Shown here in pieces: positions 1-37,663 of a stretch of 37,663 nucleotides of DNA. The DNA is from Phycisphaerales bacterium (GTDB taxonomy: Bacteria > Planctomycetota > Phycisphaerae > UBA1845 > Fen-1342): the NCBI GenBank assembly GCA_003162245.1, contig PMMM01000211.1:1-37663 (forward strand), in the 5' to 3' direction. A program made the position numbers and the translations under genes. The notes below the pieces were generated by a model that was not told the origin of the DNA, ran no database searches, and worked only from the letters and a program-made list of their open reading frames with translations. Positions within the stretch are counted from its first letter, which is position 1. Each line of letters starts with the position of its first letter.

Positions 1-11
1 GGGCTGAGAAT

Positions 12-50
12 GCGGTCGCCCTGAGGACAGGGAGCATTTGCTCCGACCGC
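12..50. repeat. Nested palindrome able to form a three-way junction
   Basis: A perfect 7-bp outer stem (12-18 GCGGTCG with 44-50 CGACCGC) encloses two perfect hairpins. These are CCCTG-AGGA-CAGGG at 19-32 and AGC-ATTT-GCT at 33-42. It ends two bases before a consensus -35 hexamer. There is no T-run, so it is not a classical terminator on either strand. It could be a dispersed palindromic element, the 3' end of an upstream transcript or an operator; the sequence does not decide. Confidence 0.55.
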
Positions 51-52
51 GC

Positions 53-83
53 TTGACAGCACCCGACGCCACTGCTACATAAA
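53..83 (+). promoter_or_regulatory. Sigma-70-type promoter of the PocR kinase operon
   Basis: A perfect TTGACA lies at 53-58. It is followed after 17 bases by TACATA (76-81), or after 19 bases by CATAAA (78-83), both imperfect -10 matches. Transcription would start near 88-90, giving a leader of about 125 nt. It is the only strong -35 seen upstream of the kinase gene. Confidence 0.5.
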
Positions 84-121
84 AGAAAGGTGGCTCCTGT
101 CTCCTCTTATCTGGGCCGCCG

Positions 122-137
122 CCGGGCCGGGGCCCGG
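122..137 (+). other. GC hairpin in the leader of the kinase operon
   Basis: CCGGGC (122-127) pairs with GCCCGG (132-137) around a 4-base loop, about 80 bases before the kinase start codon. It has no T-tract. It may affect mRNA stability or simply reflect local GC content. Confidence 0.3.
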
Positions 138-215
138 ACTTCGTATCGCCGCCAGAGCGTGGGGTTCGTGTTTGACCCCGATTGCCGTGGCCCATGTCCG
201 TGCGGAGATTAGCCG

Positions 216-2576
216 ATGACCGACAATCGCATCTTCGAATACGTCGAGAAGGGCCAGATGGAACGGCTCTTAAGAGGTATTGCGGAACTCGCAGGCGTTG
301 CACTACGCCTGTCCGACGCCAAAGGCGAGACGCTCTGCGGCCCCTTCAACTTCACGGAGCTGTGCGCACGCTACAACTTCGCGTGCCGACCGGACCTCTG
401 CAAGGCCTCCGCCGTGAAGCGCATGGCCCGGTTGACCAAGGACCAGCTATATCATGTATTCGAGTGTGCGGGTGATGGCGACCGGCCTGGAGAAAGCGGC
501 GCGGGGATCTTTGATGCGGTCGTGCCGATTCGAGTCGCTGACGAGCACATCGCCAGCATTAATTGCGGGCAGGTCCTGTTCGAACAGCCGGACACCGCGC
601 GAAGGGCGCGTTTTCAGGACTTTGCGACCCACGGGCTGGGCCTGGGCGGCGAGGAGTTGCGCGGGTACTTGCGCGCGGTCGACTCGCTGCGAATCATGCC
701 GCGCGAGCGTCTGACGACAATTCTCGACTTCCTTGGATGGTTGGCCAATCTGGTGTCCAGCTATGCCTACGACCATCACCAAGTCACACAACTTCACCCC
801 TTGATGAAAGCCAGGGCGCGTTCGCCGGAGCAGATCGTCGCAGATGTCCTGGCCACCGTCAGCCAGGTCTGTGCGGGGACACTCGGCATTACGTTGTGGT
901 ACTGCGACGGCGAGGGATCTTTGGTCTTAAAGGCACTCTGGGGTTTCGAGCCTGTCGAGATCAGCCGACGCGTCATGCCGATGAACCGGTCGATTTCTGG
1001 CCGGGCCTTGCGCGAGGGCCAGGTCAAGTTCGCCGAGCTTCCCGATGACCCCGACTTCTGCGACCCGACCTTGCTCGAACGGCACGGACCGTGTCGTCTC
1101 GCCGCCATCCCCTTCGTTGACCTCGCGGGCGGCGACCGGCACCTCGGAGCGGTGGCGGTTTTTTTGGACCCGGCCGGTCCGCTTCCATCGGAGCACGTAA
1201 TTGCATTGGTCTCGCAAACGCGCGGCATGTTGGAGACCGCCCTGCACAGAGAGAGCGATTTGCACCGACAGGGCATTATTGCCGCGGCTGCCACCCTCTT
1301 GACAGCGGACGAGGACAACTTCTGGTCGGAGTTCGACCGGATCGTGCTCAGTACACTGCCGAACGTGAGGGCGTACGTGCTGTACATGCAGGACGAATAC
1401 CGCGAGCACTGCAATCCGGTGCGCACAGGAGTTTTTGACGGCGCGCCGGAATTCAATCAAGCCCAATTGCGGAAATTCTGCCGACATGTGTTGCGCCAGG
1501 TGACCGACCGCGGCCGTGCGGTTGCGCATCATGACCTTTTGTCGAGCGAGACGCCACAGCCCGAGCGGGATTTGTTTCAGCAGACGTTTGTCGGGCCGCG
1601 GGACGCCGCCCCGAGCTTCAGCGCTGTGGGAGTTCCGCTTCGCGACAATGAGAACCGTTTGGTCGGTGGGTTGATTTGCGTTGCGGCCAGGACAGCCCAG
1701 AAGCCCGACGCGGGGGTCCCTTGTTTTGTGTTTCCGACATTCGCGCACAGCCATATCAGCGCGATGCAGGGTCTGGGCTCGGTGCTGTCGATTGTGTTGG
1801 CCCGCCAGAATGCCGAACGGGCGCGGGCCGTGGCACAGGCGGTGCGGATGCACGAGCTCGTAGCGCCGCTACATGCAATGCAGGGCTATCACGAAAACCT
1901 AGTGTGCATGTTCAGAGACCTCAAGTCCAGACTGTCGTCGCAGGAGCTTGACTATGCTCCGTTCGAAGCTCAGCTTACTCGTCTGGGTTACCTCTGCGAG
2001 CTGCTTGGGCTTATTGCCACGAGCGATGCGCTTGAGGGCCCGACGAGGCTCTCATGCGCGAGCTTCGAGCGTGATATTCTGTTACCTATTGTGCAGCCTT
2101 TGCGTGCGTATGCGCTGGCCGAAAAAGGGAGTAGCGTATGGTACGCGAGCGACTTCCATCAGGAGCTTCCTGCCGTCTGGTTAGCAGTGAACCGCATGAA
2201 GCAATGCGTGTTTAACCTCGTGTTTAATGCGGTTAAGTACTCGATGCCCTACACCCGAATCGCAATCACGCTGCACACAGGCAAAGACAGGGACAGCCCC
2301 GAATGGGAGATTCACGTAAGGAACCAAGGTATCGGCGTGCCCCGGGGCGATGAGGATCGCATTTTCTGGCGTTTTACGCAGGGCTCAAACGCGGACCAGG
2401 TGGCGGCGTCCGGCTCCGGGCTCGGTCTCTATGTGGCGCGCGCCATCGCCCGCAAGCATGGGGGTGACGTCGTGTTGCGGAACGGTAGCCCCGAGAACAC
2501 GGTCTTCGTGCTTAAGTTGCCGTATTCGCTAAGGGATCGTCCGCCCGAGAGCGTGCAGAAGGAGCTTGGAGAATGA
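216..2576 (+). CDS. PocR/GAF-domain sensor histidine kinase
   Basis: 786-residue, apparently cytoplasmic sensor kinase; no signal peptide or membrane segment is visible. Residues 5-170 resemble the PocR ligand-binding domain, with Cys 41, 50, 57, 62, 84 and 117 and the PI-V-...-GQVLF block (104-122). Two GAF-like segments follow (about 205-345 and 355-530). The kinase core has an H-box HELVAPLHAM (candidate phospho-acceptor His546), an N-box NLVFNAVKYS (667-676), a G1 box in which Asp is replaced by Asn (703, NQGIG), and a G2 box GSGLGLYVARA (733-743). The start is supported by GGAGA 7 bases upstream. The stop overlaps the downstream receiver start (ATGA), so the two are probably translationally coupled. 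PocR domains are known from regulators of propanediol utilisation; the ligand here is unknown. The Asn in G1 occurs in some active kinases, so loss of activity cannot be assumed. Confidence 0.85.
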   Translation: MTDNRIFEYVEKGQMERLLRGIAELAGVALRLSDAKGETLCGPFNFTELCARYNFACRPDLCKASAVKRMARLTKDQLYHVFECAGDGDRPGESGAGIFDAVVPIRVADEHIASINCGQVLFEQPDTARRARFQDFATHGLGLGGEELRGYLRAVDSLRIMPRERLTTILDFLGWLANLVSSYAYDHHQVTQLHPLMKARARSPEQIVADVLATVSQVCAGTLGITLWYCDGEGSLVLKALWGFEPVEISRRVMPMNRSISGRALREGQVKFAELPDDPDFCDPTLLERHGPCRLAAIPFVDLAGGDRHLGAVAVFLDPAGPLPSEHVIALVSQTRGMLETALHRESDLHRQGIIAAAATLLTADEDNFWSEFDRIVLSTLPNVRAYVLYMQDEYREHCNPVRTGVFDGAPEFNQAQLRKFCRHVLRQVTDRGRAVAHHDLLSSETPQPERDLFQQTFVGPRDAAPSFSAVGVPLRDNENRLVGGLICVAARTAQKPDAGVPCFVFPTFAHSHISAMQGLGSVLSIVLARQNAERARAVAQAVRMHELVAPLHAMQGYHENLVCMFRDLKSRLSSQELDYAPFEAQLTRLGYLCELLGLIATSDALEGPTRLSCASFERDILLPIVQPLRAYALAEKGSSVWYASDFHQELPAVWLAVNRMKQCVFNLVFNAVKYSMPYTRIAITLHTGKDRDSPEWEIHVRNQGIGVPRGDEDRIFWRFTQGSNADQVAASGSGLGLYVARAIARKHGGDVVLRNGSPENTVFVLKLPYSLRDRPPESVQKELGE

Positions 2577-3199
2577 AGGTTCTTGTCATCGATGATGATC
2601 GTGTCTATACGGAGCCAGTCGTGTGGCGACTGGAGCACGAGGGCTTCGAAGTAGTGCACTGCATCTCGGCAAGCGAGGTTCTGTCTGGCTGGTTCGAAGT
2701 GACAGATCAGACGGTGGAGTCGCTCCGCCGCGATGGGGTACCTGCTTCTGTGCTAGAACGGCTCGTGCACGCGCCTACCGAGGACGATGGTGGCTTGGGA
2801 GAACCTGTACGCTGTGTCCACGTAGACGCTTTTCGCTGCAAGTTGGAGCGCCGGCTGGGTGAGGAGGAGGCCAGCAGGTACTTCGAGTCGATTCGGTCGC
2901 GAGCGCACCGAGACCCGCTGACGCCCGCGCCGGACGTCGTAATCCTCGACCTGATGATGCCCCGCGAGCACTACGGCAAGCAGGAGTCGGAGAACGGGCG
3001 GGCTACGGGAGTTGCCCTGATGCGGGATATTGTTGAGCGCGTGCCCAGCGCGCGTTTTGTGGTGCTGACGGTACGCGACGAACCGGAGTGCCACGCGGCG
3101 CTGCGCAAGCGATTTGGGAGAAGTATCGTCGAGATTGTGCAAAAGCCGGCATTGCCCAGCAGAGTCGCAGAAGCGGTGAAGAACGTGTTTGCCGTATAG
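2573..3199 (+). CDS. Atypical response-regulator receiver protein with large internal insert
   Basis: 208 residues. The receiver fold is recognisable from MKVLVIDDD (acid pair Asp8/Asp9), DVVILDLMMP (phospho-acceptor Asp126), VVLTVRD (Thr166) and QKP (Lys191). All catalytic positions are therefore kept. The distance from strand 2 (about residues 26-30) to strand 3 (121-126) is about 90 residues instead of about 15. The loop after the acceptor aspartate is also lengthened. No DNA-binding or enzymatic output domain follows. It overlaps the kinase gene by 4 bases, with an AAGGAG ribosome-binding site inside that gene, so it is almost certainly the partner of that kinase. Output is probably through protein-protein contact; the insert may be the contact surface (inference). 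Confidence 0.8.
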   Translation: MKVLVIDDDRVYTEPVVWRLEHEGFEVVHCISASEVLSGWFEVTDQTVESLRRDGVPASVLERLVHAPTEDDGGLGEPVRCVHVDAFRCKLERRLGEEEASRYFESIRSRAHRDPLTPAPDVVILDLMMPREHYGKQESENGRATGVALMRDIVERVPSARFVVLTVRDEPECHAALRKRFGRSIVEIVQKPALPSRVAEAVKNVFAV

Positions 3200-3213
3200 A
3201 TGGAGCTTAATCC

Positions 3214-3858
3214 ATGCCTCGAGTATCCCGATTGGCCCTCGTGGTGCTAGTTGCCGTCCCCTGGGCGGCGGCCGAGGCACAATCACGTCCAGAAACCACG
3301 TGCAAATTCTCGCAGGAGGCCTTGGATGATCGACTAAGGAGCCTTGATGCACGTGTGACTAGCGTCGAGAGCCAGGCGCCGCAGTTTCTTCTGACATGCT
3401 TGGCCCTGAGCGTCGCCGGCGGGGCCGGGGCCGTTACGGTGCCTGCGTTATGGCGGAGACGCGCAGCGAAACGCCACGCGGTCGAGCAAGCCCACCGAAT
3501 CAGTATTTCACTAAAAGCGGTGTACGAGCTTGCCGTCGTCGTGATCAAGGTGTCCCATGCGGCGGCGGACCGGGGAAGCGACGGCGTTTTAGACTTCCGG
3601 AAGCTGTTGCTGCCGCTTACGCTGCACAAAGGCCGACTGATGGTGATTTGCGGTGGCGATGCCGACGTAATCGTTGGCGCGAATGAGCTTCGCCAACTCT
3701 CGAAGGAGCCTCATGACCGCCTCAAGGCGCTGGCAGCTTTGAAGCACGCAACAACGCGCACCGAGCTGTCGGACGAGGCGAGGCAGGCTGTCCAGGAGGC
3801 TAGCGATCACTTGAAGAAGTCTGGCCCGGGCGGGTCCATGAGCGCGAGGCCAGCATGA
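3214..3858 (+). CDS. Unrecognised protein with signal peptide and one membrane segment
   Basis: 214 residues, family not recognised. Residues 1-22 look like a cleavable signal sequence (MPRVSRLALVVLVAVPWAAA, then EAQ). Residues 33-53 could form a short coiled coil, 56-78 are a hydrophobic membrane span, and RRRAAKR (81-87) follows as a positive-inside anchor. The C-terminal 130 residues are helical and charged and would lie in the cytoplasm. The gene starts 14 bases after the receiver stop behind GGAG, so it is the third member of the operon. It may be the membrane target of the receiver (inference from context only). Confidence 0.6.
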   Translation: MPRVSRLALVVLVAVPWAAAEAQSRPETTCKFSQEALDDRLRSLDARVTSVESQAPQFLLTCLALSVAGGAGAVTVPALWRRRAAKRHAVEQAHRISISLKAVYELAVVVIKVSHAAADRGSDGVLDFRKLLLPLTLHKGRLMVICGGDADVIVGANELRQLSKEPHDRLKALAALKHATTRTELSDEARQAVQEASDHLKKSGPGGSMSARPA

Positions 3859-4016
3859 TGATGTCTCCCGCGGTTCATCCGAAAAGAGAGGGCTGACGAG
3901 GGTATCAGTGAGTGTGCGAGCGCGGAACGGACCGCCGAACGGTTCCGTTCGGGGTCGATTTGAAGAAGCGATCTGAAAAAAACGTCAAACTCACCGCCAC
4001 CATTGCCAAGCCAGGT

Positions 4017-4025
4017 TGTTATACA
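4017..4025 (+). promoter_or_regulatory. Extended -10 promoter-like site
   Basis: TG-T-TATACA at 4017-4025 fits an extended -10 element (TGnTATAAT) with two mismatches. There is no good -35 at the usual spacing. Transcription would start near 4032, about 70 bases before the terminator. Confidence 0.35.
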
Positions 4026-4031
4026 TAGTGG

Positions 4032-4102
4032 AACGCTTCAAAAGCCCATCCCAGCGCATGGGCCACGGATTGTGCACCACGCACGTCCGCGGCCCCTTTT
4101 TT
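4032..4102 (+). ncRNA. Candidate short attenuator-like RNA
   Basis: Predicted transcript of about 71 nt from the extended -10 site to the T-run. Two hairpins exclude each other. GCCCAT (4044-4049) can pair with ATGGGC (4058-4063), while the same GGGC forms the 5' side of the terminator stem. That switch-like geometry is typical of attenuators, but no + strand gene follows. It may be a small RNA or simply the 3' end of the kinase operon transcript. Confidence 0.3.
4060..4102 (+). terminator. Rho-independent terminator
   Basis: GGGCC-A-CGGA (4060-4069) pairs with TCCG-C-GGCCC (4086-4095) with one A/C mismatch. An inner GTGC/GCAC stem (4072-4075 with 4081-4084) extends it, and six T follow (4097-4102). 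It lies 200 bases after the last gene of the kinase operon. Confidence 0.75.
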
Positions 4103-4196
4103 ATGCCCGATAACTGCCGGAATCCTTGCAGGTTTCGCGCAGCCGACCTGCGCCCCTCTCATCCCCTCGGCAGCCATCGGTCGCGGTCGCGTTCAG

Positions 4197-5405
4197 CTAC
4201 CAAATGACGGCCGCGGCACAAGTTACGTGCGTCTGCGAGCCGTAGTCGACCGCCTGATGATAGCGAAGAACGCGGCAAGCGCGCCGAGGGAGCGATCGGA
4301 GAGCGGCGTAAATACACCCAGGGCTGCAAATCCTTGTCGGATTTCCGGTTACGGCTATTCGCCGCAGGAACTGCTCCTCATGACGTGTTTCGAGCAGCGT
4401 CAGCAAGTGCCGTTCGGCCTTTGCCACTTCCGCCAGGATCGCCGGAGTAATCGGCGCCCAGTCCCCGAACGGCCTCCCGATGTGACTGAGATCGGCGCCG
4501 GCTAGCACGACCGTTCGCTCGCGCCCCTCAGCAACCAGCAGCCCCAACGCGTCGGCGAACCGGGCAAGATCAGATGCCGTGCTATCCGCGGGAGCGGTAT
4601 CGGCCTCCACGCACGGATTCGGACAGAGAAACGGGACGATCTGGAACGGCCGGTCCCCGGCAATCACTTGCAGAATGTGAACCTGCAACTCGATCGAGTG
4701 CTCCCAGAGGTGGTCAAGCTCCTCAACGGTGAGCGACACGCCCAGCCGTGATTCCAGACGCTCAACGAAGTCGCCGTCCACCGCGACGACACCCAGCGGC
4801 GTGCAGAAGGACTTCGTGGTCGCCACAACCCCCGCCGACCGCCCGGCGTGATTTGTACCCAGGATGACGTACCGGTCCGCTACCGGCATCTGCGCCAGCG
4901 TCGCATACGCGTCCGCGTAGCACGGAGCCCCGCGCGCGTAATCCAGATGCGGCGCGATCAGCCCGCGCACGTCATGGACCGGCGCCGCCGTCCCGCTCGC
5001 AAGGAGCTCCTCGATCTCGGCTCGCAGGGCGGTCGCGTCGGGGTAGCGCTCGCGGTTGTCACGGTGAGGGGCGGCACGGAACTCCGCCCGCCGCCGCTCG
5101 TACGCCTGCTCGAAGCGCTCGTTGTGCAGCAGGAGGGCCTCATCGAGTACGCCTACGAGCTGGAGAATCTGCTCGGTCGGCACGTGCAGCCCGAGTTGCT
5201 GCTGGAAGGCGGCCTCGATGTCCGCACACGAGTGCCGCCCGTCGAGGTGGGCGAGGACGAAGTACCCGGCCGGCGAAACCGCGAGCGTCTGCGGGGCGAT
5301 GTGAATCCGATCGTGGACGACGAACCGCAGACTCTCCTCGCCCCCTTCCTGGACGGGCGTAACGTCGACCGACCGTAGCGCAGGCAGAGGATCCGGTATG
5401 CTCAT
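4197..5405 (-). CDS. Memo-family (AmmeMemoRadiSam system B) protein with PqqD-like N-terminal domain
   Basis: 402 residues. Residues about 145-400 match the Memo family. They contain GLIAPHLDY (His153), LGTNHAG (His186), EHSIELQ (His236), GADLSHIG (Asp305/His308) and RICSPGC (Cys360), which correspond to the metal/active-site positions of that fold. Residues about 25-100 (VSPAGYFVLAHLDGRHS and what follows) resemble a PqqD/RiPP-recognition winged-helix domain, which the human Memo protein lacks. Neither the AMMECR1 nor the radical-SAM partner gene of the AmmeMemoRadiSam trio is in the window. It starts 17 bases after the flippase-like gene, so it is last in that operon. Function of the bacterial family is not established. 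Confidence 0.8.
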   Translation of the reverse strand: MSIPDPLPALRSVDVTPVQEGGEESLRFVVHDRIHIAPQTLAVSPAGYFVLAHLDGRHSCADIEAAFQQQLGLHVPTEQILQLVGVLDEALLLHNERFEQAYERRRAEFRAAPHRDNRERYPDATALRAEIEELLASGTAAPVHDVRGLIAPHLDYARGAPCYADAYATLAQMPVADRYVILGTNHAGRSAGVVATTKSFCTPLGVVAVDGDFVERLESRLGVSLTVEELDHLWEHSIELQVHILQVIAGDRPFQIVPFLCPNPCVEADTAPADSTASDLARFADALGLLVAEGRERTVVLAGADLSHIGRPFGDWAPITPAILAEVAKAERHLLTLLETRHEEQFLRRIAVTGNPTRICSPGCIYAALRSLPRRACRVLRYHQAVDYGSQTHVTCAAAVIW

Positions 5406-5422
5406 CGAGGATCTCGCGGGCG

Positions 5423-6670
5423 CTAGGGAGGCTCGACCAACCGCGCCGCCGCGGCCTCCGGCACCGCGGCGCCCGCGTTCGTCACAGCATCCGCTGTGTT
5501 TGCCGCGGCGTCAGGTTGCACTTCGAGCTCCGCGAGCTGCGCCTTGCTGGGCAGATGCGCCCCGAGCAGCGGGACCAGCACGCCGGGCAGCGCCCAGACA
5601 AGCTGGATCAGCCGCACCGCCAGCGCCAAGGCTACTGCCTGCGACGGATCGTTGTGCAGCGCCCCGCCGGTGAAGAACTTCACGTAGAAGTACTCCAGGA
5701 CGCCGAAGGCCTGGGGCGGCGCGATGGGAATGGCCGCGATGAGGAAGCCGATGGACACGTAGACGAAGTAGTGGGACCAGCCGCCTTCCATGCCGAGGGC
5801 GTGGGCCATGATGGCGGCGCTGAACATGCAGATGCCCTGCAAGACGAAAGTCATCAGGAGCGACACGACGATGAGCAGTTTGTGGTGCCGCATGGCGACC
5901 GTGGCGCGGCCGACACGCAGCAACTGGTCGCCCATCGGCAGGCGGGCCGCCAGTTCCTTCAGACGCAGGACGCCCCGGATGCGGCGGCTGAAGACGACGA
6001 TGCAGCCGGCGCCCAGGACCGCACAGATCACCAGCAACGTGACGATGAGTTGGCCGAACTGGCTCGGATCGCTCGTGAACAGGATGGCGGCGCCGGCCAG
6101 CATCACCAGTCCGAACAGCCCGATCGCACGGTCGAGAAACACCGTGGTGACGGCCTCCGTCTTCAGGTGCGTGTAGTGCGTCAGGTAGTAGGCCTTGATC
6201 AGATCGCCGCCGGTCGTCCCGGGCAGCGCGAAATTGAAGAAATTGCCGGCCACGGTGAGCTTCGTCGCCGGCCAGAGCCCGAGCCGCACGTCCTGGACGG
6301 CCAGCATGACCACCAGCCGCCAGCTTTGGATTGCGATCACCGGTATGAAGATGATGATCGCCCACAGGGCCAGCCACTTGTCGGTCTTCGGCACGACCGT
6401 GGCGATGCCACGCTCGATCTCCGGGACACTCTGGCCATTGACGTCGATGCGGTGGACGGCGCTGAGCGGGATCGTTTCCTGGCGCCCGTCGCGCAGGATC
6501 ACGAATTCGTCCCCGCGCGGCTGCTCCACAAGCCGCACCATCGGCCCCTTCGGGCCCGTCAGCCGCACGTAGTCGTACCACGGCACGGTGTGCACCAGCC
6601 AGGCAATGGCCACGACACACAGGCCATAGCGCAACAGCAGCAGCATCCAGCGCAGGAAAGGCTTGCTCAT
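5423..6670 (-). CDS. Flippase-like (LPG synthase transmembrane/UPF0104) membrane protein
   Basis: 415 residues from the ATG at 6670; a GTG at 6679 would add three. A first membrane span (about 10-28) is followed by an extracytoplasmic segment of about 80 residues. Seven or more further spans follow. The signature GNFFNFALPGTTGGDLIKAY with FLDRAIGL just after it is that of the LPG_synthase_TM/UPF0104 family, which includes lipid-flipping or lipid-modifying membrane proteins. There is no MprF catalytic domain, so aminoacyl-lipid synthesis is not indicated. The C-terminus is rich in Ala and Pro. Its position directly after a GT-C-like gene suggests joint work on a lipid-linked glycan (inference). 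Confidence 0.75.
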   Translation of the reverse strand: MSKPFLRWMLLLLRYGLCVVAIAWLVHTVPWYDYVRLTGPKGPMVRLVEQPRGDEFVILRDGRQETIPLSAVHRIDVNGQSVPEIERGIATVVPKTDKWLALWAIIIFIPVIAIQSWRLVVMLAVQDVRLGLWPATKLTVAGNFFNFALPGTTGGDLIKAYYLTHYTHLKTEAVTTVFLDRAIGLFGLVMLAGAAILFTSDPSQFGQLIVTLLVICAVLGAGCIVVFSRRIRGVLRLKELAARLPMGDQLLRVGRATVAMRHHKLLIVVSLLMTFVLQGICMFSAAIMAHALGMEGGWSHYFVYVSIGFLIAAIPIAPPQAFGVLEYFYVKFFTGGALHNDPSQAVALALAVRLIQLVWALPGVLVPLLGAHLPSKAQLAELEVQPDAAANTADAVTNAGAAVPEAAAARLVEPP

Positions 6671-6724
6671 CCGACGCACCTATGTTCGCGGCGAGTCCCG
6701 CGCGGCGGACAGCGCCCGCCAGGT

Positions 6725-8761
6725 TCAGTCCGGCGCAACCGCGTAGATGTCCAGATCGGTTGCATCGAACTCGTCCGGCAGCGCGATGCGTCGCAATCCG
6801 GCGGCACCAAGGCGCTGCACCCAGTCCCGGGTTACAAACGCGGGGAACCCGTACGAGCGTTGCAGCCGCTCGATTTCGCTCCATGAGAATACCACATGGG
6901 TCACGCTTTGGGTACGCAGCCAGGCGACAGCCTGCGCCGGCGCGGCTTGGGCGGCGTAGGTCAGCCACGGATCGCGGTCGAACACCACCGTGTAGTGCAC
7001 GCGCGGCGTCAAATAAAACGCGCGGGCCTCGCCAACCACCCACGCGTTCGCGTCGGCCGGCAGCGCCCGGTTCAGCGGCTGCACCTGCGCGAGCAGATCG
7101 GTCCGGCCGACCAGCGCCCGCAACGGGACCCCGTGGCGCCCCCACCAGCGATCCTCCTCCCGCCGCAGACCATCCAAAGTGGCGCTATTCGCCACGCCGC
7201 CCGCGAAGGCTGCCACCAGCATGAACGCGGCGAGGCGGCACGCTGCCGTACGGGCCGCGGGTCCGCGCTGCACGAGGTCCCGCCACGTCACCGGGCTGGG
7301 TACGGCGCTGCCGGCGAGCAGCGCGAGCGGAATAACGCTTGGAACGGCGAACCGCCCCGGCATGTGAGTGAGCGTCGCCCAGGCCGCGATGATTACCGCC
7401 AGCCAGACGGTCCAGAACACGGCCACCCGATCGCGTGCTCTCACGAGGCCGCATAACGCAAGCAGGAACAACGCGGGCCCGAACATCCGCGCCGCGAATA
7501 GCTCGTGCCAGACAGCGAGGCTCCGGCCGGCGACCGAATCTGAGCCGGCGGGCACGCGGTGACCGCGGGCCCATTGCTGATCCTGCTCGGCACTCCACGC
7601 CGCACCACCCAGCCAACGATATCCGAAGGGATAGACGGGGTTTCCGGTGAACGCGGCGTTGCGCACCAGCCAAGGGCTGAACGCGACGAGCACGCCGCCC
7701 GCGTACACCGCAAGACGTCGGACGCGGATCGGCAGCGCCGCACGCATTGTGCAGAGCCATGCTAGGCCGAGTCCGGCCGCAACAAACGCGAGCGCCGTGT
7801 ACTTGGTCCCGCCCGCCAGGCCGGCGCACAAGCCCGCCGCCAGCGCCGTTCGCCAGTTGCACGGCCATTCCCCCTTCACTTGGTCCAGCACCAGGCCCGC
7901 CGCAACCGCCGCGAACAAGAGCATGGCAAGTTCGACGTACGCCAGGCAGCCGAGATATGCCAGCCAGGGCGTGGACCCGGCCAGGACCGCGACGACGACC
8001 CGTGCGGGGCCGCGCGGCGTCCACGCCGCCATCGCCAGGACGGCCATGACTCCGCACAGCGCATGGAGCAATTGCGCCGGGATCGCACCGGCCAGGGACC
8101 CGCCGGCCAGGTGCATGAGCAGCAGATAAAGCACCTCCATCTGCTGCGGGAAGGAGGCGTAGACGTTGTACGGCAGGAATTGAATCCGCCCGGCGTCGTA
8201 GTACTCGCGCGGCGCTTCAAGATGGTACTCGAGCGCGTCGTACGCCCGGTTCTCGCCGGCCCACAGCACGCCGGGGGGCAGCGTCGCCCCGAAGCACGCG
8301 ATTGCCAACGGCACGACCAGCGCTAGCAGCAGAACCGCCACGATCAAGAGCGGTGCGATGGATGCCGCCAGCGCGCGGTCGTGCTGCTCCCCAGCCAGTG
8401 GCTGCCCGTGAAGTCTGGCCACCCGCCACACGCCCAGCGCCCAGCCGACCGCCAGCAGGACCCACGCGACCGGGCCGTTCAGCGCCCCCATGACCCCCAA
8501 CCCCAGACTTAGCGTACTCAGGACGCCGAGACCCAGCGCAGCCGCAGCACAAACTTGCTGGAGCGCGGGCCGCCGCCCCAGGCCGAGCCACACCGCAGGC
8601 CAGGTCCCCCAGCCCACCGCCGCGGCAAGTACGCCGGCTGCGAGCGCCCCGTCCACGGCCAGGGCCAGCCACGTCGCCGTCCCGCCGAGCACGGTCAGCG
8701 CGATCGCGACCGCCATGGCCAGGGCAAACAACGGTATGGCTCGGCGGTACGTGGGCGACAT
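6725..8761 (-). CDS. Multi-pass membrane protein, putative GT-C fold glycosyltransferase
   Basis: 678 residues with about a dozen hydrophobic segments. The first large loop contains ENRAYDALEYHLEAPREYY, whose acidic residues resemble the Asp/Glu-bearing first loop of GT-C (polyprenyl-phosphate-sugar dependent) glycosyltransferases. A soluble C-terminal domain begins at about residue 540. The fold call rests on this architecture and not on a named family signature. It lies 45 bases upstream of the flippase-like gene on the same strand. Alternative: an uncharacterised planctomycete membrane protein of another function. Confidence 0.55.
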   Translation of the reverse strand: MSPTYRRAIPLFALAMAVAIALTVLGGTATWLALAVDGALAAGVLAAAVGWGTWPAVWLGLGRRPALQQVCAAAALGLGVLSTLSLGLGVMGALNGPVAWVLLAVGWALGVWRVARLHGQPLAGEQHDRALAASIAPLLIVAVLLLALVVPLAIACFGATLPPGVLWAGENRAYDALEYHLEAPREYYDAGRIQFLPYNVYASFPQQMEVLYLLLMHLAGGSLAGAIPAQLLHALCGVMAVLAMAAWTPRGPARVVVAVLAGSTPWLAYLGCLAYVELAMLLFAAVAAGLVLDQVKGEWPCNWRTALAAGLCAGLAGGTKYTALAFVAAGLGLAWLCTMRAALPIRVRRLAVYAGGVLVAFSPWLVRNAAFTGNPVYPFGYRWLGGAAWSAEQDQQWARGHRVPAGSDSVAGRSLAVWHELFAARMFGPALFLLALCGLVRARDRVAVFWTVWLAVIIAAWATLTHMPGRFAVPSVIPLALLAGSAVPSPVTWRDLVQRGPAARTAACRLAAFMLVAAFAGGVANSATLDGLRREEDRWWGRHGVPLRALVGRTDLLAQVQPLNRALPADANAWVVGEARAFYLTPRVHYTVVFDRDPWLTYAAQAAPAQAVAWLRTQSVTHVVFSWSEIERLQRSYGFPAFVTRDWVQRLGAAGLRRIALPDEFDATDLDIYAVAPD

Positions 8762-8844
8762 GCGGTAAGAGGTTCGGCGGCAGGCGTCCGGGCGTCAAGG
8801 GCGGCCGGCTCACGCCCGCAGGCAGGACAAGGACGTGGCCCCGT

Positions 8845-9420
8845 TCAGGACCCGCTCTGGGCCTTGCGAATCGCACGCAACAGGTGCTCGTGAATCTCAA
8901 CCGGGTGCGCGAGGTGGTCCCACACGACGGCGGGCAGCTCGGGCGCCACGGGCGTCATGTGCACGGAACCGAGGCGCAGCCAGCGCTCGTACCCGAGAAT
9001 GCGCAGATCGGCCGCGCTGATTCTCGTAAGGGGGCACCCGACGACGTTCACGCTCAGAATGCCGCGAAAACGCATCACCCGGCGGTTCGTGAGCACGTAG
9101 AGTTGGCTCGCCCATTGCAGCGCGGCCACGGCCACCCGGGCGACCGCGACGCCAGCCAGAAGCTGAAACGTCACCAGCCCCTGGCGCGTGCCGCCCCCCT
9201 GCAGCGCGACCGCCACCACGACCCCCAGCAAAGCCGCGACGAGGACCCATTTCGCGGAGACGACGGCAATAAACCAAAGCGACGGCTTGATCGAGAGCTG
9301 GATGATCTCGTCGCCATCCAATTCGAGGCGAACGGCGGCCTTCGGCGCCGCGATGGCCGGGCTTTTCACGGCCGCGGGGGCCTCGGCGACGACACTCCGA
9401 ACCGGCTCGGAATCGGTCAC
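8845..9420 (-). CDS. Bacterial PH-domain (YdbS-like) membrane protein
   Basis: 191 residues starting at GTG, which overlaps the hpt stop (GTGA). An Ala/Pro-rich N-terminus is followed by two membrane spans (about 49-73 and 83-103) and a bacterial PH domain of the bPH_2 type: LYVLTNRRVMRFRGIL (108-123), then a PLTRISAADL segment. Proteins of this type sit in the cytoplasmic membrane and their biochemical role is mostly unknown. The overlap with hpt implies coupled translation. Confidence 0.75.
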   Translation of the reverse strand: MTDSEPVRSVVAEAPAAVKSPAIAAPKAAVRLELDGDEIIQLSIKPSLWFIAVVSAKWVLVAALLGVVVAVALQGGGTRQGLVTFQLLAGVAVARVAVAALQWASQLYVLTNRRVMRFRGILSVNVVGCPLTRISAADLRILGYERWLRLGSVHMTPVAPELPAVVWDHLAHPVEIHEHLLRAIRKAQSGS

Positions 9421-10013
9421 GGCATCAGCTCCGGATGGAGGACGCCCACGTGCGGATAGTTCCTATAGTGATCATCGTAGTCCAAGCCGTAGCCGACGAC
9501 AAACAAATCTTCGATTTCGAACCCCACGAGCTCCACGGGCACGTCCGGCGGCGCCTTGCTGGCCTTGCGGAGGAGCACGGCGGTGCGAACGGTGCGGGCG
9601 CCCCGCTCGCGGACCAGCGCCTGAACCCGGCGCAGCGTCCGTCCGCTGTCGAGAATGTCGTCGACGATTAGGACGTTGCGGCCCTCGATCTGACCGGTCA
9701 GATCGATGACCGTGCGCGGGGCCTGCGGGGTTGTGGTGTTGCCCGGGTAGGTGGAAACCTGGACGAGGGCAATCTTCATCTTGAGCGGCAACTCGCGAAT
9801 CAGATCCGCCAGGAAGATGATGGAGCCGGACAGGATCGGCACGAGCGTCAGGCCGGCCTCATCGCCGCTATAGAGGTCGGCAATTTGGACGGCTAGCGCC
9901 CGCACGCGGGCCCGGATTTCGTCTCGATGAATCAGGATGCGGGCGATGTCAGGTGTGATCGCGTCGGATCGCGAGCCGTACACGGGGATGGACCTCCAGT
10001 CGCGCCGGGTCAC
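9417..10013 (-). CDS. hpt: Hypoxanthine phosphoribosyltransferase
   Basis: 198 residues. It transfers phosphoribose from PRPP to hypoxanthine or guanine in purine salvage. The PRPP-binding motif VLIVDDILDSGRT lies at 114-126; the SGS-I-F and YPGNTTTPQ segments match the flexible active-site loop region. The C-terminal VVGYGLDYDDHYRN block is the base-recognition region of this family. GTG start, overlapping the HD-domain gene stop by GTGA; the next gene overlaps in the same way. The N-terminus is about 15 residues longer than usual; an internal start is possible. Function is secure. Confidence 0.93.
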   Translation of the reverse strand: MTRRDWRSIPVYGSRSDAITPDIARILIHRDEIRARVRALAVQIADLYSGDEAGLTLVPILSGSIIFLADLIRELPLKMKIALVQVSTYPGNTTTPQAPRTVIDLTGQIEGRNVLIVDDILDSGRTLRRVQALVRERGARTVRTAVLLRKASKAPPDVPVELVGFEIEDLFVVGYGLDYDDHYRNYPHVGVLHPELMP

Positions 10014-10717
10014 GCGGGCTCAGGCTCCACGGGCTGACCGGCGTGCGCGAGCAGTTGCCGCACGTCGCTGCCGTGCAGATCGCGCGTGAGAGCGGTCACA
10101 AACGCGTCCACGGCTTCGAGCCGCCGCCGGGCCAGCGCCCGCGTGGCCTCATACCGGAAGCCTTCGCTCAGCCGCAGCTCCCAGTACTTGTATTCCTTCT
10201 GCCGCTGCCAGCCATCGGCGAGTTGCTGGAGCGGGCGGCCTTCGGCCTGGTACTGGCGAAGCAGACGCAGCATGTACACCGTGCCGACCTCGTCGAGGGC
10301 CTCGGCCTCAGCCAGCAGGCGTGCCTCCAGCAACGTCGTGCTCCGATCGTTGCACTGGCGGACGGCGTCGCATGCCAGCCGCATCGTGGCCCCCGGCAGG
10401 AGTACGCCGACGTGCTCCTGGAGCAGGGCGGCTCCGAACTCACGCTGAATGTCGTTCGTGGGCCGGCCGAGGATTTGCCACCGCTTCCAGCGCCCCTGCT
10501 GAAACTCGACGACCCACCCGGCATCGTGGAACAAGGCGGCCGCCGCCAGGGCGGCCAGGTCCGCGGATGCGGCCCCGAGCGCCGGGAGCATCGCGATCAT
10601 CTGCGTCAGGCGCAGGACGCGCTCGCTGTGCTCCCAGAGCCACGGATCGCTGGTGGCATCGTCGATCTTCAGCATCAACAGTTGTTTGGCCGGGGGCAAC
10701 AGGCGTTCGATCTGCAT
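10010..10717 (-). CDS. HD-domain protein
   Basis: 235 residues from the ATG at 10717. The open frame runs on to 11107, but the extra part is Arg/Pro/Gly-rich and unlike protein. His30 (LWEHSERV), His64-Asp65 (LFHDAGW) and Asp142 (EAEALDEVG) give the H...HD...D metal set of HD-superfamily phosphohydrolases. The C-terminal 80 residues are helical with no known domain. It is the first gene of the six-gene minus-strand run and overlaps hpt (GTGA). A role in nucleotide metabolism is suggested by that coupling only. Confidence 0.7.
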   Translation of the reverse strand: MQIERLLPPAKQLLMLKIDDATSDPWLWEHSERVLRLTQMIAMLPALGAASADLAALAAAALFHDAGWVVEFQQGRWKRWQILGRPTNDIQREFGAALLQEHVGVLLPGATMRLACDAVRQCNDRSTTLLEARLLAEAEALDEVGTVYMLRLLRQYQAEGRPLQQLADGWQRQKEYKYWELRLSEGFRYEATRALARRRLEAVDAFVTALTRDLHGSDVRQLLAHAGQPVEPEPA

Positions 10718-11127
10718 CGCTCGCACCACGCCGACGGCGCCTCGCGTGTGGGCGTCCGGCCGGGTGTGCGTCGAGCCCACCGCCGACCCGCGCGTCTGGT
10801 CGCCGGGCGACAATACCGGGCCAGTGTACAGGTGGGCGGGTCTAGCGGCAAGCGTGGCGCGGACCGTCGGCCGACGGGCAACCTCCGACGCAGATACAGG
10901 GCGCCCGCGCAGGTCTTGCCGCTTCGGCCGCGCACGCGCGTCAATTGCGCTCTCCTTCCCGGGCCGCCGCGGAAAACTCGCCCGCGCTCCAGTCCGATGA
11001 AGGAGGTGGGAGAACGGCGGGCCGGGTCGAGTAGCGGCCGCATCGCACTGCTGGCACGGCTGCCATCCCAAGCACGACGCGACGGCGCGGCGTGTCCGCG
11101 GTTGCAAACTGAGAGAAAAGGCAGGCT
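10718..11127. other. Gene-free region between divergent genes
   Basis: 410 bases between the HD-domain gene (-) and the HDOD gene (+). Open frames on both strands are Arg/Pro-rich shadows without ribosome-binding sites. The region must hold promoters for both sides, but I found no convincing -35/-10 pair. GAGAAAAGG just before 11128 is the HDOD ribosome-binding site. Confidence 0.5.
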
Positions 11128-12033
11128 ATGTCCATCACTCTGGCTTCCGCCAACACCGCCACAAGTACCGGAAAGACCCTGCCGCCCGAGCTGCAGAAGA
11201 TCGTCGCCCGGGTGACCGAGATCAGCTCGCTGCCGGAGATCACGACCCGGATCGTCGCGGTGGTGGAGGATCCGCGGGCCACGGCGCGTGACATGCACGA
11301 CATCGTGCGGTCGGACCCGGCACTCGTGGCGAAGATCCTCAAGGTCGTCAACTCGGCCTTTTACGGGTTGCCCGCGCAGATTGCCAGCCTGGAGCGGGCC
11401 ATCGTCATGCTCGGGCTCAGCGCCGTGAAGAACCTCGCGCTCGCCGCCTCGCTGTCGCGCATGTTCCGCGCCGACGCCGTGTGCGACCAGTTCGCCGCCC
11501 GCGACCTGTGGCGACACTGCGTCGCGGCGGGCGTAGCGGCGCGGCTGCTGGCCAACGCGGTTCACTTGCCCCAGGTCGACGAGGCCTTTGTCGCCGGATT
11601 GGTGCACGACGTGGGCCTGATCGTGGCCCAACAACTCTTCCCGGCCAAGCTGCGCGAAGTGGCCACGGCCTGCCTGAGCAATCCGCAGGACTTCTGCGCG
11701 ACGGAGATCGCGGTCATCGGCGCCGACCACCAGGCGTTGGGCTGGGCCCTGGCGAGCCGCTGGAAGTTCCCGCCGGGCCTGCGGCACGCGATCGCGTACC
11801 ATCACGAACCCTGGGCATTGCAGCCCGAGCTGCGGCGCATGGCCGCTACCGTCTACGTGGCCGACACGTTGATTTGCCAGGCCAAGCTCGGTTTCTGGCT
11901 GACCGCCAGCCGACAAGCCGTGTCCGACGAGACTCTGGGGCTCGTTGAGCTGTCGCGACCGGCGTTGGACGAGATCGTCGCGGCGCTGCCCGGCCACGTC
12001 GACGAAGCGGAGCAGATCTTCGCCGACGGGTAG
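11128..12033 (+). CDS. HDOD-domain protein
   Basis: 301 residues. Residues about 20-220 form an HDOD domain: SSLPEITTRIVAVVEDP, the DIVRSDPALVAKILKVVNS block, FYGLPAQIASLERAIVMLG, and LVHDVGLIVAQQLFP near 160. HDOD proteins are HD-related regulators found with signalling, motility and stress genes and usually lack phosphodiesterase activity. No second output domain is attached; the last 80 residues complete the helical fold. The stop lies 18 bases from the stop of the convergent MFS gene, leaving no room for a separate terminator. Confidence 0.85.
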   Translation: MSITLASANTATSTGKTLPPELQKIVARVTEISSLPEITTRIVAVVEDPRATARDMHDIVRSDPALVAKILKVVNSAFYGLPAQIASLERAIVMLGLSAVKNLALAASLSRMFRADAVCDQFAARDLWRHCVAAGVAARLLANAVHLPQVDEAFVAGLVHDVGLIVAQQLFPAKLREVATACLSNPQDFCATEIAVIGADHQALGWALASRWKFPPGLRHAIAYHHEPWALQPELRRMAATVYVADTLICQAKLGFWLTASRQAVSDETLGLVELSRPALDEIVAALPGHVDEAEQIFADG

Positions 12034-12051
12034 ACGCTGCGGCCGCAGACG

Positions 12052-13263
12052 TCACGCGCGCGGCCGGCCAACGTCCTTGCCGCGCCATGCAAACCAGATG
12101 GTCCCGGCCAATCCGCACGCACAGGCGACCAGCAGGTTGACCGCGGGCCCTTTCATCCACAAGAACGCCCCGCCGAACGCCGCCACGGAGACGATGACGT
12201 CCCGGATCAGGTAGTACACGCCGAACGTCATGGCTTTGCGGTTCTCGGGGGCCAGGTCCAGGATGAGGGCCTTGCGCGTGGGCTCGCCGAACTCCTTCAG
12301 GCCGCGGAGAACAAAGGCGCCGACGAGCGGCCAGAACGAGTGGCAGCGCCAAAGGGCCAGCGGAAACAGCGTGAAGAAGATAAACGTGAGCACGACGAAC
12401 GGCTTCTTGCCGGCGCGGTCGGCGAGATGGGCGACGGGGATGTAGCAGAGCACGGCGGTACCCATCTCGATGGCCGAGAGGTAGCCGAATTGCAACTCGG
12501 TGACCGGCCGGGCGATCGCACGCGTGCACCACACAACGACGAACGCATCCGGGATCTGCTCGCAAAAGCGAATCAACACGTCGGAGATCAGTAGATTGCG
12601 CAGCCCCGGCGACATCTCGCGCAGAACCGTCAGCGCGCTGCTCCGGGGCGGGGCGGCCGTGCCGGCGGCGCGATCGTCGGCAATCAACGCCTGCTGCATG
12701 ACGATCGCGACCAGTGCCATGAGCAGCGCGACGCCGAAGCTCAACCGAATCCCCGTTTGCAGGCCGAAGTAGGTGATGAACACGCCGCCGGCGACCGGGC
12801 CCAGCGCCATGGGCACGCGCCGCACGAGCGAGACCAGCGAGACGCCCATCGTGCGCTTCGTCGCGGGCAGCACCTGGGCGAGCAACTCCATCGTGGCGGG
12901 CAGGGAAATCGCCGACCACGACAGGAACAGGATCGCCCCGCCGATCACCGCCGGCCAGCGCGGCACGAGGACGACCAGCAGGTATCCGGCGATCGAGACC
13001 AAGTTGAATACGAGGAGCGACCGCTTGGTGCCGAGCCGATCCGACAGGTACCCACCCGGCAAGGAGTAGCAAGCGGTCGCGAGATTCTTGAATCCCGCCA
13101 GCAGCCCGATCGCCAGCACGCCGCCGCCGAGATCCAGCAGGTAATCCGGCAGAAAGCGGTCGGCCATGCGCTCGCCCAGGCCGACGAGCACGATCATGCC
13201 GAGCAGGCCAACGACGCTGCGGCGGAGACCGAGGAAGGCCGTGATGCGTTGTCCAGGTGTCAT
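12052..13263 (-). CDS. MFS transporter
   Basis: 403 residues, about 11-12 hydrophobic segments. The loop after the second span reads GGYLSDRLGTKRS, the major-facilitator motif A (G-x3-D-R-x-G-x-R/K). A second related loop, AHLADRAGKKP, occurs between spans 8 and 9, as expected from the internal duplication. Direction and substrate cannot be inferred. No sugar- or drug-specific signature was seen. ATG start with no clear ribosome-binding site. A partial dispersed repeat lies just upstream. Confidence 0.85.
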   Translation of the reverse strand: MTPGQRITAFLGLRRSVVGLLGMIVLVGLGERMADRFLPDYLLDLGGGVLAIGLLAGFKNLATACYSLPGGYLSDRLGTKRSLLVFNLVSIAGYLLVVLVPRWPAVIGGAILFLSWSAISLPATMELLAQVLPATKRTMGVSLVSLVRRVPMALGPVAGGVFITYFGLQTGIRLSFGVALLMALVAIVMQQALIADDRAAGTAAPPRSSALTVLREMSPGLRNLLISDVLIRFCEQIPDAFVVVWCTRAIARPVTELQFGYLSAIEMGTAVLCYIPVAHLADRAGKKPFVVLTFIFFTLFPLALWRCHSFWPLVGAFVLRGLKEFGEPTRKALILDLAPENRKAMTFGVYYLIRDVIVSVAAFGGAFLWMKGPAVNLLVACACGLAGTIWFAWRGKDVGRPRA

Positions 13264-13288
13264 CGCGCGCTGGCCAGCCGGGGTCGCT

Positions 13289-13322
13289 CACCGCTGAGGC
13301 GCAGAGAGCGCCGAGAACACGG
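13289..13322 (+). repeat. Dispersed repeat copy (GCAGAGAGCGC family)
   Basis: CCGCTGAGGCGCAGAGAGCG followed by CCGAGAACACGGA resembles the arms at 17604-17641, 17734-17771 and 27351-27418. It is a single arm here; no inverted partner was found nearby. It sits about 25 bases upstream of the MFS start codon. Confidence 0.6.
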
Positions 13323-13442
13323 AGGAGGGCTGGAATTCTTCGCGAAGAAGGCAGTTCCGGTTGGACGATGCGGAGGTTGAAGCATCATCCCCGTTGACCG
13401 CAGTCGCGGTGACCGGGGTCACTGGAGCCCTCTCACAAACGA

Positions 13443-13485
13443 GCGACGCGACACATCCTCGCCGATCGAGGACGCGTCGCGCCGC
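13443..13485. repeat. Long imperfect hairpin
   Basis: Arms 13443-13461 and 13467-13485 pair at 16 of 19 positions around a 5-base loop. It begins about 50 bases past the OmpA-like gene stop (minus strand), between it and the MFS gene. No T-tract follows on either strand. It may stabilise the 3' end of the lipoprotein mRNA or be a repeat element. Confidence 0.5.
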
Positions 13486-13535
13486 AATGTTCAACGTCAG
13501 GCATGCTCAAATACAATCAACGCGAGGCAGCGCCG

Positions 13536-14276
13536 TCATTCCTTCGGCACCGGAACGAGCGCCGCGCTCCCAGTCTCCGGCCCGGTCTTCGGCATCTCGG
13601 CCGGTCCCAAAGGCGTGCCAACCGCCGGTCGGGGCGGAACCACGATGATCTCGACGCGGCGATTCTCCTGCTTCCCGGCCTTGGTGTTATTTCCCGCCCG
13701 CGGGAAGAATTCACCCTGGCCGCCGGCGATCATGCGTTCCGGCGTGATCCCCAGCTTCATCAGTTCGCGATACACGGTCATCGCGCGATTGGCACTCAGG
13801 TCCAGGTTGTCCTTCCACTTGTCCTTCGTGTACTTGATCGGGTCGGTGTCGGTATGGCCGAGAACCCACACGGATTTCTCCGGGAAGTTCGCCTGGATCT
13901 CCGACACCACCTGCGCGAGCTTCGCGCGCCCCTCTGCTCGCAATGTGGCCTGGCCGGAGGCGAACAGGAAGTCCGTGCCCAGGCTCGTCCACGCGTACGG
14001 ACCGGAACCCACCCAACCCGTGGGGCCCTTCTCCATCGGCTGCTGGTTCAACGCATCCAACTGTTGCCGCAACGCCCTTGCCTCCGCCCTGGCCGCGTCG
14101 CGGTCCGCGAGCGCCTTGGCCAGCCGCTCCCGCAGGTTGGCGTTTTCCGCGTCCAGGTCCTGGACTTTCTTTTGCAGGGTCTCGATCTGAATCTGATCCG
14201 GACTCGTGCAACCCGTGGCAAACAGGGCAATCAGCACACCACAAACTCCCACCGTCATCCGCCGCGCCATCCTCAT
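13536..14276 (-). CDS. OmpA-like peptidoglycan-binding lipoprotein
   Basis: 246 residues. The start at 14276 is set by AAGGAGA 7 bases upstream; the longer open frame lacks such a site. Residues 1-23 are a lipoprotein signal ending in FATGC (lipidated Cys23). A coiled coil follows (about 30-75, LRERLAKALADRDAARAEA). The OmpA C-terminal domain spans about 100-215 with FLFASGQATL, VLGHTDTD, LSANRAMTVYRELMKLGI and NRRVEII. These include the Asp and Arg that hold diaminopimelate in the family. The tail is Pro/Gly-rich. It should tether the outer membrane to peptidoglycan. It is longer than Pal and has the stalk of the MotB/OmpA-like type, but no N-terminal stator span. Confidence 0.88.
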   Translation of the reverse strand: MRMARRMTVGVCGVLIALFATGCTSPDQIQIETLQKKVQDLDAENANLRERLAKALADRDAARAEARALRQQLDALNQQPMEKGPTGWVGSGPYAWTSLGTDFLFASGQATLRAEGRAKLAQVVSEIQANFPEKSVWVLGHTDTDPIKYTKDKWKDNLDLSANRAMTVYRELMKLGITPERMIAGGQGEFFPRAGNNTKAGKQENRRVEIIVVPPRPAVGTPLGPAEMPKTGPETGSAALVPVPKE

Positions 14277-14371
14277 CGGTGCTCTCCTTTTCAGTCTATG
14301 GCCCAGGCCACCTTGCCTCTTGGCTGCATCGCAGGCCGCGGGCGCGTACCCACACCCGCCCACAACGTCGC

Positions 14372-14400
14372 AGAATAGGTCGCTCGCGGCCCGAACGCAA
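14372..14400 (-). promoter_or_regulatory. Possible promoter of the OmpA-like gene
   Basis: On the minus strand TTGCGT (14400-14395) and TATTCT (14377-14372) are 17 bases apart; matches to consensus are 3/6 and 4/6. Transcription would start near 14365, about 90 bases before the start codon. Confidence 0.3.
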
Positions 14401-14534
14401 GCCGCCGCCCCCGGCAGTTGACGGAATCCGGTGCCGCGACTAGTCTGCCGCGGTGCGTGTGTGGCCGGCTGCGGTGCCTCGCCGGCGGGGCGAACCCGGC
14501 CGGCCGGCCAGCCGAATTATACGGGAATGCGCCC

Positions 14535-15833
14535 ATGACGCCCAGCCGTATCTGTGCCTGGACGCTGATTGCGTGGCTGTGCCCGCTGGTGCCGGCGGCC
14601 GACGACTTTCTCCCGCCGCAGCCCTTGTACGAAGCCGGGCTGGCCAAATTCTGGCAGCTTCGAATCCCACTGGAGAAGGACCAGCGCGTGCTGGATGCGT
14701 ACCTGGTCGACGACCAGTTGTACCTCGGCACGCAGGACGGGTACGCCTACGCGATCGACGCCTACACCGGCGTACTGCGCTGGGTCCAGCCCATCGCACG
14801 CTCCGGCTACCGCGTGCGGCGGCCGTGCCACGCCGAAGATCGGACTGTCTTCGTGACCCCTCACGACATTCAGGTTTACGATCGGCGAACCGGTGACGGG
14901 ATCTCGCGCCGCGAGCTGCGGTTCCCCTCGGCTACCGGGCCGGTCTGCGACGGGGATCGTCTGTTCATCGGCGGGCTGGACGGCCGGCTGCACGTCTTCG
15001 ACATCGACGCGGAGCGGGCACTCTGGCAGGTCGTCGTGGACGGCCCCATCGCATCGACGCCGACCGTGCTCGGCGACTTCGTGTACGTCGCCAACGACGG
15101 CCAGTCGGTGTACGCCTGCACGCGTGCCACGAAGACATTTCAGTGGGAGATCGTCACGAGCGGGGCGATCACCGCGGACCTGGTCGCCGACGACAACGGC
15201 GTCTACGTCGCCAGTCAGGACCAGTCGCTGTACCTGGTAAACGCGGAGTTCGGGCAGATCAAGTGGCGCGTGCGCTTCGCGTCCCCGCTGCGCGAGCCAC
15301 CGTTCGTGACGCCGATGACCGCGTACCAGTACGCGCTCGGCGAAGGCGTCGTGGCCCTCGAAACCGGTCCCGGGTTCGACGTCGAAAACAAACGCGTGCG
15401 CTGGAAGCTGCCGCAAGGTCGGCAAGTGCTGGCCACCGGCCAGGACGTCGTCTACATGCTCGCCGGCGACGGGACCCTCCTCGAGGTTGCCATCAAGGAC
15501 GGCCAAGTAAGGCACACGGTCGCGGCCAGTGGTTTCGCCCTCGGCGTGCCAGTGCCCGACAACCCGACGATCTTCCTGGCGGCGGCGGACGGACGCCTGT
15601 TCTGCGCTCGGCCGCCCGGCATCCCGTTCCCCCGCCGGCAAGACGTGCTGAACGCCCTGCGGCCGCTGGGCGCCGGCCAGGGCGAGGGTGCGGCAACGCA
15701 GCCGACGTCTCAGCCGACCACGCGGCCGGTGACGAAAACCCCAAACCCGTTGCAGGCGGGCAGCCGGGGTGTGCCACTGGGCGGTAAGTCGGACGTGACG
15801 AAGGGGTTTAAGGGCAAAGAGGGCCCGGAGTGA
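14535..15833 (+). CDS. Secreted PQQ-type beta-propeller protein
   Basis: 432 residues from the ATG at 14535. The upstream extension of the frame lacks a signal and is rejected. Residues 1-21 form a signal peptide ending in VPAAD. Repeats of about 40 residues follow, each with a strand pattern like LYLGTQDGYAYAIDAYTGVL, FIGGLDGRLHVFDIDAERAL, VYVASQDQSLYLVNAEFGQI and FLAAADGRLFCARPP. These are PQQ/BamB-like blades. The C-terminus carries a low-complexity linker (TQPTSQPTTRP) and a basic tail, common in planctomycete secreted proteins. Dehydrogenase residues were not seen, so a scaffold role is as likely as catalysis. Confidence 0.8.
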   Translation: MTPSRICAWTLIAWLCPLVPAADDFLPPQPLYEAGLAKFWQLRIPLEKDQRVLDAYLVDDQLYLGTQDGYAYAIDAYTGVLRWVQPIARSGYRVRRPCHAEDRTVFVTPHDIQVYDRRTGDGISRRELRFPSATGPVCDGDRLFIGGLDGRLHVFDIDAERALWQVVVDGPIASTPTVLGDFVYVANDGQSVYACTRATKTFQWEIVTSGAITADLVADDNGVYVASQDQSLYLVNAEFGQIKWRVRFASPLREPPFVTPMTAYQYALGEGVVALETGPGFDVENKRVRWKLPQGRQVLATGQDVVYMLAGDGTLLEVAIKDGQVRHTVAASGFALGVPVPDNPTIFLAAADGRLFCARPPGIPFPRRQDVLNALRPLGAGQGEGAATQPTSQPTTRPVTKTPNPLQAGSRGVPLGGKSDVTKGFKGKEGPE

Positions 15834-15911
15834 CGTGCGGTGTCGAGGGCGTGAGACACGTCGTTGCGGGCTGCCGAGAACGGCGGCCCGCGTGCGTTTC
15901 CGGGAGCGAGC

Positions 15912-17603
15912 ATGTCGGAGCCGCTGAAAATCCGCCGGGCACTCATCAGCGTCTATGACAAGACCGGCGTCGTCGAGTTCGCCCGCACGCTGCACGACGA
16001 GTTCGCGATCGAGATCATCTCGACCGGCGGGACCGCAGAAGTGCTCACAAAGGCGGGCATTCCGGTGACGCTCGTCGAAGACATCACCGGCTGCTCGGAA
16101 ATGCTGGACGGCCGCGTAAAGACGTTGCATCCGAAGATCCACGCCGCGATCCTGGCCGACCGCGACAACCCGGCGCACATGCGGCAGCTCGCGGAGCAGG
16201 GGATCGAGCCGATCGACATGGTCGTCGTGAACCTGTACCCGTTCGAGCAGACGATCGCCAAGCCCGGCTGCACGTTCGACGAAGCCATCGAGATGATCGA
16301 CATCGGCGGCCCGTGCCTGTTGCGTGCGGCGGCGAAGAATAGCCGGCATGTGCTCGTTCTGGTTCCGTCCGGCGGGCCCTGGTCCTCGAAAATGGACTAC
16401 CGTTGGTGCCTTGACGCAATCCGCAAAGCGGACGCCCGGCCCGATGCGAGGACCCGGGCGGCAGTGGATCGCGCGCACACTGCTTTCTGGACGACGGAGT
16501 ACTACGACGGCCAGATCGCAAAGTGGTTGCTGGCGCAACGGGGAACGGGGGAGTCCGTCGAAGTACTACATTTGCTACGCGCCGTGGGCGTAGATCTGGT
16601 CTATGGCGAAAACCCGCACCAGCAAGCAGAGTTGAGGTTCAGCTGGGAGACCGCGTCCCGGCAGATATACCCGCCCCACGAAGTCTGTCGTGCCATCCGA
16701 GATGATAACCCGCCGTTGTCTTTCAACAACCTGGCCGACGCCAGCGCCGCACTTGAGCTATGCGCGGAGCTGACGCGGGCACGGACAGACCTCAAGACTT
16801 GCTGCTTCATCAAGCACGCCAACGCCTGTGGGGCCGCGGTCGAGGCAGAACCGCTGGAGGCGTATCGCAAGGCGTACCTCGGCGATCCGAACGCTGCGCT
16901 GGGCGGGATTCTCACGGCGAACTTCAACGTCGACGTGGCGTTCGCCGGGTCGGTGATGGAAACGTACGCCCGCTGGGGGAAGGTGGCCGGTGCGGGCGGG
17001 TTCTTCGTCGAAGTGTGGCTCGCGCCGTCATTCGACAAAGACGCGGTGGAGGTTATTCGCACAAAGAAGGACTGGGGCCGGCGCGTGCGGCTCCTGGACG
17101 TCGGCGACATGAGCATCCCGCCCGATCCCAACGAAATGGACTTCAAGCGCATCGCCGACGGGGTGCTCATGCAGACCCGCGACCTCGTCGGGCTCAACGA
17201 AGAGCAGTGGAAGGTCGTCACGCAGCGCGCGCCGACAGCCGCCGAGCTGGACGACCTGCGGCTCGCCTGGCTGATCTGCAAGCACACGAAAAGCAACGCG
17301 ATCACGATCTGCAAGGACGGCATGTTGCTCGGCAACGGCGCCGGCCAGATGAGCCGCGTGATGAGCTGCCGCATCGCGACCTGGCTCGCCCAGGAAAACG
17401 GTCATGCCGACCAACTCAAGGGTGCCGCCGCGGCATCCGACGCGTTCTTCCCCTTCCGCGACGGCCCCGACATCCTGCTCGACGCCGGCGTCACCGCCCT
17501 GATCCAGCCCGGCGGCAGCAAACGCGACGCCGACACGATCGCGGCCTGCGACGAGCGCGGCGTGGCGATGATCTTCACCGGCACGCGGCACTTCAAGCAC
17601 TGA
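15912..17603 (+). CDS. purH: Bifunctional AICAR transformylase/IMP cyclohydrolase
   Basis: 563 residues; it catalyses the last two steps of de novo IMP synthesis. The N-terminal cyclohydrolase domain shows ALISVYDKTG (10-19), the STGGTAEVL segment (38-46) and GRVKTLHPKIHAAIL (67-81). The transformylase domain shows ENPHQQAELR, FNNLADASAALEL, IKHANACGAAV (catalytic Lys-His), SNAITICKDGMLLGNGAGQM and the QPGGSKRDADTIAACDERG end. The usual KH-x-NPCG has Ala for Pro here. Slightly longer than the 529-residue E. coli enzyme. The start follows GGGAGCGAGC; an upstream in-frame start at 15864 is less likely. It converges on yacG with inverted repeats between. Confidence 0.95.
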   Translation: MSEPLKIRRALISVYDKTGVVEFARTLHDEFAIEIISTGGTAEVLTKAGIPVTLVEDITGCSEMLDGRVKTLHPKIHAAILADRDNPAHMRQLAEQGIEPIDMVVVNLYPFEQTIAKPGCTFDEAIEMIDIGGPCLLRAAAKNSRHVLVLVPSGGPWSSKMDYRWCLDAIRKADARPDARTRAAVDRAHTAFWTTEYYDGQIAKWLLAQRGTGESVEVLHLLRAVGVDLVYGENPHQQAELRFSWETASRQIYPPHEVCRAIRDDNPPLSFNNLADASAALELCAELTRARTDLKTCCFIKHANACGAAVEAEPLEAYRKAYLGDPNAALGGILTANFNVDVAFAGSVMETYARWGKVAGAGGFFVEVWLAPSFDKDAVEVIRTKKDWGRRVRLLDVGDMSIPPDPNEMDFKRIADGVLMQTRDLVGLNEEQWKVVTQRAPTAAELDDLRLAWLICKHTKSNAITICKDGMLLGNGAGQMSRVMSCRIATWLAQENGHADQLKGAAAASDAFFPFRDGPDILLDAGVTALIQPGGSKRDADTIAACDERGVAMIFTGTRHFKH

Positions 17604-17771
17604 AACCGCAGAGGCGCCAAGAGCGCAGAGCACGCAGAGACGAAACTTCAGGTCACAAACGCAGGTCCACGTCCCGCGCTACGAAAGCAACCGCACGTCA
17701 ACATGATGGTCCCCAGCCCCCAACCTGAACACACTCTCTGCGTGCTCTGCGCTCTCAGCGCCTTTGCGGTT
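17604..17771. repeat. Pair of inverted dispersed repeats between convergent genes
   Basis: Arms of about 38 bases at 17604-17641 and 17734-17771 are near-identical in inverted orientation (AACCGCAGAGGCGCCAAGAG against AACCGCAAAGGCGCTGAGAG, then GCGCAGAGCACGCAGAGA in both). They are separated by 92 bases. The left arm begins immediately after the purH stop codon. The right arm contains the last codons and the TGA stop of yacG. A transcript from either side would fold into a long stem, so it may act as a bidirectional terminator or stabiliser. Confidence 0.75.
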
Positions 17772-17967
17772 CCTCCCCCGGCGGGCGCGGCGGCCACGGC
17801 TCGCCGGCCTCCTCCGGCGTCAGGTCGCGCTCGATCGTGTACTGCTCGCGGAGCCACTTGCCCAGATCGACGAACTGGCAGCGGGAGCTGCAAAACGGGT
17901 AGCGCACCGGCAGCGGGCCGTCGTAGACGACTTCACGCCCACAAGTGACACACTGGTATGTTGACAT
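17755..17967 (-). CDS. yacG: YacG-type zinc-binding protein
   Basis: 70 residues. It has two Cys pairs, C6-V-T-C9 and C26-S-S-R-C30, with PFCSSRCQFVDLGKWLREQY. That is the YacG zinc finger, followed by an acidic/Pro-rich tail. In E. coli YacG binds and inhibits DNA gyrase; here the role is by family only. The true start is the ATG at 17967; the open frame extending to 19047 is the shadow of the sigma factor gene. The end is odd: codons for PQRR and the stop lie within a dispersed repeat arm. Confidence 0.88.
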   Translation of the reverse strand: MSTYQCVTCGREVVYDGPLPVRYPFCSSRCQFVDLGKWLREQYTIERDLTPEEAGEPWPPRPPGEEPQRR

Positions 17968-18074
17968 CGAGGCGTGTCCTCGACTGGGAAGCTCGTGCCG
18001 TTGCGGTCTCACGCTGATTGTACGCGAGCCCGCCGGACGCCCCCGGTTCCCGTGCGAAGCGGCTCCGGAGCGCC

Positions 18075-18971
18075 TCACGCGTGCAGCTTCATGTACTCTT
18101 CGAGCTTGGCCTTCGCTTCCCGCTCGATCTGGCGCACACGTTCCCGCGTCAGGCCGACCTCTTCGCCGATCTCCTTGAGCGTCATCGGCTTGCCGCGCCG
18201 CTCGCGGAGCCCGTAGCGGAGCTTCAGCACCAGCGCCTCGCGCTCCGTGATGCGGCCGAGCAGGTTCGAAACCAGCTCGGAGTCCGACTCGTTGAAGGAC
18301 GCCTCGAACGGAGCCGGCGTCCGCGTGTCCTCCAGCGCCTCGCTGAGGCTGCCCTCGCCATCGGCTGAAGCACTGCCCTGCATCCGGGACGAGCAGGCCT
18401 TGATCGCCTGCAGGATCGCCTTGGCCTTGCGGTGCGTGATGCCCATCTGCTTGGCGATCTCGGGCATCTGGGGCGGACGCCCCAGGCTCTCTTCGAGCGC
18501 CCGCGTCGCCAGCTTCATGTGCCCAATCTGCTCCATCAGGTAGCTGGGGATGTGGATCATCTGCTGCGAGTTCTGCACCGCCCGCCGGATCGCCTGGTCG
18601 ATCCAGTACCCGGCGTACGTGCTGAACCGCGAGCCCACGTCGGGGTCGAAGCGGTCGACTGCGTTCATTAGCCCCACGTTGCCTTCGTTGACCAGGTCTT
18701 CGAGCGGCAACCCCCGGTTGCGAAAGTGCTTGGCCACGCTGATGACGAGCCGCAGGTTGGCTTGCACCATCCGGTCGCGGGCCTCGGCCGCCTCGCGCTG
18801 CGCGCGCTCGTACTCCGCCAGGCTGAGCTTCCCTTCCGCGAAGCGCTGCTCCGCCCCGGACTTCGCGCGGACCTGGAGGCCCAGCGCACGCTCCTCCTCG
18901 GCGGTCAAGAGCGGATACTTCTTGATCTCCTTCAGGTAGTCGCCCAGCACTGTGTCGAGCTTCGTGGCCAT
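18075..18971 (-). CDS. RNA polymerase sigma-70 family factor (group 2-like)
   Basis: 298 residues from the ATG at 18971. It has region 1.2 (DTVLGDYLKEIKKYPLLTAEEE), then an insert of about 25 residues (36-65) before region 2. Region 2 (66-136) carries ANLRLVISVAKHFRNRGLPL, DLVNEGNVGLMNAVDRFDP and RFSTYAGYWIDQAIRRA. Region 3 follows (about 145-220). Region 4 (235-292) ends in the helix-turn-helix LTRERVRQIEREAKAKL. There is no region 1.1, so it is not the primary RpoD but an RpoS-like or RpoD-related factor. yacG lies downstream and maf upstream on the same strand, with gaps of 107 and 162 bases. Confidence 0.9.
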   Translation of the reverse strand: MATKLDTVLGDYLKEIKKYPLLTAEEERALGLQVRAKSGAEQRFAEGKLSLAEYERAQREAAEARDRMVQANLRLVISVAKHFRNRGLPLEDLVNEGNVGLMNAVDRFDPDVGSRFSTYAGYWIDQAIRRAVQNSQQMIHIPSYLMEQIGHMKLATRALEESLGRPPQMPEIAKQMGITHRKAKAILQAIKACSSRMQGSASADGEGSLSEALEDTRTPAPFEASFNESDSELVSNLLGRITEREALVLKLRYGLRERRGKPMTLKEIGEEVGLTRERVRQIEREAKAKLEEYMKLHA

Positions 18972-19133
18972 GTGCTCGCTTGCCGTCACCGCATAGAGCC
19001 GACGTGGCCAGTCGGCACGTCCCCTGGACCGCCGCACTCAAGATCATCGCCCGCTGAATCTATCGGCCCGTAGCGGGCTGTGGCTCATGCTGTGTACATG
19101 ATACTCCACGTGCCCCGACCGAGCCAGACTTTA

Positions 19134-19817
19134 TCAGCAGGCCTCGTCCGCGGCCGGTCCGGAAACGCGCCCGGAATCGAGAATCGGCCACTGGTCGTCG
19201 CCCGTTTCGACGACTGCGTATCCGGCCGTGCGCAACAGGCGGCTGACCGGGCCGACCGGCAGGCCGACGACGTTCGAGAAACTGCCGTCAATCCGCTCCA
19301 CCAGTCGGTCGCCAACCGTCTGGATCCCGTAGGCCCCTGCCTTCCCGGCCCAGTCGCCGCTTTCGAGGTAGGTCCGGCGTGCAGCCGGGTCGTCGCGCAT
19401 CCAGACCCGCGTGACGTCGGTCTCGGCCAGCCGCCGGGGCCGCGGACCGGTCCGCAGCAGGCACACGCCCGTGATCACTTCGCTCACGTACCGCGCCTGG
19501 AGCTCGAGCATCCGGCGTGCGTCGGCCAGGTCGCGCGGCTTGCCGAGAATCTCGCCCTCGCACGCGACGACCGTGTCGGCCCCCAGGACCCAGCACTCGG
19601 GATGGCGGTCGGCGACCGCGCGGGCCTTGAAGTGGGCGAGCGCAAGCGCCCATTCGCGGGCGTGGACGGGGCTGGAGTCGTCGGACGGCTCCGTGTATTG
19701 GCACGGCTCTACGACGAAGTGCGGGTAGAGGCGCGCCAGCAGTTCCTGCCGGCGCGGGCTGGCTGACGCCAGAATGAGAGTATCCACAGGCACGCCAAGC
19801 ACCCGATGAAGCCACAT
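19134..19817 (-). CDS. maf: Maf-family nucleotide pyrophosphatase
   Basis: 227 residues. It has LILASASPRRQELLARLYP (14-32), GADTVVACEGEILGKP, GKAGAYGIQTVGDRLVERI and GSFSNVVGLPV, the signature blocks of the Maf/YhdE family, which hydrolyses non-canonical or canonical dTTP/UTP-type nucleotides. The C-terminal 30 residues are an extra tail. The ATG at 19817 is used; an internal GTG is possible because no ribosome-binding site is visible. The gene is divergent from endonuclease IV with about 35 bases between starts. Confidence 0.92.
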   Translation of the reverse strand: MWLHRVLGVPVDTLILASASPRRQELLARLYPHFVVEPCQYTEPSDDSSPVHAREWALALAHFKARAVADRHPECWVLGADTVVACEGEILGKPRDLADARRMLELQARYVSEVITGVCLLRTGPRPRRLAETDVTRVWMRDDPAARRTYLESGDWAGKAGAYGIQTVGDRLVERIDGSFSNVVGLPVGPVSRLLRTAGYAVVETGDDQWPILDSGRVSGPAADEAC

Positions 19818-19852
19818 TGACCCGAATCACCAAGCGCATTAGACCAGTTTCA

Positions 19853-20773
19853 ATGTCCGCCGTCAAAGACAGCTCGGTGCGCGCGTCCAGCGCGGCGACC
19901 TGGCGCCGGCACCGGTTCGGTGCGCACCTCTCAATCGCCGGCGGAATGCACTGCGCGATCGAGAAGGCGCTCCATCTGCACTTCGACACAGTCCAGGTGT
20001 TCGTGAAGAACCAGCGGCAGTGGCGCGCCGCGCCGCTGGACCCCGCGGACGTCGCCCGCTGGCACGAGCTGCGTGAAACGCCCGGCTTCGGCCCACCGGT
20101 GGCACACGCGACATATCTCATCAACCTGGCATCCCCGCGCCGGTCCCTGGCCGCGCTGAGCGAGCGGGCGTTCACCGAGGAACTGCGGCGGTGCGCCATA
20201 CTCGCCATTCCATACCTGGTTTTCCACCCGGGCTCTGCCACCGGCTCCGCGCGCAAGCCGGCAGTTGCGCGCGTGGCACACGCGCTTGACCGCGTGCTGG
20301 CTCGCCCGATCGAGCCGCCGGTGATGCCCCTGCTCGAAACGACGGCCGGGCAGGGCTCGACGCTGGGCGCGACGTTCGAGGAGTTGGCAGAGATCATCGA
20401 CCAGGTGGAGGCCGCGCCGCGGGTGGGTGTGTGCGTGGACACCTGCCACGTCTTTGCCGCCGGTTACAACATCCGCCGGCCGGAAAGTTATCAGGCCATG
20501 ATCGATCTGGCGGCCCGAACGGTCGGCCTGGCGCGCATCCGCTGTTGGCACCTGAACGACAGCCGGGCGGAGTGCGGCGCGCACCTCGACCGTCACGAGC
20601 ACATCGGCCGCGGCCGGCTGGGCCGTGCGGCGTTCGGAAACCTGCTGGCCGACCCCCGTTTTCTGGACGTGCCCATGATCCTGGAGACACCCAAGGGTAC
20701 GGATCGAACCGGGCGGGACTGGGACCGCGTTAACCTGGGGCGGCTGCGCGAGATCGACCGGCACTGCAAATAG
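19853..20773 (+). CDS. nfo: Endonuclease IV (deoxyribonuclease IV)
   Basis: 306 residues from the ATG at 19853; a TTG at 19817 would add 12 residues but overlap the maf start. It cleaves DNA at abasic sites in base excision repair. Family blocks with zinc ligands are FGAHLSIAGG, YLVFHPGSATGS, LLETTAGQGSTLG, GVCVDTCHVFAAGYN, CWHLNDSRAECGAHLDRHEH and MILETPKG. Length is close to the 280-310 usual for the family. No clear ribosome-binding site is present at either start. Confidence 0.93.
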   Translation: MSAVKDSSVRASSAATWRRHRFGAHLSIAGGMHCAIEKALHLHFDTVQVFVKNQRQWRAAPLDPADVARWHELRETPGFGPPVAHATYLINLASPRRSLAALSERAFTEELRRCAILAIPYLVFHPGSATGSARKPAVARVAHALDRVLARPIEPPVMPLLETTAGQGSTLGATFEELAEIIDQVEAAPRVGVCVDTCHVFAAGYNIRRPESYQAMIDLAARTVGLARIRCWHLNDSRAECGAHLDRHEHIGRGRLGRAAFGNLLADPRFLDVPMILETPKGTDRTGRDWDRVNLGRLREIDRHCK

Positions 20774-20798
20774 CGACATGCCGCGCAACACTTGCGGG

Positions 20799-20804
20799 TA
20801 TAAT
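20799..20804 (+). promoter_or_regulatory. Consensus -10 box upstream of the LOG-family gene
   Basis: A perfect TATAAT lies at 20799-20804, 25 bases after the nfo stop. No good -35 is present; GACATG at 20775-20780 with an 18-base spacer is the best. Transcription would start near 20811, leaving a leader of about 160 nt that contains the parS site. Confidence 0.45.
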
Positions 20805-20937
20805 AAGATGTTTCGGCGGTTGCCTTGCGGGAGTGCCGCCGCCGAAGCGCGACTCGCAGCGTGAACGGCGGGTCGTCCGGCTTTCCCCACGAGTGTGCGG
20901 AGCGCCGACGCGCCGGCCTCGTCATGGCCGGTCGGTG

Positions 20938-20953
20938 TGTTTCACGTGAAACG
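20938..20953. other. parS: Chromosomal parS (ParB-binding) site
   Basis: TGTTTCACGTGAAACG matches the widely conserved bacterial parS 16-mer TGTTTCACGTGAAACA at 15 of 16 positions; the core palindrome GTTTCACGTGAAAC is perfect. It lies in the leader of the LOG-family gene, 19 bases before its start codon and just before its ribosome-binding site. parS is the centromere-like site bound by ParB for chromosome segregation and is usually near the replication origin. parA and parB are not in the window. Confidence 0.85.
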
Positions 20954-20972
20954 CACGAGGAGAAGCAGTTTC

Positions 20973-21755
20973 ATGTCAGACGGCGAATTCACGTACCGGA
21001 CGGCGGCGGAAGAGACCTGGCGGATCTTCCGCATCATGGCGGAGTTTGTGGAAGGGATCGACGTGATGTCGCGCGTCGGGCCGGCGGTCTCGATCTTCGG
21101 CTCTTCCCGCATGACGGCGGCCGATCCGTACTACGCGGTCGCGGAGCAGTGCGCGCGGCGGCTGGTCGAGTGCGGCTTCGCGGTGATCACCGGGGGCGGA
21201 CCGGGCGTCATGGAGGGCGCCAACAAAGGCGCGGCGGAGGCCGGGGGCAAGAGCGTCGGCCTGAACATCGCTCTGCCGGAGGAGCAGGAGCCGAACCGCT
21301 ACCAGAACATCGCGCTCGACTTCCATTATTTCTTCGTGCGCAAGGTGATGTTCGTCAAATACGCCGTGGCGACGATCTGCTTCCCCGGCGGATTCGGCTC
21401 GCTCGACGAGTTCTTCGAGTCGATGACGCTCGTGCAGACCCGCAAGTCGCCGCCGATGAAGATCATCCTGATGGGTACCGAGTTCTGGCGTCCGCTGGCC
21501 GAGTGGATCCGCACCACGCTGCTGAAGCAACACAACTTCATTTCGCCAGGGGACCTCGACCTGTTCATGATCACCGACGACGTGGAGCCGGCGGTCAACG
21601 CGATCTGCGCGTTTTACGAGCAGAACCGGCCCGTGGCCGGCCCGCCATCGACAGCCAAGGATCTGATGCTCCATCCGCCGGAGCGCGTTACGGCCGAGGG
21701 TACGATTTACGGCATCCCCTCCGCGTGGAAGAGCCGGCCGCGCAACCCGGAATAG
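20973..21755 (+). CDS. LOG-family (lysine decarboxylase-like, TIGR00730 type) protein
   Basis: 260 residues. The start at 20973 follows AGGAG at a normal distance; the longer frame from 20895 would read through the parS site. It has the Rossmann-like core with SIFGSSRM, AVITGGGPGVMEGANKGAAEAGG and FPGGFGSLDEFFE. The last is the PGGxGTxxE motif with Ser for Thr. Some family members are cytokinin-activating phosphoribohydrolases releasing the base from nucleoside monophosphates. Its substrate in this organism is unknown. The C-terminal 30 residues are a non-conserved tail. Confidence 0.88.
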   Translation: MSDGEFTYRTAAEETWRIFRIMAEFVEGIDVMSRVGPAVSIFGSSRMTAADPYYAVAEQCARRLVECGFAVITGGGPGVMEGANKGAAEAGGKSVGLNIALPEEQEPNRYQNIALDFHYFFVRKVMFVKYAVATICFPGGFGSLDEFFESMTLVQTRKSPPMKIILMGTEFWRPLAEWIRTTLLKQHNFISPGDLDLFMITDDVEPAVNAICAFYEQNRPVAGPPSTAKDLMLHPPERVTAEGTIYGIPSAWKSRPRNPE

Positions 21756-21812
21756 CCGTGGGGTTGCGTTCTCAATCCAGCCCACTGCGGCTTGATCGCC
21801 TTCCGAGCACCG

Positions 21813-22091
21813 TCACGGTCTGGTGGTGGGCGCCTTGCGGTCCTGGTCCTTCTTCGGCTCGGCCTGCGCGTCGCGGATGTCGCGTAGCAGCTTCGCGATC
21901 TCCGTCAGCTTCTCGTTCGACGTGCGCATCTCCCTGATCATCTCGTTGAACTGCGCCCCGCTGTCGGGGATTTGGGCGTAGGCGGCGCGGGGCGAACTCA
22001 GCCCCTGCCACAGCAGCAGCCCCGCCAGCACCGTGCCCAGCGCCAGAGCGTAGCTTGACCAGGACGGACGTTGTACGTGGCGAGTCACCAT
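21813..22091 (-). CDS. Small membrane-anchored or secreted protein, unknown function
   Basis: 92 residues from the ATG at 22091, which follows GAAGGAG by 8 bases. One hydrophobic segment (about 14-31) is followed by AAYAQ, which could be a signal-peptidase site or the end of an anchor. Residues 45-75 are amphipathic and helical, likely a coiled coil (MREMRTSNEKLTEIAKLLRD-like pattern), ending in a charged, Pro/Thr tail. No family recognised. It lies just downstream of the CocE-type hydrolase on the same strand with a 53-base gap and may be co-transcribed. Confidence 0.6.
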   Translation of the reverse strand: MVTRHVQRPSWSSYALALGTVLAGLLLWQGLSSPRAAYAQIPDSGAQFNEMIREMRTSNEKLTEIAKLLRDIRDAQAEPKKDQDRKAPTTRP

Positions 22092-22144
22092 CGCCGACTC
22101 CTTCGATCCCCGTGGCACAGGCTTCCCGGCGGGCCGCGCCCGCC

Positions 22145-23929
22145 CTATTTCACAATCGGCAACTCCAGGGCGCTCGGATGGTCCGCGTCGTGATATACCT
22201 GCACGTGCGCCGTCCGCGCGTCGCGGCCGGATTCTTCAGCGAGGTTGCCGCCCGCATTGTAGTTCTTCTCGACGTACGGCGTGTTCGGGCTCAGGACGAT
22301 GAGGCGGAGACGGCTGCCGGCGGACACGCGGCGGGAGAAGAAGTTGAACGTGTCGAACACGTAACGCTCGATCTTGCCCGGCGTGACGAGCTTCGGCTCG
22401 GCCAGCGATTCGCGGTAGCGGGCTCGCTTCCAGTCCGCGGCGAGCCAGATGCTGCCGCCGTCCGGCAAAACCTCATACAGTCCGACCCAGAAATCCGTAT
22501 CGGGCACGTCGAGCGCGATCCAGAGCGTTAGCTTGGCCGTACCGGTAATCTCGAACGCCTCCGGCAGCGGCGTCGTGTGATACACGAGCCCGCGGCCCGA
22601 CAGGCTCATCGCGAGCGTTTCATTCGTGTACGGGTTGGCGATCGTGCCCGATTCCTGGTCCGGCGGCGTCAGCGGACGCGTGTCGAGCGGGTCGTACACG
22701 TAGGCGTCCGGCGTTTCGCCGTCGGGGCGCACCGCCGTCAGCGACCCAGACGCGAACACGTCGTCCGCACGGCCGGTCGAATGCAGGCACAGCGAGCGCG
22801 TCTCGTTCGAGATGGACTCGAGCGCGTCCGCGTATTTCCATGCCTCCGCACCTGCGCCCGGCACGTAGTACGCGACGCGCTGCTTCAGGAAGGCCGGCTT
22901 CGGCCCGTCCTTCAGCGTCCAGTCGTACCACGCGACGTGCAGGGCGCTGAGGTCCACGACGCTCGCTTCGCCGAGCTTGAGGGCCTTGAACTCGCGCTTC
23001 GGGGTGCGCGTGCCGGCGTGATCCCACGGACCGATGATGAGGTAGTGCTTCTCGCGGCCGGCGGGGCTCCCATAGCGCATGTGCCGGCGGTAGTACTCCA
23101 GGGCGCCCATCTGGTCGGCGTCGTAGTGCCCCGTGACCGTCAGGATCGGGACGTCCAGCCGCGCGTACTGCTCCGACGCCGGGACGGTGGCGTCCCAATA
23201 CGCGTCGGGGGTACGGTGCTTGAGCCAGGTCTGGAACACGGTGGAGCTGTTGCCGACGACGGCATCGAGGGTGTTGAACGGTTCGTGCCGGTCGTACAGC
23301 TCCTTGAACTTGCTGTCCCAGAAGGCGTCGTCGTTGTAGAGCTTGCCGTTGCCGGTCGTGCCGCTCGTGAAGCTGAGCCACTGAAGCGCGTAGGGCGTGA
23401 AGAAGCCGCCGAAGCAAGGGAAGTCGACGCCGGGGTGTGCGGCGGCGGCCGGCCCGATGGTCGCTAGGTGCGGCGGCAACTCCTTAAGCGTGGCCCACTG
23501 ATTGAAGCCGCCGTAGGAGCCGCCCCACATGGCGACCTTGCCGTTGCACCACGGCTGGGTGGCGAGCCATTCGACGGCGTCGTGGCCATCTTGTGGATCG
23601 TGCACGAGCGGCTCGAGCTCGCCGCCGGAGTTGCCGCGGCCGCGGACATCGACCGCCGCAAATACGTATCCGTGCTTCGCGAAGTACACGCCGCGGTCAT
23701 GCAGGCCATCGGCGATGTAGGGCGTCATGGAGAGGATGACGGGCTGCGGCGCGGGCGTGTCGTGCGGCTTGTAGATCGTCGCATTGAGCGTCACGCCGTC
23801 CCGCATGGGGATCTTGACGCCCCACGTGAAGTCGATGACGGGTTCGTTGGCGTCGGCGGCGGCACACAGTGCCGTCAGCGGGAAGACACCGAGCAGAGCC
23901 ACAAACGCGCGTAACAGCCGAGCTGACAT
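22145..23929 (-). CDS. Secreted CocE/NonD-family hydrolase (X-Pro dipeptidyl-peptidase S15 type)
   Basis: 594 residues from the ATG at 23929, preceded by GAGGAA. Residues 1-24 are a signal peptide (ALCAAADA end). The alpha/beta-hydrolase core has VRGRGNSGGE, the nucleophile elbow MWGGSYGGFNQW (Ser138), an Asp-bearing VTGHYDADQMGALEYY and the His-bearing IIGPWDHAGTR. The C-terminal third is the jelly-roll X-Pro_dipeptidase C domain (LTLWIALDVPDTDFWVGLYE). Members hydrolyse acyl or peptide bonds; the substrate cannot be told. Export suggests periplasmic action. Confidence 0.88.
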   Translation of the reverse strand: MSARLLRAFVALLGVFPLTALCAAADANEPVIDFTWGVKIPMRDGVTLNATIYKPHDTPAPQPVILSMTPYIADGLHDRGVYFAKHGYVFAAVDVRGRGNSGGELEPLVHDPQDGHDAVEWLATQPWCNGKVAMWGGSYGGFNQWATLKELPPHLATIGPAAAAHPGVDFPCFGGFFTPYALQWLSFTSGTTGNGKLYNDDAFWDSKFKELYDRHEPFNTLDAVVGNSSTVFQTWLKHRTPDAYWDATVPASEQYARLDVPILTVTGHYDADQMGALEYYRRHMRYGSPAGREKHYLIIGPWDHAGTRTPKREFKALKLGEASVVDLSALHVAWYDWTLKDGPKPAFLKQRVAYYVPGAGAEAWKYADALESISNETRSLCLHSTGRADDVFASGSLTAVRPDGETPDAYVYDPLDTRPLTPPDQESGTIANPYTNETLAMSLSGRGLVYHTTPLPEAFEITGTAKLTLWIALDVPDTDFWVGLYEVLPDGGSIWLAADWKRARYRESLAEPKLVTPGKIERYVFDTFNFFSRRVSAGSRLRLIVLSPNTPYVEKNYNAGGNLAEESGRDARTAHVQVYHDADHPSALELPIVK

Positions 23930-23980
23930 GGTGGTTCCTCGCAAATCGACGAGAAGTATGGTACGCGTTGGACTGAATCG

Positions 23981-24056
23981 GAGCCCAGAGCGCGAGCGAC
24001 GGGTTACCGCGCCGCGCGACATTCCCGCGAAACCCCGCGCTGGCGCTTGGGGGCTC
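23981..24056. repeat. Inverted repeat pair between aspS and the hydrolase gene
   Basis: GAGCCCAGAGCGCGAGCGAC plus GGGTT (23981-24005) is matched in inverted orientation by 24030-24056 (GAGCCCCCAAGCGCCAGCGC then GGGGTTT on the minus strand). The loop is about 24 bases. It begins about 25 bases after the aspS stop on the minus strand and could end or protect that transcript. The sequence style is that of a dispersed repeat. Confidence 0.5.
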
Positions 24057-24080
24057 TCATCACCGAGCGATCGCGGCCGG

Positions 24081-25895
24081 TTACTTTTTCGCCGGCGCGG
24101 CAAGCTTCAGGCCCAGCTCGTCGAGCTGCGCCTGGGCCACCGGACTCGGGGCCTCGGTGAGCGGGCAGAAGAACTCCTGCGTTTTCGGGAAGCTGAACGT
24201 GTCCAGCAGATTGTCCAGCCCTTGCAGCAGCATGACCATCCGGTCCACGCCCATCGCGAAGCCGCCGTGGGGCGGCGGGCCGTATTGCAGGGCCTTGAGC
24301 AGGAAGCCGAACTTGAGCTGCTGCTCCTCCGGCGACATGCCGAGCAGCTTGAAAACCCTCTGCTGGACGTCGCCGCGGTGGATACGGATGCTGCCGCCGG
24401 CCAATTCAGTGCCGTTGACGACCACGTCGTAGGCCTTGGCGCGGGCCTTGAGCGGGTCGGTGTCGAGCAGCGGGAGGTCCTCGTCAAGCGGGGCGGTGAA
24501 GGGGTGGTGGACGGCATAGTAGCGGGCGTCCTCGGCGCGGTACTCGAGCAATGGGAAGTCGATCACCCACAGGAAGTTCCACATGCCGGCCGGGATGAAG
24601 CCCCGCCGCCGGGCCACTTCCTCACGCAAGCGGGCCAGGAACTTGCACACGTTGTCGGCGCTCTTGTCGGCGGCGAAGAAGATCGCATCGCCGGGCTGCG
24701 CGCCGGTGGCGGCGACCAGCTCGGCGGTGCGCTCGGGGTTGAAGAACTTGGCGACGCCGGTCTTGAACGCGGGCGGGCCGCTGGGGCCGGCCTCGACCTT
24801 GACGTAGGGCAGGCCGCCGGCGCCGATGCCGCGCAGGATGTTCTGCAGGCTGTCGTCGGCCTTCTCGATCTCGCTCTGCGGGATCGCGGCGCCGCCGGGG
24901 ACGCGGATGCAGCGCACGGCGCCGCCGGCGTCCAGCACGCCGGTGAAGACCTTGAACTCGGTGCGGCGGGCGATGTCGCTGACGTCCTTGATGCGGAGGT
25001 CGTAGCGCGTGTCCGGCCGGTCGACGCCGTATTCCAGCATGGCCTGTTGATACGGCATGCGTGGGAACGGGGGCGTCAGGTCCACGCCGAGGATTTCTTT
25101 CCAGACGCGGACGAGGTAGCCCTCGGCGACGCGGATGACGTCGTCGATCTGGACGAAGGACATCTCGACGTCGAGCTGGGTGAACTCGGGCTGGCGGTCC
25201 TTGCGCGAGTCCTCGTCGCGGAAGCAGCGGACGATCTGCATGTACTTGTCGAAGCCGCTCATCATCAGCAGTTGCTTGAAGAGCTGCGGCGACTGCGGCA
25301 GGGCGTAAAACGTCCCCAGGTGCTTGCGCGACGGCACGAGGAAGTCGCGCGCGCCCTCGGGCGTGCTCTTGGTCAGGAACGGCGTCTCGATCTCGACGAA
25401 GCCGAGCTTGTCGAAGTAGTCGCGGATGATCTTCACCGCCCGATGCCGCGTGATCAGGGCCTTCTGCATCACCGGCCGGCGCAGGTCCAGGAAGCGGTAC
25501 TCCAGCCGCAGCTCGTCTTTGACGTTGATGTCGTCGTCCACCGGGAAGCGCGGCGTCTCCGACGTACTGAGTAGGTCGATCTCGTGGACGTTGACCTCGA
25601 CCTTCCCGGTCGCGAGGTTGGGGTTGACCATGTCCGCCGGCCGCGGCGCGACCTGCCCGCGTACGGCGATGCAGTACTCGGTGCGCAACCTGCCGGCGAC
25701 CTCGTGGGCGGTCGGGTCGGTTTCCGGGTTGAATTTGAGCTGCACGATGCCGCTGCGGTCGCGCAGGTCGATGAAGACCATCCCGCCGTGGTCGCGGCGA
25801 ATGTGGACCCAGCCGCAGAGGAGGACGGTTTGGCCGACGCGGTCGAGGCCGACCTCGCCGCAGTAGCAGGTACGTTGGTTGTAGGGCAGAGGCAC
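24081..25895 (-). CDS. aspS: Aspartyl-tRNA synthetase (bacterial type)
   Basis: 604 residues; GTG start behind TAAGGAG. It charges tRNA-Asp with aspartate. An OB-fold anticodon domain (CGWVHIRRDHGGMVFIDLRD, 27-46) is followed by the class II core. Motif 2 reads FRDEDSRKDRQPEFTQLD. The bacterial GAD insert is at about 290-420, and motif 3 is FAMGVDRMVMLL. Length matches the family. His36 in RRDHGG is found in non-discriminating enzymes such as that of Pseudomonas aeruginosa, where discriminating E. coli enzyme has Leu; the enzyme may also charge tRNA-Asn (inference). No gatCAB is in the window. Confidence 0.96.
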   Translation of the reverse strand: MPLPYNQRTCYCGEVGLDRVGQTVLLCGWVHIRRDHGGMVFIDLRDRSGIVQLKFNPETDPTAHEVAGRLRTEYCIAVRGQVAPRPADMVNPNLATGKVEVNVHEIDLLSTSETPRFPVDDDINVKDELRLEYRFLDLRRPVMQKALITRHRAVKIIRDYFDKLGFVEIETPFLTKSTPEGARDFLVPSRKHLGTFYALPQSPQLFKQLLMMSGFDKYMQIVRCFRDEDSRKDRQPEFTQLDVEMSFVQIDDVIRVAEGYLVRVWKEILGVDLTPPFPRMPYQQAMLEYGVDRPDTRYDLRIKDVSDIARRTEFKVFTGVLDAGGAVRCIRVPGGAAIPQSEIEKADDSLQNILRGIGAGGLPYVKVEAGPSGPPAFKTGVAKFFNPERTAELVAATGAQPGDAIFFAADKSADNVCKFLARLREEVARRRGFIPAGMWNFLWVIDFPLLEYRAEDARYYAVHHPFTAPLDEDLPLLDTDPLKARAKAYDVVVNGTELAGGSIRIHRGDVQQRVFKLLGMSPEEQQLKFGFLLKALQYGPPPHGGFAMGVDRMVMLLQGLDNLLDTFSFPKTQEFFCPLTEAPSPVAQAQLDELGLKLAAPAKK

Positions 25896-25922
25896 GGGGG
25901 TGTCTCCTTAGGTATCGCGCGT

Positions 25923-25937
25923 CCCGATTCTATCGGG
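25923..25937 (-). promoter_or_regulatory. Palindrome over a possible -10 box upstream of aspS
   Basis: CCCGAT-TCT-ATCGGG is a perfect 6-bp inverted repeat 28 bases upstream of the aspS start. On the minus strand its centre reads TAGAAT, a 5/6 match to a -10 hexamer, although the -35 is poor. It could be an operator over the promoter or a small leader hairpin. Confidence 0.35.
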
Positions 25938-26091
25938 CGGGTATCGTAGCATAAGGTGCGGACAACGCGAGGAGGCGGGGTTCGGGGCTCGGGGCTGAGA
26001 GCAGGCGTGGAAACTCGCGGGACGGGACATGAAAGCGAGACTCGCGTGTCGGGCTCCCGGCCGCGGGGTTTTGCGCGGGCCCGCAGCGGCG

Positions 26092-27324
26092 CTAGCGGGT
26101 CGGGGATGCGGACAGCATCTCCGCGATCATCCGACACACGTTCGTGCTCGCCTGCGAGTCCTCTAGCGGCCGCACGACCGCGTCGAGCTGGTCGGTCATC
26201 AGCTTCCGCCAGGTGGCGTCGGTCAGGAGCTGGGCGGCGACAGTCGCGACGGGGGCCAGGTCGCGGATGAACGGCATGAACTCCGGAACCACGCGGGCGC
26301 CCGCAAGGACGTTCACGAGCGAGAGTTGCGGCGTCGTGATCACGAGGCGGCCAAAGAGGCGGTGCGGCCAGTACAGCAGCCGACCGGCGTCGTACATCAC
26401 GATCATCGGCTTGCGGTAGTACGCGACGTGGAGCGTCGCCGTCCCGGACGCGACCAGCACCAGGTCCGCCGCGGTCAACAGGCTGGCGTTGTCGGCGATG
26501 ACGAGGTCGATGCCGGCGTCGGTCGTCACGGAAGGCGGGCCGGCGCCGGCCGCTCCCTCACGGTCGCGGTTCGGGTCGGGGGCGTGGGTGGCCAGGATGT
26601 GCCGAACTTGCTGCCGCCGGTCTTCGGAGACGCACGAGATCGCCGCGTATATGACGTGACCGGCCGTCCGCATCCGCCGGACGACCTCGAGCTGCATGGG
26701 CAGCATCCGGTCGATGACGTGCTGGCGTGAGCCCGGCAGGATCGCCACGATCGGCCGCCCGGCGGCCCGCTGCCGCAGGAACTCGACCGTCTCCGGAATC
26801 GGCCGCTCCTGCCGCAGCGTCTCAAACAGCGGATGGCCGACGTACTCGGCATGAAACCCCTTGGTCCCTCTGAAATACTTCTCCTCAAACGGCAAAATGC
26901 ACGCCAGCCGATCGATGTCCCGGACGATCTGCCGCTTGCGATAGGCCCGCGAAGCCCACGTCTGCGGGGCGATGTAGTACAGCACCGGGATTCCGAGCCG
27001 CTTGGCCCGCGCCGCCAGCTTCAGGTGCAGTTCCGGGGAGTCGAGCAGCACAACCAGGTCCGGCCGGCGCTGACGCCAGCATTGTTCCACGACGCGGATG
27101 GCCTCATACGCCCGCCCCACGACGCCGAGGACGCCGGCCAGCATCGCGGCGTGCGACGCGAAATCGTAGACCGTCTCGACCCCCAACTCGCGCAGCCGCG
27201 GCCCCGTCAACCCGTAGAACTCGACGCCGGGCTGCCGCTCCCGCGCCGCGCGCACGAGCGCCGCGGCGTGGACATCCGCCGAGTCTTCGCAGACCGAGAT
27301 GAAAACCTGCGCCGCGCGGTCCAT
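26092..27324 (-). CDS. lpxB: Lipid-A-disaccharide synthase
   Basis: 410 residues. It joins UDP-2,3-diacylglucosamine and lipid X to make the lipid A disaccharide at the inner membrane. Family blocks are VLYYIAPQTWASRAYRKRQI, ACILPFEEKYF, HAEYVGHPLF, IVAILPGSR and LVLVASGTATLHVAYYRKPMI. The usual GEASGD near the N-terminus reads CEDSADVH. Residues near THAPDPNRDREGAAGAGP form an insert of about 20 residues between the RRQQVRHIL helix and the IADNASLLTAADL segment, apparently from a repeat inserted in frame (26549-26577). ATG start. No other lpx gene is nearby. Presence implies an outer membrane with lipid A. Confidence 0.9.
   Translation of the reverse strand: MDRAAQVFISVCEDSADVHAAALVRAARERQPGVEFYGLTGPRLRELGVETVYDFASHAAMLAGVLGVVGRAYEAIRVVEQCWRQRRPDLVVLLDSPELHLKLAARAKRLGIPVLYYIAPQTWASRAYRKRQIVRDIDRLACILPFEEKYFRGTKGFHAEYVGHPLFETLRQERPIPETVEFLRQRAAGRPIVAILPGSRQHVIDRMLPMQLEVVRRMRTAGHVIYAAISCVSEDRRQQVRHILATHAPDPNRDREGAAGAGPPSVTTDAGIDLVIADNASLLTAADLVLVASGTATLHVAYYRKPMIVMYDAGRLLYWPHRLFGRLVITTPQLSLVNVLAGARVVPEFMPFIRDLAPVATVAAQLLTDATWRKLMTDQLDAVVRPLEDSQASTNVCRMIAEMLSASPTR
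26549..26577. repeat. In-frame repeat-like insert inside lpxB
   Basis: The stretch around CCGCTCCCTCACGGTCGCGG (26550-26569) encodes PNRDREGAA on the minus strand within a LpxB loop that is shorter in E. coli. I recognise the sequence style as a short dispersed repeat of GC-rich planctomycetes, but only one copy is in the window. Confidence 0.35.
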
Positions 27325-27350
27325 AGTCCTGCTGCCGGAAGAACCACAGA

Positions 27351-27418
27351 ACCACCACAGAGGCGCAGAGAGCAGCGGAGACTTGGTTTTCTCTGTGTCT
27401 CGGCGCCTCCGTGGTGCT
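27351..27418. repeat. Inverted dispersed repeat after the substrate-binding protein gene
   Basis: Arms 27351-27381 and 27391-27418 are imperfect inverted copies with a 9-base loop. They resemble the arms at 17604-17771 (shared GAGGCGC and GCAGAGAGC segments). The right arm touches the stop codon of the substrate-binding protein gene. It should form a strong hairpin in that transcript, separating it from lpxB. Confidence 0.65.
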
Positions 27419-28419
27419 CAGTTCTTCTCCACCTTCACTTCCACGCCGCCCTTCTCCACGTTCTCCTTCGTAAACACCCGCGTCGGCAACGTCACCTTCT
27501 TTTCGACCTTCTCGCCCTTGAGGATCTTCATGGCCATATCGAGCCCGACCTCGCCCGGCGTCGGGTACAGCAGCGTTGCGGTCAGCTCGCCGGACTTGAC
27601 CCAGCGCTGGCCCTCGTTCGGCAGCGAGTCGATGCCGATGAACTTGATTTCGCCCTCGCGGCCCGCGGCCTTGGCGGCGAGATACGCGCCGTGGGCCATC
27701 GGGTCGTTGTGAGCGTAGAGCAGGTCGATCTGCGGGTTCGCCTTCAGCGCGTCCTGCGTCACCGAGTGCGCCTTGTCCTTCTTCCAGTCGCAATCCAGCC
27801 CGCCGATGATCTTGAGCCCCTTCTCCTTCTCGACGGCCTCGTGGAAGCCGTCGCGGCGTTCCTGCCCCGGCGTCGACGCCAGCCCGCCGCAAATCTCGTA
27901 GACGACGCCCTTCGCCTTGCCCGGCCCGCCGAGCATTTCGATCGCGACCTTGCCGGCGGCGCGGCCGATGAGCTTGTTGTCGCCGCCGACGAAGCAGGCA
28001 TAGCCCTGGTACGTCACGTCGCGGTCGAGCACGACGACGGGGATGCCGGCCTCGGTCGCCTCCTTGACGACGCCCGCCAGCCCCGCCGCCTCCTTCGGGC
28101 TGATCAGAATCGCATCAACGCCGCGGCGGATGAACGTCTTCACGTCGCCGACCTGCTTCTCGGTCTTGTCGTCGGCGTCGAGCATGTCGAGCTGGACGCT
28201 CGGATAGGCCTTCTCGGCGTGCTCCTTCAGCCGCCGGTTGAACTCCACCCGCCACGGCTCCTTCACCGTGCACTGCGAAAACCCGATGATGTACTTCTCC
28301 TTCGCCTTCGGCGCCTCCGGCTTGCCCGCGGCCTCCGGCTTCTTCGCGTCCTGCGCCGTCACCGACGAAACGACCAGCAGGCCCCCGACCAGCACCGCAA
28401 GCGTGAGCAGACGATTCAT
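27418..28419 (-). CDS. Ribose-type ABC transporter substrate-binding protein
   Basis: 333 residues from the ATG at 28419 behind GGAGG. Residues 1-23 are a signal peptide (SSVTAQ end), followed by a Lys/Ala/Pro-rich linker. The mature part is a type I periplasmic binding protein of the Peripla_BP_4 (RbsB-like) family: YIIGFSQCTVKEPWR, DAILISPKEAAGLAGVVKEA, GIPVVVLDRDV, FVGGDNKLIGRAAGKVAIE, LLYAHNDPMAHGAYLAAKAAG and FIGIDSLPNEG. The ligand is probably a sugar or polyol by family. The permease gene is 175 bases upstream on the same strand. Confidence 0.9.
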   Translation of the reverse strand: MNRLLTLAVLVGGLLVVSSVTAQDAKKPEAAGKPEAPKAKEKYIIGFSQCTVKEPWRVEFNRRLKEHAEKAYPSVQLDMLDADDKTEKQVGDVKTFIRRGVDAILISPKEAAGLAGVVKEATEAGIPVVVLDRDVTYQGYACFVGGDNKLIGRAAGKVAIEMLGGPGKAKGVVYEICGGLASTPGQERRDGFHEAVEKEKGLKIIGGLDCDWKKDKAHSVTQDALKANPQIDLLYAHNDPMAHGAYLAAKAAGREGEIKFIGIDSLPNEGQRWVKSGELTATLLYPTPGEVGLDMAMKILKGEKVEKKVTLPTRVFTKENVEKGGVEVKVEKN

Positions 28420-28583
28420 CCGATGCCTCCGTACAAGTGGCACAGCCGACGGAGCCGTACGGCCGCTATTTGAACCGGGAAACAGCAAGGCGGGAAGCGT
28501 GTGCGCCGGGCCGTTCCCCGCAACGCGCAGACTCCGTCTCGCAGCCGCGGCTCGGCCGGAGCCTCGCCCTCCCCGTCCCCGTC

Positions 28584-28595
28584 GGACACGTGTCC
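28584..28595. repeat. Perfect 12-bp palindrome at permease stop
   Basis: GGACACGTGTCC overlaps the last base of the permease stop codon and begins the 175-base gap before the substrate-binding gene. It could be a protein-binding site or part of a processing hairpin. It is not a parS site. Confidence 0.35.
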
Positions 28596-29863
28596 TACAT
28601 ACGCCGCCGCAGCAACAGCGACCGCAGGCCGCCGAGCACGTCCCCGCTCTGCGCCACCGCCGCGACGACGATGATCACGCCTTTGAGAATATCCTGAATC
28701 TCGCTCGACACCGCCTTGAGCTGGAGGATGTTCGTCAGATACCCGAAGATCATCACGCCCACGAGCGTCCCGAGGATGCTGCCGCGCCCGCCCATCAGGC
28801 TCGTCCCGCCGATGACCACCGCCGCGATCGCGTCTAACTCCTTGCCCTGTCCGGCGTCGGCCTTGCCCTGCGTGTACTGGGCGCAGTACAGCACGGCCGC
28901 CAGCCCCGCCAGCACGCCGCAGGCTGTGTAGACGAAGACCTTCACGCCCCCCACCGGCACGCCGGCCAGCCGCGAGGCCTCCTCGTTGCCGCCGACGGCG
29001 AAGATGTAGCGTCCCAGCGGCAGCTTGTGCAGGACAAACGCGACGCACAGCCACGCCCCGATCAGGAACAGGCCGGGAATCGGCAGCAATTTCAGGTCGC
29101 GCACGTTGCCGTTGCGCAGCGTCTCCTGGCCGACGGTCAGAATCGTCGCGCCAAGTTGCTCGAACGACGCCGGCGCCCCCGCCCGCTCTCCGTCGCCCGT
29201 GTAAATCGCGTGAATTTGCCCGCCCTGCCCGGCGATGAATTTCGCGAGGCCGACGGCCGAGACCATCATCGCCAGCGTCACGATAAACGGCTGCAAGCGC
29301 GTTTTGGTAATGATGACGCCGTTGATCAGGCCCATCAGGCCGCCGACGAGGGGGACGACGAGGAGGACACCGACGGTCGAGAGTCCTTGCGGCAGGCCAA
29401 ACAGTAGCGGCAACGCCAGCAACGCGGCCAGCGCCAGCGCACCAAAGACCGCGAACGCGACCGCGCCCAGCCACCGTGGTAAGGACGAGCCGCCGTTCGT
29501 ACGACGGCTGCGCCACGCGCGCAACAGCAGCAGTGGCCAGAGGATTGCCGGAAGCACAATCCAGTGTGCCCGCGTCAGACTGAAGTAGCCCGCCGGCCGC
29601 TCCATCAGCAGCATCGCGCACACCACCGTGCACAGCGACATCACGCTGCCGACGGACAGATCGATCCCCGCCGTCAGAATCACCAGCGTCATCCCGACCG
29701 CCAGGATGCCGTTGATCGACACCTGCCCCAGCACGTCGCGCTGATTCGCGATCGTCAGAAACTGCGGGTGCAGCAGCGCCCCCGCGACGAACAGCCCTCC
29801 CAGCCCGGCAAAGAGCGTGAAATACCTGACGACATGACGGAGTCTGCCGGCGTCGCGTCCCAT
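28595..29863 (-). CDS. Ribose-type ABC transporter permease
   Basis: 422 residues from the ATG at 29863; ATG at 29884 or TTG at 29902 are alternatives, none with a good ribosome-binding site. Family BPD_transp_2 (RbsC-like): VGMTLVILTAGIDLSVGSV, GLINGVIITKTRLQPFIVTL, the AVGGNEEASRLAGVPVGGVK cytoplasmic loop that meets the ATPase, and DAIAAVVIGGTSLMGGRGS. About ten spans. It is about 100 residues longer than E. coli RbsC, with extra segments after residue 90 and near residue 220. No ATPase gene adjoins it. A perfect GGACACGTGTCC palindrome covers its stop (28584-28595). Confidence 0.88.
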   Translation of the reverse strand: MGRDAGRLRHVVRYFTLFAGLGGLFVAGALLHPQFLTIANQRDVLGQVSINGILAVGMTLVILTAGIDLSVGSVMSLCTVVCAMLLMERPAGYFSLTRAHWIVLPAILWPLLLLRAWRSRRTNGGSSLPRWLGAVAFAVFGALALAALLALPLLFGLPQGLSTVGVLLVVPLVGGLMGLINGVIITKTRLQPFIVTLAMMVSAVGLAKFIAGQGGQIHAIYTGDGERAGAPASFEQLGATILTVGQETLRNGNVRDLKLLPIPGLFLIGAWLCVAFVLHKLPLGRYIFAVGGNEEASRLAGVPVGGVKVFVYTACGVLAGLAAVLYCAQYTQGKADAGQGKELDAIAAVVIGGTSLMGGRGSILGTLVGVMIFGYLTNILQLKAVSSEIQDILKGVIIVVAAVAQSGDVLGGLRSLLLRRRM

Positions 29864-29969
29864 GGCAGGCGCGATGCTACCCATAAACCCGGAACCGCGC
29901 AACTCTGCGAAACCGGAATCCCCCCGCGGCCCCGGCCCGGGCCGCCCCGGCCACCCAGCGGCCGGGCAT

Positions 29970-30042
<73 letters not shown>

Positions 30043-30094
30043 AGACGCTTTCAATTATAAGCTGGAAAGCCGTGGCCGCAACGTACTGCGACGC

Positions 30095-30511
30095 TCACGG
30101 CAGCGATTGGATCCGAGCCGCCAGCGCTTCCAGTTCCTCGCGGCTGCGCGCTTGCGGCTTCCAGCGAAACCCGAGCCCGTCGCCCTCGCGCCGCGGGATG
30201 ATGTGGAAATGCACGTGCGGCACTTCCTGCCCGGCGGCCCGGCCGTCGTTCTGGAGGATGTTACAGGCCGGCGCCCCGGTCGCCGTCATGATCCGGCGGG
30301 CCAGCAACGGGATTTGCCGGCCGAACTCGGCCGCCTCCTGGGCCGTCAGGTCCCCCAAGCGTTCGACGGCGCGCTTGGGGATGACGAGCGTATGTCCTTC
30401 GGCCAGCGGGTTGACGTCGAGAAAAGCCAGTAGCAGGTCGTTCTCGAACACCTTCTGGCAGGGAATCTCGCCCGCCGCGATCCGTGCGAAGATGGAAGGC
30501 TGCGCCGCCAT
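30095..30511 (-). CDS. HIT-family (histidine triad) protein
   Basis: 138 residues. The histidine triad is HVHFHIIPRR (about 99-108), preceded by FLDVNPLAEGHTLVIPKRAVE and NDGRAAGQEVPH. This is the HinT-type branch, which cleaves nucleoside phosphoramidates and adenylates. It lacks the usual cysteine pairs of zinc-bearing members. It follows rplQ by 22 bases and is probably the last gene of the ribosomal operon transcript. Confidence 0.92.
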   Translation of the reverse strand: MAAQPSIFARIAAGEIPCQKVFENDLLLAFLDVNPLAEGHTLVIPKRAVERLGDLTAQEAAEFGRQIPLLARRIMTATGAPACNILQNDGRAAGQEVPHVHFHIIPRREGDGLGFRWKPQARSREELEALAARIQSLP

Positions 30512-30533
30512 GGCCGTCGCCCGGTCGTTACGC

Positions 30534-31256
30534 CTACGCCTTTTCGGCCTCGCCGCCGGTCTGGTCGGCCGGCGCCGCTTCCTCGGTCGCCGCCGCCTTC
30601 GTCGCCTTCGTCGCCTTCGTCGCGGCCTTGTCGCCCCGGCGGCGCGTCGTCAGCGCTCGCGGCTTGCCGGCGTACACCGAGTACTTCACACGGGCCCGCC
30701 GCTTGCGCTCGGTCTTGGTCGTGCTCTTTTCGCGCGGCTTCTCGTCTTCGGCGACCAGTTGGAGTATCGCGATCCGGCCTGCGTCGCCCAGGCGCCGGTC
30801 GGCCAGCTTGATGATCCGCGTGTAGCCGCCGCCGGAGTGGCGCGCCTCGTTGCGCCGCTTCATGCGCGGCCCGAGATCGGCGAAGAGCCTGTGCAGCACG
30901 GACTCGGCGGTGAACTTGAGCCCCGGGCGCGGCTGGTTGGCGCGATACCGCCGCCCGGAGCGGGAGCGCAGCGTCTTGTCGCGCTTGGCATCGCTCATGC
31001 GGTCGTAGTCGGCCCGGCTTTCCTTCGGGATGATGGCGCGGTCCTGAAGCAGCGCCTCGGCCCGCTGTCGCGCGGCCAGCCCGCCGGTCACCGCCAGCGA
31101 GATCAGGCGCTCGGCGAAAGCCTTCACCTCTTTGGCCTTGGGGATGGTAGTGCGCACCTCGCCATGCTCGATCAGGCTCTGGACCAGATTGCGGCGCAGA
31201 GCCTCGCGGTGGCTGATGGTGCGGTTGAGCTTTCGCCCGCGTACACAATGGCGCAT
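30534..31256 (-). CDS. rplQ: Ribosomal protein L17, enlarged
   Basis: 240 residues against about 120-130 in E. coli. The core is plain: MRHCVRGRKLNRTISHREAL, LRRNLVQSLIEHGEVRTTIPKAKEVK and LGPRMKRRNEARHSGGGYTRI. An insert of about 45 residues (LLQDRAIIPKESRADYDRMS onward, Arg-rich) lies between the helix after the AVTGG turn and LHRLFADLGPR. After residue 165 comes a basic extension of about 75 residues ending in repeats of Lys-Ala-Thr and an acidic tail. It closes the alpha operon, as usual. Confidence 0.93.
   Translation of the reverse strand: MRHCVRGRKLNRTISHREALRRNLVQSLIEHGEVRTTIPKAKEVKAFAERLISLAVTGGLAARQRAEALLQDRAIIPKESRADYDRMSDAKRDKTLRSRSGRRYRANQPRPGLKFTAESVLHRLFADLGPRMKRRNEARHSGGGYTRIIKLADRRLGDAGRIAILQLVAEDEKPREKSTTKTERKRRARVKYSVYAGKPRALTTRRRGDKAATKATKATKAAATEEAAPADQTGGEAEKA
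30595..30621 (-). repeat. Three perfect 9-bp tandem repeats in rplQ
   Basis: GCCTTCGTC is repeated three times without change, encoding Lys-Ala-Thr units in the L17 tail. Units of 9 bases keep the frame, so copy number could vary without breaking the protein. Confidence 0.8.
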
Positions 31257-31350
31257 CGTCTCACCTCGGACAGCGCGTCGGCTGTCTAGATCGTTCGTGG
31301 CCCCGGCGGTCAGCCGGTGCCGCGGCGGGCCGTCCGCCCGCGCCTCCCGG

Positions 31351-32391
31351 CTATTCCGTCAGCGACGTTTCGATCGGCGCGGCGTTGGGGTCGGAGCCGC
31401 CCGCCTCCGCCGCCGGGCTCACACCGAGCGCCAGGCCGATCCGGGCCAGCTTCTCCTTGACCTCCTGCAGCGACGTCTTGCCGAAGCTGCGCAGCTCGAG
31501 CAGGTCATTCTCGCTCAGACGCACGAGCTCGCCGATCGTGCCGATCTTTGCGGCTTCAAGGCAGTTGCTCGCCCGCACCGAGAGATCCAGCGACGCGATC
31601 GACGCGTCGAGCTTCTGGCGCAGCTCGTCGTTCACGTTCGTGCTGGCCGGCTCCTCCGGCGTGTCCGCCGCCGTCATGAGCTGACCTAGATCGTAGTACT
31701 GCACGAAGGGGTTCAGGTGCTTGCGGAGGATCTTGGCCGCCTCGACCAGGGCGTCCTCCGGGCGCGTCGTGCCCTTCGTCCAGATTTCCATGACCAGGCG
31801 GTCGTAGTTCACGCGCTGCCCGACGCGCGTGTCTTCCGTGCGGTACCGTACGCGGGTCACGGGCGAGAACAGCGCGTCGACCGGGATGATCCCGATCTCG
31901 GCGTTCTCGTCGATGTACTCCGTCGCCGGCACGTAGCCCCGGCCGCGCTGCACCGTCAGCTCGGCCGAGAAATTCACGTCGTCGGTCAGCGTCGCGAGGA
32001 GCAGTTCGGGGTTGAACACGGTGATCGCCGGGTCGCACTGGAAGTCGCCGGCCCGCACCTCCCCCCGCTCGCGCCGCTCGACGCGCATGGTCTTGGGGGC
32101 ATCGGCGTCCAGGTCGACGATGATGCCTTTGATGTTGAGGATGATGTCGGTGACGTCCTCGAGCACGCCGGGCAGCGACATGAACTCATGGTCGGCGCCG
32201 GCGAGGCGCACGTGCGTCACGGAGGCGCCTTCGAGACTCGACAGGAGAATCCGTCGCAAGCTGTTGCCGACGGTCGTCCCGAAGCCCCGCTCGAAGGGCT
32301 CGATCGTGAAGCGTCCGTAGGTATTGGTGCTGATCGACTCATCCCGCACGACGCGGGTCGGCAATTCCAAGCCCAGCCATCTGATCCGCAT
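31351..32391 (-). CDS. rpoA: RNA polymerase alpha subunit
   Basis: 346 residues from the ATG at 32391, set by GGGAGG about 10 bases upstream. The N-terminal assembly domain shows YGRFTIEPFERGFGTTVGNS, LRRILLSSLEGASVTHVR and the VRYRTEDTRVGQRVNYDRL block. The C-terminal domain reads GTIGELVRLSENDLLELRSF and GKTSLQEVKEKLARIGL, which bind UP elements and activators. A Pro/Glu-rich linker lies between (about 228-250). The short tail after the CTD is acidic. Alpha operon position is standard. Confidence 0.97.
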   Translation of the reverse strand: MRIRWLGLELPTRVVRDESISTNTYGRFTIEPFERGFGTTVGNSLRRILLSSLEGASVTHVRLAGADHEFMSLPGVLEDVTDIILNIKGIIVDLDADAPKTMRVERRERGEVRAGDFQCDPAITVFNPELLLATLTDDVNFSAELTVQRGRGYVPATEYIDENAEIGIIPVDALFSPVTRVRYRTEDTRVGQRVNYDRLVMEIWTKGTTRPEDALVEAAKILRKHLNPFVQYYDLGQLMTAADTPEEPASTNVNDELRQKLDASIASLDLSVRASNCLEAAKIGTIGELVRLSENDLLELRSFGKTSLQEVKEKLARIGLALGVSPAAEAGGSDPNAAPIETSLTE

Positions 32392-32451
32392 ATTGCACTC
32401 GCCTCCCGAGGCCACCGGACGGCCGGTCGGACCCCGCAGCCGCTGACCGTG

Positions 32452-33090
32452 TTACCGCGAGCAGAACTCGACGACGAGTTGCTCCTCGATCGGAATCAAC
32501 ACGTGCTCGCGGCCCGGGAGCGACAAGACCGTAGCCTCCAGCTTCGCCGGGTCTACCTGAAGCCAGTCCTGCGGGGGCGGGTTCGACACGCCCTCCAGCA
32601 GGGCCATTTGCGCCCGAGCGTATTTCTCCGACTTCTCGCGTTTGCGAACGGTGATCTTCTCGCCCACCGCCACCAGATACCCGGGGCGATCCACTTTGCG
32701 GCCGTCCACCAGGATGTGCCCGTGCACGACGGCCTGCCGCGCCCCGCGCCGGCCGGCGGCCAACCGCGCCTTGTACACGACGTTGTCCAACCGCCGCTCG
32801 AGAATCCGCAGCAGCTCCTCGCCCGTGTTCGGCGCCCGCAAGGCGAGCGCGAAGTAGCGCCGGAACTGCCGCTCGAGCAGCCCGTAATGCCGCTTGACCT
32901 TCTGTTTCTCCCGCAGGCGCACCGCGTAGTCCGAAGACTTGCCGCGCCGCCACATGTGCATCCCGGGCGGGTAGTTCTTGTACTCGCGTTCGAGCGGGTT
33001 CTTGCCGGTCTCGTCGCGGATCGGCTTCAGCATCAGGTTGATGCCTTCCCGTCGCGACAGCCGCGTCGTCGGTCCAGTGTATCGACCCAT
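32452..33090 (-). CDS. rpsD: Ribosomal protein S4
   Basis: 212 residues from the ATG at 33090; a longer frame to 33123 would overlap rpsK. It begins MGRYTGPTTRLSRREG without the Cys set, so it is the zinc-free form. The KSSDYAVRLREKQKVKRHYG block and the S4 RNA-binding domain (RLDNVVYKARLAAGRRGARQ, VVHGHILVDGRKVDRPGYLV) follow. It starts 2 bases after the rpsK stop. S4 is the usual autoregulator of this operon; no leader motif was identified. Confidence 0.97.
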   Translation of the reverse strand: MGRYTGPTTRLSRREGINLMLKPIRDETGKNPLEREYKNYPPGMHMWRRGKSSDYAVRLREKQKVKRHYGLLERQFRRYFALALRAPNTGEELLRILERRLDNVVYKARLAAGRRGARQAVVHGHILVDGRKVDRPGYLVAVGEKITVRKREKSEKYARAQMALLEGVSNPPPQDWLQVDPAKLEATVLSLPGREHVLIPIEEQLVVEFCSR

Positions 33091-33092
33091 GC

Positions 33093-33497
33093 TTACACCC
33101 TGCGACGCTTCCGCGGCCGGCATCCGTTGTGCGGCAGCGGGGTGACGTCCTCAATTGACTGAATACGCATGCCGGCGGCCTGCAAGGCCGTGATGGCCGA
33201 CTCGCGTCCGGCCCCCGGACCCTTGACCCGCACCTCCAACTCAATCACACCGTGTTTCTTCGCCTCGTTGGCACAGTACTGGGCGGCGCGTTGCGCGGCG
33301 AAGGGGGTGCTCTTGCGGGCGCCGGTGAACTTCTTCTCGCCGCCCGCCCCGGGCACCGAACCCGCCGACGCCCAGCACAGCGTATCGCCGTTGGTGTCGG
33401 TAATCGTGACAATCGTGTTGTTGAACGTCGCCCGAATGCAGGCGATGCCCTTGGCGACGTTGCGCTTCATGCGACGTTTCGAGCTCGACTTAGCCAA
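33093..33497 (-). CDS. rpsK: Ribosomal protein S11
   Basis: 134 residues. It has [54 protein letters not shown] and the conserved end [18 protein letters not shown] small insert ([12 protein letters not shown]) of about 6 residues lengthens the loop before the RKSTPFAA helix. Only 2 bases separate it from rpsD. Confidence 0.97.
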
Positions 33498-33518
33498 TCG
33501 ACACGCTCCCTGCCCGCG

Positions 33519-33908
33519 TTAGCCGCGATGCATTTCCTTCACGCCCTTCTTGCCGGCCACCGTCTTGCGCGGGCCCTTCCGCGTACGGGCGTTCGTCCGC
33601 GTGCGCTGCCCGCGGACCGGCAAGCCCCGCATGTGCCGCAGGCCGCGGTAGCAGCGGATCTCCCGCAGCCGGGCGATGTTCTGCTGGATTTGGCGGCGGA
33701 GTTGACCCTCCACCACGAAGTCCTGCTCGATGATGGCGGCCATCTTGCTGACCTCTTCCTCCGTCAGCTTGTTGGCCCGCACGCCCGGATCCACGCCGGC
33801 CTTCTTGCAGATCTCAACGGCCCGCGTCGGCCCGACGCCAAAAATGTAGCGCAACGCGATTTCCGTCCGCTTCGTCGCCGGAATGTCCACACCTGCGATA
33901 CGTGGCAT
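33519..33908 (-). CDS. rpsM: Ribosomal protein S13
   Basis: 129 residues. It begins [20 protein letters not shown], contains [20 protein letters not shown], and ends with the family's basic stretch [20 protein letters not shown] and [14 protein letters not shown]. Length and order (rpmJ-rpsM-rpsK-rpsD) are standard. Confidence 0.97.
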
Positions 33909-33923
33909 ACGCGCTGCCTTTCC

Positions 33924-34037
33924 TTACCCTTGCCGTTGCTTGTGACGGGGGTTCGTGCAGATCACGCGCACGACGCCACGCCGCTTCACGATCTTGCAGT
34001 TCTCGCAGATTCGTTTGACGCTGCTGCGCACCTTCAT
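33924..34037 (-). CDS. rpmJ: Ribosomal protein L36
   Basis: 37 residues, read from ATG at 34037 to TAA at 33924. It starts [20 protein letters not shown] and carries Cys11, Cys14, Cys27 and His32, the zinc-binding form. It lies between map and rpsM. The usual infA between map and rpmJ is absent; only 48 bases separate the two genes. Confidence 0.95.
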
Positions 34038-34085
34038 GGCAGCGATCTCCCAATACGCTCTGGCGGGCCGGGGCCCGCCCCACTG

Positions 34086-34880
34086 TCACCGGCCGTCGGT
34101 CAAAACGTCGACGCCGCTCTCCGTCACTGCGACGGTGTCCTCAAAATGGGCCGCCCGGGAGCGATCCCGGGTAACCACTGTCCAACCTGAGTCATCCGCC
34201 AGCACTACGTCCGCCCGACCGGCGGTCACCATGGGCTCAACTGCCAAGGTCGTACCCGGTCGCAACTCGAAGTCGCCATTCCGCTGCCGGTCGACGTAGT
34301 TCGGCACATTCGGCAACTCATGCATCTGCTGACCGATGCCGTGCCCACAAAACTCACGCACCACGCCGAACCCATCTTCCTCGGCGCGTCGTTGCATCAG
34401 CCGCGCGACTTCCCGCCAGCGCCGCCCGGGCTGAATCTCCCGGATCGCGATCGCCAGCACCTCACGCGTTACGTCGAGCAGACGTTGCACGTCCGGCGAC
34501 ACCGCACCCACCGGAAACGTACGGGCCGCGTCGCCACAGTACCCCTTCAGGCGGACGCCGCAATCGACGCTGATAATATCACCGGGTCGCAGGGGCCGAT
34601 CCTTCGGTATCCCGTGCACGACCTCCTCGTTGACCGACGCACAAATGCACGCCGGGAACGGAAACCGCGCCTGCGGGTGGCGCACGCCCTTGAAAAGGGC
34701 GATACCGCCCGACTCGCGGACAATCTCTTCCGCCCGCGCGTCAAGCTCCGCCGTCGTGACACCGGGACGCACCATGCGTCCCAGCTCTTCCAGCACGCGG
34801 TGCACAACTCGACCGGCAGCGCGCATCAACTCGATTTCCCGGGCGGACTTAAGCACGATCCGAGCGGTCGCCGCAACCAT
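34086..34880 (-). CDS. map: Methionine aminopeptidase, type I
   Basis: 264 residues from the ATG at 34880, which shares one base with the adk stop (TGATG). It removes N-terminal Met from nascent proteins. His89 (NEEVVHGIP), metal ligands Asp106 (ISVDCG) and Asp117 (YCGDAARTF), His180 (CGHGIGQQMHELP), Glu215 (AVEPM) and Glu247 (FEDTV) are all present. There is no N-terminal SH3-like or zinc extension. Confidence 0.96.
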   Translation of the reverse strand: MVAATARIVLKSAREIELMRAAGRVVHRVLEELGRMVRPGVTTAELDARAEEIVRESGGIALFKGVRHPQARFPFPACICASVNEEVVHGIPKDRPLRPGDIISVDCGVRLKGYCGDAARTFPVGAVSPDVQRLLDVTREVLAIAIREIQPGRRWREVARLMQRRAEEDGFGVVREFCGHGIGQQMHELPNVPNYVDRQRNGDFELRPGTTLAVEPMVTAGRADVVLADDSGWTVVTRDRSRAAHFEDTVAVTESGVDVLTDGR

Positions 34881-35545
34881 CAGCCGCGCCCCGCCGCGTC
34901 CACGATCCGGGAAACCTGCGCTTCCACCGCATCCGCACCGGTGGACGAATCCACAGCGCTCAGCAGCCCGCGCTGCGAGTAGTACTCGACCAGCGGGGCC
35001 GTCTGCGCCTTGTATGTCTCCAGCCGCGTGACGACCACCTCGCGATGGTCGTCCGGCCGTTGAATCAGACCGCCGCCGCACTTGTCGCACTTGCCGGGCA
35101 CCCTTGGCGGCAGAAAACTCAAATTATACGTCGCCTGGCAGCTTTGACAAACGCGCCGCTCGACGATCCGCCGGACAATCTCCTCGTCCGCCAGCCGGAA
35201 GTCGACCACCGCGTCGATCCTCAGCTTCCGCTGTTTCAGCCCGCCGTCCAGGCTCTGCGCCTGCGGCACCGTGCGGGGGAAGCCATCCAGGATGAAACCG
35301 CTCCCGGACGGCAACTTATCCACCGCCGCCAGCATCACGCCCGTAATCACGTCATCCGGCACCAGCGTGCCGGCGTCCATGTACTGCGCGGCTTTGCGGC
35401 CGATCTCGCTGCCTTCCTTCCGCTCGCGGCGCAGGGCATCGCCGCTGGACAACTGCACCCACCCATTCCGCTCGGCCAGGCGCGTGGCCTGCGTACCCTT
35501 ACCCGACCCGGGCGGCCCCAGGAAGATGAGTCGCCTGGCGGGCAT
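34880..35545 (-). CDS. adk: Adenylate kinase
   Basis: 221 residues. It interconverts ATP + AMP and 2 ADP. P-loop GPPGSGKGT (10-18), AMP-binding LSSGDALR and LDGFPRT, and a LID domain with Cys133, Cys136, Cys153 and Cys156, so it is the long, zinc-carrying form. Its start shares one base with the secY stop (TGATG), as does its stop with map. Standard order secY-adk-map. Confidence 0.96.
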   Translation of the reverse strand: MPARRLIFLGPPGSGKGTQATRLAERNGWVQLSSGDALRRERKEGSEIGRKAAQYMDAGTLVPDDVITGVMLAAVDKLPSGSGFILDGFPRTVPQAQSLDGGLKQRKLRIDAVVDFRLADEEIVRRIVERRVCQSCQATYNLSFLPPRVPGKCDKCGGGLIQRPDDHREVVVTRLETYKAQTAPLVEYYSQRGLLSAVDSSTGADAVEAQVSRIVDAAGRG

Positions 35546-36924
35546 CAGTACTGGCGTCCTTTCACGCGGCCGCCGCCCTCGGCGCCCAGGAAGCCCTCGT
35601 AATTCCGCATGATCAGGTTGGCCTCGATCCGCTGGATCAGGTCGAGGGTCACGCTCACGACGATCAGCAGGCCGGTTCCGCCCAGGAACGCCGAAATCCG
35701 GTAGGGAATCTCCAGGTACACCGCGACCACGGACGGAATCAGGGCGATGATCGCCAGGAAGCCCGCCCCGACATACGTGATTCGCGTCATGACGGCTTCG
35801 AGGTAGTCGGCGGTCCGCTTGCCGGGACGCAGGCCCGGAATGAAGCTACCCATGTCCCGCAGGTTGTTCGCCAGCTCCTTCGGCTGGAACTGCACCGACA
35901 CCCAGAAATACGCGAAGAAGTACACCATCAGGACGTAGCTGAGCTCATAGATGAAACGCCCCGGGTGGAACTCGTTCTGCAGGAACCCCCACAGCGACAC
36001 CGGCCAGGCGCCCCAGGTATAGATCGCCCGGAAGATCATGCCCGGGAAGAGCAGGAACGAACTCGCAAAGATGATCGGCATGACGCCGCCGTGGTTGACG
36101 CGCAGCGGCAGGTAATGCTGCGCCCCGCCGACAATACGCCGCCCGCGGGTCTGCTTGGCCTGCTGAATCTTGATCCGGCGCTGGGCCTGCGTGATCAGGA
36201 TCGACCCGGCCACCACCGCGACGAACGAGACGATCAGGAAGACAATCTTCTCCGGCGTCATCATGCCAGGCGTCAGCGTGCCGCCGCCGCGCATGCTGGC
36301 GATCAGCCCGTTGGCCACTTCCGTCAGGACGTAGGGCAGGCGGGAGATGATGCCGGCCATGATGATCAGGCTGATGCCGTTGCCGATGCCGTATTCGTCG
36401 ATCTGCTCGCCCACCCACATCAACAGGAGCGTTCCCGCCATGAGCCCGGTCATCGCGACCCCCAGGAACCCAAAGGTCCCGCGGAAATCGGGGTACACCA
36501 GGTCGTTGGCCGTCAGGTAGCGGACCCAGAAGGCGGACTGGATCAGCGTCAGCCCCACTGTGGCGTAGCGCGTGTACTCCATGATTTTGCGGCGCCCGCT
36601 TTCGCCCTCCTTCTGGAGCTTCTCGAGCGAGGGGAGCACCGTGACGAGCAACTGGAAGATGATCGAGGCGCTGATGTAGGGCATGATGCCCAGACCAAAC
36701 AGCGTGCTCTGGCCGAGGTCCCCGCCGGTGAACATGGCGAAAATGTCGGCGGCCTGCTCGGTCACGCCACCGGCGCGCTGCCAGTGCCGAGCGAGCTTGT
36801 CCTGGTCGACGCCTGGGAGCGGGACGTAGAACCCGATCCGGTAGACGCAGAGCATGAGTAACGTAAACCCGACCTTCTTACGCAGGTCCGGGATGCGGAA
36901 GACGTTGATAAATGCGCGGAACAT
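35545..36924 (-). CDS. secY: Protein translocase subunit SecY
   Basis: 459 residues, ten membrane spans. It is the channel of the Sec translocase. Family blocks: KVGFTLLMLCVYRIGFYVPL (first span), GIMPYISASIIFQLL, EYGIGNGISLIIMAGIISRL, FWVSVQFQPKELANNLRDMG, FIPGLRPGKRTADYLEAVM and the last loop. MFRAFINVFRIPDLRKK is the usual N-terminus. It lies 36 bases after rplO. Confidence 0.97.
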   Translation of the reverse strand: MFRAFINVFRIPDLRKKVGFTLLMLCVYRIGFYVPLPGVDQDKLARHWQRAGGVTEQAADIFAMFTGGDLGQSTLFGLGIMPYISASIIFQLLVTVLPSLEKLQKEGESGRRKIMEYTRYATVGLTLIQSAFWVRYLTANDLVYPDFRGTFGFLGVAMTGLMAGTLLLMWVGEQIDEYGIGNGISLIIMAGIISRLPYVLTEVANGLIASMRGGGTLTPGMMTPEKIVFLIVSFVAVVAGSILITQAQRRIKIQQAKQTRGRRIVGGAQHYLPLRVNHGGVMPIIFASSFLLFPGMIFRAIYTWGAWPVSLWGFLQNEFHPGRFIYELSYVLMVYFFAYFWVSVQFQPKELANNLRDMGSFIPGLRPGKRTADYLEAVMTRITYVGAGFLAIIALIPSVVAVYLEIPYRISAFLGGTGLLIVVSVTLDLIQRIEANLIMRNYEGFLGAEGGGRVKGRQY

Positions 36925-36960
36925 CGCCGGCTATCCTCTGGCCCAACCGGGCCCTCGTGC

Positions 36961-37542
36961 TCAACCCGTCGGCGGCCCTGAGACCGCGTCCTCCGACGCG
37001 GACGGCCGTCCCCCACCACTCGCCGCCCGCTTCTGCTTTTTCTCGGCCTTCGCCGTGTTACGTTTCGCCTGCGCCAGGGCGGCCCCATCGCGCCGCGCGA
37101 TGAGCTTCAGGGTCCCCCCCGCCTTCTCGATCGCCTCCCGCGCTTTCTGGCTGACGGCGTGCACCTCCAGCGTAAGCTTCTTCGAGAGTGTGCCGTCGCC
37201 CAGCACCTTGATCAGCGGCTCAACGCCACCGACCAGGCCCGCCTCCCGCAGCGTCGCGGCACTCACCGTCGCCCCATTCTCGAAATGGGCTTCCAGATCG
37301 GAGAGATTCACGACGCTATACGCAATGCGGAACTCGAAATTGCTGAACCCGCGCTTGGGCAAGCGCCGGAAGATTGGCATCTGCCCGCCCTCATGGAGCG
37401 GACGCTGGCCGCCGCCGGCGCGCGACTGACAGCCCTTGGTGCCCCGCCCGCACGTCTTGCCGTGCCCGCTGCTCTCGCCGCGCCCCACGCGCTTGCGGCG
37501 CTTGTGGGCCCCGGCCACCGTGGTCACATCGTTAAGCATCAT
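36961..37542 (-). CDS. rplO: Ribosomal protein L15 with C-terminal extension
   Basis: 193 residues from the ATG at 37542; a second ATG follows directly at 37539. GGAGGG lies about 8 bases upstream. Core motifs: AGAHKRRKRVGRGESSGHGK, GRGTKGCQSRAGGGQRPLHE and GGQMPIFRRLPKRGF. After the L15 fold ends at about residue 155 there is a Lys/Ala-rich and then Gly/Ser/Asp tail of about 35 residues, as with L17. The first codons overlap the end of the preceding rpsE frame by 11 bases. Confidence 0.96.
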   Translation of the reverse strand: MMLNDVTTVAGAHKRRKRVGRGESSGHGKTCGRGTKGCQSRAGGGQRPLHEGGQMPIFRRLPKRGFSNFEFRIAYSVVNLSDLEAHFENGATVSAATLREAGLVGGVEPLIKVLGDGTLSKKLTLEVHAVSQKAREAIEKAGGTLKLIARRDGAALAQAKRNTAKAEKKQKRAASGGGRPSASEDAVSGPPTG

Positions 37543-37663
37543 GCGTCGCACCCTCCGCAGGCGGCTCGGCCGGGGGCGGAGCCGTCGTCCCGCGCGCCGG
37601 CCCGCGACCTTCCCCATCCCTTCGCGGCGGACGACCGCCACGCCGCGCCGGCCCACCCCGCCG
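37532..37663 (-). CDS. rpsE: Ribosomal protein S5, C-terminal tail (partial)
   Basis: 43 codons remain in the window, ending with TAA at 37532. They encode an Arg/Gly/Pro-rich stretch (RRGGPARRGGRPPRRDGEGR) and an Ala/Pro/Glu end. Nothing of the S5 core is visible; the call is from operon order (S5 then L15) and the plausible basic tail. rpmD (L30), normally between rpsE and rplO, is absent here. It could instead be another upstream gene. Confidence 0.4.
   Translation of the reverse strand, partial: RRGGPARRGGRPPRRDGEGRGPARGTTAPPPAEPPAEGATHDA

Follow-up and report, generated by a model that had tools for sequence, protein, structure and literature searches.

Three open reading frames at the left edge of the window, the 37,663-nucleotide stretch of DNA analysed here, which is the entire contig C58 of a genome in 264 contigs, are interpreted as an accessory, probably acquired two-component operon whose output would be protein contact, with a membrane-anchored third protein as the nearest candidate target; this interpretation is given about even credence. 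The frames lie on the forward strand and encode a kinase of 786 amino acids (216-2576), a receiver of 208 amino acids (2573-3199) and a third protein of 214 amino acids (3214-3858). The kinase stop and the receiver start overlap exactly in ATGA (2573-2576), and a gap of exactly 14 nucleotides (3200-3213) separates the receiver gene from the third gene, as the original prediction had stated. In all three genes the annotated frame gives the best codon-usage score, with weak coding scores in the receiver insert and in the N-terminal portion of the third protein; the non-coding flanks score negative in every frame. The three-gene stretch had been taken to cover positions 1-4102; this extent has to be shortened, as 3927-4102 is a conserved flank that also occurs in operon-less genomes and lies outside the operon. 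The dedicated promoter proposed for the operon is retained as a possible promoter upstream of the kinase gene (53-81, forward strand); its TTGACA at 53-58 is perfect, but the TACATA -10 box, 17 nucleotides further on, is weak and matches at three of six positions, the pair was not counted by a promoter scanner, and the contig starts at base 1.

The sensor kinase and its Asn-type relatives

The first gene (216-2576, forward strand) encodes a soluble sensor histidine kinase with Pfam matches to PocR at residues 10-184 (E 1e-19; 71.3 bits against a curated cut-off of 23.9), to GAF_2 at 201-328, and to HATPase_c at 659-770 (E 1.1e-21; 77.7 bits against a cut-off of 26.4). The predicted combination of PocR with two GAF-like domains is clear for PocR and one GAF domain, but the second GAF-like region, at about residues 345-525, was recognised by eye; on the whole kinase, two stretches were assigned to GAF_2 by Pfam, and the fragment 329-540 searched alone against Pfam gave no GAF match. 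The kinase boxes follow in proper order, from the putative H-box MHELVAPL with His546, which has similar counterparts in both sister kinases described below, through the N-box NAVKYS at 671 and the G1 box NQGIGV, in which Asn703 replaces the usual Asp, to the G2-box GSGLGL at 733; none of the dimerisation families in Pfam matched the kinase. Hydropathy exceeds 1.5 in a single scanning interval, at residue 207 inside the GAF domain; on this measure the kinase has no clear membrane anchor and appears to be cytosolic. Its PocR domain over the Pfam cut-off, GAF domain, putative H-box and HATPase_c domain place it with the cytosolic PocR/GAF sensor histidine kinases, from which it differs in a G1 box that begins with Asn, a trait found in only two further kinases. 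Over its full length, no close relative of the kinase was found. A match to the PADLOC candidate defence system PDC-M43 (33 bits, HATPase region only) was rejected because the similarity is generic to HATPase; unrelated kinases score higher.

The replacement of the G1-box Asp by Asn703 was correctly predicted, and it has a wider distribution. Among 65 kinase catalytic domains collected from fetched loci and compared at this position, 62 carry Asp and three carry Asn: the window kinase, the kinase of G411, a Planctomycetota groundwater MAG (L058/L094; JACRLV010000047.1), and the kinase of G109 (L145). These three form one clade in a maximum-likelihood tree (support 98/93, and 97/84 once the Asn/Asp column was dropped), which is based on 123-124 usable columns, places L145 on a long branch and includes only these three clade members. 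Judged by this tree, Asn703 is a clade trait, not a one-off. A stand-alone receiver directly follows the kinase in all three cases, and thus the kinase-receiver module recurs. The window pair shares with the G109 and G411 pairs the Asn G1 box, the supported clade and the adjacent receiver; unlike the window kinase, the G109 and G411 kinases have GAF-type sensors without any PocR match. One scan of genome contigs with a kinase alignment returned only three loci; when plasmids were searched for relatives of the G109 and G411 kinases, the seven regions read contained no such pair by annotation, and carried ordinary kinases (KdpD, CopR-linked and others). The reading frame of the G411 kinase is broken between the GAF and ATPase parts, with a frame change near 11600 (L058 10975-12894, reverse strand), by assembly error or decay.

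The stand-alone receiver and its insert

The receiver (2573-3199, forward strand) keeps all of its phosphorylation residues (D8, D9, D126, T166 and K191) and has no output domain, in agreement with the original prediction. In both respects it resembles the CheY/Spo0F-like receivers that adjoin a kinase; unlike these, it carries an insert of 75 residues between strands 2 and 3 (residues ~44-118; 2702-2926, forward strand), delimited by alignment to ordinary receivers, and a second extension in the loop after strand 3, which is 13 amino acids longer than in ordinary receivers. The protein therefore departs from the compact fold of about 120 residues, and its Pfam match is split into two stretches and reaches 30.4 bits against a cut-off of 30.2. 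Structure prediction from the single sequence gave a pLDDT of 39, too poor to show the fold. Compared with known output domains, the insert belongs to no known family: nothing exceeded a cut-off in Pfam, PADLOC or PHROG, and PDB yielded no credible match. An apparent PDB match of the insert to SAKe, a designed protein, is made up of five identical repeats scoring 5.8 bits each and was dismissed as a repeat artefact; candidate identifications of the receiver as NitrOD1 (E 0.07) and as SduA (E 0.0016) were rejected, as both match on the receiver fold itself.

Homologues of the receiver were found neither in its own genome nor in 392 genomes of the phylum, in 150 relatives or among plasmids, viral contigs and genome contigs, the scans of genome contigs and viral contigs being weak tests seeded on exact 8-residue words. 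From the searches with the receiver and the third protein, the candidates L006-L008 and L097-L099 (E ~1e-3) cover short stretches, several with internal stops, and are attributed to chance. The receiver of L145, the complete sister, has the long loop after strand 3 without the 75-residue insert. Strands 3 and 4 of the G411 receiver (L058/L094) also seem to be followed by additional residues, an uncertain observation given the masked N run within this receiver. The receivers of the Asn-type clade may tend to gain inserts.

Because the catalytic residues are kept and two sister kinase-receiver pairs exist, kinase and receiver make a credible phosphotransfer pair, with putative autokinase activity in a kinase that carries Asn703. 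The loss of the usual G1-box Asp and a receiver score barely above the Pfam cut-off would also suit a decayed or weakly active system, with nucleotide binding lost through Asn703 and the receiver disrupted by its insert; yet the Asn is common to a clade with long branches whose members keep the remaining kinase boxes, the coding signal is intact, and every receiver residue is kept, which makes decay very unlikely.

Genomic setting of the operon

Comparison with related genomes suggests that the operon is probably an accessory unit acquired horizontally. A synteny breakpoint lies at 3927: G392, a genome of the same genus, is 93% identical to the window rightwards (3927-10887) and unrelated leftwards, where it continues past the breakpoint into 197 bases that are absent from the window's genome. 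The Memo gene is kept in G405, G396 and G394; on the operon side, G405 has PilZ-like neighbours (recognised as PilZ by eye). GC content is 60-62% in 1-4000 versus 64-71% rightwards, and GC3 is 0.69-0.73 on the operon side versus 0.78-0.90 in three neighbouring genes. A sequence of 21-23 bases, GGGCTGAGAATGCGGTCGCCCTG, at window 1-23 also occurs at C92:1-23, C208:1-21 and C227:4605-4629 of the same genome (G000); it starts or ends four contigs, adjoining unrelated genes, and marks the edge of an unresolved dispersed repeat. The synteny break, the GC drop and the contig-edge repeat together fit an acquired or mobile unit; rearrangement of old DNA, with both genomes breaking off near 3927, is an alternative that keeps some plausibility.

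The flank itself contains an intergenic element (4015-4102, forward strand) that is conserved between genera within the family (G392, G394 and G405), with 33 bases identical to G394. It comprises an invariant AAGCCCATCCCAGCGCA with a TATACA-like box just upstream, followed by a GC hairpin and T6; it had no match in Rfam. Lying next to the Memo gene and older than the operon, the element may be a small RNA or a regulated terminator.

The third protein and the proposed output

The third protein (3214-3858, forward strand) was predicted to have a signal sequence, one span and a basic cytoplasmic part of no known family, and its sequence is in keeping with these features. Its signal-like, hydrophobic N-terminus (residues 1-23) ends at an AEA|QS-like cleavage site; a single span at about 57-79 is directly followed by RRRAAKR, so that by the positive-inside rule the C-terminal part (80-214) would be cytoplasmic. 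A third, weaker hydrophobic stretch at 93-118 is a possible second span. The calculated pI of the cytoplasmic part is 10.1, versus 5.6 for the receiver. Structure prediction from the single sequence reached a pLDDT of 35. No homologue was found in 392 genomes of the phylum, in 150 relatives, on plasmids or in viral contigs (the viral scan, with exact 8-residue seeds, being a weak test), and no similar open reading frame lies downstream of the L145 and L094 receivers.

This distribution bears on how the third gene relates to its neighbours. The gene could be a passenger of an accessory island, with the kinase-receiver pair working alone on an unlinked target, as the sister pairs must; its absence beside these pairs and its lack of homologues in the genomes, plasmids and viral contigs searched point in this direction. 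However, the 14-nucleotide spacing and the shared strand suggest one transcript, uninterrupted by any gene of a different kind, and the passenger explanation is considered rather unlikely. The anchored protein could also serve as input, by tethering the soluble kinase or the receiver to the membrane or by passing an outside signal to the kinase. A short outer part combined with a cytoplasmic part would suit this role, as would a PocR/GAF kinase without a clear membrane anchor; yet the PocR and GAF domains already supply cytosolic input, and the sister pairs do without such a protein, which leaves an input function quite improbable.

In the preferred interpretation, a two-component operon with output by protein contact, the PocR and GAF domains of the cytosolic kinase would sense a small molecule, as their families suggest; PocR is predicted to be a sensor of simple hydrocarbon derivatives (Anantharaman and Aravind 2005, as listed in PMC1592074). 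Conserved residues and gene overlap suggest that autophosphorylation at His546 would be followed by transfer of the phosphate to Asp126 of the receiver. Since it has neither a DNA-binding nor an enzymatic output, the receiver would act by protein contact, probably through the surfaces of the 75-residue insert and the 13-residue loop. Receivers that stand alone and act through protein contact are frequent, at least among archaea (PMC5847659), and have been documented in Methanosarcina (PMC11784639). The partner could be the single-span third protein, a guess prompted by the presumed co-transcription and by a basic cytoplasmic part facing an acidic receiver. As a caveat, opposite calculated charges are weak evidence for a relay that ends at the membrane. 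The phospho-relay originally proposed is upheld, as an inference, in its kinase-receiver part, but neither sister pair has an anchored third gene, and the final step to the membrane protein is a guess that the evidence neither supports nor excludes.

The locus presently stands as a lineage-specific two-component operon plus an orphan protein. A broader proposal, that the Asn-type kinase lineage pairs with receivers gaining lineage-specific effector-surface inserts, the insert in this case allowing the phosphorylated receiver to act directly on a co-encoded single-span membrane protein, is improbable; if it were true, two-component output would bypass DNA through an effector surface grafted into the receiver, and the Asn G1-box kinases would constitute a functional subfamily.
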